DNA from: Streptacidiphilus carbonis
Lineage (GTDB): Bacteria > Actinomycetota > Actinomycetes > Streptomycetales > Streptomycetaceae
Assembly (NCBI RefSeq): GCF_000787775.1
Contig: NZ_BBPM01000001.1
Span: forward strand, 199,887 to 263,886
Length of the DNA stretch: 64,000 nucleotides
Direction of reading: 5' to 3'
Shown here: piece after piece, positions 1 through 64,000 of the stretch
Position numbering within the stretch: position 1 is the stretch's first letter
Layout: every line of letters begins with the position of its first letter
The notes under the pieces: generated by a model
Seen by the model: only the letters and a program-made list of their open reading frames with translations
Databases searched by the model: none
Told to the model about the DNA's origin: nothing
Made by a program: the position numbers and the translations under genes

Positions 1-18
1 GGGGGGGGGGGGGGGGGG
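1..18. repeat. 18-G homopolymer at window edge
   Basis: The first 18 bases are all G, followed by more C-rich sequence before the stop codon of the first gene at 57. A run this long is unusual even in very GC-rich DNA. It may be a real slippage-prone tract or an assembly or contig-edge artefact; the sequence alone cannot separate these. Confidence 0.6.
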
Positions 19-56
19 CCCGCCCCCCCTGCCCGCCCCTGTCCGGATCGGCCCGC

Positions 57-2360
57 CTACTCGAACTGTGCGTTCGAGGGCGCGGTCAGTCTGCCGAGCA
101 GCGGCAGCGCCGTCAGGATCGCCAGCACCGAGGCCAGCAGCCCGGCGCCCATCAGCGCGAAGTAGGCGCCGTCCGGCGCGGCCAGATGGGCGTGCTGCGG
201 GACCAGCGCCAGCACCAGCGGCAGCGACGTGCCGAAGCCGATCACTCCGGCCACCACGGTCGCGGTGAGCAGCGGCAGCATGGATTCCAGCACCACCGCC
301 CGGTACAGCGTCGGCGTCGGCGTTCCGCTCAGCCGCAGCAGGGTGAACGGCCGCCTGCGCTCGACCAGGCTCCCGCCGACGGACACCGCCAGACTGCACC
401 CGGCGACCAGGACGGTCAGCCCGACCAGCACCTCGATGACCCGTTCGGCGGCCCTGAGCAGCCCGGCCCGGGCCTGGCCGACCTCGCCGAAGGTCTGCGG
501 GGGCTGGGTGACACCGTTGGCGGACAGGTAGGTGGACAGCAGGGTGCGGATCTGTTCGAGGGTGTCCGAGCTGTCCACCTTGACCAGCACGGTGCGCAGG
601 TCCAGCTGCGAGACGTCGATGGTCCCGGTGGCGCTGGCACTGGTGACCAGCGGCAACTGCCGCTCCAGGGAGAGCAGGTTGTCGTCCTGGAGCGCCCTGA
701 AGTCCGCCTTGACGTCCTGGGCCCCCGGCGCGCACTGCCCGAGGGCGCTGAGCTCGCGCAGATCGGCGCAGGCGACGATCTCCCCGCCGCTGCCGCGGGC
801 CGGCGTCGTGGAGACGGCACTGTCCGAGTAGATCGGCACCACGGTCGTCCCGGGGAAGGAGCGCAGTCGGCCGAGCAGCGGGACGGCGGTCTGCGGGGAC
901 AGTCCGAGGGCGCCGGGGGCCGGCCCGGCCGCTGTGCCCGGACCGTTGTCCGGCCCGGGTTTCGAGGTGGCGTCGACCGCGAAGCCGGCCTGCAGCACCT
1001 GGGTCAGCGACCCGGCGGATCCGCTGTTCTGCCCGTCGACCACTGACGGCACCAGGCCGCCGATGGCCGTCCCCACCAGGACCGCCAGCACCAGCCCGCT
1101 CACCGCCCGGAAGGCCGCCTTGGGGTTGTCCGCCAGCCGTCGGGCGGCCAGCAGCGCGGCGGGACCCCTGGTGAGCCTGGCCAGGCCCCGGGCCACCTGC
1201 AGGGTGAGCCAGGAGCCGCTGAGGATCAGCCCGGCCATGATCAGCAGCACCCCGAGCTGGGCCAGTGCCAGCGCCGAACTGCTGGGCCCGCTCGTCGACT
1301 TGTTCTGGAATCCGAGGATCACCAGCGGCCCGACGAAGATGACCAGGCCGAGCAGCAGCGGTGCCAGCCGCCAGGCCCCGGGAGCGGGCGGCGTCGCCCG
1401 GCGGCTGGTGCCCAGCGGGGAGACGCGTACCCGCCGCAGCGACCAGAGCGCGGCCGTCGCGGAGGCCAGCGGCACGACGACGACCACGGCGGCGTAGTCC
1501 GCCGCGGTGGGGTGCACCACCGCGGGGAAGAACCGCGAGCCGGTCACCGCGAGGTCGTTGACCCCGGAGCGGATCAGCTGGAAGACGCCGATGCCCAGCA
1601 GCGTGCCGAGCAGCGCGCCGACGGCGGAGTCCACCGAGGCGATCACATTGATCTGCCGGGGCGTCGCGCCGACCAGGCGCATCGCGGCGTAGCGCTCCTC
1701 GCGCCGGGCGGCGGCGAGCCGGGTGGCCGTGCTGATCAGGATCAGCAGCGGGAACAGCACCGCGATCGTGCCCAGGCGGAAGCCGTACTGGTAGATGTTG
1801 GAGGTGCTGATGTCGCTGTGCTTGGTCGCGACCCGGGTGACGTACTCGGTGCCGGAGTCGGCGGCGAGCTGCGCGGGGGTGTGGCCGACGACCACCACCA
1901 GCTGCTCCGGTCCGGTGAGCGCGGCATCGCCGATCAGCCCGGACTGGGTGCCGGGGAACCTGTCGCCGAGCTGGTCGGCGGGGACCGTGCGGAGCAGCGC
2001 CGCCAGTGCCGGGGAGACCACGAACTGCCCGGCGCCCGGCAGCTGCCGCAGGCCGGGGATGGTCGGTGCGTCGGGGCCCAGTGGGGCGACGTCAAGCCGC
2101 TCCACGGTCTTGCCGTGGAAGTAGTCGTCGCTGACGTTCCACAGCGTGCCGGAGCCGGGGATGGCGGCGGTGCTGCTCACCGCGGTGCCGTGGGTGCACT
2201 CCCAGCACTGCCGGTCCATCAGGGTCTGGTAGCCGCGGTAGTCGGCGAGGATCGACAGCACCACCGCGACGCCCAGGGCGACGGCGGCGACGATGGCGGC
2301 CAGACGCACCAGCGCCTCCCTGCCGCCCTGGAGCGAGAGCCGGAGGCCGAGGCGGAGCAT
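57..2360 (-). CDS. FtsX/MacB-type ABC transporter permease
   Basis: A 767-residue membrane protein of the FtsX-like permease family, the transmembrane partner of LolD/MacB-type ATPases that drive export or extraction of lipids, peptides or drugs. An N-terminal membrane segment (about residues 18-40) is followed by an extracytoplasmic region of about 150 residues. Then comes a first FtsX block near 195-315 with the typical basic motif around LAAARREERYAAMRLVG, a middle group of hydrophobic helices, a second external domain, and a second FtsX block in the last 130 residues. The ATG shares one base with the stop codon of the ATPase gene upstream (TGATG), so the two are translationally coupled. 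They form an operon with the PadR regulator at 3115-3642. The substrate is unknown. Confidence 0.9.
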   Translation of the reverse strand: MLRLGLRLSLQGGREALVRLAAIVAAVALGVAVVLSILADYRGYQTLMDRQCWECTHGTAVSSTAAIPGSGTLWNVSDDYFHGKTVERLDVAPLGPDAPTIPGLRQLPGAGQFVVSPALAALLRTVPADQLGDRFPGTQSGLIGDAALTGPEQLVVVVGHTPAQLAADSGTEYVTRVATKHSDISTSNIYQYGFRLGTIAVLFPLLILISTATRLAAARREERYAAMRLVGATPRQINVIASVDSAVGALLGTLLGIGVFQLIRSGVNDLAVTGSRFFPAVVHPTAADYAAVVVVVPLASATAALWSLRRVRVSPLGTSRRATPPAPGAWRLAPLLLGLVIFVGPLVILGFQNKSTSGPSSSALALAQLGVLLIMAGLILSGSWLTLQVARGLARLTRGPAALLAARRLADNPKAAFRAVSGLVLAVLVGTAIGGLVPSVVDGQNSGSAGSLTQVLQAGFAVDATSKPGPDNGPGTAAGPAPGALGLSPQTAVPLLGRLRSFPGTTVVPIYSDSAVSTTPARGSGGEIVACADLRELSALGQCAPGAQDVKADFRALQDDNLLSLERQLPLVTSASATGTIDVSQLDLRTVLVKVDSSDTLEQIRTLLSTYLSANGVTQPPQTFGEVGQARAGLLRAAERVIEVLVGLTVLVAGCSLAVSVGGSLVERRRPFTLLRLSGTPTPTLYRAVVLESMLPLLTATVVAGVIGFGTSLPLVLALVPQHAHLAAPDGAYFALMGAGLLASVLAILTALPLLGRLTAPSNAQFE

Positions 2361-3118
2361 CAGCGGCCGCCTTCCACCGGGAACGGGCTGGTCACCAGGC
2401 CGTCGCGGACCATGATCTCGCGGTCGGCGTAGGCGGCGACCCGGGCGTCATGGGTGACCAGCACCACCGTGGTGCCCTCGGCCCGGGCCAGGTCGGTGAG
2501 CAGGTCCATGACGCGCTCGCCGGTGAGCGAGTCCAGGGAGCCGGTCGGCTCGTCCGCGAACACCACCCGCGGGTGGATCACCAGTGCCCTGGCGATGGCG
2601 ACGCGCTGTGCCTGGCCGCCGGAGAGCTCACCGGTGCGCCGGCCGCCCAGCCCGTCCAGCTCCAGCCGGTTCAGCCAGTCGTCGGCCTTGCGGTAGGCGT
2701 CCTTGCGGTCGTCCCGGTTGAACAGCAGCGGCAGCGCGATGTTGTCGGCGACCGTCAGTTCCGGTACCAGCTGGCCGAACTGGAAGACGAACCCGAAGGC
2801 GGTGCGGCGCAGCTCGGTCCGCCTGTTCTCGTTCAGCAGGTCCAGCCTGCCGCCGTCGAACCACACCTCGCCGCGGTCCGGCCGGAAGATCCCGGCCAGG
2901 CAGTGCAGCAGCGTCGACTTGCCCGAACCGCTGGGGCCCATCACGGCCACGATCTCGCCCGGGTCGACCGCCAGGTCGGCGCCCTGCAGCGCGGGCGTGC
3001 TGCCGAAGGAGCGGTACAGGCCCCGGGCCTCGATCAGCGGGCCGCCGCCGTCGCCGGTCCCGCCGGGGGAGGGGACGGTCAGCGACTTCCCGGGCTTCGG
3101 GTACTCTGCGGCGCTCAT
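2360..3118 (-). CDS. ABC transporter ATP-binding protein (LolD/MacB type)
   Basis: A 252-residue nucleotide-binding subunit that should power the FtsX permease encoded immediately downstream. Visible motifs are Walker A (GPSGSGKST), the Q-loop region (FVFQFGQL), the ABC signature (LSGGQAQRVAIARAL), Walker B with its catalytic glutamate (VVFADEPTGSLD) and the H-loop (VLVTHD). The order and spacing are those of LolD/MacB ATPases. The protein has an N-terminal extension of about 25 residues before the ATPase fold. Its ATG overlaps the stop of the PadR gene by four bases (ATGA), which supports a regulator-ATPase-permease operon. Such units in actinomycetes often export lipids or toxic compounds, but nothing here identifies the cargo. 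Confidence 0.93.
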   Translation of the reverse strand: MSAAEYPKPGKSLTVPSPGGTGDGGGPLIEARGLYRSFGSTPALQGADLAVDPGEIVAVMGPSGSGKSTLLHCLAGIFRPDRGEVWFDGGRLDLLNENRRTELRRTAFGFVFQFGQLVPELTVADNIALPLLFNRDDRKDAYRKADDWLNRLELDGLGGRRTGELSGGQAQRVAIARALVIHPRVVFADEPTGSLDSLTGERVMDLLTDLARAEGTTVVLVTHDARVAAYADREIMVRDGLVTSPFPVEGGR

Positions 3119-3642
3119 GACGCGGCCACCATGTCCGCGAGGGTGCTGAGCCGGGCACCGGTGAGGTCGATCCAGCGCAGGTCGGCCTCCAGATGGAACA
3201 GCCGGTGGTCGGCGAGCAGCGCGTCGACCGGGTCGCCGCTGCGACGAAGGGCCGTCAGTTCGCGCATCCGCTTGAGGTGCGAGGCGCGCTGGGCGTTGAG
3301 GTAGCCCTCGGCGTCGCGTCCCAGCATCAGCGCCAGCACGACCTTGACGAACAGTACGGTCTGCAGATTGGGGTCGCCGTCCACCGGCTCGGCCAGCCAG
3401 GACTCGACCTCGTTCCGGCCGGCCGGGGTGATCGCGTAGCGCTTGCGGTCCGGGCCGCTGCCGGCCTCGTTCTCCCCGGCGACGACCTTGCCGTCGCGGG
3501 CGAGCCGCCCGAGGGTCGAGTAGACCTGGCCGGGGGGAAGGGCCTTGCCCCGGACGAAGAAGGTGTCGTAGTCGCGCTTGAGGTCGTATCCATGGCTCGG
3601 CTCGCGGTCGAGCAGCCCCAACAGGGTCAGCGGAACACTCAT
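3115..3642 (-). CDS. PadR family transcriptional regulator
   Basis: A 175-residue PadR-type repressor: an N-terminal winged helix (LTLLGLLDREPSHGYDLKR, residues 5-24, the classic PadR start) and a C-terminal helical domain of the Vir family that dimerises. It is the first gene of an operon with an ABC ATPase and FtsX permease, so it most likely represses that exporter and itself. The minus-strand promoter has a TACGGT -10 element ending six bases before the ATG, so the transcript is probably leaderless. An inverted repeat lies just upstream (3657-3687). The ligand is unknown. Confidence 0.9.
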   Translation of the reverse strand: MSVPLTLLGLLDREPSHGYDLKRDYDTFFVRGKALPPGQVYSTLGRLARDGKVVAGENEAGSGPDRKRYAITPAGRNEVESWLAEPVDGDPNLQTVLFVKVVLALMLGRDAEGYLNAQRASHLKRMRELTALRRSGDPVDALLADHRLFHLEADLRWIDLTGARLSTLADMVAAS

Positions 3643-3648
3643 GGCGTT

Positions 3649-3687
3649 ACCGTACGCCGAGTATGGATACTGCGTCTATACACTCGG
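3649..3687 (-). promoter_or_regulatory. PadR promoter and candidate operator
   Basis: On the minus strand TACGGT (3649-3654) sits six bases before the PadR ATG, as in leaderless actinomycete promoters. Upstream, the arms CCGAGT (3657-3662) and ACTCGG (3682-3687) form an inverted repeat. Its core also has partly symmetrical GTATGGATAC/GTCTATACAC sequence. The repeat lies between this gene and the divergent methyltransferase and could control both. Confidence 0.5.
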
Positions 3688-3736
3688 TATCTACATCCGA
3701 ATATTGCGCTCAGCGGCCCCCCGGTAAGGTCTGCGC

Positions 3737-4384
3737 ATGGCTGAGCCGACTCATCTGACCGAGATCCGCGCCTCCTACGACACCGTCGCCGAGTCCTACG
3801 CCGGGCTGGTGGGCCCGGCCTTCGAGAACGACCTGCTGGGGCGTTCGACGATGGCCGCGTTCGCCGAGCTGGTACTGGCCGGCGGCGACCGCCCCGTCCT
3901 CGACGCGGGCTGCGGGCCAGGACATGTGACGGCCCATCTGCACACCCTGGGCCTGGACGCCTTCGGCGTCGAGCTGTCACCGGTGATGGTCGGGGTGGCC
4001 CGGCGGACGCACCCCGGTCTGCGATTCGACGTCGGCACGATGACCGCCCTGGACCTGCCCGACGGCGGGCTCGGGGGAGTCGTCGCCTGGTACTCGACCG
4101 TGCACACCCCCACGGAGGAACTGCCGGTGGCGTTCCGCGAGTTCCACCGGGTGCTGGCCCCCGGCGGCCACGTGCTGCTCGGCTTCCACGTCGGCGACGA
4201 GAAGCGCCGCAAGGACCAGGGCTACGGCCATCCCATGTCCCTCGACCTCTACCTGCGCCCACCGGAACTGATCGCCGAACTGGCCACCGCCGCCGGCCTG
4301 GTGCTGGACGCCACCCTGCTCAGGGACCTGCAGGGGCCCGGAGCCCCGCAGGCCTGCCTGCTGCTCCACCGACCGGGCGGATGA
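3737..4384 (+). CDS. Class I SAM-dependent methyltransferase
   Basis: A 215-residue protein with the Rossmann-like methyltransferase fold. Motif I is VLDAGCGPGHVTAHL (about residues 54-68), followed by the acidic end of the second strand (GVELSP), motif II (FDVGTMTALDLPDG) and a later ARVLAPGGHVLLGFH-type strand. The organisation is that of UbiE/Methyltransf_11 small-molecule methyltransferases; the acceptor is not predictable. TAAGGT at 3725-3730 ends six bases before the ATG and there is no Shine-Dalgarno sequence, so it is probably transcribed leaderless. It is divergent from the PadR regulator. Nothing ties it firmly to the exporter. Confidence 0.88.
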   Translation: MAEPTHLTEIRASYDTVAESYAGLVGPAFENDLLGRSTMAAFAELVLAGGDRPVLDAGCGPGHVTAHLHTLGLDAFGVELSPVMVGVARRTHPGLRFDVGTMTALDLPDGGLGGVVAWYSTVHTPTEELPVAFREFHRVLAPGGHVLLGFHVGDEKRRKDQGYGHPMSLDLYLRPPELIAELATAAGLVLDATLLRDLQGPGAPQACLLLHRPGG

Positions 4385-4437
4385 GGACGCCAGGGATCAG
4401 GCCGACCCGACCGTCAGCTCCGCGTGGAGGCACCCCT

Positions 4438-4487
4438 CTGCGGCCCGGTCGCCCGCCCCGGCAAGGGGACGGGTGACCGGGCCGCAG
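4438..4487. terminator. Bidirectional hairpin terminator
   Basis: Perfect 13-base arms CTGCGGCCCGGTC (4438-4450) and GACCGGGCCGCAG (4475-4487) enclose a second partly paired stem. The hairpin lies between the convergent ends of the methyltransferase (4384) and the galactanase (4498). Confidence 0.75.
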
Positions 4488-4497
4488 GGAGCAAGGT

Positions 4498-6003
4498 TCA
4501 GTTCAGGGTCCAGGACTGGTTGCTGCCGCCGTTGGCGGCCCACTGGTCGACCACCGCGCCGGCCGTGGTGGACTGGCCGCTGACGTCGACGGTCCAGCCG
4601 CTCTTCAGGTTGACCAGCACGTAGGTGGTGTCGGTGGAACTGGTCCAGCTGCCGGTGGAGGCCAGCGCCCACTGCTGGTTGGTCCCGCCGTTGCAGGTCC
4701 AGATGTCCAGCTGGGTGCCCTGGGCCAGCGAGCTGTTCGGCACCTCCAGGCACTTGCCGGAGGCAGTGCCGGTCAGCGTGTAGACATTGCCGGAGACCCG
4801 GGTCGGCGCCCACTTCTGGTTGCCGCCGCCGGTCGCGGTCCACTGGATGATGTGCGCCCCGTTGGCCGTGGAGCCGCTGCTGACGTCCATCAGCAGACCG
4901 CTGTTGGCGGCGGTGAGGGTTCGGGTGGCGGCGGTCGGGTTGGAGGTGCCGGACCAGGCGCCGGTGGTGACGTCCAGGGTCCAGCTGTTCTGCCAGCCCA
5001 CCGAGACGGTGGTGCCGCTCAGCGTCAGCGGCAGCCAGACCATGGGCGAGGCACCCAGGTCGCCGGTGGTCCAGCGGTCGCCGGCGTAGATGTAGGTGGT
5101 CCCCGAACTGCCCTGCACCGGGATGATGTTGGCGGTCTGGGTGGTGTAGGTCCGGGTGCCCGCCGGGGCGAAGGTGCGGAACGCGGACCAGGTCCCGGTC
5201 AGCGAGGTGGCGGTGGCGTAGACGTTGTCGTTGGCGCTCCAGCCGCTGAGGTGCGAGCCCAGCAGGTAGTAGACGCCGTTGGCCTTGACCATGGCCGGAG
5301 CCTCGTAGTCGGCGAAGACCTGGACCGAGGAGACCACGCTGAGGTAGTCGCCGGAGAGCTTGTCGATGCGCAGGCCGTTGGCGCGGTCCTCGCTCAGCAG
5401 GTAGCCGGTGCCGTCGGTGTCCTGGAACAGCCCGATGTCCCGGCTCTGGAAGCCCAGCGGCTGTGAGCTGCCGAGATAGCTGTAGGCGCCGCAGGGGGTG
5501 CTGCTGGTGGCGACGCCCACCTTGGCCTCGCTGTAGCCGGCGTTGTCGATGTGCAGGTACATCACGTACATGCCGGTGCTGCTGTTGTAGATGACCTTGG
5601 GGCGCTCCACCACGCGGTTCGGGCCGAGGTCCCCGCTGCTCTGCTCGCTCAGCGCGGCGCCCTGGTAGGTCCAGTGGGACAGGTCGGTGGAGCTGTAGCA
5701 GTTGACGGACTGGAAGGCGGCGTCGGACGAGCTCTCGCCGGACTTGTTCTCGCCGAAGCCGTACCAGGTGGAGCCGACCTTGATGATGCCGAGGCCGTGC
5801 ATCTGCAGGGCGTTGCCGGAGCTGTCGTTCCAGGCGCTGCCGGGGGTGAACGTGCTGCTGGTGTCCGCGAAGGCGGCCTGCGCCGGCAGCAGTACGGCGA
5901 GGCCGCCGATCGCGGCGGTGGTCAGGACGGTGGCGAGGGCGGTGACGAGGGTGCACAGGAGGGCGCGTAGGCGCCGGGTGGGGGTCAGGACGAGCCTGGA
6001 CAT
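4498..6003 (-). CDS. Secreted GH43 (subfamily 24-like) exo-beta-1,3-galactanase with CBM13
   Basis: A 501-residue secreted enzyme. Residues 1-46 form a signal peptide (twin-arginine-like RRLRALL, hydrophobic core, AFA-type cleavage). A five-bladed propeller follows, with stretches such as GSTWYGFGENKSG, NRVVERPKVIYN, EAKVGVATS, PLGFQSRDIGLFQDTDGTGYLL and YEAPAMVK that are typical of GH43 subfamily 24 galactan 1,3-beta-galactosidases. The last ~130 residues are a ricin-type CBM13 with three QxW motifs (QKW, QQW, QSW). That architecture is known from streptomycete exo-beta-1,3-galactanases acting on type II arabinogalactan. The start is set by GGAGGG eight bases before the ATG at 6003; the frame stays open further upstream, into the GH35 gene, but has no ribosome site there. 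It is last in the galactan operon. The family call is by pattern recognition, so a GH43 arabinanase is the alternative. Confidence 0.82.
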   Translation of the reverse strand: MSRLVLTPTRRLRALLCTLVTALATVLTTAAIGGLAVLLPAQAAFADTSSTFTPGSAWNDSSGNALQMHGLGIIKVGSTWYGFGENKSGESSSDAAFQSVNCYSSTDLSHWTYQGAALSEQSSGDLGPNRVVERPKVIYNSSTGMYVMYLHIDNAGYSEAKVGVATSSTPCGAYSYLGSSQPLGFQSRDIGLFQDTDGTGYLLSEDRANGLRIDKLSGDYLSVVSSVQVFADYEAPAMVKANGVYYLLGSHLSGWSANDNVYATATSLTGTWSAFRTFAPAGTRTYTTQTANIIPVQGSSGTTYIYAGDRWTTGDLGASPMVWLPLTLSGTTVSVGWQNSWTLDVTTGAWSGTSNPTAATRTLTAANSGLLMDVSSGSTANGAHIIQWTATGGGNQKWAPTRVSGNVYTLTGTASGKCLEVPNSSLAQGTQLDIWTCNGGTNQQWALASTGSWTSSTDTTYVLVNLKSGWTVDVSGQSTTAGAVVDQWAANGGSNQSWTLN

Positions 6004-6050
6004 GACGGTCCCTCCAACGGTGTGCCGGGTGGGGTGGTGGTTCCTTGGCG

Positions 6051-7802
6051 CTACTCCTCGGTGGGCCCGAGGTCGGCGACCTCGCGCAGGTCGACGGTGC
6101 GGCCGGTGGAGCCGTGGAGTTCGAGCAGGACGATCTCGTTGGCTCCGGGCCGCAGCACGGGGGCGGGCACGTACAGCGAGCGCTGCGGCCCGCGGGACCA
6201 GTAGCGGCCCAGGTTGAAGCCGTTGACCCAGGCGATGCCCTTGGTCCAGCCGTCCAGGTGCAGATGGCTGTCGGCTGAACGGTCGGCCTGGAAGGTGCCC
6301 CGGTGCAGCACCGGCCCGGGGACGGGGACGTCGGGGGCCGGGCCGAAGGCGAAGGGGGCGAGGTCGTCCAGCGGCAGCGGCAGGCTTGACCATTCGTCAG
6401 CCGGCTTGCCGTTGACCGTCACCGGGCCGATCAGGCCCTTGCGGTCGTGCAGGGCCGCCCCGTAGTTGACCCGCCCCTGGTTCTCCACCAGCACCCGCAG
6501 CTCCGCCCCGCCGTCGGGCACGGTGAAGACCAGGGTGTGCTCGTGGTTCTCGCGCTCCAGGACGCCCACCGGCTGCCCGTCCAGGAAGACCTGGGCGCGG
6601 TCGCGCACGGCGCCGACGGTGAGCCGGGTCGGTCCGGGCGTCCGCAGCCGGGTGGTGTAGAGCACGAAACCGAAGCTCTGCCCCAGCTCCTCCATGGTCA
6701 GCGGACGGTCGCCGGAAACCGGGGTGCCGAGGGCCGGGAGGTCGGCGAACAGCGGTGCCTGCTCGGTGAGTTCGATGCCGGACCGGGCGAACTTGGCGGA
6801 GGGCGCCGGGACCGGCTGCTCGGGCACCGACGCATGCCGGGCGATGACCTCGCGGAAGGCACGGTACTTGGGAGTGGCGTCGCCGGCCTCGTCGAGCGGG
6901 GCGTCGTAATCGTAGGAGGTGATGGTGGCGCGGTAGTCGCCCTTGTCGTTGGCGCCGTTGGTGAAGCCGAAGTTGGTGCCGCCGTGGAACATGTAGAAGT
7001 TCACCGACGCACCGGCGGACAGCATCTCGTCCAGGGTCCGGGCGGCGTCGGCGGCCGGGCGGACGGTGTGCTTGCCGCCCCAGCGGTCGAACCAGCCGTT
7101 CCAGAACTCGGTGCACATCAGCGGCCCGGTCGGCTGCTGCGCACGCAGCGCAGCCAGCCCGCGTTCCGCGCCGGAGCCGAAGTTGACGGTGCGCAGCACC
7201 CCGTCCAGGCCGCCGCCGGCCAGGTCGCCCGGCTGGTCGGAGGTGAACAGCGGGACGTCGACGCCGCGCTTGACCAGGGCCTGGGCCAGCCGGGTCAGAT
7301 AGCCGGCGTCCTCGCCGAAGGCGCCGTACTCGTTCTCCAACTGGACGGCGATGACCGGTCCGCCGCGGGTGGACAGGTACGGCAGGACGGCGGGCAGCAG
7401 CCGGTCCAGGTAGTCGTCGGTCGCGGCCACGAAGCCCGGGTGGGTGGTGCGCAGCTCCATGGTGGGGTCGGCCAGCAGCCAGGACGGCAGCCCGCCGCCC
7501 TCCCACTCGGCGCAGATGTAGGGTCCGGGCCGCAGCAGTACGTGCAGCCCCTCCGCCGCGGCCAGCTCCAGGAAGCGCGGCAGGTCCAGGATGCCGTCCA
7601 GGGAGAACACGTCCGGACGCGGGGCGTGCAGGTTCCAGGGGACGTAGGTGTCGACGGTGTTGAGGCCCATCAGCCGGGCCTTGTGCAGCCGGTCGGCCCA
7701 CTGCTCGGGGTGGACCCGGAAGTAGTGCAGTCCGCCGGAGAGGATGCGGAACGGCTGGCCGTCCAGGTGGAATCCGTCATCGGTGATGTCGAGTATGGCC
7801 AC
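6051..7802 (-). CDS. GH35 beta-galactosidase
   Basis: A 583-residue glycoside hydrolase of family 35. The N-terminal TIM barrel shows SGGLHYFRVHPEQW, TYVPWNLHAP, RPGPYICAEWE and the acid/base motif VQLENEYG (likely catalytic E158). The nucleophile motif is MCTEFWNGWFDRWGG (likely E232). C-terminal beta-sandwich domains follow, with the family-typical GWTKGIAWVNGFNLGRYW near residue 515. There is no signal peptide, so it should cleave galacto-oligosaccharides in the cytoplasm after import. It lies between the galactanase and the solute-binding protein gene. A hairpin at 7847-7873 separates it from the latter and may lower its expression. Confidence 0.93.
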   Translation of the reverse strand: MAILDITDDGFHLDGQPFRILSGGLHYFRVHPEQWADRLHKARLMGLNTVDTYVPWNLHAPRPDVFSLDGILDLPRFLELAAAEGLHVLLRPGPYICAEWEGGGLPSWLLADPTMELRTTHPGFVAATDDYLDRLLPAVLPYLSTRGGPVIAVQLENEYGAFGEDAGYLTRLAQALVKRGVDVPLFTSDQPGDLAGGGLDGVLRTVNFGSGAERGLAALRAQQPTGPLMCTEFWNGWFDRWGGKHTVRPAADAARTLDEMLSAGASVNFYMFHGGTNFGFTNGANDKGDYRATITSYDYDAPLDEAGDATPKYRAFREVIARHASVPEQPVPAPSAKFARSGIELTEQAPLFADLPALGTPVSGDRPLTMEELGQSFGFVLYTTRLRTPGPTRLTVGAVRDRAQVFLDGQPVGVLERENHEHTLVFTVPDGGAELRVLVENQGRVNYGAALHDRKGLIGPVTVNGKPADEWSSLPLPLDDLAPFAFGPAPDVPVPGPVLHRGTFQADRSADSHLHLDGWTKGIAWVNGFNLGRYWSRGPQRSLYVPAPVLRPGANEIVLLELHGSTGRTVDLREVADLGPTEE

Positions 7803-7846
7803 GGTTGTCTGGCTCCGCTATCGGTACAGGGGCGGTCGGGGCGGGG

Positions 7847-7873
7847 TCCGGCCGCCCGTGGTGGGCGGCCGGA
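7847..7873 (-). terminator. Intercistronic hairpin after binding-protein gene
   Basis: Perfect 11-base arms TCCGGCCGCCC and GGGCGGCCGGA with a five-base loop lie between the binding-protein gene and GH35. No T-run follows. It could terminate partially or protect the upstream messenger, a common way to make binding-protein transcript more abundant than enzyme transcript. Confidence 0.6.
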
Positions 7874-7898
7874 GGGATGGGCGGCCGGTGCGCGGTGC

Positions 7899-9269
7899 TC
7901 AGCCGTTGGCCACGGTGAAGCCCTGCTGGGTACCGTACTGGGAGATGCCGGTCTGCCAGGTCCCGAGTGCGGCGGACAGGTCGCTGCCGTTGGTGATGGC
8001 CTGGCCGATGCTGTCCTTGAAGATCGAGTTGGCGTAGACCTGGTAGGGCAGGTACTGCCAGCCCGCGGCGACCGCCTTGGAGGAGGCGGCGAAGACCTGG
8101 TTGGCCTTCTGCCCGTTGAAGAAGGGGAAGGTCTGGTCCAGGAAGGTGGAGCTGTTCAGCAGGGCCGTGGTGGCCGGGAACAGCCCGATGCTGTTGAGCG
8201 AGGCGGCGCCCTCGGCGCTGGAGTTGAGCCAGGCGGCGAAGGCCGCGGCGGCGGCCTTGTGGGTGCTGGTGGAGACCACCGCGTCGGAGGAGCCCCCGTT
8301 CTCCGCCGAGACGTTGTCACCCGCGGTCCACTGCGGCACCGGTGCGACGCCCCACTTGCCCTTGGTGTTGGCGATGGTGGTCTCCAGCGAACCCGGGGCC
8401 CAGGCGCCGGCGATCCACATCGCGTACTTGCCGCTGCCCATGCTCTTCCACCAGTCGGTGGTCCAGCCGGGGGTGGGGTCGACCAGCTTCTTGGAGAGCA
8501 GCGAGGTCCACATGGACGAGAACTTGGCCGAGCCGCTGTCCTTGAGGTTGACGTTGACCGAGGTGGAGCCGGTGGTCTGGAAGGGCTTGCCGCCGGCCTG
8601 CCAGATCAGGCTGTCGACGCCGCCGGCGTCGCCCGGGTCGATCGAGGTGATGTAGTGGGTCGGGTCGGCCGCGTGGATCTTGGCGGCGTCGGCCGCGAAC
8701 TCGGCCCAGGTGGTGGGCGCGGTCAGGCCCAGGCTCTTGAAGATGTCGGTGCGGTAGAACATCGTCAGCGGCCCGGTGTCCTGCGGGTAGCCGTAGATGC
8801 CGCCCTGCAGCGCGACCTGGTCCCAGGCCGAGGCCGTGTAGCCCGACTTCAGCGAGGCGGCGCCGTACTGGGTCAGGTCGACGACCTGCTTGGACAGGGC
8901 GAACTGCGGCAGCGCGAAGTACTCGATCTGGGCCACGTCCGGGGCGCCGCTGCCGGCCTTGATCGCGGTCTGCAGCTTGGTGTACTCGGCGGCGGACTGG
9001 CCCGCGTTCACCACATTGACCTTGATGTTCGGGTACTTCTTCTCGAACGCGTTCACCGTGGTCTGGATGCTCGGCACCCAGGTCCAGAAGGTGAGCGTGG
9101 TCGGGGTGTTGAGCGCGTCGGCGGCCGAGGACCCGGCGGCGGCCGGGTTGGCGGCCCCGTTCCCGGAGGAGCTGCTGCTGCAGGCCGCGGTCAGCGAGAG
9201 GGCCAGCGCGGCGGACAGTGCCAGCACCGTACGGGTCCGCAAGCGGGATGATCTGCGCGTGGTGTCCAT
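7899..9269 (-). CDS. Extracellular sugar-binding lipoprotein of ABC importer
   Basis: A 456-residue family 1 (MalE-type) solute-binding protein. A basic N-terminus and hydrophobic segment lead to the lipobox LTAAC, followed by a Ser-rich spacer, so it should be a membrane-anchored lipoprotein. The body shows the binding-protein pattern: TLTFWTWVPSIQTTVNAFEKKYPNIKV-like start split here across residues 55-80, PDVAQIEYFALP, PLTMFYRTDIFKSLG and MWIAGAWAPG. AGGAGA lies eight bases before the ATG. The genes for two permeases are just upstream and glycosidases are downstream. Substrate inferred from context: galacto- or arabinogalacto-oligosaccharides. Confidence 0.92.
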   Translation of the reverse strand: MDTTRRSSRLRTRTVLALSAALALSLTAACSSSSSGNGAANPAAAGSSAADALNTPTTLTFWTWVPSIQTTVNAFEKKYPNIKVNVVNAGQSAAEYTKLQTAIKAGSGAPDVAQIEYFALPQFALSKQVVDLTQYGAASLKSGYTASAWDQVALQGGIYGYPQDTGPLTMFYRTDIFKSLGLTAPTTWAEFAADAAKIHAADPTHYITSIDPGDAGGVDSLIWQAGGKPFQTTGSTSVNVNLKDSGSAKFSSMWTSLLSKKLVDPTPGWTTDWWKSMGSGKYAMWIAGAWAPGSLETTIANTKGKWGVAPVPQWTAGDNVSAENGGSSDAVVSTSTHKAAAAAFAAWLNSSAEGAASLNSIGLFPATTALLNSSTFLDQTFPFFNGQKANQVFAASSKAVAAGWQYLPYQVYANSIFKDSIGQAITNGSDLSAALGTWQTGISQYGTQQGFTVANG

Positions 9270-9402
9270 CTGGGATGGTCTCCTGTCGGGAGGGTGAGGG
9301 TTTTCGATGGAGTGTCAGGACGTGTCAGGGCGTTTCGGGACGTGCTGGACCGCACCGGTGGGCTCGGGTGGGACGCCGGGACCGGTGGGGGATCAGGGGG
9401 TG

Positions 9403-10335
9403 CTACTGCTTGACGCTGCCCGCGGCCAGGCCCGACTGCCAGTAGCGCTGCAGCAGCAGGAAGGCGACCACCAGCGGCACCACCGCCAGCAGGCTGCCGG
9501 TGATCACCATCGGGTAGAGGTCCAGGGTGGCGCCGGTCTGCGGTCCGGTGGTCTGGGAGTTCCACTGGCTCAGGCCGACGGTGAGCGGGAACCACTTGGG
9601 GTTGTTCAGCACGATCAGCGGCAGGAAGTAGTTGTTCCAGGTCGCCACCAGCGTGAACAGCAGCACCGTGACGAAGCCGGGGGCCAGCAGCCGCAGCGAG
9701 ATGGTGAAGAAGGTCCGCAGCTCGCTCGCGCCGTCGATCCGGGCCGCCTCCAGCAGCGAGTCGGGCACCGCCTCCAGGGCGTAGACCCGCATCAGGTAGA
9801 GCCCGAACGGGCTGGCCAGCGCCGGGATGATGACGGCCCAGGGGGTGTTCACGATGCCGATCTTGCTGAACAGCAGATAGGTCGGCACCGCGAGCGCCGT
9901 GGTCGGCACCGTGATGGCGCCGATCACCATCCCGAAGACCATCCGCTTGCCGCGGAAGGAGTACTTCGCCAGCCCGTACCCGCCGAGCGCGGCCAGCGCG
10001 GCCGCGCCGCCGGCGCCGACGACGGCGTAGAGCACGGTGTTGCCGAGCCAGCGGACATAGATGCCGTTGTCGTACGTCAGCACCTCATGGACGTTGTGGA
10101 AGAAGGAGAAGCCGTTCCCGAACCACAGGCCGAAGCTGGAGAACAGCGACTGGCTGTTCTTGGTGCTGCTCATCACCAGCCACAGCAGCGGCACCAGGGT
10201 GTAGGCCAGCATCAGCACCATGGCGACGGTCAGCGACGTACTGGCCCGGCTGCGCGGCCTGGCCGGGCGCTGGCGCGGACGGCGGGACGGGGTGGCCACG
10301 GGCGGCCGGTCGGGGGCGGTGGTTGCAGCGCTCAC
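9403..10335 (-). CDS. Sugar ABC importer permease (MalG type)
   Basis: A 310-residue inner-membrane permease of the carbohydrate uptake family CUT1. About six membrane helices are visible. The cytoplasmic EAA loop that docks the ATPase reads LLEAARIDGASELRTFFTISLRLLAPG without a break. The GTG start at 10335 overlaps the stop codon of the preceding permease by four bases (GTGA); the frame extends further upstream but only inside that gene. The C-terminus ends in the MalG-like QRYWQSGLAAGSVKQ. It should pair with the permease at 10332-11258 and the binding protein at 7899-9269. No ATPase gene is present in the locus. Confidence 0.92.
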   Translation of the reverse strand: MSAATTAPDRPPVATPSRRPRQRPARPRSRASTSLTVAMVLMLAYTLVPLLWLVMSSTKNSQSLFSSFGLWFGNGFSFFHNVHEVLTYDNGIYVRWLGNTVLYAVVGAGGAAALAALGGYGLAKYSFRGKRMVFGMVIGAITVPTTALAVPTYLLFSKIGIVNTPWAVIIPALASPFGLYLMRVYALEAVPDSLLEAARIDGASELRTFFTISLRLLAPGFVTVLLFTLVATWNNYFLPLIVLNNPKWFPLTVGLSQWNSQTTGPQTGATLDLYPMVITGSLLAVVPLVVAFLLLQRYWQSGLAAGSVKQ

Positions 10336-11258
10336 AACGCACGCTCCTGTCGGTTGGTCCACAGCTGGACGGCGTAGGCGACGACGGCGGTGACGCCGCC
10401 GAGGACCACGGCGATGGCGGCGGAGTAGTTGTACTCCTGGCCGTTGAAGGCGAGGTTGAAGGCGTACATGTTGGGCGTGTAGTTGGTGGTGATCACGCCG
10501 GGGGCCAGCGCCTGGAGCACATTGGGCTCGTTGAACAGCTGGAAGCTGCCGATGATCGAGAAGATGGTGCACAGCAGCAGGGCCTGCCGCAGCGCCGGGA
10601 TCTTGATGCTGACCGCCTTGCGGATCTCACCCGCCCCGTCCACCTCCGCGGCCTCGTAGAGCTCGTAGGGGACCGAGCGCAGCGCCGCGTACAGGATCAG
10701 CATGTTGTAGCCGGTGTACTCCCAGGTGGTGATGTTGCCGATGGAGGCGAGCATCCAGGAGTGCGAGAGCAGGTCCGGGAGCGGGATGCTCAGATCACTG
10801 CCGATCTGGTGCACCAGGCCGAACCGCGGACCGTAGATGTAGCCCCACATCAGGGCCGCCACCACGGCGGGGACCGCGTAGGGGATGAAGATCCCGATGC
10901 GGAACAGCGCGGCCCAGCGCAGCCGGCCGCTGTCCAGTGCCAGCGCGGCGAGCAGCGCCATCCCCAGCATCACCGGGACCTGGACCGCCAGGAAGATCGC
11001 GACCCGGATCAGCCCGGTGTGCAGCAGCGCGTCCGAGAGGGCGCGGCTGTAGTTGTCCAGGCCCACGAAGACATTGCCGCCGACCAGGCCCTGCCGGAAC
11101 AGGCTCAGGTAGGCCGCGTACAGCAGCGGTGCGGCGATCGCGAAGGCGAAGGCCAGCAGGAACGGGCTCACGAAGAGCATCCCGTACCTGCCGGGGCGTG
11201 GTGCCCTTCGGCGGCGGAGCCGGGGTTGGAGGGTTTCGCTCGTCACAGCTGGGTCCAT
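10332..11258 (-). CDS. Sugar ABC importer permease (MalF type)
   Basis: A CUT1 permease of about 308 residues. The basic N-terminus RPGRYGMLFVSPFLLAF is typical of MalF-type subunits. Six membrane helices follow and the EAA loop reads YEAAEVDGAGEIRKAVSIKIP. The start is uncertain: the ATG at 11258 or a GTG four codons later at 11246, where GGACC gives a modest ribosome site. Much longer frames reach into the divergent regulator and are not credible. It is the first gene of the galactan transport operon. A palindrome, TGTTT-ACGC-AAACA, lies 11 bases upstream of the ATG and matches one in front of the divergent LacI gene. Confidence 0.9.
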   Translation of the reverse strand: MDPAVTSETLQPRLRRRRAPRPGRYGMLFVSPFLLAFAFAIAAPLLYAAYLSLFRQGLVGGNVFVGLDNYSRALSDALLHTGLIRVAIFLAVQVPVMLGMALLAALALDSGRLRWAALFRIGIFIPYAVPAVVAALMWGYIYGPRFGLVHQIGSDLSIPLPDLLSHSWMLASIGNITTWEYTGYNMLILYAALRSVPYELYEAAEVDGAGEIRKAVSIKIPALRQALLLCTIFSIIGSFQLFNEPNVLQALAPGVITTNYTPNMYAFNLAFNGQEYNYSAAIAVVLGGVTAVVAYAVQLWTNRQERAL

Positions 11259-11268
11259 TTCGCAGACA

Positions 11269-11282
11269 TGTTTACGCAAACA
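11269..11282. promoter_or_regulatory. LacI-type operator upstream of permease gene
   Basis: The 14-base inverted repeat TGTTT-ACGC-AAACA shares its TGTTTACG half with the second palindrome at 11472-11489. The pair brackets the divergent promoter region and is the expected binding pattern for the LacI protein encoded at 11506. Confidence 0.65.
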
Positions 11283-11471
11283 CGGTCCATGTGTCGATGA
11301 GTGTGTGCCAGCCGCATCGAAGGCGTCAAGGCTCGTTGCCGAAAAATTTCCAGCAGGAGTCGGCACCGCGAACAGCCTGGCGGAACCATCCGAATACGGA
11401 CCAAACGCCGGAGGGCAGGCCGGTTCCGTGGTGGCTCGGAAGCATTGCCGGGGCTGCCGTGGGCTGGATAC

Positions 11472-11489
11472 GATGTTGACGTAAACATC
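11472..11489. promoter_or_regulatory. LacI-type operator upstream of lacI-family gene
   Basis: An 18-base element with perfect arms GATGTT and AACATC around GACGTA. Read on the minus strand it contains TGTTTACGTCAACA, close to the copy at 11269-11282. It lies 17 bases before the regulator's start, so it is well placed for autorepression. Confidence 0.65.
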
Positions 11490-11505
11490 ACGAGAGGTGA
11501 GACGT

Positions 11506-12543
11506 GTGACAGAGGCCCGCAAGGTGACGCAGACCGTCAAGCCGCCCTCCCAGGCGGACGTCGCGGCGCTGGCCGGGGTCTCGAGCCAGACCGTGTCCCG
11601 GGTCGCCAATGAACGCAGCAACGTGGACGAGGAGACCCGGCAGCGGGTCCTCTCCGCGATGCAGGTGCTGGGGTACCGGCCCAACAGCGCCGCACGCGCC
11701 CTGGTGACCGGCCGGTTCCGGATGATCGGCGTGATCAGCTTCAGCCTCAGCGCCCATGGCAACAGCCGTACCCTGCAAGCCATTTCGGAGGCCGCGCAGA
11801 CAGCCGGCTACTCGGTGAACCTGGTCGGACCCGAGTCCCAGACCGGGGGAGCGATGCGCAAGGCGTTCTCCAAACTGGCGGGCCAGGGCGTGGACGGCAT
11901 CATCATGATCGAGGCGCAGATCCTGGACCACCCCGACCTGCGGCTGCCCACCGGGGTCCCGGTGGTGGTCGCCGACGGGGACCCGGACCAGCGCCACCCC
12001 TCGGTGGACAACAACCAGGCGGCCGGCGCCGAAGCCGCCACCGCCCATCTGCTGGGTCTGGGCCACCGCACCGTCTGGCACCTGGCCGGACCGCAGGACT
12101 CCTTCTCGGCGCGGCGCCGCGCGGCCGCCTGGTACAGCACCCTCAAGCGGGCCGGGGCGCCGATCCCGGCCGTGCTCTACGGCGACTGGTCGGCGGACTC
12201 CGGCTATCTGATCGGCCGCCGGCTGGCCGAGGACAAGGACGTCACCGCGGTCTTCGCGGCCAACGACCACATGGCGCTGGGGTTGATCAAGGCCCTGCGC
12301 GAGGCGGGCCGGGAGGTCCCCCGCGACGTCAGCGTGATCGGCTACGACGGCATCCCGGAGTCGGGCTTCTTCCATCCGCCGCTCACCACCGTGCACCAGG
12401 ACTTCGAGCAGGTCGGACGGCTGTGCGTGTCGCTGCTGCTGGAGCAGCTCGCCGAGGACCACCGGCCGGGCGGCGAGGTGCGCAGCGTGGTCACCCCGCA
12501 GCTGGTGGTACGGGAGAGCACCGCGCCGCCGCCGGCCGGCTGA
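11506..12543 (+). CDS. LacI family regulator of the galactan locus
   Basis: A regulator of about 345 residues. The N-terminal LacI helix-turn-helix and hinge reads SQADVAALAGVSSQTVSRVANE ... VDEETRQRVLSAMQVLGYRPNSAARAL when taken in pieces. The C-terminal periplasmic-binding-protein-like sugar domain includes GVISFS, VVVADGDPD, TAVFAANDHMALG and DVSVIGYDGIPESGFFHPPLTTV. Two in-frame GTG codons (11497, 11506) are possible. The strong AGAGGTGAG ends four bases before 11506, so that start is preferred. It is divergent from the importer operon and most likely its repressor, with a galactan-derived sugar as inducer. Confidence 0.92.
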   Translation: MTEARKVTQTVKPPSQADVAALAGVSSQTVSRVANERSNVDEETRQRVLSAMQVLGYRPNSAARALVTGRFRMIGVISFSLSAHGNSRTLQAISEAAQTAGYSVNLVGPESQTGGAMRKAFSKLAGQGVDGIIMIEAQILDHPDLRLPTGVPVVVADGDPDQRHPSVDNNQAAGAEAATAHLLGLGHRTVWHLAGPQDSFSARRRAAAWYSTLKRAGAPIPAVLYGDWSADSGYLIGRRLAEDKDVTAVFAANDHMALGLIKALREAGREVPRDVSVIGYDGIPESGFFHPPLTTVHQDFEQVGRLCVSLLLEQLAEDHRPGGEVRSVVTPQLVVRESTAPPPAG

Positions 12544-12550
12544 AGCCGAA

Positions 12551-12586
12551 GGCGCCCCGGAAGCCGAGGTCGGCTTCCGGGGCGCC
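12551..12586. terminator. Strong hairpin terminator
   Basis: Perfect 17-base arms starting GGCGCCCCGGAAGCCGA with a two-base loop directly follow the LacI stop codon. The hairpin lies between the convergent regulator and monooxygenase genes, so it probably serves both. Confidence 0.85.
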
Positions 12587-12617
12587 GGTGTACCGGTGAG
12601 GTGCCGGTGACGATCGG

Positions 12618-13820
12618 TCAGGCGGTGACCGGGGCATTCCAGTCGATCCGGTGGTCGAACACCCAGGCCATCTTCTCCGGCTTGTTGATCCTGCCGAACA
12701 GCCGCATCATCATGGCGAAGACCACCCGCCCGGCCGGCCCCGCCGCCTTGGCGCTGTTCTTGTGGGTGGTCTCCCTGATCACCCGCTCCACCCGGGGCCG
12801 GCGCAGCTGCTCGTAGGCGGCGAAGGCCTCCTGGTGGGGCAGGTCGCGCAGGCAGCGGGCCAGTTCCACGGCGCTCTCGATGGACAGTGAGGCGCCCTGC
12901 CCCGAGCTGGACGAGGGCGCGTGCGCCGAGTCGCCGACCAGGACCATCCGGCCCCGGCTCCACACCGGCACCCGCGGCGGCATGTTCTCCACCGGGCCGA
13001 CCACGATCAGGTCCTCCGGGGCGGTACGGCCGATCAGCTCCCGCGCCGGAGTGCGGTCGTCGGCGAACTTCGAGCTCAGCAGCCGCAGCCACTCCTCCGA
13101 CGGGGTCTGCTTCGTCTCGGCCGCCGAGACCGCCTCCGGGTGCGGGAGGTTGACGAACCAGATGGCCGAGGCGTCGTCGAGCACCTGGTAGCCCAGGAAG
13201 GCCTGCTTGCCGAAGCTCATGTTCATCTTGGAGCGGGTCGACGGCGTGGTGCTCCCCTGTACCTGGGCGCCGAAGCTGATCAGCCCGGCGTAGGAGGGGC
13301 CGGGCGCGTCCGGGTCGATCAGGGTGCGCACGGTGGAGCGGATGCCGTCGGCGCCGATCAGGATGTCCGCGGTGGCCGTCGTCCCGTCGGCGAAGTGCGC
13401 CGTGACGCCGTCGGCCGTGTCCACCGCGTCGACCAGGCGCTTGCCGTGCTCGATGCGGATCCCGCGGCGCTCGGTCTCCCCGTACAGCGTGGTGTAGAGG
13501 TCGGCGCGCCAGACCAGCTGCATCGGCGGGACGCCGGGCGGGTTGCCGAACTCGGCGAGGCGCCGGCCGGCCCAGTCCTGCATCACGATGCCGGTCATCG
13601 GGACGCCGAGCGGCCGGAGCAGCTCCCCGAGGCCGACGGCGTCCAAGGCGTCCTGCCCGTTGGGGGCGATGGTCATGCCGCCGCCCTTGCCGTCCGCGGT
13701 GCCGGTGTAGGCCTCGAAGACGGTGGCTTCGATACCGGCCTGCTGCAGGGCCATGGCGGCGATCGGGCCGGCGATGCCTCCGCCGATGACCAGGGCGGTG
13801 CGGGTGTCTCGCGTACTCAT
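12618..13820 (-). CDS. FAD-dependent aromatic-type monooxygenase
   Basis: A 400-residue flavoprotein hydroxylase of the PHBH/UbiH family. The N-terminal dinucleotide-binding motif is ALVIGGGIAGPIAAMALQQAG (residues 10-30, written here in part). The middle DG motif is ADILIGADGIRSTVR, and the second FAD-contacting motif is MVLVGDSAHAPSSSSGQGASLSIE. There is no signal peptide. GGATGGGAAGC precedes the ATG at 13820; a longer frame upstream would cover the operator region and is rejected. It is divergent from the PadR gene at 13934 across a repeated CTAGT operator, the usual layout for a drug- or aromatic-inducible oxygenase and its repressor. The substrate is unknown; related enzymes inactivate antibiotics or degrade aromatics. 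Confidence 0.9.
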   Translation of the reverse strand: MSTRDTRTALVIGGGIAGPIAAMALQQAGIEATVFEAYTGTADGKGGGMTIAPNGQDALDAVGLGELLRPLGVPMTGIVMQDWAGRRLAEFGNPPGVPPMQLVWRADLYTTLYGETERRGIRIEHGKRLVDAVDTADGVTAHFADGTTATADILIGADGIRSTVRTLIDPDAPGPSYAGLISFGAQVQGSTTPSTRSKMNMSFGKQAFLGYQVLDDASAIWFVNLPHPEAVSAAETKQTPSEEWLRLLSSKFADDRTPARELIGRTAPEDLIVVGPVENMPPRVPVWSRGRMVLVGDSAHAPSSSSGQGASLSIESAVELARCLRDLPHQEAFAAYEQLRRPRVERVIRETTHKNSAKAAGPAGRVVFAMMMRLFGRINKPEKMAWVFDHRIDWNAPVTA

Positions 13821-13878
13821 GACTGCTTCCCATCCTTCGTCCGTGCTCTCGCGTCGATGGATTGATAGTCGCACTGGA

Positions 13879-13926
13879 ACTAGTCTCAAGTCAACTAGTA
13901 TCGACGGGGCTAGTCCGCGCTAGGAT
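13879..13926 (+). promoter_or_regulatory. Three-copy CTAGT operator and leaderless -10 of PadR gene
   Basis: CTAGT occurs at 13880, 13895 and 13910, an exact 15-bp period; the first two copies are the palindrome ACTAGT. TAGGAT at 13921-13926 ends seven bases before the ATG at 13934, which fits a leaderless promoter overlapped by the repeats. Confidence 0.65.
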
Positions 13927-13933
13927 GTCCCGT

Positions 13934-14545
13934 ATGGACACCCCCACCCCCGTGCGCAGTTCGCCGCTGGCGCTCACCGTGCTGTCCCTGCTGGCCTACA
14001 AGCCGCTGCACCCCTACGGGATCCAGCGGCTGATCAAGCAGTGGGGCAAGGACCAGGTCGTCAACGTCGGCCAGCGGGCCGGCCTCTACCGGACCATCGA
14101 CCGGCTGCTCGCCGCCGGGCTGATCGCGGTCCGGGAGACCGGCCGGGACCAGCAGTACCCCGAGCGCACCGTCTACGAGGTCACCGAGCAGGGCCGGGCG
14201 ACGGCGCGGTCCTGGCTGGTCGAGATGCTGCGCACGCCCAAGCAGGAGTACCCGGAGTTCCCCGCCGCGCTGTCGCAGCTGCTGCTGCTGGAACCGGCGG
14301 AGATGCTGGCGGCGCTGGAAGCGCGCCGCGAACTGGTGGCGGCCTCGGTGCGCGACATGGACGCCGCCGCGGCGGCGGAGGCCGAGCGCGGGCTGCCGCG
14401 GATCACCGCCCTGGAGGGCGAGTACCTGCGGGCCGTCACCGCGGCCGAGCTGACCTGGCTGGACGGGGTGCTCGACGACCTGCGCGCGGGGCGCCTCGCG
14501 TACTCGACCGAGAAACTGCTGGCCTTCGCGGACCAGCTGGAGTAG
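13934..14545 (+). CDS. PadR family transcriptional regulator
   Basis: A 203-residue PadR-type regulator. The N-terminal winged helix (SPLALTVLSLLAYKPLHPYG, residues 9-28) is followed by a wing with TVYEVTEQGRATARSWL and a long C-terminal helical dimerisation domain. The ATG at 13934 is preferred: TAGGAT ends seven bases before it and no ribosome site fits the upstream ATGs, which lie inside the operator. It is divergent from the flavin monooxygenase and presumably represses it and itself through the triple CTAGT sites. The AraC-type gene 14 bases downstream may be cotranscribed. Confidence 0.88.
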   Translation: MDTPTPVRSSPLALTVLSLLAYKPLHPYGIQRLIKQWGKDQVVNVGQRAGLYRTIDRLLAAGLIAVRETGRDQQYPERTVYEVTEQGRATARSWLVEMLRTPKQEYPEFPAALSQLLLLEPAEMLAALEARRELVAASVRDMDAAAAAEAERGLPRITALEGEYLRAVTAAELTWLDGVLDDLRAGRLAYSTEKLLAFADQLE

Positions 14546-14559
14546 GCGGGGCCGCCGTC

Positions 14560-15423
14560 ATGACCGCTGCAGTCAGGGGATCCAACTCCCAGGAGCGCGC
14601 CCACTACTGGACCCACCCGGCGCTCCCCGAGGTCGACCTGCTCGACGCCTCCTACGTCCGGCACTCCTTCGGCAAGCACACCCATGCGACCTATGTGATC
14701 GCCGCGATCACCACCGGCGTCGAGGCGTTCCACTACCGGGGCCGGCTGGAGGTCGCGGGGGCCGGCAGCCTCGCCCTGGTCGACCCGGACACCCTGCACA
14801 CCGGGCAGGCCGGCGACCCCGGCGGCTGGAGCTACCAGGTGGTCTACCCGAGTGTGGAACGGATGTCAGCGGTCGCCGCCGACCTGGGCGCCGGCTCCGG
14901 GACGCTGGGGTTCAACAGCCCCGTCGCGGTGGACGAGGAGTTGAACCAGCTGGTCCAGCGGGTGCACCGGGCCGCCGGGCAGAACCAGGTCCTCGCCGCG
15001 AGCACGCTGCTGGAGCTGGCGCTGGCCCGGGTGGTCCGCGGCCACGCCCGGGGCCGCAGCCCGGACCGGCAGCCTCCCGCCGACGGGCTGCGCGCGGCGC
15101 AACAGGCCAGGGACCTGCTGGTGGCCCGGATCGCCGACCCGCCCACCCTGGACGAGCTCGCCGCCGCGGTCCAGGCCCGACCGTTCCCGCTGCTGCGCGC
15201 CTTCCGCAGCGTGTACGGGCTGCCGCCGCACGCCTGGCTGACCCAGCACCGGGTCGGATCGGCCCGTCGGCTGCTGGACGCCGGCACCATGCCGGCCGAG
15301 GCCGCCGTCACCGTCGGCTTCGTCGACCAGGCACATCTGACCAGGCACTTCCGCCGGATCGTCGGCGTACCGCCCGGGGCGTACCAGCGGGCGCGCAGGA
15401 ACGTACAAGCCCTGGAGCCGTGA
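14560..15423 (+). CDS. AraC family transcriptional regulator
   Basis: A 287-residue regulator. The N-terminal cupin-like sensing domain (AraC_binding) has the conserved HSFGKHTHATYVIA and LVDPDTLHTGQ stretches. Two C-terminal helix-turn-helix units lie at about residues 185-280, with PTLDELAAAVQARPFPLLRAFRSVYGL (given as pieces) and PAEAAVTVGFVDQAHLTRHFRRIVGVPPGAY. It starts 14 bases after the PadR stop. The AzlC/AzlD exporter follows 19 bases later, so it is a plausible regulator of that exporter; this pairing is frequent in actinomycetes. The effector, perhaps an amino acid, is inferred only. Confidence 0.9.
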   Translation: MTAAVRGSNSQERAHYWTHPALPEVDLLDASYVRHSFGKHTHATYVIAAITTGVEAFHYRGRLEVAGAGSLALVDPDTLHTGQAGDPGGWSYQVVYPSVERMSAVAADLGAGSGTLGFNSPVAVDEELNQLVQRVHRAAGQNQVLAASTLLELALARVVRGHARGRSPDRQPPADGLRAAQQARDLLVARIADPPTLDELAAAVQARPFPLLRAFRSVYGLPPHAWLTQHRVGSARRLLDAGTMPAEAAVTVGFVDQAHLTRHFRRIVGVPPGAYQRARRNVQALEP

Positions 15424-15442
15424 CCGGGGGCAGCATGGCGGC

Positions 15443-16192
15443 ATGATCGCCCGCCAGCGCAACCGGCAGCCCGCTTCGGCCCCCACCGCCGCCCCTCCGC
15501 CGCCCGTCACGGACCGCACGGTCGTTCGGGACGCCCTCGGCGTCGGCCTCGCCATCGGAGCGTCCGGGCTGGCCTTCGGCGTGGCCGGCGTCACCGCGCA
15601 TCTGACGGTCTGGCAGACCTGCGCACTCAGCCTGCTGGCCTTCACCGGGGCCTCCCAGTTCGCCCTGGTCGCGGCGCTGGCGGCGGGCGCCGCCCCGATG
15701 GCCGGCGTGGCCGGGGCGCTCTTCCTCAGCGTCCGCAACTCCCTGTACGGTCTTCGCCTCGGTCCCCGGCTGGAGCTGCCCCGGCTGCTCCGCCCGCTGG
15801 CGGCCCAGGGCGTGATCGACGAGACCACCGCCGTCGCCATGGTCCAGCCGGACCGGCGCAGCACCCGGATCGGCTTCGCCGTCACCGCCGTCAGCCTCTA
15901 TCTGACCTGGAACCTCACCACCCTGGTCGGCGCCCTCGGCGCCGGCGCTCTGGGCGACTCCTCCCGCTTCGGGCTGGACGCCGCCGGCCCGGCCGTCTTC
16001 CTGGCCCTGCTCGGACCGCAGCTGCGGGCGGCGGGGGAGACCCGCTCGGTGGCGCTGCTGGGAGCTGCACTGGCGCTGGGCGCGAGCCTGGTGCTGCCGG
16101 CCGGACTGCCGGTGCTCGCCGCCGTCGCCGCCGTACCGATCGCGGGCCTGCTGCGCGGGTCGCGGAAGAGCGGGAGCGAGGAGGCATCGTGA
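15443..16192 (+). CDS. azlC: AzlC family branched-chain amino acid exporter, large subunit
   Basis: A 249-residue membrane protein with about six hydrophobic helices and AzlC hallmarks: FGVAGVTAHLTVWQTCALSLLAFTGASQFA (in pieces) near residues 49-78 and the loop SVRNSLYGLRLGP. AzlC and AzlD together export branched-chain amino acids and analogues such as azaleucine. It lies 19 bases after an AraC regulator gene, and its last four bases overlap the GTG start of azlD. It has a Pro/Ala-rich cytoplasmic N-terminus of about 25 residues. Confidence 0.92.
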   Translation: MIARQRNRQPASAPTAAPPPPVTDRTVVRDALGVGLAIGASGLAFGVAGVTAHLTVWQTCALSLLAFTGASQFALVAALAAGAAPMAGVAGALFLSVRNSLYGLRLGPRLELPRLLRPLAAQGVIDETTAVAMVQPDRRSTRIGFAVTAVSLYLTWNLTTLVGALGAGALGDSSRFGLDAAGPAVFLALLGPQLRAAGETRSVALLGAALALGASLVLPAGLPVLAAVAAVPIAGLLRGSRKSGSEEAS

Positions 16193-16500
16193 ACGTCTGG
16201 AGCGCCGTACTGGTCCTGTCCGCGGGCTGCTACCTGCTGAAACTTCTGGGCCTCTCGATCCCGGCCGGACTGCTGGACCGCCCCGCCGTGCGCCGTTTCG
16301 CCGCGCTCGCCCCCGTCGCCCTGCTGGCCGCACTCACGGCGCTGCAGACCTTCGGCCACGGCGCCCACGGATTGGCGCTGGACGCACGAGCCCTCGGCCT
16401 GGCCGCCGCCGGAATCGCCCTGTGGCGCCGGGCGCCCTTCCTGGTGGTGGTCCTGGTGGCCGTGGTCGCCACCGCAGCGGTGCGGCTGCTGCCCGGGTGA
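16189..16500 (+). CDS. azlD: AzlD family amino acid exporter, small subunit
   Basis: A 103-residue protein with three or four hydrophobic helices, the normal size for AzlD. It shows the family-typical YLLKLLGLSIPAGLL near the N-terminus and a C-terminal VVVLVAVVATAAVRLL helix. The GTG start overlaps the azlC stop by four bases (GTGA), so the two are coupled. It acts with AzlC as the second component of an amino acid export permease. Confidence 0.9.
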   Translation: MNVWSAVLVLSAGCYLLKLLGLSIPAGLLDRPAVRRFAALAPVALLAALTALQTFGHGAHGLALDARALGLAAAGIALWRRAPFLVVVLVAVVATAAVRLLPG

Positions 16501-16521
16501 GCACGCCCGCCCGCGCCCCTC

Positions 16522-16590
16522 GGGTGCAACGTCCCCGCAGCGCGCCGGTTCCACCGGTTGCACCCCGGGGCGCGGGGAACCGCGCGACGA
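16522..16590. repeat. Inverted repeat plus dispersed GC-rich repeat copy
   Basis: Nine-base arms GGGTGCAAC (16522-16530) and GTTGCACCC (16557-16565) form a hairpin after azlD. Immediately next is GGGGCGCGGGGAACCGCGCG (start of 16567-16590). It differs at two of 24 positions from the copy at 58912-58935, and similar sequence is widespread between streptomycete genes. It probably works as a terminator for the convergent azlD and peptidase genes. Confidence 0.6.
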
Positions 16591-16618
16591 GTCAGGGACG
16601 CGTCGCAGTCAAGGCCGG

Positions 16619-18601
16619 TCAGAGACCTCCGAGGCCGCGGAGATAGGCATCATGGTTCGGTGCCCGGCCGAGGAAGTCCCGAACCAGCTGGTCGCCGTCC
16701 ACGGTGCCACCGCGTTCCAGCACGGTCCGCCGGAAGGCAAGTCCTGGCCCGGGATCGGTCGTCCCAGCCTCGGTCGGCCCGGCCTCGGTGAACCTGGTGT
16801 ACATGTCGTCGCCCAGGGTCTGCGACCACAGGTAGCCGTAGTAGCCAGCCTCGTAGCCGAAGAGGTGACTGAAGCGGGACTGGAAGTGGGTGCCCTCCAG
16901 GTGGGTGAACCCGTACCTCTCGGAGACCTCCTTGAGGACGGCGGTGGAGTCCCCGTCGAAGCCCGGCGAGTGGTAGGCCAGATCGAGGGCGGAGAAGTAC
17001 AGCTGACGCATCGTCGCCAGGCCGGAGTCGACGTTCTTCGCCGCGACCATCCCGGCCAGCAGCTGCTCCGGAAGGGCTTCGCCGGACTCGTGGTGACGGG
17101 CGAAACGGCGCAGCACCGCCGGATCCCAGCACCAGTGCTCCAGCATCTGCGCCGGTGCCTCCACGAAGTCCACCTCCGTCTCGGAGCCGGAGAAGCGCGC
17201 CCGCTGGACGCGGGTCAGCGTCCCGTGCAGGACATGGCCGAACTCGTGGAAGAGGCCGACCACCTCCGAGTGCCGCAGCAGCGAGGGGCGGTCCGCGGTC
17301 GGCCGGCCGAAGCCGGCGGTGATGGCCGCCACCGGTCGCTGGTAGCCGCCGTCCGCCAACGACCGTCCGGCCCTGAGGGTGTAGCAGGTCGGATGCCCGT
17401 CCTTGCCGCGCCGGGAGAACAGGTCCACGAAGAAGTACCCGAGCGGTTCGGCGTCAATCGCGTCCTGCGCGTCGGTGATCGCGTAGGCGCGCACGTCCGG
17501 ATGCCACACCGGGGCGTCCGGCAGCTCGTGGAAGCGCACCGCGAACAGCTCCTGGACCAGCGTGAACAGCCCGTCGAGGCAGGCGTCCAGCGGGAAGTAG
17601 GCCGCCACCTCAAGGGCGTCGACCGCGAACGCGGTGCGCTTCAGCTGGTTGACCGCGAAGGAGTGGTCCCAGCGGTGCAGCTCCCGAGTGCCGACGGCCG
17701 CCTCGTTGGCGTCGGCGAGCAGCACCAGGTCCTTCTCCGCCTTGGCGGCGACCCTGGCGTGCAGATCGTCGACGAAGGCCGCGGCGGCCTCCCGGGTCCT
17801 GGCCATCCGCGGCTCGACGGCGTAGTCGGCCCAGGAGTCGTAGCCGAGGGTGCGGGCGATCTCGGCCCGTGCGGCGAGGGCCCGTTCCAGCCGGGCCACG
17901 TTCTCGGAGCCGCCCTTGCGGAAGTCCTTCCCCATCAGCTCGCGCCGACGCTCCGAGGAGCGGGCGTTGGCCATGAACGGCTGAAACTCCGGGGGCTCCA
18001 GTGAGACCCGGTAGCGGCCGTCGACGGTTTCCAGGCCGTCGATGAAGGAGTCCGGCAGGCCGTCCAACTCCTCCCGGTCGACCTCGATGGCGTCCTCCCA
18101 GGTGGCCAGCGCCTCGACGTACCGGGAGCCGAGTCCGACCAGTTCGTCGAAGAGCCCGCGCAGCCGCCGCCGTTCGCCCGCCGAGAGCTCGAAGCCGTTG
18201 CGCCGGTAGTCGCGCAGGGTGTGCTCCAGCAGCCGGGCGTCCTCACCGGTCAGCGCCGCGGCCTCGGCGCTGACCGCGAACTCGGTGACCGCGCGGTGGA
18301 GCTCCTCGTCGAACCCGAGCCCGACCCGGTGCTTGCCCAGCCGCTCCTCCCACTCCTGCGCCGCGTCGCGCAGGGACTCGTCGACGGCGACCTGGGCCAT
18401 GAACGTCCAGGCGCTGATCGCCGCCGCCAGCGACTGCTCGGCGTCCTCCAGGGCCAGCATCGTGTTGGCGTACGTACGCTGCGACGCCGGCACGGCGACG
18501 ATGGCTGCGACGCCGGCGTCGCACGCCGTGACGGCGGCCCGGCAGGCTTCGTCCAGCAGTTCTGGGGTGAGACCGGAATAGTCAGGGAGGCCAGGGATCA
18601 T
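16619..18601 (-). CDS. M3 family (thimet oligopeptidase-like) zinc metallopeptidase
   Basis: A cytoplasmic peptidase of about 660 residues. The zinc-binding motif is LFHEFGHVLHG near residue 450, and the third ligand region is ETEVDFVEAPAQMLEHW. The C-terminal FEAGYYGYLWSQ-like stretch (here YEAGYYGYLWSQTLGDD) carries the substrate-binding Tyr and His-type residues of M3 enzymes. These enzymes cut short peptides in the cytosol. The ATG at 18601 is chosen by similarity to the family N-terminus (PGLPDYSGLTPELL); an ATG at 18643 preceded by AAAAGG is equally possible and adds 14 residues. It is convergent with azlD. A truncated dehydrogenase gene lies just upstream. Confidence 0.9.
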   Translation of the reverse strand: MIPGLPDYSGLTPELLDEACRAAVTACDAGVAAIVAVPASQRTYANTMLALEDAEQSLAAAISAWTFMAQVAVDESLRDAAQEWEERLGKHRVGLGFDEELHRAVTEFAVSAEAAALTGEDARLLEHTLRDYRRNGFELSAGERRRLRGLFDELVGLGSRYVEALATWEDAIEVDREELDGLPDSFIDGLETVDGRYRVSLEPPEFQPFMANARSSERRRELMGKDFRKGGSENVARLERALAARAEIARTLGYDSWADYAVEPRMARTREAAAAFVDDLHARVAAKAEKDLVLLADANEAAVGTRELHRWDHSFAVNQLKRTAFAVDALEVAAYFPLDACLDGLFTLVQELFAVRFHELPDAPVWHPDVRAYAITDAQDAIDAEPLGYFFVDLFSRRGKDGHPTCYTLRAGRSLADGGYQRPVAAITAGFGRPTADRPSLLRHSEVVGLFHEFGHVLHGTLTRVQRARFSGSETEVDFVEAPAQMLEHWCWDPAVLRRFARHHESGEALPEQLLAGMVAAKNVDSGLATMRQLYFSALDLAYHSPGFDGDSTAVLKEVSERYGFTHLEGTHFQSRFSHLFGYEAGYYGYLWSQTLGDDMYTRFTEAGPTEAGTTDPGPGLAFRRTVLERGGTVDGDQLVRDFLGRAPNHDAYLRGLGGL

Positions 18602-18652
18602 GCCCGCGATACTAGATGAACTATCTTTCAGGACAAGCAGCATGACCTTTTG

Positions 18653-18874
18653 TCAGTCCATGGGCGGATTGAACTCCGGCTGGTCCAGCACCAGCACATC
18701 CGCCCCAGCCGCCGCCTCGCGCCCCGAGCCGCACCAGGCCGCGCCGCAGTCCGACGCGGCTGCCTCGCGTTCGGGACGGATGTCGTAGGCGGCCACTCGA
18801 TGGCCCGCCTCGACGAGGTTGGCGCAGATGGGAGTCCCCATCCGACCCATACCAATGAGACCGATCTTCAGCAC
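18653..18874 (-). pseudogene. Truncated NAD(P)-binding domain of a 6PGDH/3-hydroxyisobutyrate dehydrogenase-like protein
   Basis: A 73-codon frame that starts like a beta-hydroxyacid dehydrogenase: KIGLIGMGRMGTPICANLVE is the GxGxxG Rossmann motif, followed by AYDIRPERE and ADVLVLDQPEFNPPMD, then a TGA. Whole enzymes are about 290 residues, so the catalytic domain and most of the cofactor domain are missing. No continuation is visible before the peptidase gene begins. It is probably a decaying remnant, although a short expressed Rossmann peptide cannot be excluded. Confidence 0.7.
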
Positions 18875-18946
18875 GAGCGGATCGTAGCCTGTCGCGCGCG
18901 CCAGGACCGCCTGGCCCCGGGCCCGCTCCCGCTCGGGGCCGTAAGG

Positions 18947-18981
18947 CTACACCCGTAGTGCTATGGCCGTTCCCCTAGACT
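18947..18981 (+). promoter_or_regulatory. Leaderless promoter and candidate operator of TetR gene
   Basis: TAGACT (18976-18981) ends seven bases before the TetR-family ATG and there is no Shine-Dalgarno sequence. The inverted repeat CTAC-ACCC-GTAG (18947-18958) covers the -35 region, as expected for an autorepressor. Confidence 0.55.
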
Positions 18982-18988
18982 GCCGCTC

Positions 18989-19603
18989 ATGGATCCGACC
19001 CCCACCGCAGCACCGCGCGGCCGCAACCCCCGCGGCAAGGGCGAACGGCTGCGCGAGGACATCGTCGAGTCCGCCCTCGCTCTGCTGGACGAACTCGGCG
19101 ACGACCAGGCGCTGTCGCTGCGCGCCGTGGCACGCAGGACCAATATCGCCGCGACGTCCGTCTACATCCACTTCGCCGACCGGAACGCGCTGGTGCTCGC
19201 GGCGATGGAGCGCTGCCACCACGAGCTGGTGCGCGCCGTCGACGAGACCGAGCGTGACAGCGAGGACCCGGTGGACCGGCTGCGGGCCCGCACCCTGCTG
19301 CTCGGCGCCTGGGCCCAGGAGCACCCGGGCCTCTACCGTGTGCTGCACGAGAGCACCGTCAACCAGAGCCCGGGCATGCCCTTCCGGCAGGAGCTGGCGG
19401 ACCGCAGCACCCTCGCCGTCCAGCGCTGCATGGACGCGGGCCTCGCCCCGGTCGACGACCCGGCCCTCATCGCCCTCGACCTCCGCGCGGCCGTCCACGG
19501 CGCCGTCTCCATGCGCCTCAGCCAGCCCGATCTGCCCTGGCCGTCCCTGGAGGACCAGGTCGACCGCTTCCTCACCAGACTGGTCGGCGTCCGCCTTCGC
19601 TGA
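18989..19603 (+). CDS. TetR family regulator with WHG-type C-terminal domain
   Basis: A 204-residue TetR/AcrR regulator. The N-terminal helix-turn-helix (about residues 15-65) reads ALSLRAVARRTNIAATSVYIHFADRNALVLAAM. The C-terminal ligand domain (about 90-200), with WAQEHPGLYRVLHES and DLRAAVHGAVSMR, resembles the WHG/TetR_C_33 class. It is divergent from the truncated dehydrogenase gene at 18653. With the remnant as its only divergent neighbour, its original target may be lost. The transcript is probably leaderless. Confidence 0.9.
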   Translation: MDPTPTAAPRGRNPRGKGERLREDIVESALALLDELGDDQALSLRAVARRTNIAATSVYIHFADRNALVLAAMERCHHELVRAVDETERDSEDPVDRLRARTLLLGAWAQEHPGLYRVLHESTVNQSPGMPFRQELADRSTLAVQRCMDAGLAPVDDPALIALDLRAAVHGAVSMRLSQPDLPWPSLEDQVDRFLTRLVGVRLR

Positions 19604-19968
19604 CCGGCGTCATGCCCGCTGTCCAGCGGGTCATGACGGAGCATCAGCTCGAACGCCCCGCGCTGCTCCAGCGCTGGGCCGACGTGCGTCCGACGCCGGC
19701 CGCGGACGACGCGTAGCCGGTGTCCGGCTTTCGGGATTCACTGAAAGCTCGCAGGGAGTTTTCGTAAGAAGCTGAAATTGTTTGCACTCAAGGGTTGACC
19801 ACCACCCGTCACCGGCGGGATCGTCATCTCGCGCACCGTCAGGTCCTTGGTGGTCACCGGGGTCGGACGGTCCATCAGACGGCTTTCGCAATGATGTGCG
19901 GAGGCTGTGGCGCCGCGTGCGGGCCCGCATGACGACCCATCCCATCCACCCTCCTGGGAGCAGTCACG
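19604..19968 (+). other. 365-base upstream region of the amylase gene
   Basis: No credible full gene. A 35-codon open frame (19612-19716, M-P-A-V-Q-R start, ending in TAG) may be a relic of the end of another gene. The inverted repeat GCTTTC/GAAAGC (19727-19732 and 19743-19748) and the AT-richer stretch around 19750-19795 are the likely control region of the alpha-amylase. I could not fix a -10/-35 pair. GGGAGC nine bases before 19969 is the ribosome site. Confidence 0.5.
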
Positions 19969-22533
19969 ATGCAGTCGTTGCGTAGATCCACGTCCATGGC
20001 TCCACCGCCCGGCGGCTCACGCCGCACCAGCCGGCTGCGGTCCCGCCCGGGTGGGCTGCTGCTCGCCGGCGCGATGCTCGCCGGCGGCCTGCTGCCGCTC
20101 GCGCTCGGCGGCTCCGCCCATGCCACCAGCAGCAGCAACGGCGGTGATGTGATCGCCAACCTCTTCGAGTGGAACTGGCCCTCGGTCGCGTCCGAGTGCA
20201 CCGATGTCCTCGGCCCCAAGGGCTACGGCGCGGTGCAGGTGTCCCCGCCCCAGGATTCCATCCGCCTGGCCGGCACCACGCACTCCTGGTGGGACGTCTA
20301 CCAGCCGGTCGGCTACGACCTCAACAGCCGGATGGGCACCGCGGCGCAGTTCCAGGCCATGGTGACGGCCTGTCACAACGCCGGCGTCAAGGTCTACACG
20401 GACGCGGTGATCAACCACATGTCCGGCACCGACCAGACGAGCACCGACTCCTACGGCGGCGACAGCTTCTCGGTGTCGTCGCGGAGCTACAGCGAAGTCC
20501 CCTACACCTCCTCCGACTTCCACACCTACCCCGCCAACTGTCCCAACTCCGGTCTGTCGATCAACGACTGGAACAGCCAGACCCAGGTCCAGGAGTGTGA
20601 CCTGGAGAACCTGGCCGACCTCTACACGGAGACGGACGACGTCCGCGCGAAGATCGCGGCCTACCTCAACACGCTGATCGCCGACGGCGTCGACGGTTTC
20701 CGGGTCGACTCCGCCAAGCACATCGCCCAGGCCGACATGGCCGACATCGAGTCCCGGCTGAACAACACGCTGTGGGGCGCGCGGCCGTTCGTGCTGCAGG
20801 AGGTCTACCCGGGGAGCAGCGGCAACCTGGCGCCCGCAGCGTTCGAGAGCAACGGCAGCGTGATCGGCTTCGACTACGCGTACGCCATGAAGAGCCAGTT
20901 CCAGGGCAGCATCGCCAACCTGAAGACCTTCGGCAGCACCTGGGGCCTGCTGCCGAGCGCCTACGACGGCGCCATGGTGACCAACCATGACACCGAGCGC
21001 AACGGCAGCACCCTGAACTACAAGAACGGCACCCAGTACACGCTGGCCACCGAGTTCATGCTGGCCTGGGGCTACGGCACGCCCTCGGTCTTCTCCGGCT
21101 TCTCCTTCAACAGCTCCGACGACTCGCCGCCGGCCGACTCCAACGGCTTCGTCACCAACACCGACTGCTCCTCCAGTGCCTGGGTCTGCACCGACCGCAG
21201 CACGGGCATCGCCAACATGGTCGGCTGGCACAACGCGGCCGGCACGGCCGCCGTCGCCAACTGGTACGACGACGGGTCCAACCTGATCGCCTTCTCCCGC
21301 GGCTCCAAGGCCTGGATCTCGATCAACAACGAGAGCACCACGCAGACCAGGACCTTCGCCACCGGCCTGGCCGCGGGCACCTACTGCGACATCATCCACG
21401 GCGACTACACCGCCTCGACCGGCGCCTGCTCCGGCCCGACGGTGGCCGTCGACAGCTCCGGCAACGCGACGGTGTCCATCGCGGCCGGCGACTCGGTGGC
21501 GCTGTACGCCACCACGACCGGAACCGGCACCGGCACCCCGACCGCCAGTGCGTCGGCCTCGGCCAGCGCCAGCGCCAGTGCGACCGCGACTGCCACCGCG
21601 ACGCCCACCACCACGGCGACCAGCACCAGCACCGGCTCCACCAGTTCGACCGTGAACGAGACCTTCACCGTCAGCGGAGCCCCGTCCAGCGCCCCGCTCT
21701 ACCTGGTCGGCTCCACCAGTGAGCTGGGCAGTTGGGCCCCGGGCAGCGCGATACCGATGACCCAGTCGGGATCGAACTGGACGGTCACCGTCACCCTGCC
21801 CAAGTCCACCGCGATCCAGTACAAGTACATCGCCAAGGACTCGGCGGGTAACGTCACCTGGGAACCGGGATCCAACCACAGCGCGACCACGGGTTCCGGT
21901 GACAGCGCCACCCTCACCGACACCTTCAACGGCTCCAGCACCACCGTGGCGGAGACCTTCAACGACGCCGCCACGACCTGGTACGGCCAGAACGTCTACG
22001 TGGTCGGCTCGATCGCGGCGCTCGGCGGCTGGAACACCGCCAACGCGGTCGCCCTCTCCTCCGCCGCCTACCCGACCTGGTCGGCGACGGTGAACCTGCC
22101 GTCCAACACCGCCTTCGCGTACAAGTTCATCAAGAAGGACCCGGACGGCACCGTCACCTGGGAGTCCGGCGCCAACCACACCGCCACCACCGGCACCTCG
22201 GCGGCCACCCTCAGCAACGCCTGGGGGACCAACGCCACCAGCTCCGTCGGGGTCGTCTTCGACGAGACCAAGACCACCGTCACCGGCCAGAACGTGTACG
22301 TGGTCGGCAGCATCAGCGGGCTCGGCCAGTGGGACACGGGCAACGCGATCCTGCTGTCGTCGAGCAGCTACCCGGTCTGGTCCAAGACCGTCAGCATCTC
22401 CCCGAACACCTCGTTCGAGTACAAGTACATCGTCAAGGACGCCTCGGGGAACGTGACCTGGGAGTCGGGGACCAACCGCAGCTACACCACCGGCAGCTCG
22501 GGCACCGTGACGCTGTCGGACACCTGGAAGTAG
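19969..22533 (+). CDS. Secreted GH13 alpha-amylase with three tandem CBM20 starch-binding domains
   Basis: An 854-residue extracellular amylase. The signal peptide spans about residues 1-46 (RRTSRLRSRPGG, hydrophobic core, AHA cleavage). The GH13 barrel has the nucleophile motif GFRVDSAKH (Asp near 246), the acid/base motif VLQEVYPG (Glu near 277) and the transition-state motif VTNHDTER (Asp near 340). An all-beta C domain ends near 518, then a Thr/Ala/Ser linker (about 519-560). Three similar modules follow (about 561-657, 658-755, 756-854), each with LYLVGS/VYVVGS ... LGxW ... YKYI/YKFI ... VTWExGxN motifs of CBM20. Typical streptomycete amylases have one CBM20 and fewer than 600 residues. 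It should hydrolyse raw starch outside the cell. Confidence 0.95.
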   Translation: MQSLRRSTSMAPPPGGSRRTSRLRSRPGGLLLAGAMLAGGLLPLALGGSAHATSSSNGGDVIANLFEWNWPSVASECTDVLGPKGYGAVQVSPPQDSIRLAGTTHSWWDVYQPVGYDLNSRMGTAAQFQAMVTACHNAGVKVYTDAVINHMSGTDQTSTDSYGGDSFSVSSRSYSEVPYTSSDFHTYPANCPNSGLSINDWNSQTQVQECDLENLADLYTETDDVRAKIAAYLNTLIADGVDGFRVDSAKHIAQADMADIESRLNNTLWGARPFVLQEVYPGSSGNLAPAAFESNGSVIGFDYAYAMKSQFQGSIANLKTFGSTWGLLPSAYDGAMVTNHDTERNGSTLNYKNGTQYTLATEFMLAWGYGTPSVFSGFSFNSSDDSPPADSNGFVTNTDCSSSAWVCTDRSTGIANMVGWHNAAGTAAVANWYDDGSNLIAFSRGSKAWISINNESTTQTRTFATGLAAGTYCDIIHGDYTASTGACSGPTVAVDSSGNATVSIAAGDSVALYATTTGTGTGTPTASASASASASASATATATATPTTTATSTSTGSTSSTVNETFTVSGAPSSAPLYLVGSTSELGSWAPGSAIPMTQSGSNWTVTVTLPKSTAIQYKYIAKDSAGNVTWEPGSNHSATTGSGDSATLTDTFNGSSTTVAETFNDAATTWYGQNVYVVGSIAALGGWNTANAVALSSAAYPTWSATVNLPSNTAFAYKFIKKDPDGTVTWESGANHTATTGTSAATLSNAWGTNATSSVGVVFDETKTTVTGQNVYVVGSISGLGQWDTGNAILLSSSSYPVWSKTVSISPNTSFEYKYIVKDASGNVTWESGTNRSYTTGSSGTVTLSDTWK

Positions 22534-22565
22534 TACCGGCCCGCCGACCGCAGGACTGACAGGCC

Positions 22566-22598
22566 GAGGGTCCGGCACCGAACCGGTGCCGGACCCTC
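22566..22598. terminator. Bidirectional terminator between amylase and glnB
   Basis: Perfect 15-base arms GAGGGTCCGGCACCG and CGGTGCCGGACCCTC with a three-base loop, followed on the plus strand by TTGTTCT. It lies between the convergent amylase and glnB genes. Confidence 0.88.
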
Positions 22599-22615
22599 TT
22601 GTTCTGCACCCGCCG

Positions 22616-24321
<1,706 letters not shown>

Positions 24322-24471
24322 GGCGATGCTCGCCGGGGCAGATTTCCGGTCGCGAACGGGTGTGTTTCGCGCAGGTTTCACATTGCCGGGAGATGTCCTG
24401 AAGGCTTCGGCGCCGTTTCGCTTTCCTCACCGTGCCCGGCGGGCGGCGGCGTCCGCCGCTCCCCCGGGACG

Positions 24472-24507
24472 ACCGAACCCCCGGCACCGGGGTGCCGGGG
24501 GTTCGGT
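24472..24507 (-). terminator. Terminator of chaplin gene
   Basis: Perfect 17-base arms beginning ACCGAACCCCCGGCACC with a two-base loop lie 21 bases after the chaplin stop codon. Confidence 0.85.
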
Positions 24508-24528
24508 GCAGGCCTACGCCGGGTGCGG

Positions 24529-24768
24529 TCAGCCCCAGTTGGAGCACTCGTTGCCGAAGGCCGGGTTCAGCACGCCGATGACGTTGACGCTGTCGCCGCA
24601 GACGTTCACCGGGACGTGCACCGGCACCTGGATCAGGTTGCCGGAGGCGACGCCGGGGGAGTGGGTCGCGGCACCCGCGGCCGTGCTGGACGCGGAGGCG
24701 ACACCCGCGCCGGCGGCGAGCAGACCGAGAGCGGCGGCGGCGACGAAGGTGTTGCGCTTGTGGTTCAC
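24529..24768 (-). CDS. Short chaplin (hydrophobic surface protein)
   Basis: A 79-residue secreted protein. A signal peptide (about residues 1-27, ending in ASA) is followed by one chaplin domain with SGNLIQVPVHVPVNVCGDSVNVIG and LNPAFGNECSNWG, given here in pieces. The two cysteines that form the chaplin disulfide are present. Short chaplins assemble into amyloid-like films that make aerial hyphae and spores hydrophobic. The start is GTG at 24768 with GAAAGGG eight bases before it. There is no sortase signal, so it is of the short (E-H) class. It supports a spore-forming streptomycete-type host. Confidence 0.95.
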   Translation of the reverse strand: MNHKRNTFVAAAALGLLAAGAGVASASSTAAGAATHSPGVASGNLIQVPVHVPVNVCGDSVNVIGVLNPAFGNECSNWG

Positions 24769-25121
24769 GATGGGACCCTTTCGAGACAGCAGGATGGAGC
24801 GAGCGATCGGGACACGAGGCTCAGCACCTCCAACGCTCCGAGGCCCCGCCGGGCAACGGCGGAGCCGGGATCATCACCCGAATGCGTGGCGCCGTACGGC
24901 GTGTCGTGGCGCGGCGCGCCCCCGGACCCGCGGGCCGCGGATCGCGGGCGCCCGCCTCCCGGGGCACCATGAAGCTCCGGTGGAGGCGCGCTTAAGAAAG
25001 CCTCGATGGACCTGCGGCAGGGCGGACCGGCAGGGTTTGTCAGCGGCGGTCGCGCTCGCAGCCGCCGTACACCGCTGTATCCCGATCGCAGCAGTTCAGA
25101 GCAGCTCAGGAGGCTCCCGCC
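24769..25121. other. 353-base divergent intergenic region (chaplin / tdh)
   Basis: No convincing gene in either strand. It holds the promoters of the chaplin gene (leftward) and tdh (rightward). AGGAGG lies seven bases before the GTG of tdh. I saw no clear palindrome or riboswitch. Confidence 0.5.
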
Positions 25122-26150
25122 GTGAAGGCACTGGTTAAGGCGAAGGCGGAGCCCGGGCTGTGGCTGCTGGACGTCCCGGAGCCCGAGATGGGCCCGGGCG
25201 AGGTGCTGATCAAGGTGCTGCGCACCGGTATCTGCGGGACCGACCTGCACATCCGCAGCTACGACGGCTGGGCGCAGCAGGCCGTGCGCACCCCGCTGGT
25301 GCTGGGTCACGAGTTCGTCGGCGAGGTCGTCGGGACGGCCCCCGGGGTCGCCGACATCGCGGTGGGCGACCTGGTCAGCGGCGAGGGCCACCTGGTCTGC
25401 GGCAAGTGCCGCAACTGCCTGGCCGGCCGGCGCCACCTCTGCCGCAGCACGGTGGGCCTGGGCATCGGCCGGGACGGCGCGTTCGCCGAGTACGTCACCC
25501 TTCCCGCCTCCAATGTGTGGGTGCACCGGGTGCCGGTGGACCTGGACGTCGCGGCGATCTTCGACCCGTTCGGCAACGCCGTGCACACCGCGCTGTCGTT
25601 CCCGCTGGTGGGCGAGGACGTGCTGATCACCGGGGCGGGCCCGATCGGCATCATGGCGGCGGCGGTGGCCCGGCACGCCGGGGCCCGCAAGGTGATGATC
25701 ACCGACGTCAGCCCGTACCGGCTGCAGCTGGCCGAGAAGGTCGGCGTCAGCCTGGCCCTGGATGTGCGCAGCGCCACCATCGAGGAGGGGCAGCGGCAGC
25801 TGGGGCTGCGCGAGGGCTTCGACGTCGGCCTGGAGATGTCCGGCCGCCCCGAGGCGCTGCGCGACATGATCGCCAACATGACCCACGGCGGGAAGATCGC
25901 CATGCTGGGGCTGCCGGCCGAGGAGTTCCCGGTCGACTTCGCCCGGATCGTCACCTCGATGATCACCCTCAAGGGCATCTACGGCCGGGAGATGTTCGAG
26001 ACCTGGTACGCCATGTCGGTGCTGCTGGAGGGCGGGCTGGACCTCAGCCCGGTGATCACCGGCCGCTACTCCTACCGGGACTTCGACGCGGCCTTCGACG
26101 ACGCGGCCGGCGGGCGCTGCGGCAAGGTCATCCTCGACTGGACGGCGTAG
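25122..26150 (+). CDS. tdh: L-threonine 3-dehydrogenase
   Basis: A 342-residue zinc-dependent medium-chain dehydrogenase that oxidises L-threonine to 2-amino-3-ketobutyrate with NAD+. The catalytic zinc site is C38 ([10 protein letters not shown]) with H63-E64 (LGHEFVG). The structural zinc cysteines C93, C96, C99 and C107 are all present. The NAD-binding [18 protein letters not shown] lies near residue 170. The length matches bacterial Tdh. The GTG start follows AGGAGG. It is in operon with kbl 79 bases downstream, whose product cleaves the unstable ketobutyrate. The spacer carries two imperfect 17-base tandem repeats (CCGAGCCGCC-TCCATC). Confidence 0.95.
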
Positions 26151-26229
26151 CCGACCGCCCCATCGCCCGAGCCGCCGTCCATCCGAGCCGCCATCCATCC
26201 GAGCCAACGAGACCAGGAGTGACCCCAGA

Positions 26230-27438
26230 ATGCTCGACTCGGTCCGCGCGGACCTCCGCGCCACCCTCGACGAGATCCGCAGCGCCGGTCTGCACAAGCC
26301 CGAGCGGGTCATCGGCACCCCGCAGAGCGCCTCGGTCGACGTCACCGCGGGCGGACGCCCCGGCGAGGTGCTGAACTTCTGCGCCAACAACTACCTGGGC
26401 CTGGCGGACAACCCCGAGGTGGTGGCCGCCGCCAAGCAGGCGCTGGACCGCTGGGGCTACGGCATGGCCTCGGTCCGCTTCATCTGCGGCACCCAGGAGG
26501 TGCACAAGGAGCTGGAGTCCAGGCTGTCGCACTTCCTGGGGCAGGAGGACACCATCCTCTACAGCTCCTGCTTCGACGCCAACGGCGGCGTCTTCGAGAC
26601 CCTGCTGGACGAGCGGGACGCGGTGATCTCCGACGCGCTCAACCATGCCAGCATCATCGACGGCATCCGGCTGTCCAAGGCCCGCCGCTTCCGCTACGCC
26701 AACCGCGACATGGCCGACCTGGAGGCGCAGCTCAAGGAGGCCGGCGAGGCCCGGCGCAAGCTGGTCGTCACCGACGGCGTGTTCTCCATGGACGGCTACG
26801 TCGCCCCGCTGGAGCAGATCTGCGACCTGGCCGAGCGCTACGGCGCGATGGTCATGGTGGACGACTCGCACGCGGTCGGCTTCGTCGGCCCCGGCGGCCG
26901 CGGCACCCCTGAGCTGCACGGGGTGATGGACCGGGTGGACATCCTCACCGGCACCCTGGGCAAGGCCCTGGGCGGGGCCTCCGGCGGCTATGTCGCCGCC
27001 CGCGCCGAGATCGTCGCGCTGCTGCGGCAGCGCTCGCGCCCCTACCTGTTCTCCAACTCGCTCGCCCCGGTGATCGCGGCCGCCTCGATCACCGTGCTTG
27101 ACCTGCTGGAGGACGACACCACCGGCCACGGCGCCGCGCTGCGGGCCCGGCTCTACGCCAACACCGAGCTGTTCCGCCGGCGGATGACCGAGGAGGGCTT
27201 CGAGATCCTGCCCGGCGACCACCCGATCGCCCCGGTCATGGTCGGCGACGCCGAGCAGGCCGGACGGATCGCCGAGCAGCTGCTGGAGCACGGCGTCTAC
27301 GCGGTCGGCTTCTCCTACCCGGTGGTCCCGCACGGCAAGGCCCGGATCCGGGTCCAGCTGTCGGCCGCCCACTCGGCCGAGGACGTGGAGACGGCAGTGG
27401 GGGCATTCGTGGCGGCCCGGGCATCCCTGGCAAAATGA
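26230..27438 (+). CDS. kbl: Glycine C-acetyltransferase (2-amino-3-ketobutyrate CoA ligase)
   Basis: A 402-residue alpha-oxoamine synthase of fold-type I, PLP dependent, converting 2-amino-3-ketobutyrate and CoA into glycine and acetyl-CoA. Visible are [16 protein letters not shown] near residue 53, [45 protein letters not shown] and the PLP lysine K245 in [20 protein letters not shown] precedes the ATG. It completes the threonine degradation pathway with tdh. The LysR gene starts four bases after its stop. Confidence 0.95.
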
Positions 27439-27442
27439 CCGT

Positions 27443-28408
27443 GTGATCGACACCCGGCGGCTGCGCACCCTGCGGGCCGTGGCGGACCACCGTACGGTGA
27501 CCGCCGCGGCCGCCGCGCTGTATCTGACCCCGTCCGCCGTCTCCCAGCAGCTGGCCGCGCTGGAGCACGAGGTGGGCCACCAGCTGCTGGTGCGCGACGG
27601 CCGCGGGGTCCGGCTGACCGCCGCCGGGGAGATCCTGGTGGCGCACAGCAACACCGTGCTGGCCCAGCTGGAGCGGGCCGAGGCCGAGCTCGCCGCCTAC
27701 GGCGCGGGCGACGCGGGCGAGGTCACCGTGGTGTCCTTCGCCACCGGCATCTCCGCGGTGGTGGCCCCGGCGATGACGGCGTTGGGGGAGACCGACCCGG
27801 GCATCCGGATCCGGGTGCGGGACGCCGAGGGCGACGCCAGCCTGATGATGGTGCTGGACGGGCACGCGGACCTGGCGGTGGCGGTCGAGTACCGGGGCGC
27901 GCCGCGCGAGGACGACCAGCGGCTGTCCCGGGTCCCGCTGTACGCGGAGCCGTTCGACGCGGTGCTGCCCCGGGGCCACCGGCTGGCCGGGGGCGAGCGG
28001 GTGAATGTGGCCGACCTGGCCGACGAGCCCTGGATCGGCCCCTACGCCGGCAACCCCTGCCACGACGTGGTGATGCTGGCCTGCGAGTCGGCCGGCTTCC
28101 AGCCCCGGGTGACGCACTCCTCGGACGACTTCCGCGCGGTCGCCGCGCTGGCCGGGGCGGGCGCGGGGGTGGCCCTGGTACCGCGTTCGGCGCTGCGCGG
28201 GGTGGACCTGCCGGAGGTGGTGGTGCTGCCGGTGGCCGGGGATCCGGCGACCCGGCGGGTGTTCGCGGCGGTCCGGCGCGGAGCCGAGCGGCATCCGCTG
28301 ATCCGTCCGGTCCTCGACGCCCTGCGCGTTGCCGCGGACTCGGCGCGGCCGGACCGGTCTCCGCTGCAGCCGTCGGCGTCAGCGGCGCCTCGGCCAGTGT
28401 CGACATGA
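27443..28408 (+). CDS. LysR family transcriptional regulator
   Basis: A 321-residue LysR-type regulator. The N-terminal helix-turn-helix (residues 3-60) reads RRLRTLRAVADHRTVTAAAAALYLTPSAVSQQLAALE (in pieces). An effector domain at about 90-300 follows, with GEVTVVSFATGISAVVAPAM and ADLAVAVEYRG. The GTG start lies four bases after the kbl stop, so it is probably cotranscribed with tdh-kbl and may control threonine or glycine metabolism. Being cotranscribed rather than divergent is less usual for this family. Confidence 0.9.
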   Translation: MIDTRRLRTLRAVADHRTVTAAAAALYLTPSAVSQQLAALEHEVGHQLLVRDGRGVRLTAAGEILVAHSNTVLAQLERAEAELAAYGAGDAGEVTVVSFATGISAVVAPAMTALGETDPGIRIRVRDAEGDASLMMVLDGHADLAVAVEYRGAPREDDQRLSRVPLYAEPFDAVLPRGHRLAGGERVNVADLADEPWIGPYAGNPCHDVVMLACESAGFQPRVTHSSDDFRAVAALAGAGAGVALVPRSALRGVDLPEVVVLPVAGDPATRRVFAAVRRGAERHPLIRPVLDALRVAADSARPDRSPLQPSASAAPRPVST

Positions 28409-28454
28409 GCAATTGAGCGATCGGCGCCGTGACGTGATCGGTTAGCCTGCGGGC

Positions 28455-29033
28455 ATGTCTGATGAAGCATCGGTTTCGGCGCTGCCCGAGCACGAACTGA
28501 CCGCCACCAGCAGCACCGTCGTCTATGCCAACCGCTGGATGACCGTCCGTGAGGATCTGACCCTGCGGTACGACGGTGTCGAGGGCGTCTACGGAGTGGT
28601 GCAGAAGCCCGACTTCGCGCTGGTGGTCCCGTACGCGGACGGCGGCTTCCACCTGGTCGAGCAGTACCGCTACACGGTCGGCGGCCGCTACTGGGAGTTC
28701 CCGCAGGGCTCCTGGGAGGGCCGTCCGGACGCCGACCCGCTCGTCCTGGCCCGCGGTGAGCTCGCCGAGGAGACCGGGCTGACCGCTGGTTCGATGACGC
28801 CGCTGGGACACCTGTTCGCGGCCTACGGCTTCGCCGACCAGGGCTGTCACGTCCTGCTCGCCACCGACCTCACCGCGGGCGGGACCGATCTCGACGAGAC
28901 CGAGGCAGGCCTGATCAGCCGCTGGTTCCCCGAGCCCGAGGTGTGGCAGCTGATCGCCGACGGCCGAATCAAGGACGCCCCCACCATCGCCGCCCTCGCC
29001 CTCTTCCAACGCCATCGCGCGCAACTCACCTGA
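28455..29033 (+). CDS. NUDIX hydrolase (ADP-ribose pyrophosphatase-like)
   Basis: A 192-residue Nudix protein. The Nudix helix is seen as ARGELAEETGLTAG near residues 98-111, preceded by YWEFPQGSWEG. Compared with the consensus Gx5Ex7REUxEExGU, the first arginine is Gly, the spacing from the glycine is two residues longer and the first Glu is lost. The core EExG metal ligands are kept. Substrates may be ADP-ribose- or sugar-nucleotide-like. TAGCCT (28443-28448) ends six bases before the ATG with no ribosome site, so the transcript is probably leaderless. Confidence 0.87.
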   Translation: MSDEASVSALPEHELTATSSTVVYANRWMTVREDLTLRYDGVEGVYGVVQKPDFALVVPYADGGFHLVEQYRYTVGGRYWEFPQGSWEGRPDADPLVLARGELAEETGLTAGSMTPLGHLFAAYGFADQGCHVLLATDLTAGGTDLDETEAGLISRWFPEPEVWQLIADGRIKDAPTIAALALFQRHRAQLT

Positions 29034-29141
29034 GGCCGGTGCGAGTCGACCGAGGCAGCCCTGGCCCCACCCTCCTACACCTCGACGGACCTCATAATTG
29101 GCGCAGGATCATGGAGGTCTATTGGCCCTGATGGGTGGGCA

Positions 29142-29155
29142 ACTATACGGATAGT
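29142..29155. promoter_or_regulatory. Inverted repeat upstream of DsbA-like gene
   Basis: The perfect arms ACTAT and ATAGT around ACGG lie 49 bases before the ATG at 29204, in an unusually AT-rich stretch. This could be an operator overlapping a -10 such as GATAGT. Confidence 0.4.
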
Positions 29156-29203
29156 GTCGTCCTGTCGGTATCCACGGTTTGAGGGTTGAGAGGATCAACG
29201 GTC

Positions 29204-29839
29204 ATGACGAGCACTGAATCGCCTGCCGCGCCCGCCACGCCTGCAAAGGTCGACTTCTACTTCGACGCCGCCTGTCCGTTCGCCTGGATCACCTCGCGGT
29301 GGATCCTGGAGGTGCGTGAGCTCAGGGAGTTGGAGCTGCGGTTCCGGCCGATGAGTCTGTTTGTGCTCAATGAGGGCCGGGAGCTGCCGGAGTGGTACCG
29401 GGAGCTGGTGGACAACTCGCTGGCGATGGCGCGGATCGTCACCGCTGCGGGGGAGCAGCACGGGGAGGGGGTGTACGAGGGCCTCTACACCGCGCTGGGC
29501 AACCGGATCCACAAGGGCGGGAACAAGGACTACCGCGCGGTGGCCGCAGAGGCGCTGGCCGAGGTGGGGCTGCCGGCGGAACTGCTCGCCGCGGCGGACG
29601 GCGATGCCTACGACGCCGTGCTGCGGAAGAGCCACCATGAGGGGATGGACCCGGTCGGCGAGGATGTGGGGACGCCCACCATCCACATCGACGGGGTGGC
29701 CTTCTTCGGTCCGGTGCTCAACTCGATCCCGCGCGGCGAGCAGGCCGCCATGATCTTCGACGGGGCCCGGGCGCTGGCCGGCTTCCCGGACTTCTTCGAG
29801 CTGAAGCGCACCCGTACCGGCAGCCTGAACTTCGACTGA
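29204..29839 (+). CDS. Rv2466c-like mycothiol-dependent nitroreductase family protein (DsbA fold)
   Basis: A 211-residue thioredoxin/DsbA-fold protein. It starts with [19 protein letters not shown] (cysteine C24) and ends with [19 protein letters not shown], the cis-proline region, and then a helical C-terminus. The sequence is typical of the mycothiol-dependent reductase family of Mycobacterium Rv2466c, which acts in oxidative stress. The active site is CPFA here rather than CPWC, so only the mycothiol-reactive cysteine remains. GAGAGG precedes the ATG at 29204. It stands alone between a Nudix gene and a convergent MerR gene. Confidence 0.85.
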
Positions 29840-29865
29840 CGGTACGGGCGCGGTCGCTTCCTCGG

Positions 29866-30690
29866 TCAGGCCGGGACCACCGGCGCCTGCAGTTCGGTCA
29901 CCCACTCGTCGGGATTCTCCGAGTGGTTCAGGGTGATCTCGCGGGCGTGCCGCTGGAAGCGGTAGCCGTGGGCCTCGGCCCAGCGGGCCAGCAGCTGACT
30001 GGTGCTCAGCACCCCGTCCATGGAGCCGCGGTGCATGATGGTCGCGGCCTGCTCGACCGCGGGCAGGGTGACCACCTCGAAGCCCGGTCCGGCGGTGACC
30101 CCCGCGCCGACCGGGAGGCCGGCGTGCACCACCACGCCCGCGTCCAGGGCGTCGCCGGTCTCGTAGTACACGGTGCCGGGTCCGACCGGGGTGATCCCGG
30201 CGGCGCCGGTGTGCGCGCACAGCTCGTCGAACATCCGGGTTACCAGCGGGCCGATGGCGTCGGGGCTGAAGCTCGCGGCCGTACCGCTCAGCTCGGCCAG
30301 CCGCAGTGCGGGCAGGCTCTTGATGACGACGTCTTCCTGGGGCATGGCGCCCTCACTCTCGATCGACCGGAGCCTCGCCTCGACCTGGACCAGGCCGGCC
30401 GCCGCGTCCGCGATGGCCGCCTCCAGCTCGGCTCGCCGCAACCGCAGCATCCCGCGCAGCTCCGGCGCGCTGACCTCCTCGTCGAGGATCGTCTGCACCT
30501 GCTGCAGCGTGAAACCGAGGTCTTTCAGCGCGACGATCCGGTTGAGCCGGGACAGCTGCGCCGCCTCGTAGAAGCGGTACCCGCTGGACGGATCCACCCG
30601 GGCCGGGTGCAGCAGGCCGATGCTGTCGTAGTGCCTGAGCATCCGGATCGACACACGTCCGTGCCTGGCGAAGTCTCCGATGGTGAACAT
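29866..30690 (-). CDS. MerR family regulator with GyrI-like effector domain
   Basis: A 274-residue regulator. The N-terminal MerR helix-turn-helix (FTIGDFARHGRVSIRMLRHYDSIGLL in pieces; GYRFYEAAQLSRLNRIVALKDLGF) is followed by a coiled-coil dimer helix (about 78-115). A C-terminal GyrI-like/BacT-type domain of about 155 residues often binds drugs or lipophilic ligands, as in BmrR/TipA-like activators. The ATG at 30690 follows GAGAGC; an upstream in-frame start would reach towards the neighbouring gene. It lies 37 bases downstream of the amidase gene in the same direction and could be cotranscribed. Confidence 0.9.
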   Translation of the reverse strand: MFTIGDFARHGRVSIRMLRHYDSIGLLHPARVDPSSGYRFYEAAQLSRLNRIVALKDLGFTLQQVQTILDEEVSAPELRGMLRLRRAELEAAIADAAAGLVQVEARLRSIESEGAMPQEDVVIKSLPALRLAELSGTAASFSPDAIGPLVTRMFDELCAHTGAAGITPVGPGTVYYETGDALDAGVVVHAGLPVGAGVTAGPGFEVVTLPAVEQAATIMHRGSMDGVLSTSQLLARWAEAHGYRFQRHAREITLNHSENPDEWVTELQAPVVPA

Positions 30691-30727
30691 GGTGCTCTCG
30701 AGGTTGGGCCCTGACACGGTGGCAGGG

Positions 30728-32536
30728 TCAAGGGGCGAAGGAAGGCAAGATGTGGACGGACCCCGGTCTCGTCCACCGGACGGCGGCCAGGGCGCTCCAA
30801 CCGCAGGGGAGCTGCCGGTCCGCGGTGACGTAGCCGTGGGCGGCGGTGATGCTGCGGTCGTAGCAGCCGCCGGTGTCGGTGGTGCCCAGGTAGTGCTCGG
30901 AGTCGGTGCCGTCGGCCGCGGTGGTGACCCCGGCGGTGCGGGCCAGGACGCCGGTGGCGTCGACCCGGTCGTCGGTGACCGCGGTGGGCCGCCAGGATCC
31001 GTGGTCGCCGGTGCCGGCGCGGACGCTGTCGACCAGGATCCGGCCCTGGGAGACGGTGGCCGAGAGGGAGTAGTTGTTGCCGTCGGTGTAGAGCGGGACG
31101 TCGGAGTCCACCGTGACCGGGTACGACCAGGCCTGCCGGGTCGTCGATCGGCCGCTGGCGGCGACGGTCGTGGAGCCGTACTCCTGCTGGGCCATCAACT
31201 GCCGCTGCCCGCCCGAGGAGACCGCGTCGCGGTTGCTGTAGACGGCGTGCTGGGACACGGTGGTGACGACCCGTCCGTGCGAGGTCTGCAGCCAGCCCGA
31301 GGTCTGCCAGTCCCGCTGCGCGGTGGTGCCGACCACGGTGGTGCCGCCGCTGCCCGGGGTCTCGGTGGTGCTGACGGCGGGGGAGAGCCCCAGGGTGTCG
31401 GAGCTCAGCGCCCCGTGGGTGCGGGCCGCGCCGTGGTCGGTGTCCAGGAACAGGGTGCCGTCCACGGTCCAGGTGTCGGCGGCGCTGTAGGGGGTGATGG
31501 TGATGGTGTGGGGCTTGCCGTCGACCAGCGTGCCCGCGAACGGGGTCAGGTCGATGTCGTAGGCCTGGGTGACGAACTGGTCCACCGCCGGGATCGGCCG
31601 CCACAGGGTCGGCACGATGCCGCCCGAGTAGACCACCGGATAGGGCTGGGCGATCCCGGCGGGCCTGCCGTCCACCGAGACCTGCACCTCGCGGTAGGCC
31701 CCGCCGCCGCAGAGGTAGTCCGGGTACTTGGCGGCCAGGTCGGACGGGACCGAGTCGAACCACTGCTCGTCGCAGCCACCGCCCCGGGCGTAGACCTCCA
31801 ACTGCACACCGGTGAGGTTGCGCGGCAGGGTGACCGTCTTGGTCGCGGACTGCCCCGGGTTGAGCGAGTACCAGCTCGCATAGCCCGCCGTCCCCGCTGT
31901 TGCCGCCGTCCCCGCTGTTGCCGCGGTGTCCTCGGACAGCGGCAGCACCTGGTCGGCGGTCTGCGCGGCCGGGTGGCGGCGGTCGGACCGGTAGTAGGTG
32001 AGGGTCAGCGTCATGCGGTAGACGCCGGTGTAGGTGGAGTCGACCACATTGCCCAGGGAGACCGCGAGCGGCTGGGCGGTGCGCAGCAGCGGGATGAAGC
32101 TGCTGACGTCCTTCTCCAGGTGCCAGCTGATCCCGGCCGCGGTCGGCTCCGGCGTGCTGGTGCGCAGCACCTCGGCGCCGCCGATCCAGACGCCCGCGAG
32201 CCGGTCGTACTGGCGGCCCTGCACACTGCCGGACCAGTCCAGCACCACCTTGTTCCACGGCCCCGGGCAGTCCGCCGGCGGGGTGACCGTGCCGGTGTAG
32301 GGCGGCGAGCCGATGGTGTTGCCGAAGTCGTTCCGCATCACCGTCACTGTGCAGTGCGGCGTCGGCGGCCGGCTCACCGGCGGCAGCGCGGTGACCGGGT
32401 TCTGGTACCCCGTCTCGATCGGCGCGTCAGCGGCGACCGCGGACCCGGCGCCCGCCCCCGCCCCGAGCGCCGCCGCCAGCAGGGCGGCGGCACCGCCCAG
32501 CACCCCGAGTCTGTGCAGCAGGCCCCATCCACGCAT
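30728..32536 (-). CDS. Secreted peptide-N4-asparagine amidase A (PNGase A)-like protein
   Basis: A 602-residue secreted protein with a signal peptide of about 36 residues (RGWGLLHRLGVLGG, Ala-rich core, AVAADAP). The body carries the PNGase A pattern: VTVMRNDFGNTIGSPPYTGTV, CPGPWNKVVLDWSGSV, GRQYDRLAGVWIGGAEVLRTSTPEP, ISWHLEKDVSSFIPLL and VDSTYTGVYRMTLTLTYY, each read separately. PNGase A enzymes release N-glycans from glycopeptides in plants and fungi; bacterial homologues are largely uncharacterised. GGAGGG lies eight bases before the ATG. There is no obvious glycan-import gene next to it, so its role, for instance feeding on plant or fungal glycoproteins, is inferred. Confidence 0.85.
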   Translation of the reverse strand: MRGWGLLHRLGVLGGAAALLAAALGAGAGAGSAVAADAPIETGYQNPVTALPPVSRPPTPHCTVTVMRNDFGNTIGSPPYTGTVTPPADCPGPWNKVVLDWSGSVQGRQYDRLAGVWIGGAEVLRTSTPEPTAAGISWHLEKDVSSFIPLLRTAQPLAVSLGNVVDSTYTGVYRMTLTLTYYRSDRRHPAAQTADQVLPLSEDTAATAGTAATAGTAGYASWYSLNPGQSATKTVTLPRNLTGVQLEVYARGGGCDEQWFDSVPSDLAAKYPDYLCGGGAYREVQVSVDGRPAGIAQPYPVVYSGGIVPTLWRPIPAVDQFVTQAYDIDLTPFAGTLVDGKPHTITITPYSAADTWTVDGTLFLDTDHGAARTHGALSSDTLGLSPAVSTTETPGSGGTTVVGTTAQRDWQTSGWLQTSHGRVVTTVSQHAVYSNRDAVSSGGQRQLMAQQEYGSTTVAASGRSTTRQAWSYPVTVDSDVPLYTDGNNYSLSATVSQGRILVDSVRAGTGDHGSWRPTAVTDDRVDATGVLARTAGVTTAADGTDSEHYLGTTDTGGCYDRSITAAHGYVTADRQLPCGWSALAAVRWTRPGSVHILPSFAP

Positions 32537-32632
32537 CCGACTGCCCTCCGCCGATCATGACCAGCCCAGCTCCTCGGAGGACCATGCACCCGATGACAGT
32601 GCATGCACAAGGGGGCGCCGCACCGCCGCACC

Positions 32633-33094
32633 CTACCCGGGATCCCGGCAGACCGGTGTCCGCGCCATATGGACGTCGATGGGGCCTTCGTCCTCGACGG
32701 TGAAGCCGTGGCGTTCGTACAGGCGTTGGGCCGGGCTGCCGTTGAGGACGTTCAGGCGGACGGTGGCGCGGTCCGTGTCCGCCCGTGCCAGCAGTGATGC
32801 CAGCACGGCGCTGCCGAGGCCGCGGCCCTGCTGTTCCGGTGCCAGGACGAAGTGCTCCAGCCACCGTCCGTCGTCGGCCGCGCGCAGGGTGACACTGCCC
32901 GCGAAGGAGCCGCCGGCGACTATCACCCAGGTGTGACGCGGGGAGAAGGAGTCCCGGAACCGGTCGCGGACCCGCTGCTCGTCGAAGCGCCCCAACCGCT
33001 CCAGGTCGGGACGCATCACGACGGCGCGGAGCTCGGCGATCACTTCGACGTCGCCGGGCTCGGCGGCGCGGAGGATCCAGTCCTGTGCGGACAC
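32633..33094 (-). CDS. GNAT family N-acetyltransferase
   Basis: A 153-residue acetyltransferase of the Gcn5 fold. Acetyl-CoA binding motif A is HFVLAPEQQGRGLGSAVLASLL (in pieces, around residue 93), followed by VRLNVLNGSPAQRLYERHGF. The GTG start at 33094 lies five bases beyond the nadE stop; the frame is open upstream only as an overlap with nadE. It is probably translationally coupled to nadE. The acceptor is unknown. The N-terminal part (RRAVVMRPDLERLGRFDEQRV-like) resembles small-molecule acetyltransferases. Confidence 0.85.
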   Translation of the reverse strand: MSAQDWILRAAEPGDVEVIAELRAVVMRPDLERLGRFDEQRVRDRFRDSFSPRHTWVIVAGGSFAGSVTLRAADDGRWLEHFVLAPEQQGRGLGSAVLASLLARADTDRATVRLNVLNGSPAQRLYERHGFTVEDEGPIDVHMARTPVCRDPG

Positions 33095-33099
33095 GGTGT

Positions 33100-33942
33100 T
33101 CAGCGCTGCCACCAGTCGTCCAGCGGGGAGACCGGGACGGCCCGCTTGTGCCGGGTCGCCAGGTAGCCCGACTCCACCTTGGCCGCCAGCTCCGGGGTGA
33201 CGTCGACGCCCTCCAGGTAGTCGTCGAGATCGGAGTAGGTCAGCCCGAGCGCGATCTCGTCCGGCAGGGCGGGCCGGTCGTCCTCCAGGTCGGCGGTCGG
33301 CACCTTCTTCCAGACGCTCGCCGGAGAGCCCAACTCCTGGAGTAGAGCTGCTCCTTGACGCTTGGTCAGTCCGGACAGCGGGGTGATGTCGACCCCGCCG
33401 TCGCCGTACTTGGTGAAGAAGCCGGTGATCGCCTCGGCGGCGTGGTCGGTGCCGACGACCAGCAGGTTCAGCTGTCCGGCGATCGAGTACTGGATCACCA
33501 TCCGCTCGCGGGCCTTGATGTTGCCGCGGACGAAGTCCCGCAGCTTGGGGGCGTCGCCCAGCAGCTCCGCCAGGCCCAGTGCCGACTCGGCGGCGACGGC
33601 GTCCGCGCTCGGCTTGACGTTCACCGCGACGGTGCGGTCGGGCCGGATGAAGTCCAGCGCGATCTGCGCGTCGTCCTCGTCGGCCTGGACGCCGTAGGGC
33701 AGCCGCACCGCGACAAAGGTGGCCTCGTGCCCCTCGGCCCGCAGCTCCTCGGCGGCGAGCTGGCACAGCCTGCCGGTCAGCGTGCTGTCCTGGCCGCCGC
33801 TGATCCCCAGTACGAAGCCCTTGGCCGGGGTCGCCCGCAGATACGCCTTGAGAAAGTCGACCCGTTGCCGGACCTCGGCCTCGGGCACGATGGTCGCCTT
33901 GACGCCGAGCTCGGTGAGGATCTGCTCCCGTAGATTTGCCAT
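33100..33942 (-). CDS. nadE: NH3-dependent NAD+ synthetase
   Basis: A 280-residue enzyme that amidates nicotinic acid adenine dinucleotide to NAD+ with ATP and ammonia. The PP-loop SGGQDS (residues 48-53), the [14 protein letters not shown] stretch, the [20 protein letters not shown] signature and the C-terminal [13 protein letters not shown] are all present. The length and the lack of a glutaminase domain mark the short ammonia-dependent type. The minus-strand TACAGT (33949-33954) ends six bases before the ATG, so the transcript is probably leaderless. The GNAT gene follows in operon. Confidence 0.96.
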
Positions 33943-34004
33943 TCAGGTACTGTAACGGCCCCGATGGACGCGAATGCCCGCAGGTCGGCCCCGCAGGCCC
34001 CGCT

Positions 34005-34044
34005 GGTCCGGGGCGCCGCCGCCGCGGCGGCGGCGCCCCGGACC
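34005..34044 (-). terminator. 40-base perfect palindrome, terminator
   Basis: Two perfect 20-base arms starting GGTCCGGGGCGCCGCC with no loop lie 28 bases after the stop of the oxidoreductase gene (34073) and before nadE. It is expected to form a very stable hairpin. Confidence 0.8.
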
Positions 34045-34072
34045 CGGCTGAGGCTACTCGGACAGGCGGAGG

Positions 34073-34510
34073 CTACGCGGACGGGCTGAGGACGATGACC
34101 GGGATCACCCGGTCGGTCTTCTTCTGGTAGTCGGCGTAGTCCGGGTAGGCCTGGACGGCGCGGGCCCACCACTCGTCGCGCTCGGCGCCGGTGGCCTCAT
34201 GGGCCGTCATGTCCTGGCGGACCGGGCCGTCCTGGAGCTCGACGTGCGGGTCGGCGGTGATGTTGTGGTACCAGACCGGGTGGGTGGGCGCGCCGCCCTG
34301 GGAGGCGACCACGGCGTAGGTGCCGTTGTGCTCCACCCGCATCAGCCCGGTCTTGCGGATCTTGCCGCTCTTCGCGCCGCGCGTGGTGAGGATGACGACG
34401 GGCATGCCCCGCAGGGTCGTCCCCTCGGTCCCGCCGGAGCTCTCGTAGAGCTCCACCTGCTCGCGTACCCACTTCGCCGGGCTCGGTTCGTACTCACCCT
34501 CAAGAGGCAT
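34073..34510 (-). CDS. F420/deazaflavin-dependent nitroreductase family protein
   Basis: A 145-residue protein of the Ddn/F420H2-dependent reductase family (split beta-barrel). Characteristic pieces are [45 protein letters not shown], the [12 protein letters not shown] strand and the ending [15 protein letters not shown]. Actinomycetes use these enzymes for reductions with cofactor F420. GGAGTGG precedes the ATG at 34510; the longer upstream start lacks a ribosome site. No F420 biosynthesis gene is nearby. The substrate is unknown. Confidence 0.9.
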
Positions 34511-34566
34511 GTCATCCACTCCGTCGTCGAATCCGTGCACCCACCATCATGGACCGTCACGCCCCG

Positions 34567-36309
34567 TCACTGCTGCAGCAGGGCGTCCAGTCTCTCGGTG
34601 TCCTGCGCCGTCCAGCCGGGCGGCTGGGCGACGGCGGCCCAACCGTCGACCGGCAGGGTGCCGAAGCGGTGGCCGTGGTTGATCGGGACGCTGTCCGCGC
34701 CGAGCAGGTCGCAGGTGACCTGCCAGAAGGTGACGAAGGGGTACCACTGCATCCCGCTGGAGACATCGGTCGCGCGCGGCCCCCTGAGCCAGCCGGGGCG
34801 GTGCAGGATGAGGTCGGTGGTCCACCAGGTGATCGGGTCCGAGCCGTTCTGGAGGTAGAGGACCCTCGGGGTGGACCACGGCTCGGCCGGCCGGGCGAGA
34901 TCGGCGGGGACCTGGCTCCAGCGCACCGTCCGTCCCTGCTGGTAGATCGGGTGCCAGAGCGGACTCCCGCTGTCACGCCCGTTGCTGACGTTCTGCCAGA
35001 GCGGGTTGTCGGCGGTCGGCCCGAGCAGCAGCGCCCCGCCGGACCGCGAGGTCAGCTCGTCCAGGCTGCCGTCGAAGGCCCGCTCGGTGGCGTAGGAGCC
35101 GAGGCTCTCGCCGGCGAGCAGCAGCTTGGGGCGGCTGGCGGCCGGCAGTGAGGACCACCGGGCGTAGACGGCGTCGAACAGGGCCCGGCCCGCGTGCGCG
35201 GCCTCGTCCTCGGTCAGCACCGACAACGCGCTGGGCAGATAGGAGTACTGGATGGCGACCAGCGCGCTGTCGCCGTCGTACATGTACTCCAGCGGGTTGG
35301 CGATGTTCTGGTTGATCCAGCCGCTGCCGGTGGTGCTGATCACCGCCAGCACCTTGCGCTTGAACGCGCCGGTACGCTCCAGTTCGGAGACGGCCAGCCT
35401 GGCCCGGTCGGCCAGGGTCGGCGCGGACCGCAGCCCCACATAGACCCGGACCGGGTCCTCGGCCGGCCTGCCGCTGAACGCGGTGAGCTGGGCCCGGGTG
35501 CGGACCTGGCCGACGAAGTCGCGTCCCTTGGCCCCCAGGCTGTCCCAGGTCTCCAGCGAGGAGGGGCTGCCGGAGAGGGTGGGCAGGGTGGGCTGCACGA
35601 TGCCGGGCGAGGTCGCGTCATTGGCCAGCTCGGCACTGCTCTCCGCGACGTTGAGCACCCCGCGGAGCAGGAACCCCTGGCCGATGCCGATCACCAGCAC
35701 GGCCACCAGCACCACCGCACAGGCCGCAGCCAGCCTGGGCGGCAGGATCCGGCCGAGCCAGCGCGCCGCGGTGCCGCTCGCCAGCCGCAGCGAACGTCCG
35801 ATCAGCACCAGCAGCGCGGACAGCAGCACCGCGATCGGCGGCACCAGGGCCCACTGCCACCAGGTCACCCGGGGGTCCATGCCCACAGCGCGGCGCGAGT
35901 CGCCCTGCCAGGTCACGCTCCAGGCGGTGGTCACGACCACGGCGGCCGTGACCCCGATGCCCAGCGCCCACCAGGCGGTGTGCCGCCACCGGGCGGGGGG
36001 CGTGAACCAGATCCGCACGATCCGGGCGATCAGCGCGCCGAGGGCGTAGCCGATGGTGGCGGTGACCGCCGCCGCGAGCACCTGCAGCCACCACGGCCGG
36101 GGCAGCAGCGACGGGGTGAAGGAGAGCCAGTAGAACACCGCCGCAACGAGCAGCCCGCCCCAGTCCGGGCGCCGGCGCACGGTCCGGTGCGGGCGCGGGG
36201 GGACGCGGTGCGCCCCGGGCGGGGGGTGCTCCTCGGGCAGCTCTTCGGGTTCCTGCTGCGACACAGCGACCCCGCCTTCCGATCGGCGCACGATTGAAGC
36301 TGGTGTCAT
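34567..36309 (-). CDS. Membrane alpha/beta hydrolase (Abhydrolase_9 family)
   Basis: A 580-residue membrane enzyme. A Pro-rich cytoplasmic N-terminus is followed by four or five hydrophobic helices (about residues 50-225). The soluble domain has the nucleophile elbow LLLAGESLGSYATE (Ser near 395) and NGRDSGSPLW, QNGSDPITWW and PINHGHRFG stretches. This is the actinobacterial Abhydrolase_9 family with its own N-terminal membrane domain. The function is unestablished; cell-envelope lipid hydrolysis is a reasonable guess. AGAGGC precedes the ATG. It lies 56 bases upstream of the deazaflavin-type gene in the same direction. Confidence 0.85.
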   Translation of the reverse strand: MTPASIVRRSEGGVAVSQQEPEELPEEHPPPGAHRVPPRPHRTVRRRPDWGGLLVAAVFYWLSFTPSLLPRPWWLQVLAAAVTATIGYALGALIARIVRIWFTPPARWRHTAWWALGIGVTAAVVVTTAWSVTWQGDSRRAVGMDPRVTWWQWALVPPIAVLLSALLVLIGRSLRLASGTAARWLGRILPPRLAAACAVVLVAVLVIGIGQGFLLRGVLNVAESSAELANDATSPGIVQPTLPTLSGSPSSLETWDSLGAKGRDFVGQVRTRAQLTAFSGRPAEDPVRVYVGLRSAPTLADRARLAVSELERTGAFKRKVLAVISTTGSGWINQNIANPLEYMYDGDSALVAIQYSYLPSALSVLTEDEAAHAGRALFDAVYARWSSLPAASRPKLLLAGESLGSYATERAFDGSLDELTSRSGGALLLGPTADNPLWQNVSNGRDSGSPLWHPIYQQGRTVRWSQVPADLARPAEPWSTPRVLYLQNGSDPITWWTTDLILHRPGWLRGPRATDVSSGMQWYPFVTFWQVTCDLLGADSVPINHGHRFGTLPVDGWAAVAQPPGWTAQDTERLDALLQQ

Positions 36310-36403
36310 TGAAAGCCTCTGCCGACTTTAGGTGCTTTCATTAATATTTGAGTGATATGTCCGGCGTGTTGCTCCAAATCCAACCAACCGTCAGGGGGCA
36401 TCC

Positions 36404-37126
36404 GTGCGCGACGGGGCCGCGCTCAGCGTCACCGTGGTGCTGCTGGTGCTCACCAACCTGCTCAACAACCGCTGGCTGCACGCCTGGGGGCTGCTCACGG
36501 CGGTGGTCGTGGTGATCGTGCTGCTCGGCATCGCGTACTGGGCCGGCGACGGGGCCCGGAGCGGGGCCCGGGGCGGCGCCGAGCTGGCCGGGCTGGCCCC
36601 GGAGAGCGTTCCGCGCGGGACGCGCTGGGCGCTGGCGGTGATCGGGATCGTCGCCGCCGTCTACCTGGTCGGTGCGCTGTTCCCGCCGACCCGGGGGCTC
36701 TTCGCCGACCAGCGGACGGACACCCTGGCGGGGGGTCAGGTCGCGTACCGGGTCCTGGTCGAAGTGCCGCTGGGGACGGTGCTGCTGGAGGAGACCGCCT
36801 TCCGCGGCGTGCTGTACGGACTGCTGCTGCGCCTCCGCGGCGTCTACTGGGCCACCGGGGTGTCCTCACTGCTGTTCGGGCTGTGGCACATCCTGCCCTC
36901 GCTCCACCTGAACACCGACAAGCCGGTACTGGGCTCGCTCTTCGGCCACTCGGTTCTCGGCGCGGTGCTGGCCGACGCCGGGGCGGTGCTGTTCACCGCG
37001 GCGTCCGGTGTGGTCTTCTGCGAGTTGCGGCGCAGGTCCGGCAGTGTGCTCGCCCCCATGGGGCTGCACTGGGCGACCAATGCGCTGGGGTATGTCGCCG
37101 CCTATGCGCTCGGTGCCGCGACGTAG
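36404..37126 (+). CDS. CPBP family intramembrane metalloprotease
   Basis: A 240-residue membrane protein with about seven hydrophobic helices and the Abi/CPBP glutamic-protease motifs. Motif 1 is LLEETAFRGVLYG (E129, E130), motif 2 FGLWHILPSLHL, and motif 3 LHWATNALGY. CAAX-protease-like proteins of this family process prenylated or bacteriocin-related peptides or protect against them; no peptide substrate gene is seen here. The GTG start follows CAGGGGG. It is divergent from the membrane hydrolase gene. Confidence 0.9.
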   Translation: MRDGAALSVTVVLLVLTNLLNNRWLHAWGLLTAVVVVIVLLGIAYWAGDGARSGARGGAELAGLAPESVPRGTRWALAVIGIVAAVYLVGALFPPTRGLFADQRTDTLAGGQVAYRVLVEVPLGTVLLEETAFRGVLYGLLLRLRGVYWATGVSSLLFGLWHILPSLHLNTDKPVLGSLFGHSVLGAVLADAGAVLFTAASGVVFCELRRRSGSVLAPMGLHWATNALGYVAAYALGAAT

Positions 37127-37173
37127 AGCGCTTTCGGGTGCGGCGTACGGATGGCCGGCCGCGCGGCTTACCG

Positions 37174-38706
37174 CTACGGCTTGGGCTTGGGCTTGCTGAA
37201 GTCGAGGGCCAGCCGGGTCAGCAGCCGGGCGCCGAAGCCGGTGCAGCCGCGCGGACGCCAGGACTTCGGGCTGTCGTTCTGGGCGGGCCCGGCGATGTCG
37301 ATGTGCGCCCAGGGGCGCTCGCCGACGAACTCCTCGAGGAACAGGGCGGCATGGATCGCGCCGCCGTTGGGGCCGCCCATGTTCTTGATGTCGGCGACGT
37401 CGGAGTCCAGTTCGGCGCGGTAGCGCCGGGCCAGCGGCAGCTGCCAGCAGGGCTCGTCGGTGTGCCGGGCGGCGGCCAGCACCTGGTCCACCAGCGGCTG
37501 GTCGTTGCCGAACAGTCCGGCGATCTCCGCGCCCAGGGCGCGCATGCTGGCGCCGGTGAGGGTGGCGATGTCGACGATCGCGTCGCAGGGCTCCTCGGTG
37601 GCCAGCACCAGCGCGTCCGCCATCACCAGCCGCCCCTCGGCGTCGGTGTTCAGCACCTCGACGGTGGAACCGCCGCGGATGGTCAGCACGTCGCCGAGCT
37701 TGGTCGCGCTGCCGGACGGCATGTTGTCGGTGCACATCAGCCAGCCGGTCACGGCGGTGGGGCAGGCCAGCGCCGCCAGCGCGGTCATCGCCGCCAGGAT
37801 GGCGCCGGCGCCGGACATGTCGTTCTTCATGGTGGCGTGCACGGCGTCGCTGGGCTTGAGGCTGATGCCGCCCGAGTCGTACATGATCCCCTTGCCGACC
37901 AGCGCCAGCGATGCGGCCTGACGGTCGGAAGGAGCATAGCTGACCTTGATCATCCGTGGCTCGTCCGTGCTGCCCGCGTTCACCCCCAGCAGGCCGCCGC
38001 AGCCCAACTGCCGCAGCTGCGCGCGGTCGAAGACCTCGGCGGTGAACCCGCAGTCCGCGGCCAGCCGCGGTGCGATCCGGGCCAGCACCTCGGCGGTCAT
38101 GATGCTCGGCGGGCAGGTGGCCAGGTCCCGGGCCAGCGACTGGGTCCGGGCCAGCACCCGGCCGCGCTCCGCGCCCTGCGCCACCGCCGGCAACCGGGCC
38201 TCGGCGGCCAGCAGCACCAGCGACTCCAGCTCGGGATCGGCGGTCGGCCGCTTGAGCACCGGATAGCCGTAGCGGGCCAGCACGACCCCCTCCACCAGCG
38301 CTTGCGCGGCCGTCTCGGCGGCATCGGCGCCGGTGGTCCCCTCGGGGACCACCAGGGCGATCCGGCTGTAGTCCTTCGCCGCCGCGGCGAGCGCGGCCCC
38401 GGCGTCCCGCAGCGCCCGTGCGTCGGCGTCCTCCACGGCTCCCACCCCGTAGAGCACCGCCAGGCCGCCGCCGGGCACCGGGCAGGCCAGGGTCCGACCG
38501 ACGCTCCCGTCCATCCCGGCGGCCCGCAGCCCGGCGGAGCTCAGCCCCAGCCAGTCCTGGTCCGCCACCGGCGCGGCCACCGGGACCCCCAGCACCTCGC
38601 CGACGGCCACCGCGTCCACGCGCTCGCCGGGCAGCACCGCCGCCGACACCCCGACCTGCCGCTTCCACGACGGCACCAGGTCCATCACGTCGCCGATATC
38701 CGCCAT
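37174..38706 (-). CDS. pepA: Leucyl aminopeptidase (M17)
   Basis: A 510-residue cytosolic aminopeptidase. The N-terminal macro-like domain (about residues 1-190) is followed by the M17 catalytic domain with metal-binding GKGIMYDSGGISLKPSD, MKNDMSGAGAIL and the signature NTDAEGRLVMADAL. Two-metal and bicarbonate-site residues are intact. The C-terminus WAHIDIAGPA and KSWRPRGCTGFGARLL are family-typical. GAGGAG lies ten bases before the ATG. It releases N-terminal residues during peptide turnover. It is convergent with the CPBP protease, and a hairpin at 38833 separates it from the exporter operon upstream. Confidence 0.95.
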   Translation of the reverse strand: MADIGDVMDLVPSWKRQVGVSAAVLPGERVDAVAVGEVLGVPVAAPVADQDWLGLSSAGLRAAGMDGSVGRTLACPVPGGGLAVLYGVGAVEDADARALRDAGAALAAAAKDYSRIALVVPEGTTGADAAETAAQALVEGVVLARYGYPVLKRPTADPELESLVLLAAEARLPAVAQGAERGRVLARTQSLARDLATCPPSIMTAEVLARIAPRLAADCGFTAEVFDRAQLRQLGCGGLLGVNAGSTDEPRMIKVSYAPSDRQAASLALVGKGIMYDSGGISLKPSDAVHATMKNDMSGAGAILAAMTALAALACPTAVTGWLMCTDNMPSGSATKLGDVLTIRGGSTVEVLNTDAEGRLVMADALVLATEEPCDAIVDIATLTGASMRALGAEIAGLFGNDQPLVDQVLAAARHTDEPCWQLPLARRYRAELDSDVADIKNMGGPNGGAIHAALFLEEFVGERPWAHIDIAGPAQNDSPKSWRPRGCTGFGARLLTRLALDFSKPKPKP

Positions 38707-38832
38707 GTGCGTGCTCCTCGCAGAGTCCAGGCGGGGGCCACGACACCCCGCAGCTGAACCATTTATCCCATATGACCGTTTGTCAGGACCGTGGGCGCGC
38801 CGGAGCCGGGCCGGGCCCCGGGGGAGAACCGA

Positions 38833-38875
38833 CAGGGCGGCGTACTCCGACGCGGTGTCGGTGTACGCCGCCCTG
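38833..38875 (-). terminator. Terminator of DrrAB-like operon
   Basis: Perfect 13-base arms CAGGGCGGCGTAC and GTACGCCGCCCTG, with an inner CCGAC/GTCGG stem, lie about 60 bases after the permease stop at 38936. Confidence 0.8.
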
Positions 38876-38935
38876 GGAGGGGACGACTGCGTCCTGGGGA
38901 CGGGCTGCGGGACGCGGCCCGCGTGGTCGTCCGGG

Positions 38936-39724
38936 TCACTCCGGATCGCTGTCGAACTTCGCCTTCGACCAGTAGTAGCCGAGCACGGTCAGTCCGACGC
39001 ACCAGACGACGGCGAGCCACCCGTTGTTGCCGATCCGGCTGCCGAGGAGCAGGCCGCGGAGGGTCTCGATGGCGGGGGTGAACGGCTGGTACTGGGCGAT
39101 CGGCTGGAACCAGCCGGGCATCGTGTGGACCGGGATGAAGGCGCTGGACAGCAGCGGCAGCAGGATCAGCGGCATCGCGTTGTTGCTGGCGGCCTCGGCG
39201 TTCGGACTGACCAGGCCCATGCCGACGGCGATCCAGGTGAGGGCGGTGGCGAAGAGCACCAGCAGCCCGAAGGCGGCCAGCCACTCCAGGACGCCGGCGC
39301 CGGTGGACCGGAAGCCGATGGCGACGGCGACCGCACCCACCAGCACCACGCTGGCGACCGACTGCAGCACGCTGCCGACGACGTGCCCGATCAGCACGGA
39401 GCCGCGGTGGATGGCCATGGTGCGGAAGCGGGCGATGATGCCCTCGGTCATGTCGTTGGAGACGGACACCGCGGTGCCGATGGTGGTGCTGCCGATGGTC
39501 ATCAGCAGCAGGCCGGGGACGATGTAGGCGATGTAGTGGGCCCGGCCGGTGCCGCCGCCGATCCCCGCGCTCATCACATTGCCGAAGATGTAGACGAAGA
39601 GCAGCAGCAGCATGATCGGGGTGAGCAGCAGGTTCAGGGTGAGGGACGGGTAGCGCCGGGCGTGCAGCAGGTTGCGGCGCAGCATGGTGGTCGAGTCGCG
39701 TACGGCGAGGGGCAGGGTGCTCAT
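38936..39724 (-). CDS. ABC-2 type permease (DrrB-like)
   Basis: A 262-residue six-helix membrane protein of the ABC-2 exporter family. A cytoplasmic N-terminus with RNLLHARRYPSLTLNLLLTPIMLLLLFVYIFG (in pieces) is followed by VPGLLLMTIGSTTIGTAVSVSNDMTEGIIARFRTMAIHRGSVLIGHV, a conserved DrrB stretch read in parts. The membrane half of a drug or lipid exporter, as in daunorubicin efflux. Its ATG overlaps the ATPase stop by four bases. The substrate is unknown. Confidence 0.93.
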   Translation of the reverse strand: MSTLPLAVRDSTTMLRRNLLHARRYPSLTLNLLLTPIMLLLLFVYIFGNVMSAGIGGGTGRAHYIAYIVPGLLLMTIGSTTIGTAVSVSNDMTEGIIARFRTMAIHRGSVLIGHVVGSVLQSVASVVLVGAVAVAIGFRSTGAGVLEWLAAFGLLVLFATALTWIAVGMGLVSPNAEAASNNAMPLILLPLLSSAFIPVHTMPGWFQPIAQYQPFTPAIETLRGLLLGSRIGNNGWLAVVWCVGLTVLGYYWSKAKFDSDPE

Positions 39725-40686
39725 CGGACGTTCTCCTTGGACTGGGCGGGGATGCCGGCGCCGGCGCCGGTCAGGGTGAAGAACACGTCGTCGAGGTCGG
39801 GGGTGTGCACGCTCAGCTCGTCGGCCTCGATGCCGGCCGAGTCCAACCGGTCCAGGACGGAGCGCAGTTCGCGCTGGCTGCCGTCACTGGGGAGCTGGAG
39901 TGCCAGTGCCTCGTCGTCCGGTGCGGCGTCGGACAGGACGGCGGCGGCGTTCTGGTAGGCGGCCGGGTCGGTGAAGCGGAGCCGCACGTGTCCGCCGGGG
40001 ATGAGCCGCTTCAGCTCCTCGGCGGTGCCCTGGGCGACGATCGTGCCGTTGTTGAGTACCGCGATGCGGTCGGCGAGCTCGTCGGCCTCGTCCAGGTACT
40101 GGGTGGTGAGGAAGACGGTGACGCCGTCGGTGATCAGTTCGCGGATGATCTGCCACATGTTGTGGCGGGCGCGCGGGTCCAGGCCGGTGGTGGGTTCGTC
40201 GAGGAAGATGATCCGCGGGTTGCCGACCAGGGTCATGGCGATGTCCAGTCGGCGCTTCATGCCGCCGGAGTAGGTGGAGGCGGGCTTCTTCGCCGCCTCC
40301 ACCAGGTCGAAGCGCTCCAGCAGTTCGGCGGCGGTGCGGCGGCCCTCGCGCTTGGAGAGGTGGTGCAGGTCCGCCATGAGCAGCATGTTCTCCTCGCCGG
40401 TGATCAGGCCGTCGACGGCGGAGAACTGGCCGGTGACTCCGATCGCGGCGCGTGCGGCCTGGGGATCGGTGCTCAGGTCGTGGCCGCCGACGTGGATGCT
40501 GCCGGAGCCGGGGTCCGCGGAGACGAGCGTGGAGAGGATCTTGACGGCGGTGGTCTTGCCGGCGCCGTTCGGGCCGAGCAGGGAGAAGACCGTTCCTTCC
40601 GGGACGTTCAGGTCGACGCCGTCCAGGACGACTTTGTCGCCGTAGGACTTGCGCAGCCCGTTCGCCGCGATGGCCAGGTTGCTCAT
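39721..40686 (-). CDS. ABC transporter ATP-binding protein (DrrA-like)
   Basis: A 321-residue ATPase of the DrrA drug-export family. Walker A is GPNGAGKTT, the signature TYSGGMKRRLDIAMTL, Walker B RIIFLDEPTTGLDPRAR and the H-loop TTQYLDEADELADRIAVL. The C-terminal DrrA extension (about residues 225-321) ends in LSVHTPDLDDVFFTLTG. AAGGAG precedes the ATG. It lies 73 bases downstream of the DUF4097 gene and is coupled to the permease. The three probably form one exporter operon. Confidence 0.95.
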   Translation of the reverse strand: MSNLAIAANGLRKSYGDKVVLDGVDLNVPEGTVFSLLGPNGAGKTTAVKILSTLVSADPGSGSIHVGGHDLSTDPQAARAAIGVTGQFSAVDGLITGEENMLLMADLHHLSKREGRRTAAELLERFDLVEAAKKPASTYSGGMKRRLDIAMTLVGNPRIIFLDEPTTGLDPRARHNMWQIIRELITDGVTVFLTTQYLDEADELADRIAVLNNGTIVAQGTAEELKRLIPGGHVRLRFTDPAAYQNAAAVLSDAAPDDEALALQLPSDGSQRELRSVLDRLDSAGIEADELSVHTPDLDDVFFTLTGAGAGIPAQSKENVR

Positions 40687-40759
40687 GGTGGGTACTCCTT
40701 CTGGGGCAGCAGGTCAGGGACTGCGGATCAGGGTCGGGCCTCGGGCCGGGGCCTTCGGG

Positions 40760-41422
40760 TCAGAGGCTGCGGGCGCTGATGTCGCCCATGCCGGTGGTGG
40801 CGCGGATGTCGAGGCCGGTGGTGCCGTCGTTCTTGAGGGCGTTGCTGACGCGGCCGTGGCCGGTGCTCGCGTCCAGGGAGGCGGAGACCCCGACGGCCGC
40901 GCCGACCGAGATGTCGCCCATCTGGGTACTGAGCACCACCGCGCCGTTCTCGGCCTCGGTGATCCGGATGTCGCCGCGGGCGGTGCTGATCTCCGCGGGA
41001 CCGGTGAGCCGGCCGACCTCGACGTCACCGTCGACCGCGGTCAGACGCATGCTCGCGGCCTCGTCGATCTTGATCTCGCGATAGGCGCCGTCGAAGGCGA
41101 CGTCGCCCAGTCGGCCGACGACCCGCAGTTCGGTGCCGGATGTGCGGGCCTCGACCCGGGAGCCGGCGGGCAGTTGGACGGTGACCTCGACGGATCCGCT
41201 GGGTCCGAGGTACTGGTTCCTGGTCAGGCCCTGGATCCGCAGGACGCCGTCGGCGTATGCGACCGAGGTCTGTTCCGCGGCCTTCACGTCCCGGCTCTTC
41301 GATGCCTTGGCCGGGAGGATCTCGACCCTGGTGTCGGTCCGGTCGGCGGCGATGAACTGGATGCGTCCCGCGGGGATCTCCAGGACGGCGGTGATCGGGG
41401 CGGGGGTCTTGAACGTCTGCAT
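40760..41422 (-). CDS. DUF4097 family beta-strand repeat protein
   Basis: A 220-residue protein made of short repeating beta strands, with periodic G-D-I/V motifs such as LGDVAFDG, VDGDVEVGRL, ARGDIRIT, QMGDISVGAA and GMGDISARSL. These are the pattern of the DUF4097 right-handed beta-helix. There is no signal peptide or membrane segment. Proteins of this family are often encoded with DrrAB-like exporters, as here, but their role is unknown; a cytoplasmic adaptor or sensor for the exporter is possible. GGAGAA precedes the ATG. The promoter with a palindromic operator lies at 41461-41490. Confidence 0.85.
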   Translation of the reverse strand: MQTFKTPAPITAVLEIPAGRIQFIAADRTDTRVEILPAKASKSRDVKAAEQTSVAYADGVLRIQGLTRNQYLGPSGSVEVTVQLPAGSRVEARTSGTELRVVGRLGDVAFDGAYREIKIDEAASMRLTAVDGDVEVGRLTGPAEISTARGDIRITEAENGAVVLSTQMGDISVGAAVGVSASLDASTGHGRVSNALKNDGTTGLDIRATTGMGDISARSL

Positions 41423-42068
41423 GGTGTTCTCCGTCTGCGTTGCTCGTTTCTGACAGGAGAAACGCTACGTAGCGTTCATGGATCGCGCAATGGTCATGTT
41501 GCTTCAGAAGCCAATCAGTACAGGTTAATGGCATAATTTCGTTGCAATGGCTGTGCGCTGCAGTGCAACGGCGCGCACCTGTTCGTTGCATTGGGATGAA
41601 GATGAACGCTATGCGGACCGCCGGCTCCTCCAGCCGGGAGCGCGGGAGGCCGTCATGGTCGTGCCGACGCGCCCACGCGAGACCCGGTACCGCCTGCCGC
41701 GCCGGACTCGCGGCCTTCCCGGGAATCTGGGAATTTCCAGGGCATCGGCTGGTAATTGATCCGCCGGGAATCATTGTTCGATTGCGCCGCAGGGCATTGT
41801 TGATTTCCCGGGAATAGTTGCCTATATCCCGTTTTCTCCTGCTTGGGCGTGGCCTGTCCGGTCGGCTTCGACCAGGCGCGATCCGGTGGTGTAGCCTCCC
41901 CCCGAAGCAGCGCGCCCTTCCGGGGAAAGGGATCGGACACACCTTGCCCGGATCCGTGTCACATTATTGTGCAGAAAGGGTGAATACCCATTCGGATCTC
42001 CGCCGGGCGTTAATCCGGGCCTTTGCCTGCCGGGTTTCCGGGGCGCGCCGACGCAAGGAGTCCAGGAC
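41423..42068. other. 646-base AT-enriched intergenic region
   Basis: No credible gene: small open frames here have poor codon bias. Besides the exporter promoter it contains direct repeats CGTTGCA at 41540 and 41584 with an inverted copy TGCAACG at 41564-41570. There are also several TTCCCGGGAA-like blocks (around 41718 and 41806), a CACA-TTAT-TGTG inverted repeat near 41961-41972 and an AAGGAG ribosome site for the gene at 42069. It is a likely control region for the heme/ferredoxin operon. Confidence 0.5.
41461..41490 (-). promoter_or_regulatory. Sigma70-like promoter with 16-bp perfect palindrome (exporter operon)
   Basis: On the minus strand TTGCGC (41485-41490) and TAGCGT (41462-41467) are 17 bases apart and would start transcription about 33 bases before the DUF4097 ATG. 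The perfect palindrome AACGCTACGTAGCGTT (41461-41476) covers the -10, the classic position of a TetR-type repressor. No TetR gene is adjacent. Confidence 0.7.
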
Positions 42069-42851
42069 ATGCTCCGATCTTTCGGAGAGCGAACGGCTGC
42101 GCCCCCGAGCAGCCGCCGACGGATCGCTCCCCCCGTCACGGCAGCGCTCGTCCTCGTGCTGCTGGGGTTCGTCGTCCCCGCTCTTCTCGCACCGTCCCCC
42201 GCACACGCCGAAGCGGCGGCGGCCGCCGTCGCGCCGATTCCCGGCTCACCGCTGGACGCCTACGACAAGGGTGTCAGCTACGACCCGGGTGTGCACATGA
42301 TCGCCCGGGTCTTCGCGCTGATCGCCTATGTACTGATGGTCGCCACCATCGTCCTCGGCGCTGTGCTGCGACTCAGATTCATGCAACGCGCCGTCAACCG
42401 GCAGACCTTCTACGGCGCCCATATGGTGCTGGCGCTCTCCGCCCTGATATTCGGCGCGCTGCACGGCTTCACGTTCGTGTACCAGCCGATCTGGCAGATC
42501 GGCGCGCGCGAACTGACCGTTCCGTTCACCGGCGGGGTGCAGCGGCTCCCGGTGGGGCTCGGCATCCTCGGCACCGAACTCGCCGTCGCCGTCGGCTGCT
42601 CGGTCTGGCTGCAGCGGCGGCTCGGCTACCACCGGTGGCTGAGGTTCCATCAACTCGCCTATGTCGCCTTCGCGCTGATCTGGCTGCATGTCTTCCTGGT
42701 GCACCCCGAACCGCGCCACGACAACCTGGTGGCGATCGGCGTCGCCGCAGGGGCCGGCACCTGCCTGTTCGCCTTCCTGATCCGCGCCTTCCCCTCGCGG
42801 TCCCGGCTGCGGCAGCGGGCCTTCCCCGCCGGTGAGGGGGTCGGCCGATGA
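42069..42851 (+). CDS. Ferric reductase-like transmembrane protein with NOX-type bis-heme histidines
   Basis: A 260-residue membrane protein. The first 47 residues resemble a signal peptide or anchor (RRRIAPP, hydrophobic core, AHA). About five more helices follow. The ferric reductase/NOX heme core is recognisable: H118 and H132 (14 apart) in one helix, and H194 and H207 (13 apart) in another. These are exactly the spacings of the heme ligands of gp91phox-type oxidases. The protein ends soon after the last helix and lacks the usual FAD/NADPH domain. The next gene, overlapping by four bases, supplies FAD and an iron-sulfur cluster. Inferred role: transmembrane electron transfer to an external acceptor. 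AAGGAG lies nine bases before the ATG. Confidence 0.87.
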   Translation: MLRSFGERTAAPPSSRRRIAPPVTAALVLVLLGFVVPALLAPSPAHAEAAAAAVAPIPGSPLDAYDKGVSYDPGVHMIARVFALIAYVLMVATIVLGAVLRLRFMQRAVNRQTFYGAHMVLALSALIFGALHGFTFVYQPIWQIGARELTVPFTGGVQRLPVGLGILGTELAVAVGCSVWLQRRLGYHRWLRFHQLAYVAFALIWLHVFLVHPEPRHDNLVAIGVAAGAGTCLFAFLIRAFPSRSRLRQRAFPAGEGVGR

Positions 42852-44653
42852 CGGACTCCCACTCCGGCTATCCGCAGGCGGCCTGTCCGCCCCCGCAGCC
42901 CGGCCGGCCCCGGGCCGGCCATCCTCAACTCCAGCCGGGCCGGCCCGAGCCCGGTCACTGGTACCCGGTGCCGGTCCAGCCCCAGCAGCCGGTCCCGATG
43001 CCGTCCCAGCAGTACCCGCCCCAGCAGTACCCGGTCGGCCCGCACCCGGTCCAGCACCTGCCGGTCCCGCCGTCCGAAGTGCGGCCCGCGCCGGTCCCGG
43101 CCGACTCCTTCGACCTCGCCCGCCCGGTGCTGGTCCCGGAGGCCGAGCCGGTCCGGGTCAGCGTGGACAACAACCGCTGCCACATCTACGGCATCTGCCA
43201 GCAGGAGGCGCCGGAGGTCTTCCGGATCTCCGAGGGCGGCTCGCTGCACTACACCCGCAGCGTGCCCGCACAGTTCGCGGCCCAGGCCCGGCAGGCGGTG
43301 CGCTGCTGCCCGATGCAGGCCATCGCGATCCGCGGCGGCGAGGCCCCGGGCGGCGGTTCCGCCGAACGCCGGGCCTCGGGCCGCCCGTTGCGGAGCGGAT
43401 CGGCCTCGCGGTCGAGCCGCAGGCGGATCGTGGTGGCCGGCGGCGGCCTGGCCGGGCTGAGCGCCGCGACCAGGCTCAGGGACCGCGGCTTCGACGGCGA
43501 GCTGGTCCTGGTCGGCGAGGAGACCCGCCGCCCCTACAGCCGGCCGCCGCTGTCCAAGCAGTACCTGGCGGGCGCGCTGGACGAGGACGACCTGGTCTTC
43601 CGGGCCGATGAGACGCTGGACGCGCACTGGCTGCTGGACACCCGGCTGGTCGGCCTGGACGTCGAGAAGCGCACCCTGGAACTGCGCGGAGGGGAGCGGC
43701 TGCCCTACGACGGGCTGGTGCTGGCGACCGGTGTGGACGCCAAGCGGCTGCCCGAGGCGCCGGTCTTCAGCGAGCGGGTGCGCACCATCCGCACCCTGGC
43801 GGACGCCGACGCGGTACGGCGGGCCATGCACGCCGCCCGCGCGCACCATGTGGTGATTCTCGGTGGCGGCTTCGTCGGCTGCGAACTGGCCTGCACCGCA
43901 CGGGAACACGGCATGGACGTGACCCTGGTGGTGCACAGCGCCCCGCTGCTGCGCCGGGTGCTCGGCAGTCAGGTGGGCACGGTGGTCGGCGACATCCAGC
44001 GCCGGGCCGGCGTCGACGTCCGGCTCGGCACCGAGATCACCGACTGGCAGGACCACGGCGACGTGCTGCGGCTGCGGTTGACCGACGGAGCGGTGCTGGA
44101 CTGCGACTTCGTGGTGCTCGGGCTGGGCAGCGAGCCGCGGACCGAGTGGCTGCGCGGCAGCGGGCTCGACGTTTCCGACGGTGTGCTCTGCGACCCGACC
44201 TGCCACGCGGTGGACGTGTGGGGCCGGTCGCACCCCAATATCGTCGCGGCCGGGGACGTGGCCCGCTGGCCCAATCCGCGCTTCGACGCGCAGCCGCGAA
44301 GGGTCGAACACCTGATCCACGCAGTCGAGATGGGCCAGCACGCCGCCGACTCGCTGCTGCGCGGCCCGGACCGCGCCGCCCGGTTCACCCCGGTACCGCG
44401 CTTCTGGTCCGAGCAGCACGGCACCCGGATCCAGGCCGTGGGCATCCCCGCGCTGGGCACGGACGTCGAGGTGCTGGAGGGCTCGCTGCGTTCGGAGCGC
44501 TTCATCGCCCGCTACACCAGGCCGAGCGAGTACGGCCCGCAGACGGTCGCCGTGGTCGCCTTCGACATGCCGCTGGAACTGCTGGCCTACCGGGACGACA
44601 TCGGCCGTACCCGTCCGCACTCGCGTCCCGTCAACCGAAGGAGGCGTCGTTGA
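42848..44653 (+). CDS. Ferredoxin (3Fe-4S) fused to FAD-dependent ferredoxin reductase
   Basis: A 601-residue fusion. Residues 1-90 are Pro/Gln-rich and probably disordered. Residues 101-165 form a ferredoxin with C111 (CHIYGIC, C-x5-C) and C117 plus C153/C154 before Pro, the 3Fe-4S pattern. From about 194 there is a BphA4-type reductase: FAD motif IVVAGGGLAGLSAATRL, RPPLSKQYL, LVLATGVDAKRLP, NAD(P) motif VVILGGGFVGCELACTA, and a late FWSEQHGTRIQ. The ATG overlaps the heme protein stop (ATGA). It could pass electrons from NAD(P)H via FAD and the cluster to the hemes. The fusion and this partner are unusual; reductase and ferredoxin are normally separate proteins feeding cytochrome P450s or dioxygenases. 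Confidence 0.9.
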   Translation: MTDSHSGYPQAACPPPQPGRPRAGHPQLQPGRPEPGHWYPVPVQPQQPVPMPSQQYPPQQYPVGPHPVQHLPVPPSEVRPAPVPADSFDLARPVLVPEAEPVRVSVDNNRCHIYGICQQEAPEVFRISEGGSLHYTRSVPAQFAAQARQAVRCCPMQAIAIRGGEAPGGGSAERRASGRPLRSGSASRSSRRRIVVAGGGLAGLSAATRLRDRGFDGELVLVGEETRRPYSRPPLSKQYLAGALDEDDLVFRADETLDAHWLLDTRLVGLDVEKRTLELRGGERLPYDGLVLATGVDAKRLPEAPVFSERVRTIRTLADADAVRRAMHAARAHHVVILGGGFVGCELACTAREHGMDVTLVVHSAPLLRRVLGSQVGTVVGDIQRRAGVDVRLGTEITDWQDHGDVLRLRLTDGAVLDCDFVVLGLGSEPRTEWLRGSGLDVSDGVLCDPTCHAVDVWGRSHPNIVAAGDVARWPNPRFDAQPRRVEHLIHAVEMGQHAADSLLRGPDRAARFTPVPRFWSEQHGTRIQAVGIPALGTDVEVLEGSLRSERFIARYTRPSEYGPQTVAVVAFDMPLELLAYRDDIGRTRPHSRPVNRRRRR

Positions 44654-44961
44654 GCCGGCGCGTCAACCGCAACCGCCGCGCCGGACGGGCCCCGTCCGGC
44701 GGGGCGCTGCCCTGGATGCTGAGCCTGCCGGCCCGGATGCACCTGCGCTGGCTGGTGATCCTTGTCGTCCTGGTGGCGGCGCTGGGGGCGTACGCCAGAG
44801 TGCTGGCGACGGCCGGGCCGATGCCGCCCGGCAAGGCGCCGGTGGTCGGGACGACGGTTGTCGGCACCCCGGTGGCCGGCACCCCGGTGGTCGGCAGGAC
44901 GTCGCCGTCGGAGCCATCGGTGCCGTCGACGTCACCGACCCCGACGTCCAGAGTGGGCTGA
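44650..44961 (+). CDS. Small single-pass membrane protein of the heme/ferredoxin operon
   Basis: A 103-residue protein not assignable to a known family. The TTG start at 44650 overlaps the upstream stop (TTGA), and a near-perfect GAAGGAGG lies five bases before it. A strongly basic N-terminus (SRRVNRNRRAGR) precedes one membrane helix (about residues 36-52, LVILVVLVAALGAYARV). The outside tail has a short repeat (VVGTTVVGTPVAGTPVVG) and a Ser/Pro/Thr-rich end. Topology by the positive-inside rule puts the tail outside. Coupling to the two redox genes suggests an accessory subunit or anchor. Confidence 0.75.
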   Translation: MSRRVNRNRRAGRAPSGGALPWMLSLPARMHLRWLVILVVLVAALGAYARVLATAGPMPPGKAPVVGTTVVGTPVAGTPVVGRTSPSEPSVPSTSPTPTSRVG

Positions 44962-44998
44962 CGGCCGGCGCGGGTGCGGCTGTCGTGCGTAAAACCGT

Positions 44999-45281
44999 TT
45001 GCGGCCGCACCGGGGCCCGCCTAGCCTGATGCAGTACCTGAAGCCGCCCGACAGGAGAAGGCCGTTGCTCGTCTGAGTCCGGAGACACCGCAGCCATCGT
45101 GCTCGCGTGCCCCAGTCCGACTCGGCGATCAGCCATGCCCTCCCTGTTCCTGGGCGGCGTTGTCGTTCGTGGCAGCTCTGTCGTTCGTGGCAGTTCTGCC
45201 ATAGCTGCTCCCGCAGTGTGTGCCTGCCTGCGGGGCTGTCGGTGTCTCCCTCCGTGCCGCCACTCACACCGACACCGGGAG
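44999..45281 (+). promoter_or_regulatory. ABC-F gene promoter and attenuator-like leader
   Basis: TTGCGG (44999-45004) and TAGCCT (45022-45027) are 17 bases apart, with an A-rich block just upstream as in WhiB7-type promoters. The long leader has AGGAGAAG followed by a minimal frame TTG-CTC-GTC-TGA (45065-45076). It also has two 15-base direct repeats TGTCGTTCGTGGCAG (45161 and 45179). The stem TGTCGGTGT (45237-45245) / ACACCGACA (45266-45274) competes with CTCCC (45246-45250) pairing to the GGGAG ribosome site (45277-45281). This fits ribosome-stalling control of a resistance gene, but it is inferred. Confidence 0.55.
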
Positions 45282-45288
45282 CCGCTCC

Positions 45289-46938
45289 ATGTCTCATACC
45301 GTGCACACCCCCACCACCCCCGCCGCCTCGCTGGTCTGCTCCGGACTCGGCTTCGGCTGGCCGGACGGCCGCATCCTGTTCAAGGACTTCGACCTGGCCG
45401 TCGGCCCCGGCCGGACCGGTCTGGTCGGGCTGAACGGCTCCGGCAAGTCCACCCTGTTGCGGCTGCTCACCGGTGAACTGAGCCCGGACGCCGGCAGCGT
45501 GGCCGTCACCGGCGCCCTCGGGTACCTCCCGCAGAACCTGGTACTGGACGCGGCCCTGCCGGTGGCCGAGGTGCTGGGCATCGCGGACACCCGGGCGGCG
45601 CTGCTGGGCATCGAGCGCGGTGAGGCCACCGAGGCGAACTTCGCCGTAGTCGGCGACGACTGGGACGTCGAGGAGCGGGCCAGGGCCACCCTGGACCGGC
45701 TCGGGCTCCGGGCCGTGCGCCTGGGCGGCACCGTCGGCGAGGTCTCCGGCGGCGAGGCCGTACTGCTGGGCCTGGCCGGGCAGTTGCTCAGGCAGCCCGA
45801 GGTGCTGCTGCTGGACGAGCCGACCAACAACCTGGACCTTGACGCCCGCGAGCGGCTCTACGACGTCGTCGCCTCCTGGCGCGGCGCGCTGGTCGTGGTC
45901 AGCCACGACCGGGAGCTGCTGGAGCGGGTGGACCGGATCGCCGATCTGCGCGACGGCTCGGTGCACTGGTACGGCGGCGGCTTCAGCGCCTACCAGGAGG
46001 CGCTGGCTGTCGAGCAGGAGGCGGCCGAGCGGATGGTCCGGGTCGCCGAGGCCGACGTCCGCCGCCAGCAGCGCGAACTGGTGGACACCCAGGTCACGTT
46101 GGCCCGGCGGAAGCGCTTCGGCCAGAAGCAGTACGACAGCAAGCGCGAGCCGAGGATCGTGATGAACGAGCGCAGGCGGCAGGCCCAGGTCTCCTCGGGC
46201 AAGCTGCGGATCCAGCAGCAGGAGAAGGTGGCCGAGGCCAGGGAGCGGCTGGCCGGGGCCGAACTGGCGGTCCGTGCCGACGCCGAGATCAGGGTGGACC
46301 TGGCAGCCAGCGAGGTCCCGGCCGGGCGCACCGTGCTGACGGTCCGCGGGCTACGCACCCGCTACGCCGCCGAAGGCGTGGCGCTCGACCTGGACCTGCG
46401 CGGCCCCGAGCGGATCGCCCTGGTCGGCGGCAACGGCGCGGGCAAGACCACGCTGCTGCGCACGCTGGTCGGCGAACTCGACCCGCTGTCCGGCGAGGTG
46501 GATCCGGCGGTGCCGCTGCGCTACCTTCCGCAGCGGCTGGACGTGCTCGACGACGACCTGTCGGTGGTGGGCAATGTCGCCCGCTTCGCCCCGTCCGCCA
46601 CCGACAACCAGATCCGGGCCCGGCTGGCCCGGTTCCTGTTCCGCGGCGCCCGGGCGGACCAGCAGGTCGCCACCCTCTCCGGCGGCGAGCGCTTCCGGGC
46701 CGCCCTGGCCGCGCTGATGCTGGCGGAACCGGCCCCGCAACTGCTGCTGCTGGACGAGCCCACCAACAACCTGGACCTGTCCAGCGTGCGCCAGCTGTCC
46801 ACGGCGCTCGCCTCCTACCAGGGCGCCCTGGTCGTGGCCGGCCACGACCTGCCGTTCCTGCACGGCGTCGGCATCACCCGCTGGCTGCGCCTGGACCGCG
46901 GGACCGGCCTGTCCCCGTGGCAGCCGCCGCAGGAGTGA
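45289..46938 (+). CDS. ABC-F family ATP-binding protein (antibiotic-resistance type likely)
   Basis: A 549-residue protein with two ATPase domains and no membrane helices. First Walker A GLNGSGKST and signature EVSGGEAVLL, Walker B LLLDEPTNNLDLD; second GGNGAGKTT, TLSGGERFRAAL and LLLLDEPTNNLDLS. Between them is a charged, coiled-coil linker (about residues 230-320, rich in Arg/Gln/Glu) of the ABC-F P-site tRNA-interaction type. The size matches actinomycete macrolide/lincosamide resistance ABC-F proteins, which displace the drug from ribosomes. A housekeeping ABC-F role is the alternative. The complex leader favours drug-inducible expression. The ATG at 45289 follows GGGAGC. Confidence 0.92.
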   Translation: MSHTVHTPTTPAASLVCSGLGFGWPDGRILFKDFDLAVGPGRTGLVGLNGSGKSTLLRLLTGELSPDAGSVAVTGALGYLPQNLVLDAALPVAEVLGIADTRAALLGIERGEATEANFAVVGDDWDVEERARATLDRLGLRAVRLGGTVGEVSGGEAVLLGLAGQLLRQPEVLLLDEPTNNLDLDARERLYDVVASWRGALVVVSHDRELLERVDRIADLRDGSVHWYGGGFSAYQEALAVEQEAAERMVRVAEADVRRQQRELVDTQVTLARRKRFGQKQYDSKREPRIVMNERRRQAQVSSGKLRIQQQEKVAEARERLAGAELAVRADAEIRVDLAASEVPAGRTVLTVRGLRTRYAAEGVALDLDLRGPERIALVGGNGAGKTTLLRTLVGELDPLSGEVDPAVPLRYLPQRLDVLDDDLSVVGNVARFAPSATDNQIRARLARFLFRGARADQQVATLSGGERFRAALAALMLAEPAPQLLLLDEPTNNLDLSSVRQLSTALASYQGALVVAGHDLPFLHGVGITRWLRLDRGTGLSPWQPPQE

Positions 46939-46966
46939 GACCTGGCGCAGGAGGCCCGACCGGCGC

Positions 46967-47437
46967 TCAGCGCTCCGGGGTGCTCGCAGTGCTCGCGGAG
47001 TCCAGTGCCGCGAGCACAGCGGGGAGTTGGCCGCCGGCGGCGGCCAGTGCCAGATGGTCGTGGAAGTCGCGGGTCGCCACGATCAGGCCGTCCCGGACGG
47101 TGAGGACCTGGATGTTGGCCACGTCGAAGCTGCGACCGGTGGAGGGGACGCGTCCGCGATAGTCGAACTCGGCGACGATCACCTCGGGGTCGGCGGTCTC
47201 GTGCACCCGGACGTTGTGGGCCTGCAGTTCGATGTCCTGGCCGGCGGCGGAGGCGCCGGTGAAGCGGCGGCGGAGCGCCTCGCGGCCGGTGATCGTGGTC
47301 GGTGCGGGCAGGTCGAAGGGGATCTCGACGCGAGCGTCCTCGGCGTAGAGGTCGGGGATCTCCTTCCACCGGCGGGCCGTGATGTGGTCGATGAGGGCTT
47401 CGAAGGCCTGGCGCGGGGTGCGGGCTGGCGCGGACAT
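46967..47437 (-). CDS. SnoaL-like / NTF2-fold protein
   Basis: A 156-residue protein of the nuclear transport factor 2 fold. It starts with the characteristic helix RQAFEALIDHITARRWKEIPDLYAEDARVEIPF (in pieces), then GREALRRRFTG and strands with VIVAEFDYRGRVPSTGRSF and VANIQVLTVRDGLIVATRDFHDHLA. SnoaL-like proteins may be polyketide cyclases, ketosteroid-isomerase-like enzymes or non-catalytic. AGGAGGAG precedes the ATG. It is divergent from a TetR gene across a perfect 9+9 operator, so it is probably the regulated target. Confidence 0.85.
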   Translation of the reverse strand: MSAPARTPRQAFEALIDHITARRWKEIPDLYAEDARVEIPFDLPAPTTITGREALRRRFTGASAAGQDIELQAHNVRVHETADPEVIVAEFDYRGRVPSTGRSFDVANIQVLTVRDGLIVATRDFHDHLALAAAGGQLPAVLAALDSASTASTPER

Positions 47438-47463
47438 GGCTCCTCCTGGGCAGATCCGGCTAG

Positions 47464-47485
47464 AATCGGAGTTGTGACTCCGATT
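47464..47485. promoter_or_regulatory. TetR-type operator in divergent promoter
   Basis: Perfect nine-base arms AATCGGAGT (47464-47472) and ACTCCGATT (47477-47485) around TGTG lie between the divergent SnoaL-like and TetR genes, 26 bases from the former's start. The geometry and symmetry fit a TetR dimer site controlling both. Confidence 0.75.
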
Positions 47486-47541
47486 ACACGATACGGACTG
47501 GCTACTCCGTTTGTCCAGGGATCGACCGAAGGCGGGACCCG

Positions 47542-48204
47542 ATGACGTCCGATCCCACGCCTGCTGCGCCTGCCGCGTCCGCTGTGCCTGCTGTGCCTGC
47601 TGTGCCTGCTGTGCCTGCTGTGCCTGTGGCGTCCGGGGCGCCGGTCCGCCCGCTGCGTGCCGATGCCCGGCGCAACCGGGAGCGGCTGCTGGCGGTGGCC
47701 GAGGAGGTCTTCGCCGCCAAGGGGACCGGGGCGTCCACCGAGGAGATCGCCCGGCAGGCCGGTGTCGGGATCGGCACCGTCTTCCGGCACTTCCCCACCA
47801 AGGAGGCCCTGCTGGCGGCGGTCTTCCTGGGGCGGTTCGAGCGGCTCGGGGAGCAGGCCAGGGCGCTGTCCACCGCGGCGGAGCCGGGCCCGGCGTTCTT
47901 CGAGTTCTTCACCCTGGTCGTCGATCAGGCCCCGGCGAAGAACGCATTCGCGGACGCGATGGAACAGGCCGGTGTCGACGTCCAGGGGGTGACCTCGGGA
48001 ATCGCCGGGGAGTTGACCGCGGCCCTGGAGGAACTGCTGGGCCGGGCCCAGGCGGTCGGCGCGGTCCGGGCGGACCTGGGCGTCGCGGAGCTCAAGGCGC
48101 TGCTGGTCGGCGCGTCCAGGGCGGTCGAGTTCGCCGGGGACCGGGAGGCCTGCGCACGTACGCTCGCGGTCTTCGTGGACGGGATGCGGCCGACGGGGGG
48201 CTGA
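47542..48204 (+). CDS. TetR family regulator with repeat-bearing N-terminus
   Basis: A 220-residue TetR/AcrR regulator. After a low-complexity Ala/Val/Pro N-terminus (residues 1-38, including five A-V-P units encoded by a 9-bp tandem repeat), the helix-turn-helix occupies about 43-90: RRNRERLLAVAEEVFAAKG, then ASTEEIARQAGVGIGTVFRHFPTKEALL. The C-terminal domain (about 105-215) resembles the SACE_7040/AefR-like class. It is divergent from the SnoaL-like gene and most likely represses it through the operator at 47464-47485. Confidence 0.92.
   Translation: MTSDPTPAAPAASAVPAVPAVPAVPAVPVASGAPVRPLRADARRNRERLLAVAEEVFAAKGTGASTEEIARQAGVGIGTVFRHFPTKEALLAAVFLGRFERLGEQARALSTAAEPGPAFFEFFTLVVDQAPAKNAFADAMEQAGVDVQGVTSGIAGELTAALEELLGRAQAVGAVRADLGVAELKALLVGASRAVEFAGDREACARTLAVFVDGMRPTGG
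47581..47625 (+). repeat. Five in-frame 9-bp tandem repeats in TetR gene
   Basis: GCTGTGCCT is repeated exactly five times, each copy encoding Ala-Val-Pro in the N-terminal extension of the TetR protein. Near-repeats flank it. Because the unit is a multiple of three, copy changes lengthen or shorten the protein without a frameshift. Confidence 0.9.
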
Positions 48205-48222
48205 GCCGGTGCGGGCCGCAGA

Positions 48223-48245
48223 GGTCCGCCTTCCTCAGGCGGACC
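48223..48245. terminator. Bidirectional hairpin terminator
   Basis: Perfect nine-base arms GGTCCGCCT and AGGCGGACC with a five-base loop lie between the TetR gene and the convergent flavin-type gene, whose last codons are inside the hairpin. Confidence 0.75.
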
Positions 48246-48780
48246 ACTCCTGCTTGTGGCCGAATCCCCGGCCGTTGTCGATCAGCCGCAGCCAACTGGG
48301 CCGCAGGGCCCACAGGTCGGTGCGCCGCAGTGCCTCGCGCAGACGCGGATCGTCGGCGACGAAGGGGAACCTGGCGGTATAGGCGGCCCAGCCCGCCTCT
48401 CGCTGATCACCCGTCAGCAGCTCGCACCGACCGCGCCCCTGAATTCCCGTCAGCGACAGCCAGTCCTGACCGTCGGCCTGCGCGGTGAACGCTGCCGAAC
48501 CGTCGGCGGCCAGGGCGCCGCCGTGCCGGGTGCTGCGGGAGGTGACCAGGACCAGCGAGCTGTCCGGTGCGCAGGCGTACAGCACGGCGCAGGCCCCGGG
48601 GCCCTCGGCGTCGGCGTAGGCGAGGGTCAGCGTGGTGTGCGCGGCCAGCGCGGCGCGGATCTCCGGCGGGTACGCGGTCGGGTGGGCTGCCGGGTGGGCG
48701 GTCCGGTGGGCCGGCGGGTGGGCGGAGGCGCTGGTCAAGGGGGCTCCGTGGGGTCGGGGGCGGTGGGTCCGGCCGTCCAT
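48235..48780 (-). CDS. Pyridoxamine 5'-phosphate oxidase-like (split beta-barrel) protein
   Basis: A 181-residue protein (167 if a TTG at 48738 preceded by GGAG is used; that start has the better ribosome site). The N-terminus is low in complexity, rich in Ala-His-Pro (AHPPAHRTAHPAAHP). The body has split beta-barrel features of the PNPOx/FMN-binding superfamily: TLTLAYADAEGPGACAVLYAC, LVLVTSRSTRHGGALAADGSAAFTAQ and WLSLTGIQGRGRCELLTGDQR, read in pieces. It could bind FMN, heme or F420; the reaction is unknown. It is convergent with the TetR gene. Confidence 0.7.
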   Translation of the reverse strand: MDGRTHRPRPHGAPLTSASAHPPAHRTAHPAAHPTAYPPEIRAALAAHTTLTLAYADAEGPGACAVLYACAPDSSLVLVTSRSTRHGGALAADGSAAFTAQADGQDWLSLTGIQGRGRCELLTGDQREAGWAAYTARFPFVADDPRLREALRRTDLWALRPSWLRLIDNGRGFGHKQEWSA

Positions 48781-48901
48781 CCAACCAGACGCCCGCTCGG
48801 CCAGACGGGCGGAACCGCCGCGCGGGCCGGGCGGGGCGCCCGGTCCGCGCGGCGTCAGCGGTTACGTTGCCCGGGCCGACCACTGAAGCCCCTGGAGCGC
48901 C

Positions 48902-50212
48902 ATGTCTTCCCCTCTCCGCCCCCCGGGCCGGTCGCGGCCGGGACAGGTGCGCCCGCTCCAGGTGCTGCGCAACCCCAAGATCTGGATTTTTCCCACCGTC
49001 ATCGTCACGCTCGTGGTCCTGCTGCTCTCGCTCCTCTACATGGGCGGCATCGTCGACCCCAACGGGAACCTGCACCGGCTGCCGGTCGGTCTGGTCAACG
49101 CCGACCGCGGCGGCGAGCTGGGCGGGCGGCAGGCCAACCTCGGCGCGCAGATCACCGACTCGATCGCCAACGCCGCCGACTCCAAGCCGCAGGCCTCCTG
49201 GCGGCGGTTGGACCTGGCCGCCGCCGAGCGGCAGTTGGCCTCCGGCAAGCTGGACGGGGTGCTGGAGGTGCCGGCCGGCTTCACCGAGGCGGTGGCCGCG
49301 CTCGGCAGCACCGGGGGCGGGACCCCGGCGCGGCCGATCGTGGACGTCCTCACCAATCCTGGCGTCGGCAGCCTGGCCTCGTCCTTCGCCAGCACCATCA
49401 ACCAGACCGCCGCCCACCAGGCCTCGCTGGAGCTCGGCAGGTCCCTGACCGCCGCTGCTCCCACCGTGGCCGCCGGGACCGCCAGCAGCGCCGCACGGCT
49501 GCTGCTGGCCGACCCGATCAGCGTCTCGGTGCAGGTCGGCCACCCGATCGGGACCCACAGCGGGCTCGGCCTGACCGCCTTCTACTACACCCTGCTGCTG
49601 GTGCTGGCCGGCTTCATGGGCGGCAATGTGATCAGCAACGGCGTGGACGTCGGCCTGGGCTACGCGGACAGCGAGATCGGCCCCTGGCACACCCGCCGTC
49701 CGGTGGTGCCGATCAACCGGACCAGGACCCTGCTGGTCAAGTGGGTCATGTCGGTGGTCGTCGCCGCACTGACGTCGGCGCTCATCATGCTGGCGTGCGT
49801 GGTGGTGCTCGGCATGGACGCCTCGCACCTGTGGCTGCTCTGGGTGTTCTCGTTCTGCGCCAGCGCCACCGTGGGGCTGGGGGTGCAGGCCATCAACGCG
49901 GCCTTCGGCGGCATCGGACAGCTCGTCAGCATGTTCGTCTTCATCGTGCTGGCCCTGCCCTCCTCCGGGGCGACGGTCCCACTGGAGGCCCTGCCGGGCT
50001 TCTACCGCTGGCTGGCGGTGTTCGAGCCGATGCGGCAGCTCAGCGGGGGAGTGCGGGCCATCCTCTACTTCGACGCCCGTGCGGGGGCCGGCCTCACCCG
50101 GGCCTGGGTGATGATCGGCGTCGGGGTGCTGGTGGCTCTGGCCTTCGGCCTGGCCACCGCCTCCTACTACGACCGCAAGGGTCTGCACCGGATGGTCCCG
50201 GAGCCTGGCTAG
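48902..50212 (+). CDS. YhgE/Pip-like (DUF3533-type) membrane protein
   Basis: A 436-residue membrane protein. One N-terminal helix (about 27-48) is followed by a long extracytoplasmic region (about 50-225) with LPVGLVNADRGG and LDGVLEVPAGFTEAV. Five or six C-terminal helices come next, including FYYTLLLVLAGFMGGNVISN and IMLACVVVLGMD. This is the ABC-2-like architecture of YhgE/Pip proteins, which act in phage infection, secretion or ESX-like systems in Gram-positives. No secretion locus is next to it. GGAG lies before the ATG. Confidence 0.85.
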   Translation: MSSPLRPPGRSRPGQVRPLQVLRNPKIWIFPTVIVTLVVLLLSLLYMGGIVDPNGNLHRLPVGLVNADRGGELGGRQANLGAQITDSIANAADSKPQASWRRLDLAAAERQLASGKLDGVLEVPAGFTEAVAALGSTGGGTPARPIVDVLTNPGVGSLASSFASTINQTAAHQASLELGRSLTAAAPTVAAGTASSAARLLLADPISVSVQVGHPIGTHSGLGLTAFYYTLLLVLAGFMGGNVISNGVDVGLGYADSEIGPWHTRRPVVPINRTRTLLVKWVMSVVVAALTSALIMLACVVVLGMDASHLWLLWVFSFCASATVGLGVQAINAAFGGIGQLVSMFVFIVLALPSSGATVPLEALPGFYRWLAVFEPMRQLSGGVRAILYFDARAGAGLTRAWVMIGVGVLVALAFGLATASYYDRKGLHRMVPEPG

Positions 50213-50303
50213 GACTCCGACCGGGAACCCAGGAGGTCGTCGCCGAGTGCCCGGTCCAACCGGAGGTCCGCGCGTCCGACTCGGGCCAGGGGATGACGCC
50301 CGG

Positions 50304-51893
50304 TCAGGGCTGCGGCGAGTAGCGGAACCAGGGGAAGTCGGCGTGGTTCGCCGAACCGGGCACGCCGTGCGAGGTGGCGTAGAGGCCGATGTACGCGCCG
50401 GTGAATCCGCCGGCGGTGCGGGTGCTCAGAACGGTGGCGTCGGCCTCCGCGAAGACAACGTTCTGGTAACCGAAGTGCAGCCGCAGCCCCTCGGCGCGGA
50501 CGGTCAGACGCAGCGGTGAGCCGCCCGGGGCGGGGGCGCTCGCCAGCAGCGTCTCCTGGCCGGCCCGGCGCTCGGTGAGGGTGAGCGTCGGTCGCAGACC
50601 GGCGTCCGCGCCGAGCAGCAGCCGCAGCTGGTGGTCCTCGTCCTGGAGCAGCACCAGCCCGGCCGCCTCGCCGGGCGCGGCCGGGGTGAAGTGGACCACG
50701 GTCTCGGCCTCGAAGCGGTGGTGCTGCAGCCGCCGGGCGACCAGGGCCGGGCAGGCGCGCTCGGTGACCGTCTCCGGCAGCAGCGGCAGCCGGAGCCCGG
50801 TGCCCGGTAGCCGGTGGACCGGCCGGTACGGCGTCCGCAGCAGGTTCCAGTGCGGGGCGAGGGCGGGGGCGGGGAAGTCGTCGCGTCCGTCGGCCGCGGG
50901 GGCCGCGTCGGGGCCGCCGGCCCCGGCCGGGGAGGCCCCGGTCAGCCGGACCTCCAGTTGCGGCTCGACCTGGCCGACCCCGGCGGAGAACAGCGGCCAG
51001 CCGTCCTGCCAGTCGACCCGGGCGAGGAAGGTCTCCCGGCCGAGCAGGTCGTGCGGTTCGCCGTCCGGTGCGGTCAGCGGACGGGTGGCCAGCAGCACCG
51101 CGTACCAGTCGCCGTGCTGGGTCTGCACCAGGTCGGCGTGGCCGACCCCGGTGACCGCCTGGCCGGAGCCCAGATGCCGGTGGGTCAGCAGCGGGTTGCG
51201 CGGGCAGTTGCGGTACGGGCCGGTGATCCGCTCGGCGCGGGCCGCGGTGATCGCGTGGTCGTCCGCGGTGCCGCCCTCGGCGAGCAGCAGCAGGTAGCCG
51301 TCGTCGTGGCGGTAGAGGTGCGGTCCCTCGGCCCAGACCGCGTCGACCAGCGCGCCGGAGAACAGCACGGTCTCCGGACCGCTGAACGCCCAGCCGTTGC
51401 CCGGGTCGATCGGGCGGAGCCAGATCTCGGTGCGGCCCGCGGGCTCGGCGCCGACGATCTGACGGGTGCCCAGCAGGTACGCGGAACCGTCCTCGTCGAA
51501 GAAGAGCGAGGGGTCGAAGCCGGGCGCCTCGGGCAGCCAGACCGGGTCGCTCCAGGGGCCCGCCGGGTCCTCCGCCGAGACCACGAAGTTGCCCTGCCGT
51601 CCCGGCAGGGTGCCGTCCACCAGGGTGCAGACCACGTGGAACCGGCTGCCGTCGTGCCGGATGGTCGGCGCGTATAGGCCGCCGGAGGGGCGTATCCGGT
51701 CCAGCGGGAGCTGTTCGGGACGGTCCAGGACATGGCCGGCGGGCCGCCAGTGCACCAGATCCCGGCTGTGGTGCAGCGGCAGGCCCGGGAAGTACTGGAA
51801 GGACGAGTTGACCAGGTAGTAGTCCTCGCCAACGCGGCAGACGCTGGGGTCCGGGAAGAAGCCGGGCAGTAGCGGGTTCCGTGCGGTCGGCAT
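50304..51893 (-). CDS. Intracellular GH43 beta-xylosidase / alpha-L-arabinofuranosidase
   Basis: A 529-residue enzyme without signal peptide. The five-bladed GH43 propeller starts with NPLLPGFFPDPSVCRVGEDYYLVNSSF (in pieces; Asp of FPDPS is the likely base). It contains GGLYAPTIRHDG, PGFDPSLFFDEDGSAYL (Asp) and VWAEGPHLYRHDDGY (Glu, likely acid), and GVGHADLVQTQHGDWYAVLLA. The C-terminal ~200 residues form the beta-sandwich common in GH43 subfamilies 10-12. The ATG at 51893 follows GAGGTG. It lies 70 bases after the LacI gene in the same direction. It should debranch or cleave imported arabinoxylo-oligosaccharides together with the GH3 enzyme. Confidence 0.92.
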   Translation of the reverse strand: MPTARNPLLPGFFPDPSVCRVGEDYYLVNSSFQYFPGLPLHHSRDLVHWRPAGHVLDRPEQLPLDRIRPSGGLYAPTIRHDGSRFHVVCTLVDGTLPGRQGNFVVSAEDPAGPWSDPVWLPEAPGFDPSLFFDEDGSAYLLGTRQIVGAEPAGRTEIWLRPIDPGNGWAFSGPETVLFSGALVDAVWAEGPHLYRHDDGYLLLLAEGGTADDHAITAARAERITGPYRNCPRNPLLTHRHLGSGQAVTGVGHADLVQTQHGDWYAVLLATRPLTAPDGEPHDLLGRETFLARVDWQDGWPLFSAGVGQVEPQLEVRLTGASPAGAGGPDAAPAADGRDDFPAPALAPHWNLLRTPYRPVHRLPGTGLRLPLLPETVTERACPALVARRLQHHRFEAETVVHFTPAAPGEAAGLVLLQDEDHQLRLLLGADAGLRPTLTLTERRAGQETLLASAPAPGGSPLRLTVRAEGLRLHFGYQNVVFAEADATVLSTRTAGGFTGAYIGLYATSHGVPGSANHADFPWFRYSPQP

Positions 51894-51963
51894 GGCGGAG
51901 GCACCTCGGTTCGGCGGGACTGGAGCGCAGAAAACGGGCAAAAGAGACAAAAGAGACGGTGGG

Positions 51964-53016
51964 TCAGACCGACGGCGCGGCCGTGCTGCTCCGCTCGATC
52001 AGCCTGGTGGCCAGGTCCAACTGGCGGGTGGCCGGGGCGGCGCCGCGGGCCAGGTCCAGGACCAGTCGGACGGCCGACTCCGCCATCTCCATGATCGGCT
52101 GGCGGACGGTGGTCAGCGGCGGGCCGACCCAGCGGGCCAGCGGCAGGTCGTCGAAGCCGACCACGCTGAGGTCCTGCGGGATGCTCAGTCCCAGCTCCCG
52201 GGCGGCCTCGTAGAGGCCGAGCGCCTGCAGGTCGTTGCCGGTGCAGATGGCGGTCGGCCGGTCCGGCCTGGAGAGCAGTTCCAGCCCCGCGGTGTAGCCG
52301 GTCTCGTGGTGGAAGTCGCCCTCGGTGACCAGGCTCTCGTCGAAGGGCACCCCGGCCGTGTCGAGCGCGGCGCGGTAGCCGTCCACCCGGGCCCGGCTGC
52401 ACATCATCCGGGCCGGGCCGCTGATCACGCCGATCCTGCGGTGTCCCAGTTCGAGCAGGTGGCGGGCGGCGCTGAGGCCGCCCTGCCAGTTGGTGGCGCC
52501 GATGGCGGGCACGTCCCGGCCCGGGTCGCCGGCCGGATCTATCACCACAAAAGGGATACCGCGGCTGGTCAACTGGTCGCGCTGGGCCTGGTCCAGGTCG
52601 GACAGGACCAGGATCACCCCGACCGGGCGCCGGGCCAGCACCGCGTCGACCCAGCTCTGGCCGGGGCTCAGTCGTCCGGCCGACTCGGAGACCACCAGCG
52701 ACAGGTTCTCGTCGCGGGCGACGGCCTCCACCCCGCGGATGACCTCCATCGCCCAGGGGCTCTCCAGCTCGTGGAAGACCAGGTCGATCAGCGAGGCCGG
52801 GGCGGGGCCGCTGCGCCGCCGCGGCTGGTACTCGTGCTGCTGGAGGAGTTCCTCGACACGGAGCCGGGTGGCCGGAGCCACGTCCGATCGTCCATTGAGA
52901 ACCTTCGAAACTGTCGGGGCTGACACCCCTGCGGCGCGGGCGATCTCAGCGAGGGTGGCCCCGGTCGGTGAGGAGCCGTTCTCGCTGCGCAGACGTGGTT
53001 CTCGGGCGGTGCTCAT
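51964..53016 (-). CDS. bxlR: LacI family repressor of xylo-oligosaccharide locus
   Basis: A 350-residue LacI-type regulator. The N-terminal helix-turn-helix reads TLAEIARAAGVSAPTVSKVLNG and ends in a basic hinge (QPRRRSGP). The sugar-binding domain includes VILVLSDLDQAQRDQL, IPFVVIDPAGDP, AICTGNDLQALG and LSVVGFDDLPLARWVGPPLTTVRQP. It is divergent from a binding-protein/permease/GH3 operon and upstream of GH43 on its own strand. This matches the bxlR-bxlEFGA arrangement described from Streptomyces thermoviolaceus, so the symbol rests on synteny. The operator candidates are the CGAA/TTCG repeats at 53040-53139. Confidence 0.88.
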   Translation of the reverse strand: MSTAREPRLRSENGSSPTGATLAEIARAAGVSAPTVSKVLNGRSDVAPATRLRVEELLQQHEYQPRRRSGPAPASLIDLVFHELESPWAMEVIRGVEAVARDENLSLVVSESAGRLSPGQSWVDAVLARRPVGVILVLSDLDQAQRDQLTSRGIPFVVIDPAGDPGRDVPAIGATNWQGGLSAARHLLELGHRRIGVISGPARMMCSRARVDGYRAALDTAGVPFDESLVTEGDFHHETGYTAGLELLSRPDRPTAICTGNDLQALGLYEAARELGLSIPQDLSVVGFDDLPLARWVGPPLTTVRQPIMEMAESAVRLVLDLARGAAPATRQLDLATRLIERSSTAAPSV

Positions 53017-53039
53017 GGCGGAGATGCTAGCGGACGGTC

Positions 53040-53139
53040 TTCGAAACCGGAATGAGATCTACCCAAGAGCATCTTGACGTCGATCACAACAGCCGTTTAA
53101 GTTCCCCGTAATCATTCGGAATTTGCTCCGAAACATTCG
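53040..53139. promoter_or_regulatory. CGAA/TTCG repeats in the bxl divergent promoter
   Basis: TTCGAA at 53040-53045, TTCGGA/TCCGAA (53115-53120 and 53127-53132) and CGAA-ACA-TTCG (53129-53139) occur between the LacI and binding-protein genes. CGAA/TTCG repeats were reported, as far as I recall, as BxlR-binding elements. The last two overlap and sit 18-40 bases before the binding-protein start. Confidence 0.6.
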
Positions 53140-53156
53140 ACACGAAGGTGTGTGTG

Positions 53157-54479
53157 ATGGCGATCAGGTCGAAGAGTGCTCGGCAGGGGAGCCGACGGGC
53201 TGTCAGAACCACCGCGATGGTGGGGGCGGTCTGTCTCGGTCTGCTGACCGCTGCCTGCGGCTCCGGTTCGGGCTCGGGCGGCTCCGGCGGAGGCACGCTG
53301 ACCGCGTACGTCTACGGCGACGGCGCTGTGAAGGTCCAGGAAGCCGCGGTCGCGGAGTTCAACAAGACCTCCAAGGTCAAGGTGAAGCTGGTCGAGGTCC
53401 CCGGCGACTCCTACCAGAACAAGCTCAACGCCGTGATGGGCTCGCCCAACGCCCCGGACCTGCTCTACAACTGGGGCGGCGGCAGCATCAAGTCCTTCGT
53501 CGACGCGGGCGAGCTGCTCGACCTGACGCCCTATCTGACCCAGGACTCCTCCTTCAAGAGCTCCTTCCTGCCGTCGGTGCTGGCGGCCGGCTCCCTCGAC
53601 GGCAAGAACTACGGCATACCCATGCGCGGCATGCAGCCCGTGGTCCTCTTCTACAACAAGACCCTGTTCGCCCAGAACGGCCTGCAGGCCCCCACCACCT
53701 GGGCGGCGCTGCAGTCGGCCATCACCACCCTGAAGGCCAAGAACATCACCCCGATCGCGCTCGGCGGCGCCGACGCCTGGACCGAGCAGATGTGGCTGGA
53801 GGAGCTGCTGGACCGGATCGCCGGTCCGTCCGTCTTCCAGAAGATCGCCAACGGCGACTCCTCCGCCTGGGGCGACCCGGCGGTGCTGAAGGCCGCTCAG
53901 ATGGCCAAGCAGCTCATCGACGACGGCACCTTCGGCAAGACCTTCACCGCCACCAGCTACACCAACAACGCCGCGCCGACCCTGCTGGGCACCGGCAAGG
54001 CCGCGATGCAGCTGATGGGCAGCTGGGACTACTCCAACCAGCTGTCCAACCACAAGGACTTCGCCACCAAGGACGAGGGCTGGGTCAACTTCCCGTCCGT
54101 CGAGGGCGGCACCGGCGACGCGGCCGACGTGGTCGGCAACCCGACCAACTACTGGTCGGTCAACGCGCACACCAAGAACAAGGACGCCGCCATCGCCTTC
54201 CTGAAGGCCATGGCCGCCTCCGACTACGCGAACAAGCTGGTCGCCAACGGCGACGTCCCGGCCACCACCTCGGCCAAGTCGCTGCTCTCCAGCTCGCCCA
54301 ACCCGGCGTTCGCCACTTTCCAGTACGACATGGTCGAGAAGGCCCCGTCCTTCCAGCTGTCCTGGGACCAGGCGCTGCCGGCCAAGCAGGCCACCCAGAT
54401 GACCACCGAGATCGGCAAGCTCTTCGCCGGCCAGGTCAGCCCCGAGCAGTTCGTCACCGACATGAAGGCGCTCAAGTAA
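53157..54479 (+). CDS. bxlE: Xylo-oligosaccharide-binding lipoprotein of ABC importer
   Basis: A 440-residue solute-binding lipoprotein: basic start, hydrophobic segment, lipobox LTAAC and a Gly/Ser spacer. The mature part has LTAYVYGDGAVKVQEAAVAEFNKTSKVKV (in pieces), NAPDLLYNWGGGSIKSFV, GIPMRGMQPVVLFYNKTLF and AAMQLMGSWDYSNQL, all typical of CUT1 binding proteins. The ATG at 53157 is favoured by GAAGG 11 bases upstream; GTG at 53148 is too close to it. It starts the bxl-type operon. The substrate, xylobiose or similar, is inferred from synteny with the bxl locus and from the GH3 and GH43 neighbours. Confidence 0.92.
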   Translation: MAIRSKSARQGSRRAVRTTAMVGAVCLGLLTAACGSGSGSGGSGGGTLTAYVYGDGAVKVQEAAVAEFNKTSKVKVKLVEVPGDSYQNKLNAVMGSPNAPDLLYNWGGGSIKSFVDAGELLDLTPYLTQDSSFKSSFLPSVLAAGSLDGKNYGIPMRGMQPVVLFYNKTLFAQNGLQAPTTWAALQSAITTLKAKNITPIALGGADAWTEQMWLEELLDRIAGPSVFQKIANGDSSAWGDPAVLKAAQMAKQLIDDGTFGKTFTATSYTNNAAPTLLGTGKAAMQLMGSWDYSNQLSNHKDFATKDEGWVNFPSVEGGTGDAADVVGNPTNYWSVNAHTKNKDAAIAFLKAMAASDYANKLVANGDVPATTSAKSLLSSSPNPAFATFQYDMVEKAPSFQLSWDQALPAKQATQMTTEIGKLFAGQVSPEQFVTDMKALK

Positions 54480-55504
54480 TGTCCCGTCAAGCAGAGGCCC
54501 GGTCCGCCGTGGAAGAAGGCGGGCCGGGCCGGGCCCAGGGCGGCCCCGATGGCCAGGATCAGCGCGGCGGGGACCGGCGCGGGCGGCAGGAGCCGGGCTC
54601 CCCGGCCCGGCGCAGCCTGGCCGCCCGGGTCGGACGGCCCAGCCCCGGCTGGGCGGTGCCCGGTGTGCTGTTCTTCGCGGTCTTCGCCGTGGCGCCCATG
54701 GTCTACGCGGTCTACCTCTCCTTCTGCGGGAGCTGGGGCGGCCTCGGCACGCCGCAGTTCTCCGGCCTGTCCAACTGGACCCGGCTGTTCCAGGACAGCG
54801 ACGTCCGCCAGGCCACCGTCACCACCATCGTGCTGACCGTGCTGAGCTGGGCCTTCCAGACGCCGTGCGCGCTGCTGCTGGGGGTCTGGGCGGCCGGACG
54901 GGAGAAGAACCGGGCCGTGCTGTCGGCCGTGTTCTTCATCCCGCTGGTGCTGTCCACCACCGCCATCGCGCTGCTCTTCAAGGCGATCCTGGACCCCAAC
55001 TTCGGTCTGGCGAGCACCATCGGGCCGTGGATCGGCTTCCCCGACGGCAACATCATCGGCTCGCCGAACGGCGCGCTGATCGCGGTCGCCTTCGTCGGCG
55101 GCTGGCAGTTCATCCCGTTCCACACCCTGATCTACCAGGGCGGCGCGCGGCAGATCCCCGAGGTGCTGTACCAGGCGGCGTCCATCGACGGCTGCGGCCG
55201 CTGGCGCCAGTTCATCCACATCACCCTGCCGCAGCTGCGGCACACGATCACCACCTCCTCGGTGCTGATCATCGTGGGCTCGCTCACCTCCTTCGAGACC
55301 GTCTTCCTGCTCACCCAGGGCGGTCCCGGCACCTCCACCACCACGCTGTCCTACGGGATGTACCGGGAGGCCTTCCAGGGCTTCGACTTCGGCTACGCGA
55401 GCGCGCTCGGCACCGCCCTCGTCGTGGTCTCCACCCTGCTGTCCCTGCTCATGGTGAAGTTCTCCGGCTTCGGGTCCATGCGCTCCACCCGGGAGGGGAT
55501 GTGA
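54479..55504 (+). CDS. bxlF: Xylo-oligosaccharide ABC importer permease 1
   Basis: A 341-residue CUT1 permease. A hydrophilic Gly/Arg-rich N-terminal extension of about 55 residues precedes six membrane helices. The EAA loop is VLYQAASIDGCGRWRQFIHITLPQL (in pieces). MalF-type features such as PGVLFFAVFAVAPMVYAVYLSF and FLLTQGGPGTSTTTLSYGMYREAF are present. The ATG overlaps the stop of the binding-protein gene by one base (TAATG), so they are coupled. It partners the permease at 55507-56364. No ATPase gene is in the operon, so a shared MsiK-type ATPase is expected. Confidence 0.93.
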   Translation: MSRQAEARSAVEEGGPGRAQGGPDGQDQRGGDRRGRQEPGSPARRSLAARVGRPSPGWAVPGVLFFAVFAVAPMVYAVYLSFCGSWGGLGTPQFSGLSNWTRLFQDSDVRQATVTTIVLTVLSWAFQTPCALLLGVWAAGREKNRAVLSAVFFIPLVLSTTAIALLFKAILDPNFGLASTIGPWIGFPDGNIIGSPNGALIAVAFVGGWQFIPFHTLIYQGGARQIPEVLYQAASIDGCGRWRQFIHITLPQLRHTITTSSVLIIVGSLTSFETVFLLTQGGPGTSTTTLSYGMYREAFQGFDFGYASALGTALVVVSTLLSLLMVKFSGFGSMRSTREGM

Positions 55505-55506
55505 CC

Positions 55507-56364
55507 ATGAGTCGCACACTCGGCGCGGCGAAGGGCCGCTCGTTCCTGTCGCTGAAGGGCAACCCGCTGGCCGGCCTCGGCGCGGGCGTCTGGCTGGTCA
55601 TCGTCCTGGTCCCGCTCTACATCCTGGTCACCACCTCGCTGCGGACCCAGGACGAGGCACTCGGCGGCAACCCGCTGTCCTGGCCGAAGACGCTGACGCT
55701 GAGCAACTACAAGCTGGTGCTCGACAGCGGCTTCTGGGGCTTCCTGGTCAACAACGTGCTGGTGACCGCCTTCACGGTGGCCGCCGTGGTGGTGCTCTGC
55801 GTACCGGTCGCCTATGTGGTGGTGCGCAGCGCGGGCCGCTGGGCCAACTTCGCGTTCCGGATCTTCCTGCTCGGCCTGGCCATCCCGGCGCCGGTCACCA
55901 TCGTCCCGCTGTACGTGATGATCGGGAAGATGGGCCTGTACGACTCGCTGCCGGCCATCATCCTGCCCACCGCCGCCTTCGCGATGCCGGTCACCCTGCT
56001 GATCCTGGTCGGCAGCATGCGCGACATCTCCGAGGAGCTGTACGAGGCGATGGCGCTGGACGGCGCGGGCCAGGGCCGGATCCTGATGCAGCTGGTGGTC
56101 CCGCTGTCCCGCTCCGGACTGAGCACCGTCGCCGTCTTCACCGCGCTGAACGCCTGGAACGGATTCATCTTCCCGCTGATCCTGACCCAGTCGGACAACA
56201 AGCGGGTGCTCACCACCGGCCTCTACACGCTCAGCAGCCAGTACGGCGTGAACATCCCGGCGACGCTGGCGGCCGTGGTGCTGTCCGGCATCCCGATGTT
56301 CGTCGCCTACCTGCTCGCCCGCAAGGCGCTGATCAGCGGCCTGATGGGCGTCGGCGGCAAGTGA
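55507..56364 (+). CDS. bxlG: Xylo-oligosaccharide ABC importer permease 2
   Basis: A 285-residue MalG-type permease with six helices and the EAA loop ELYEAMALDGAGQGRILMQLVVPLS. The ATG at 55507 is favoured by GGGAGGGG ending nine bases before it. An in-frame GTG at 55501 overlapping the previous stop (GTGA) is possible and adds two residues. The C-terminus shows LAAVVLSGIPMFVAYLLARKALISGLMGVGGK-like MalG features, read in parts. It is third in the bxl-type operon and is followed by the GH3 gene. Confidence 0.93.
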   Translation: MSRTLGAAKGRSFLSLKGNPLAGLGAGVWLVIVLVPLYILVTTSLRTQDEALGGNPLSWPKTLTLSNYKLVLDSGFWGFLVNNVLVTAFTVAAVVVLCVPVAYVVVRSAGRWANFAFRIFLLGLAIPAPVTIVPLYVMIGKMGLYDSLPAIILPTAAFAMPVTLLILVGSMRDISEELYEAMALDGAGQGRILMQLVVPLSRSGLSTVAVFTALNAWNGFIFPLILTQSDNKRVLTTGLYTLSSQYGVNIPATLAAVVLSGIPMFVAYLLARKALISGLMGVGGK

Positions 56365-56444
56365 CCGTCCGGCCCTCCGGGTCCGCCCTCGCGCATTCCA
56401 CCCCTGCCTTCCTGTCTGCATTCCACGAAAGGACGCCGCTTCCG

Positions 56445-58817
56445 ATGGCGACCGAGCACGACCTCAGCCAACCCCTCGGCCCCTGGCGGGACCCGTCCCT
56501 GCCGGCCGGGACCCGGGTCGCCGACCTGATGGCCCGGATGACCCTGGAGGAGAAGGTCGCCCAGCTCTACGGCGTGTGGGTGGGCGCGGACGCGGAGGGC
56601 GGCGGTGTCGCCCCGCACATGCACGACAACCTGGCCGACCCGGTCGACCTGGACAAGCTGATCAGCACCGGACTCGGCCAGCTCACCCGGCCGTTCGGCA
56701 CCGCGCCGGTCGACCCGGCGCTGGGCGCCCGCTCGCTGGCCCGCGCCCAGCAGCGGATAGCCGAGGCCAACCGCTTCGGCATCCCGGCCGTCGCCCACGA
56801 GGAGTGCCTGGCCGGCTTCGCCGCCTGGGGCGCGACCGTCTACCCGGTGCCGCTGTCCTGGGGCGCGTCCTGGAACCCGGAGCTGGTACGGGAGATGGCC
56901 GCCGCGATCGGGAGCGACCTGCGCTCGGTCGGCGTGCACCAGGGTCTCGCGCCGGTCCTGGACGTGGTCCGCGACCTGCGCTGGGGCCGGGTCGAGGAGA
57001 CCATCGGCGAGGACCCCTACCTGGTGGGCACGGTCGGCGCGGCCTATGTCGCCGGTCTTGAGTCGGCCGGGATCGTGGCCACCCTCAAGCACTTCGCCGG
57101 CTACTCGGCGTCCAGCGGCGCCCGCAACCTGGGCCCGGTCCGGGCCGGCGCCCGCGAGGTCGCCGATGTCATCCTGCCCCCGTTCGAGCACGCGCTGCGG
57201 GACGGCGGCGCCCGCTCGGTGATGCACTCCTACGCCGAGATCGACGGCGTCCCGGCCGCGGCCGACCCCCGGCTGCTCACCGAACTCCTGCGCGACACCT
57301 GGGGGTTCGAGGGAACCGTGGTCGCCGACTACTTCGGCATCGGCTTCCTGGAGACCCTGCACCGCGTCGCCGCGGACCGGGCCGACGCGGCCCGGCTGGC
57401 GCTGACCGCCGGCGTGGACGTCGAGCTGCCCACGGTCCGGGCCTACGGCGAGGAGCTGGTCTCCGCCGTCCGCCGCGGAGAGGTGGACGAGCAGACGGTG
57501 GACCGGGCGCTGCGCCGGGTCCTGCTGCAGAAGTGCGAGCTGGGGCTGCTGGACCCGGACTGGTCCGCCGAGCCCGCGGCGCTCGCCGCCGGTGAGGCGT
57601 CGGGTGCGGAGCGCGGCACGGTCGACCTGGACCCGCCGCGCAATCGCGAGCTGGCCCGCCGACTGGCCGAGCAGGCCGTGGTGCTGCTGGACAACGCCGC
57701 CGGCGTGCTCCCGCTGCCGGCCGCGCCGGCGAACGGGATAGCCGTGGTGGGGCCGCTCGCCGACGAGGCGATGGCGATGATGGGCTGCTACTCCTTCCCC
57801 GCCCATGTCGGCGTGCTGCACCCGGGCACCCCGACCGGGGTGGAGGTGCGGACGGTGCTGGAGTCGCTCCGCGCCGAGCTGCCCGGCGCCGAGTTCCGGC
57901 ACGTCCGCGGCTGCGAGGTCTCCGCGCCCGGCCGCGACGGCTTCGCCGAGGCCGTCGCCGCCGCCGAGGCGTCCTCGGTCTGCGTCGCCGTACTGGGCGA
58001 CCGGGCCGGGCTGTTCGGCCGCGGCACCTCCGGCGAGGGCTGCGACGCCGACGACCTCACCCTGCCGGGCGAGCAGGGCGAGTTCCTGGACGCGCTGCTG
58101 GCCACCGGGACGCCGGTCGTGCTGGTGCTGCTGACCGGCCGTCCGTACGCGCTCGGGCGCTGGGCGGACCGGCTGGCCGCCGTGGTCCAGGCCTTCTTCC
58201 CGGGCGAGGAGGGCGGACCGGCCATCGCCGGAGTGCTCTCCGGGCGGGTCAACCCCTCCGGGCGGCTGCCCCTCGGCATCCCCAACGGCCCCGGCGGCCA
58301 GCCGTGGACCTACCTGCAGCCGCCTCTGGGCCTGGCCAACGAGGTCAGCAACCTCGACCCCACCCCGCTGTACGCCTTCGGCCACGGCCGCAGCTACACC
58401 ACCTTCGCGTGGGAGCAGGCGGAGGCGACGGCGACCGCCGTCCCCACCGACGGCGAGGTGGAGATCAGCGTCGCGGTCCGCAACAGCGGCCAGCGCGACG
58501 GCGCCGAGGTGGTGCAGCTGTACCTGCACGACCCGGTCGCCCAGGTCACCCGCCCGGAGTCGCGGCTGGTCGGCTACGCCAGGGTGGAGATCCCGGCCGG
58601 CGGGCAGCGCCGGATCACCTTCCGCCTGCACGCCGACACCACCTCCTTCACCGGCCGCGACGGGCACCGGCTGGTCGAGCCCGGCCGGCTGGAGCTGCGG
58701 CTGGCCGCGTCCAGCGCCGAGGCCGACATCCGGTCCCGGATCCCGCTGCAGCTCACCGGCCCGGAACGGCGGGTGGACCACACCCGCGCGCTGACCTGCG
58801 CGGTCCGCGTCGGCTGA
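56445..58817 (+). CDS. bxlA: GH3 beta-xylosidase/beta-glucosidase
   Basis: A 790-residue family 3 glycoside hydrolase without signal peptide. The N-terminal barrel includes RVADLMARMTLEEKVAQLYG, GLAPVLDVVRDLRWGRVEETIGEDPYL, ATLKHFAGYSASSGARN and the nucleophile VVADYFGIGF (likely D295). The alpha/beta sandwich has VVVLLDNAAGVLPLP-like motifs and FFPGEEGG near 585, followed by a C-terminal fibronectin-III-like domain. The ATG at 56445 is chosen because GAAAGGAC precedes it. A GTG at 56361 overlapping the permease stop would add 28 unconserved residues. In the bxl operon it cleaves imported xylo-oligosaccharides to xylose; substrate preference is inferred from context. Confidence 0.93.
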   Translation: MATEHDLSQPLGPWRDPSLPAGTRVADLMARMTLEEKVAQLYGVWVGADAEGGGVAPHMHDNLADPVDLDKLISTGLGQLTRPFGTAPVDPALGARSLARAQQRIAEANRFGIPAVAHEECLAGFAAWGATVYPVPLSWGASWNPELVREMAAAIGSDLRSVGVHQGLAPVLDVVRDLRWGRVEETIGEDPYLVGTVGAAYVAGLESAGIVATLKHFAGYSASSGARNLGPVRAGAREVADVILPPFEHALRDGGARSVMHSYAEIDGVPAAADPRLLTELLRDTWGFEGTVVADYFGIGFLETLHRVAADRADAARLALTAGVDVELPTVRAYGEELVSAVRRGEVDEQTVDRALRRVLLQKCELGLLDPDWSAEPAALAAGEASGAERGTVDLDPPRNRELARRLAEQAVVLLDNAAGVLPLPAAPANGIAVVGPLADEAMAMMGCYSFPAHVGVLHPGTPTGVEVRTVLESLRAELPGAEFRHVRGCEVSAPGRDGFAEAVAAAEASSVCVAVLGDRAGLFGRGTSGEGCDADDLTLPGEQGEFLDALLATGTPVVLVLLTGRPYALGRWADRLAAVVQAFFPGEEGGPAIAGVLSGRVNPSGRLPLGIPNGPGGQPWTYLQPPLGLANEVSNLDPTPLYAFGHGRSYTTFAWEQAEATATAVPTDGEVEISVAVRNSGQRDGAEVVQLYLHDPVAQVTRPESRLVGYARVEIPAGGQRRITFRLHADTTSFTGRDGHRLVEPGRLELRLAASSAEADIRSRIPLQLTGPERRVDHTRALTCAVRVG

Positions 58818-58852
58818 GTTCCGCCGGATCTCGGCCGCGGCGTCTGCATGGT

Positions 58853-58935
58853 TTGTCGCGCGGTTCCTCGCGCCCCCAGGGGTCTGCAAGTGAGCCAGTT
58901 GCAGTTGCTCAGGGGCGCGGGGAACTGCGCGACAA
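58853..58935. repeat. Paired copies of a dispersed GC-rich repeat forming a hairpin
   Basis: A 24-base block at 58853-58876 (TTGTCGCGCGGTTCC...) and its near-perfect reverse complement at 58912-58935 (GGGGCGCGGGGAACTGCGCG...) differ at two positions. The same block occurs at 16567-16590. It follows the GH3 stop codon and may terminate the operon. Confidence 0.75.
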
Positions 58936-59032
58936 GCCAGTTACGGTCCGCAGCCGGAATCCTGCCCGTCTCCCGGTCACATCGGCGGCGTCCCGGTGGT
59001 CAGTGCAGTGAGGACGGAGTCGGGAGGCCGTT

Positions 59033-59428
59033 ATGACTGCACTGTCCACCGCCGGGGTCGGCTACTGGGTCGCGACCGGGCTCGTCACCGCCGAGCTGGG
59101 GGTGGGCGGGATCTGGGACGTGCTGCGGATCTCCGAGGTCAGGGTGACCGTGGTGCACCTGGGCTATCCGGAGTACTTCCTGGTCCTGCTGGGCGTGTGG
59201 AAGATGCTCGGCGCGCTGGCCCTGCTCGCCCCGCGGCTGCCGCTGCTCAAGGAGTGGGCCTACGCCGGGGTGGTCTTCACCGACACCGGCGCGATCGTCT
59301 CGCACCTCCATGTCGGCTATGCGCTCGGCGAGTTGGCGATCCTGATCCCGTTGCTCGCACTGACGGCCGGGTCCTGGTGGCTGCGCCCGGCCTCCCGGCG
59401 GCTTCCCGGCGCGGCGGTCAGCCGATGA
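59033..59428 (+). CDS. DoxX-like membrane protein
   Basis: A 131-residue protein with four hydrophobic helices of the DoxX family (DoxX_2 type). Visible features are YWVATGLVTAELGVGGIWDVL, HLGYPEYFLVLLGVWKMLGALALLAP and WAYAGVVFTDTGAIVSHL. DoxX-like proteins are often tied to quinone or sulfur redox chemistry, but most are uncharacterised. GGGAGG precedes the ATG. Its end overlaps the convergent methyltransferase gene by 11 bases. Confidence 0.88.
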   Translation: MTALSTAGVGYWVATGLVTAELGVGGIWDVLRISEVRVTVVHLGYPEYFLVLLGVWKMLGALALLAPRLPLLKEWAYAGVVFTDTGAIVSHLHVGYALGELAILIPLLALTAGSWWLRPASRRLPGAAVSR

Positions 59429-60623
59429 CCATACGGGTGTGCGGCCGGTCGACGACCCGGCCGGGGGCGAGGCGGTGGTCCGGGGTGCCCGCCCGGTAGG
59501 CGCGGACGACCGGTTCGGGACCGCCGCGCCGACGGCGGTCCCAGTGCCGCACCTGTGCGGCGAGGTCCGCGGCCATGGCCGCGCGCCGCGGACCGTGCGC
59601 CCACACACCCAGCTCGAAGTCCGTCAATCCATTTTGACGCAGCGTCACATAGGCGACGGTGTCCCGGTCCCAGGTGGCCGAAGTCCCGAAGGGAAGGGTC
59701 CAGCCGAGCGGGCCGGGACCGGCCCCGACGGACGGGCCGACGTTGACGAAGCGCCCGTACCGCTCCAGCGACGCGGCCAGCCAGAAGTCCAGGTGCAGCA
59801 GGGACCTGTCGTGGGCCGGCAGGGTCACCCCGGTCCACTCCTGGTGCGCCGGGGCGGCGAAGGCGGCCCTGAGCGCCTGCGCGTCGGCGGGCTGGTCGTC
59901 GTCGACGCGCAGCTCCGCGGCCTCGTCCCCGCCGAGCAGCGCGATACCGCGCTGGGCCCGGGCGCCCTCGCCGCGGATGGGCACGAAACCGCTGGGGAGC
60001 TGTTCGTCGGCGACCCAGTGGTCCCCCTCGGGCCGGAAGGCGAAGGTGCGGGAGAGTCCGCGCAGGGTCAGCGGGACGACCAGCCGTCCGGAGGCCGGGT
60101 TCAGCTGGTCCAGCCAGGCGGCGGCGATGTCTCCGGCCTGGGCGGTCACCTCGACGGCGTCGAAGGGCGCCGCCTCGGGGACGCCGTACTCCCCGTCGCC
60201 CAGCACGGTGACCACGTTGTCCGCTCCGGCGGCGGCCAGGCCGCGTCCGGCCCCCTCGGCGAAGTCGGGGTCGATCTCCACGGTGTAGACCCGGCCCTCC
60301 GGGCCGACCAGCCGTGACAGGTAGCAGGCGTTGACGCCGGTGGCGGTGCCGATCTCCAGGATCCGCTGGCCGGGGCGGGCCCGCGTCATCCGCAGCATGT
60401 CGGCGACCAGCCCGGGTGCGGACGCCGAGCTGAGCGCCCTGCCGTCCTCGTCCCGCTTGGTGACCACCACGTCGTCCGCGTAGACCAGTTCGAGCGGCAC
60501 ACCGGGCAGGAACAGCTCACGCGGAACCTCGCGCAGCACGGCCTCGACCTCGGCGGAGGTGACCGCGCGCTCGGCGACCAGCCTGTCCACCAGCCTGTCG
60601 CGCAGCGTCCTGGATGTCGTCAC
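59418..60623 (-). CDS. Protein-L-isoaspartate O-methyltransferase-like protein (FxLD-system type)
   Basis: A 401-residue protein. The N-terminal half (about 1-220) is a PCMT-like methyltransferase: VPRELFLPG, SSASAPGLVADMLRM, motif I ILEIGTATGVNACYL, VYTVEIDPDFAEGAGRGL and VPLTLRG. The C-terminal half (about 230-401) is an added domain with LLHLDFWLAASLERYGRFVNVG. The whole resembles the ~400-residue PCMT homologues called methyltransferase, FxLD system, which modify lanthipeptides. No precursor peptide or lanthionine synthetase is visible here. The GTG start at 60623 follows AGGAT; the frame reads on upstream only as the shadow of the neighbouring gene. A repair or unknown methyltransferase role is equally possible. 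Confidence 0.82.
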   Translation of the reverse strand: MTTSRTLRDRLVDRLVAERAVTSAEVEAVLREVPRELFLPGVPLELVYADDVVVTKRDEDGRALSSASAPGLVADMLRMTRARPGQRILEIGTATGVNACYLSRLVGPEGRVYTVEIDPDFAEGAGRGLAAAGADNVVTVLGDGEYGVPEAAPFDAVEVTAQAGDIAAAWLDQLNPASGRLVVPLTLRGLSRTFAFRPEGDHWVADEQLPSGFVPIRGEGARAQRGIALLGGDEAAELRVDDDQPADAQALRAAFAAPAHQEWTGVTLPAHDRSLLHLDFWLAASLERYGRFVNVGPSVGAGPGPLGWTLPFGTSATWDRDTVAYVTLRQNGLTDFELGVWAHGPRRAAMAADLAAQVRHWDRRRRGGPEPVVRAYRAGTPDHRLAPGRVVDRPHTRMVIG

Positions 60624-60670
60624 GGGAGAGATCCTCCCTCGGGCGCGGCAGTGGGTCGACGGTCGGCGGG

Positions 60671-61813
60671 TCAGTAGCGCAGGACGGCGGCGATGTGCTC
60701 CATGCGGGTGAGGCTGTCGTCGGGGACGAAGCTGACCTCGGCGCCGGTGTCCAGGGCCCGCTCGATGATCTCGTCGACGATGTCCTCGCGGGCCTCGTGG
60801 CGGGCCGGGGCGTCCGACTCCGCGAGGGAGTCGGCCGGGACCAGGTGTTCGCCGCCGTCGAGGACCGCGGACCGGAAGTTCTCCTCGACGCTGAGCGAGG
60901 CGATCCGGCCCTGGGTGACGTTGGTCCAGACCTCGTCCAGCCCGGCGGCGAACTCGCGGCGGCTGCGGGCCTGGTCCAGGGCGGAGAGCAGCTCGGAGAC
61001 GTGCTGCCGCTGCCGGCGCTCCAGCACCGGACCGACCGCCTTGTACAGTGCCTGCCCCGGCCCCTTGGCCAGACCGCCCTGGGTGATGTGGACGGCCTTG
61101 CCGAAGGCGGTGGGCACGCTGCCGTTGGCGGCCTCGACCAGCAGCGAGAGCGCGGCGGCCTCGCCGACCAGGAACAACGGCCGGCGGTTGGCCTCCAGTA
61201 CGGGGGACGCGGCCTCGGCCGCCTGGCGGAGGAACTGCCGGGTCTGCTCGTCGCGGAAGGTGCTGGGCAGGTCGCCGATCCGCTCCTTGCGCTCCGAGTC
61301 CGGGTCCTCCAGGCTCCGGGTCAGCGGGAACCCGTCCGCGCGGTGCTCGGTGAGCCGGTCCAGGACGCCGTTCCAGAGCGAGACGTGGTCCGCCGCCACC
61401 GCGAGCACCCAGTAGGGCTGCTCGGCGATGTGGGCGGAGACCAGGTTGCGGGTCACGAAGGTCTCGGCGAGGACCACCCGGGCCGGCACCGGGCGTCCGA
61501 GCTTCCAGACCTGGTGCTCGCCGGGGGCGGCGAAGATCACCAGGCCGTCCTTGGCGTGCACCAGGTCCACCTCGGCCACGGCGCGGTCCAGCTGTTCGGT
61601 CACGTCGATCCGGTCGGCGCGGGAGACCTCCGGGTCGCTCTGCAGCCGCTCCTTCGCCTCGGCGACCAGGTTGCGCAGGCGCACCGGGTCCTGGGCGTTG
61701 TCCGGCTCCCGCCGGTGGGTCGGTACCAGCACGGAGACCGCGGGATAGCGGCGCGGCCGGCGCAGCTCGGCGAGGACGGAGGCGTTGAGGACGGGATCCA
61801 TACCGGGGCTCAT
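60671..61813 (-). CDS. baeRF3-type release-factor-fold protein
   Basis: A 380-residue cytoplasmic protein of the bacterial archaeo-eukaryotic release factor family (baeRF type 3). It starts with ELRRPRRYPAVSVLVPTHRREPDN, followed by DGLVIFAAPGEHQVWKLGRPVPARVVLAETF, HIAEQPYWVLAVAADHVSLW, RRPLFLVGEAAALSLLVEAA and the C-terminal DEIIERALDTGAEVSFVPDDSL (pieces). The three-domain arrangement is like eRF1 without a clear catalytic GGQ loop. These proteins are thought to act at ribosomes or in stress but are unproven. The start is either the ATG at 61813 or one at 61801. Confidence 0.85.
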   Translation of the reverse strand: MSPGMDPVLNASVLAELRRPRRYPAVSVLVPTHRREPDNAQDPVRLRNLVAEAKERLQSDPEVSRADRIDVTEQLDRAVAEVDLVHAKDGLVIFAAPGEHQVWKLGRPVPARVVLAETFVTRNLVSAHIAEQPYWVLAVAADHVSLWNGVLDRLTEHRADGFPLTRSLEDPDSERKERIGDLPSTFRDEQTRQFLRQAAEAASPVLEANRRPLFLVGEAAALSLLVEAANGSVPTAFGKAVHITQGGLAKGPGQALYKAVGPVLERRQRQHVSELLSALDQARSRREFAAGLDEVWTNVTQGRIASLSVEENFRSAVLDGGEHLVPADSLAESDAPARHEAREDIVDEIIERALDTGAEVSFVPDDSLTRMEHIAAVLRY

Positions 61814-61920
61814 TCCGCAGCGGGTGGCCCTGTGCGCCGATCCACCCGGACCCGCGCACAGGCTGACCTGAATCCGACCATATGCGCCGAGATCCTGCTT
61901 TGCAGTCCGGCGGGCCCGGA

Positions 61921-61947
61921 CCTCCGGCAGGACCGGCCTGCCGGAGG
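61921..61947 (-). terminator. Hairpin terminator
   Basis: Perfect 11-base arms CCTCCGGCAGG and CCTGCCGGAGG with a five-base loop lie nine bases after the stop codon of the gene at 61956. Confidence 0.8.
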
Positions 61948-61955
61948 CCGCCGCC

Positions 61956-62546
61956 TCAGTCCTGCGGGCCGACCAGGCAGGTGACGGGGGTGCCGTCGGC
62001 GGGGGACAGGGTCGCGCGCAGGGCGTGGTCCTGGGCCAGCTCGGCGGAGAGCGGGAGCTCGCCGACCTCCGCGTCGACCTTCAGGTCCTGGCGGTGTACG
62101 GCCCCCGCCGAGACGGCCTGGACGGACAGCTCGCCCTTCACGGCGGTCATCGCGGTCCAGGTGGTGCCGCCCGACGCGTCGACCCGGTACTCCAGGGCGC
62201 ACACCGGCGGGACAGGCGCCCCCGGAGGCGGTGGCCACGGTGCTCCGGGCGGCGGCAGCGGCGGCATCGCCGCGCCGGACCCGGAGGCACGCGGGCTCCG
62301 AGGGACGCGGGGGGAGGGAGCGCCGAGAGCCCCGGCCGGGCGGGCGGACGGTGCGGCGGTCGGCGAGTCCGAACCTGCCCCCGCGACCGGGCCGGCGGCG
62401 TCCGTGGCGGTCCGGGGCCCGGCCGTGACCAGGATCAGCAGTGGCACGCAGAACATCAGCAGCACTGCGACGCCTATCGCCGCATGGCCGCGCGACCGGC
62501 GCCGCGGCGGTTCCTGGAACGGCTCGGACGAACTGGTGAAAGCCAT
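61956..62546 (-). CDS. Membrane-anchored Pro-rich protein of unknown function
   Basis: A 196-residue protein that I do not recognise. A short basic cytoplasmic N-terminus (PPRRRSRGHAA) precedes one membrane helix (about 22-42, IGVAVLLMFCVPLLILV). A long Pro/Ala-rich stalk (about 45-115, with PPLPPPGAPWPPPPGAPVPP) follows, then a C-terminal domain of about 80 residues containing two cysteines (CALEYRV and TCLVGPQD), which could pair outside the cell. The C-terminal strand pattern is reminiscent of MmpS-like domains, but the match is weak. It is divergent from the FtsX-type gene at 62774. Confidence 0.7.
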   Translation of the reverse strand: MAFTSSSEPFQEPPRRRSRGHAAIGVAVLLMFCVPLLILVTAGPRTATDAAGPVAGAGSDSPTAAPSARPAGALGAPSPRVPRSPRASGSGAAMPPLPPPGAPWPPPPGAPVPPVCALEYRVDASGGTTWTAMTAVKGELSVQAVSAGAVHRQDLKVDAEVGELPLSAELAQDHALRATLSPADGTPVTCLVGPQD

Positions 62547-62673
62547 GGTGGCGCCCCCGCGGAATGGTGTGTGCCTGTGCGTCAGACTGGCAGTCCTGGG
62601 CCGTGGTTGACGTCAAGTTGCCGGAATGTGATGCCGGTTCGGGCGTCAGCTGCCCTTTCCACGGTGGCGGCCG

Positions 62674-62690
62674 GTGTGTAACGATCACAC
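62674..62690. promoter_or_regulatory. Inverted repeat in the divergent promoter
   Basis: Perfect arms GTGTG and CACAC seven bases apart lie 84 bases before the start of the FtsX-type gene. The shape is loosely like a CRP/FNR site, although the half-site is not the known streptomycete Crp consensus. Confidence 0.4.
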
Positions 62691-62773
62691 GGCCCCGAGG
62701 CTTCGGGTGCAGTCCGGTTCCCCGGTTGCGGGGCCACGGGTTCTCCGGTTACGGGGTTACGGGGGGTGGAGCG

Positions 62774-64000
62774 GTGGGCGGGTTCGTCCTGCACCGCCTG
62801 CGGGCACATCGACTGCTGCTCACGGCGGCCCTGGTGACGGTCCTGCTCGCCACCAGCGTGCTCGCCGCGCTGGCCGGCTTCACCGGTTCGGTGGGCGACG
62901 CCGGGGTCAGGCGCACCCTGCAGACCACCGACGCGGCCGACACCCCGCTGCTGTTCCAGCGCAGTCTCGCGCAGCGCCAGGACGCCGCCTCCGACGCGCA
63001 GGTCCGCGGGTTCGCGACCGAGGCCTTCCCCGGGATGTCCTTCTCGGTCACCTCCTTGGCGCTGTCGGACCCGTTCGGGCTGCCGCTCGTTGGGAGCGCT
63101 CCCGAAAGGGCGGGCGCGGCGGGCGCGCTGTCCGACCAGGCCGATCTGGCCCACCTGGGCACCCCCGACCGCTCCCGGTTGCGGCTGGTCAGCGGCGCCT
63201 GGCCGCGGGCCGCGGCGCCGGGCGGGACGGTGCAGATCGCGGTGCCGCGGTCGGCGGCGGCCCGCTTCGGTGTCACCGCGTCCGGTGTCCGCCCGCTGCT
63301 GACCCTGGTCGACCGGTTGACCGGAACCCCGCTGCGGGTGCTGGTCACCGGCGTCTACCTGCCGAAGGACGCGGACGACCCGTACTGGCAGCTCGACCCG
63401 CTGGGCGGAAAGGGCACCGGGACCACGGCCGGGACCACCGGCTACGGTCCGGTGCTGATCGACCCGGGCAGCTTCAGCGGAGGAGCGGTCGTGCAGTACC
63501 AGGTCGCCTGGGCCGCCACCCCGGACGTCGGCGCGCTGACCGCCGCACGGCTCGGGGCGCAGGCCGCGGCCGTCCGCGCCACCCTCGCCAGGGTCGCCGC
63601 GGCGAGCAGCGTCACCGGCGGATCCTTCACCGCGTCGAGTCGGTTCCCCGCCGTGCTGGACCAGTTGCAGCGGTCAGTACTGGTGGCCAGATCCACCCTG
63701 CTGGTGGCCGTGCTGCAACTGGCTCTGCTGTCCCTGCTGGTGCTGCTGCTGGTGGCCAGGATGCTGGCCGAGGCGCACCGCGGCGAGAACGAGCTGCTCC
63801 GGTCCCGGGGCGCGGCCGGGCCGATGATCACCCGGTTCGCGGCCGCCGAAGCCGGTCTGGTGGTGCTGCCCGCCGCCGTGTTCGCGCCCATGATGGCCGG
63901 GCCGCTGATCCGGGTCATCGGGGCGCACGGCCCCACCGGCTCGGCCGGGTTGGCGCTGAGCGGCTCGCTGCCGACGTCGGTCTGGTGGATGTCGCTGGCC
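62774..64000 (+). CDS. FtsX-like permease, N-terminal part (runs off window)
   Basis: At least 409 codons remain open to the window end. It starts GTG at 62774 with GGAG just upstream (spacing short, so the start is tentative). An N-terminal helix (about 14-36, LLLTAALVTVLLATSVLAAL) is followed by a large external domain (about 40-300). A helix near 310-330 (LLVAVLQLALLSLLVLLLV) leads into the FtsX basic motif GENELLRSRGAAGPMI, then another hydrophobic stretch. This is the architecture of the large actinobacterial FtsX permeases of MacB-type exporters. Its ATPase gene should lie beyond the window. Confidence 0.85.
   Translation, partial: MGGFVLHRLRAHRLLLTAALVTVLLATSVLAALAGFTGSVGDAGVRRTLQTTDAADTPLLFQRSLAQRQDAASDAQVRGFATEAFPGMSFSVTSLALSDPFGLPLVGSAPERAGAAGALSDQADLAHLGTPDRSRLRLVSGAWPRAAAPGGTVQIAVPRSAAARFGVTASGVRPLLTLVDRLTGTPLRVLVTGVYLPKDADDPYWQLDPLGGKGTGTTAGTTGYGPVLIDPGSFSGGAVVQYQVAWAATPDVGALTAARLGAQAAAVRATLARVAAASSVTGGSFTASSRFPAVLDQLQRSVLVARSTLLVAVLQLALLSLLVLLLVARMLAEAHRGENELLRSRGAAGPMITRFAAAEAGLVVLPAAVFAPMMAGPLIRVIGAHGPTGSAGLALSGSLPTSVWWMSLA

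Follow-up and report, generated by a model that had tools for sequence, protein, structure and literature searches.

Three genes follow one another on the forward strand of the 64-kb window, by which we mean the whole stretch of DNA that was analysed. P1 (42069..42851) runs from an ATG at 42069 to a TGA at 42851 and encodes 260 amino acids; P2 (42848..44653; ATG 42848, TGA 44653) encodes a fusion of 601 amino acids made up of a Pro-rich segment, a ferredoxin and a FAD reductase; P3 (44650..44961) starts with a TTG at 44650, ends with a TGA at 44961 and encodes a single-pass protein of 103 amino acids. When the coordinates were re-derived from the open reading frames, the three genes and their two four-base overlaps, ATGA between P1 and P2 and TTGA between P2 and P3, came out as in the sequence-only reading of this DNA. 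P1, P2 and P3 are a conserved three-gene unit, as that reading had expected. Among 38 loci whose P1 is at least 60% identical, P2 is present in 35, the P2/P3 overlap in 27, and the P1/P2 overlap is possible in 26, which is an upper bound. P1 was not routinely found without its fusion partner in this set, the three loci without an intact P2 showing a P2 remnant, a P2 stub and, in one case, merely a contig end.

P1 is an MsrQ-like protein of the ferric-reductase-domain kind, with a signal-like N-terminal helix and five more hydrophobic helices, and its loop charges are consistent with the positive-inside rule. PF01794 (Ferric_reduct) alone matched in the Pfam search, scoring 35.9 bits (E 8.6e-9) where the curated cut-off is 28 and confirming the claim that P1 lacks a FAD/NAD(P)H domain. 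The four histidines were also where they had been placed, at 118, 132, 194 and 207, with spacings of 14 and 13 (H-x13-H and H-x12-H). H118 is conserved in 40/40 aligned P1 sequences and H132, H194 and H207 in 39/40 each, all of the misses coming from a truncated second copy (L076), and both pairs are kept in L077 and in 12/12 relatives whose donor is unfused. From these positions the inner heme is predicted to be bound by H118 and H194 and the outer heme by H132 and H207.

P2 begins with a weakly conserved Pro/Gln-rich segment (residues 1 to about 99; 42848..43144, forward strand) that is probably disordered; residues 1-95 are 29% proline, as the description of a Pro-rich N-terminus implied. 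The ferredoxin domain comes next (43145..43345; Fer4_13/Fer4_15 at residues 104-161) and has the motif C111-x2-Y114-x2-C117...C154-P, that is, three cysteines with a non-cysteine residue, Y114, at the fourth position. C111, Y114, C117, C154 and P155 are found in 35/35 fusions. Of the cluster ligands first proposed (C111, C117 and C153/154), C111, C117 and C154 therefore stand; C153 is replaced by V in two of the 35. In the available text of PMC6237146, [3Fe-4S] clusters were found in M. marinum ferredoxins with such motifs, and the P2 motif likewise predicts a [3Fe-4S] cluster. The remainder of the protein (43415..44653) is a FAD/NAD(P) domain of the BphA4/putidaredoxin-reductase type, with Pfam matches to Pyr_redox_2 (193-496, 6.8e-52) and Reductase_C (519-589), PDB matches to 3fg2 and 1q1r, and a C-terminal Arg run present in all six aligned proteins. 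At the place of V362-H363 in fused P2, an acidic residue is found in the NADH-type relative L077; the V-H pair would fit NADPH use.

The histidine spacing had been taken as that of gp91phox and the locus as a split NOX. The spacing is present in P1 but is not special to gp91phox: we compared 15 rows of non-linked Ferric_reduct proteins, 14 of them distinct (L002 and L131 being one gene), and 13 of the 14 share it, the sole miss being L128, which was read only in part. Since it is so common, the spacing marks the ferric-reductase-domain superfamily, and a NOX assignment drawn from it was rejected. A true split NADPH oxidase, making superoxide outside the cell, would have the same core ligands and cofactor order, and would agree with V362-H363. 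A search of P1 against PDB by phmmer gave no match at E up to 1, and a profile search gave no confident match to a solved structure, its best hit (E 0.057) being a helix of the NOX-like 8qt6, which we take to be SpNOX, aligned at H194/H207. However, NOX carries its FNR-type dehydrogenase within the one polypeptide and P1 has none, and we saw no sign of O2 reduction, so that the NOX label was given up and we consider an oxidase improbable. The predicted structures were of low confidence (pLDDT 54.1 for P1 from an 8-row alignment and 42.2 for P2 from a 6-row alignment) and, because the models were poor, the heme sites and the docking stay predictions only.

In other actinomycetes a P1 of this kind precedes a ferredoxin gene and a reductase gene that are not fused. 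This unfused order was observed in 11/11 further loci with a strong P1 match (L112-L122), in L077 and on the Mycobacteroides plasmid pGD22-1 (L132), and the parts of the fusion therefore belong with the same P1. A P2 search in 24 genomes without a strong P1 gave no match above 44% identity; in that set the matches in G021 (102-590) and G008 (115-556) extend into the ferredoxin part of P2, and the G021 protein is a P450-linked fusion. In the reductase tree 23 P1-linked rows are separated from 17 others by a branch with 100/100 support and the fusion appears once (99/97); in the P1 tree 26 linked rows are separated from 15 others (100/100), with the fusion at 99/96. The trees give an agreeing ancestry for P1 and its donor, and a fusion that arose once. 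This ancestry is established, as are the gene set, its conserved ligands and its linkage. Most likely, the donor pair was captured once from P450 systems and fused later in Streptomycetaceae.

P2 belongs to the families of CamA/BphA4-type reductases and P450 ferredoxins, and L142, from the same bacterial family, has a P450-linked ferredoxin-reductase fusion. P2 might then be an ordinary redox partner of a P450 or dioxygenase, with P1 and P3 as unrelated neighbours, an assignment that the sequence-only reading had named as speaking against its own proposal. By tblastn with one P450 query, no P450 was found near the unit in any of 40 rows, among them the 64-kb window, and one lay within some kilobases of a single unfused locus (L121) out of 12, as against 8 of the 17 nearest non-linked reductases, which had a P450 beside them in mostly smaller windows. 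The L142 reductase also falls outside the P1-linked branch of the tree, and we hold this explanation to be very improbable.

The three genes probably encode a transmembrane electron-export chain running from NAD(P)H through FAD, a [3Fe-4S] cluster and two b hemes to an acceptor outside. Electrons from NAD(P)H would enter the FAD of P2, pass one by one to its own [3Fe-4S] ferredoxin domain and from there to the b heme on the cytoplasmic side of P1 (H118/H194), and the second heme (H132/H207) would hand them to the acceptor; P3 may be an accessory membrane subunit. For this chain we infer the cofactors, the direction of flow, the topology and the contacts; the sequence-only reading had proposed the same path, and the gene order, the unfused three-gene form and the agreeing trees support it well.

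The protein encoded by P3 has a basic N-terminus, one hydrophobic helix at about residues 35-53 and a Pro-rich tail predicted outside, in agreement with the basic, TTGA-coupled single-pass membrane protein described earlier. It has a conserved motif (PAR..RW..I ... MPP...P) and matches no Pfam family. None of the 12 unfused loci yielded its gene and, among the loci examined, P3 was seen confined to Streptomycetaceae, so the idea that the third gene serves the chain in general was dropped. Two genomes have second copies of the locus in which P3 is kept and the catalytic part of P2 is gone, with a P1 that looks intact in L073 and is truncated in L076; we counted this against the electron-export reading.

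A gene for a Rieske lipoprotein lies inside or beside the unit in 5/40 rows, in differing arrangements. All five belong to one genus (5/16 of its rows), a restriction also counted against electron export; the gene was found in none of the other 24 rows and in none of the 12 unfused loci, and a Rieske motif match at L077 was spurious. The lipoprotein is a candidate outside acceptor and, because of its linkage in that genus, we infer that a protein is the most likely kind of acceptor for P1. A secreted family (mostly 400-550 aa, near 11/40 rows) was considered as acceptor and set aside as an unexplained neighbour: its position and strand vary, the genome itself has two unlinked copies, and three members gave no Pfam match.

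Alternatively, the outer heme could reduce metal ions, Fe(III) or Cu(II), so that they are taken up or detoxified, without a dedicated protein acceptor. The superfamily holds precedents, as far as the available text of PMC3591440 and PMC8238504 goes. The outside residues D72, H76, H212, E214 and H217 are conserved in 36-40 of 40 P1 sequences, P-type ATPase and MerR genes accompany the unfused locus on pGD22-1, an imelysin/EfeO-like protein precedes P1 in L121, and CDF- and ArsR-like genes were read by eye near L077. However, L077 keeps just D72 and E214 of the outside residues, and inspection by eye of the neighbour families common to several of the 40 rows revealed no metal gene, leaving metal reduction rather unlikely. 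The same inspection recognised no molybdopterin gene in these shared families, which, as far as they go, speaks against P1 being an MsrQ that feeds an extracytoplasmic methionine-sulfoxide reductase; P1 does have the PF01794 core, and among short proteins of this sort MsrQ is the one best known in the available text of PMC8238504 and PMC5676040, but we give this form hardly any credence.

In our best reading of the P2-P1 system, an MsrQ-like core has captured a redox pair of the P450 type. Going further, it is possible, if speculative, that an MsrQ-like bis-heme protein captured, on a single occasion, an NAD(P)H:ferredoxin pair of the P450 type and that a new class of electron-export complex was created in this way. 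Such a complex would end on a Rieske [2Fe-2S] lipoprotein and would power a reductive or an oxygenating chemistry on the surface of actinobacterial cells, and P3 would be its dedicated assembly or docking subunit. To our knowledge, few routes take cytosolic electrons to the bacterial cell surface. If true, electron export by this unit would be a further such route, its transmembrane bis-heme core being supplied by a ferredoxin of P450 style, and it would mean that redox partners regarded as belonging to oxygenases can be redirected to export across the membrane. The set of three genes is small and testable; the unfused form offers a comparison, and the Rieske lipoprotein a candidate outside partner.

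A ferredoxin/reductase pair feeding a two-heme membrane core seems to be a combination not previously described; the earlier reader knew of no characterised system of this composition, and our search found none in the literature texts available. Actinobacteria have MsrQ-like flavinylation clusters, some with a NuoF-like donor (PMC8238504, available text). These share the PF01794 core and draw on a cytosolic NAD(P)H donor that is a protein of its own, and a small ferredoxin gene is also present in L123-L126, L130 and L133. However, ApbE was found by tblastn with the own-genome protein in 10/10 non-linked Ferric_reduct loci (L123-L131, L133) and in 0/40 rows and 0/12 unfused loci of the P1-P2 system; the donors that were read in these clusters are flavoproteins of the complex-I type and not P450-type pairs, and the P1 of the clusters lies across the 100/100 branch from that of the linked loci. 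NOX and SpNOX have the same four-histidine two-heme core as P1, but carry on the chain the FNR-type FAD/NADPH domain that it lacks, whereas a ferredoxin is inserted in the P1-P2 path. The flavin reductase Fre contains no Fe-S cluster. Paired with MsrQ (YedZ) of E. coli, it likewise forms a two-component, NOX-like transmembrane electron transfer system in the available text of PMC5676040, but that system has an MsrP partner, and none was seen by eye among the neighbour families that several P1-P2-P3 rows share. The Fdx3/FdR1/CYP147G1 system of M. marinum, in which a putidaredoxin-reductase-type enzyme works with a [3Fe-4S] ferredoxin, uses the same reductase and ferredoxin families and the C-x2-Y-x2-C...CP motif (PMC6237146, available text); unlike such P450 redox partners, the P1-P2 unit has a bis-heme membrane client and no P450, and the P1-linked reductases form their own branch in the reductase tree.

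The operon lies at 42069-44961 of the window, where the sequence-only reading had placed it, in a genome of 8.46 Mb and 139 contigs whose nearest named relative, judged by P1 (87%), is Streptacidiphilus jeojiense; on this basis its family is taken as Streptomycetaceae. P1, the membrane protein of 260 aa, has Ferric_reduct as its sole family match. P2 (601 aa) carries a one-cluster ferredoxin and a CamA/BphA4-type reductase behind a Pro-rich segment, and 3fg2, putidaredoxin reductase 1q1r and BphA4 are among its PDB relatives; the small protein P3 (103 aa) is without a family match. The first helix of P1 is signal-like, and five further hydrophobic ones follow it. Basic residues number 5, 4, 4 and 6 in loops 1-22, 100-112, 181-192 and 239-260, and 2, 2 and 1 in loops 42-80, 138-161 and 212-219; under the positive-inside rule these charges would place H118 and H194 close to the cytoplasm, with H132 and H207 lying towards the outside. 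The operon's neighbours, all named by eye, are a drug-type ABC transporter ATPase with a DUF4097-like gene on one side (39721-41422, minus strand) and an ABC-F ATPase on the other (45220-46938, plus strand).

P1 matched at E <= 1e-10 in 47 of the 394 genomes of the family, and 40 strong matches (E <= 1.8e-29) were found in 37 genomes of the family sample. We compared 40 loci of the fused kind: 38 of these strong matches, the window included, and two named loci, L009 and L010. The two strong matches left out both lie at contig ends, and at one of them (L033) the start of P2 is visible after P1. Duplicates of named loci and L078, L079 and L081 (P1 at most 32%) were removed before counting. P1 identity is at least 60% in 38 loci, and P2 is present in 35 of them (at least 60% identical in 34, 57.6% in L075). 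P1-P2-P3, first seen in the sequence, is a real unit. Of the three others, L074 reaches a contig end after P1, L062 holds a P2 remnant, and L073 a stub with only the Pro-rich start and the Arg-rich end. The search for P3 succeeded in 32 of the 38, and looser criteria or inspection of the frame added three more. The four-base overlap of P1 stop and P2 start is possible in 26 of 38, an upper bound since the nearest P2 start was taken; that of P2 and P3 occurs in 27 of 38. At L061 and L068, P2-P3 precede P1. The 24 genomes searched that lack a strong P1 yielded no P2 orthologue, their best match having 44% identity. Second operon copies with P2 reduced to a Pro-rich stub occur at L073 (genome G196) and L076 (genome G067), about 8400-8800 on the reverse strand. 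Both retain P3, P1 looks intact in L073, and a complete P2 lies elsewhere in their genomes (L068 and L052, respectively).

Across 394 genomes of the class, matches to the P1 profile above 130 bits came from the own genome and, outside it, from 11 loci in 10 genomes; the next-best match reached 75 bits. Ferredoxin and reductase follow P1 at all 11 loci (L112-L122), as separate genes because they lie in different reading frames; in L116 the contig ends within the reductase. The ferredoxin has a long Pro-rich N-terminus in L114, L118, L119, L120 and L122, and the P1-to-ferredoxin stretch of L115-L117 and L121 was not resolved to a gene start. The unfused unit also occurs with TauE/SafE on the Mycobacteroides abscessus plasmid pGD22-1 (L132, 9929-12862 of the locus), annotated as ferric reductase-like protein, ferredoxin, NAD(P)/FAD oxidoreductase and TauE/SafE, with BlaI/MecI and M56 genes divergent from it. 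P-type ATPase, MerR and MFS genes are seen in its surroundings. In L077 the gene after P1 encodes a ferredoxin of 92 aa, and its stop overlaps with the start of the reductase; BlaI- and M56-like genes (by eye) stand at the same place as on the plasmid, as does an M48/M56-like gene in L112. The four-histidine pattern is kept in L077 and in all 12 unfused loci (L112-L122, L132), and so is C-x2-Y-x2-C...CP in the 12, L077 having F. P3 was found by tblastn in none of the 12.

In P2 this motif reads C111-x2-Y114-x2-C117...C154-P155. Mycobacterium marinum ferredoxins with such variable motifs, some with tyrosine, are associated with P450s, and those examined contained [3Fe-4S] (PMC6237146). In most fused forms, V/A-H-S/G closes the second nucleotide-binding strand of P2 (H363 in 32 of 36), and the L077 reductase has an acidic residue at this position. 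In this fold, such a strand end would point to NADPH as the predicted donor.

The reductase tree (40 rows: 11 of the 35 fused forms, 12 unfused and 17 others, L116 being too short) sets the P1-linked rows alone on one side of a 100/100 branch, gives the fused forms a single origin (99/97) and has P450-linked reductases among the sister rows. In the P1 tree (41 rows: 13 fused, 13 unfused and 15 others, two of which are one gene), linked rows and others are split at 100/100 and the fused group has 99/96. Three groups occur in both trees, namely the fused forms, L114-L122 and L077/L112/L113; the placement of L132 differs, and the branching order among the groups is not firm, nor is the unfused group as a whole (87/11 in the P1 tree). 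Several outer rows have long branches, and we selected the other rows among the top matches of the own genome and of 24 genomes besides.

Neighbourhoods were searched by tblastn over the 40 fused loci, 12 unfused loci and 27 others. A P450 was found in none of the 40, the entire 64-kb window included, in one of the 12 (L121) and in 8 of 17 non-linked reductase loci, despite the mostly smaller windows of the latter (~3 kb each side). At one of these reductase loci, L142 (G021:C227), off the P1-linked branch of the reductase tree, a ferredoxin-reductase fusion lies immediately upstream of a P450, the same modules having probably been joined there independently; with the P450-linked reductases, it means that the fold and even the fusion are already known from P450 systems. 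The comparisons support an electron-export chain in which a P450-type donor was captured, and the wiring proposed from the sequence, from NAD(P)H through FAD, Fe-S and two hemes to an outside acceptor, was read well. ApbE was found by tblastn in none of the 40 or the 12, and in 10 of 10 non-linked Ferric_reduct loci. These ten, namely L131 of the own genome (G000:C91:21042-33437), L123-L130 and L133, hold a different cluster with ApbE adjoining Ferric_reduct; those read also hold a NuoF-like flavoprotein. L123-L126, L130 and L133 have a small ferredoxin gene, which the accessible part of PMC8238504 does not mention.

A Rieske protein lies in the flanks (up to ~8 kb) of 5 of 16 fused loci from one genus, g14, and in none of the 24 other fused or 12 unfused loci. 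The three full genes (L063, the second copy of L068, L070) begin with a twin-arginine and lipobox-like signal, and Pfam Rieske matched at 1.8e-14 (L070) and 2.1e-14 (L068 second copy). L070 reads P1, HATPase_c_2 protein (anti-sigma kinase-like; 7526-7993, minus strand), P2, P3, Rieske and signal peptidase I (3390-4307, minus strand) on one strand. The Rieske gene sits between P3 and P1 in L061 and L068 and on the divergent side in L063 and L067, and such variety is an argument against one gene order having simply been inherited. Six Rieske-like matches at E <= 1e-5 were found in the own genome (best two 53% and 64% identity), none of the six adjoining the operon. The Rieske lipoprotein is a candidate acceptor, a lead rather than a rule. 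A secreted family ('DPNCTLTVP...GLATPY', mostly 400-550 aa) was also seen near 11 of the 40 loci (e.g. L068:2148-3716), with own-genome copies at C28:6924-8339 and C135:189963-191348, and those members that were run against Pfam matched nothing; in g14 it often accompanies a response regulator and histidine kinase.

No description of the P1-P2-P3 set was found in the open-access literature searched, which was not exhaustive. The closest systems in that literature are MsrQ-like flavinylation clusters, part of which have a NuoF-like donor (PMC8238504), and the MsrQ-Fre pair, a NOX-like split (as told in PMC5676040); Rieske and ferredoxin domains are named as additions to ferric-reductase-domain proteins (PMC3591440). 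The system is best called one of the MsrQ-like/split-NOX kind, which fits better than the NOX label of the sequence-only reading. P2 resembles P450 redox systems in its fold and in the idea of the fusion, but its client differs.
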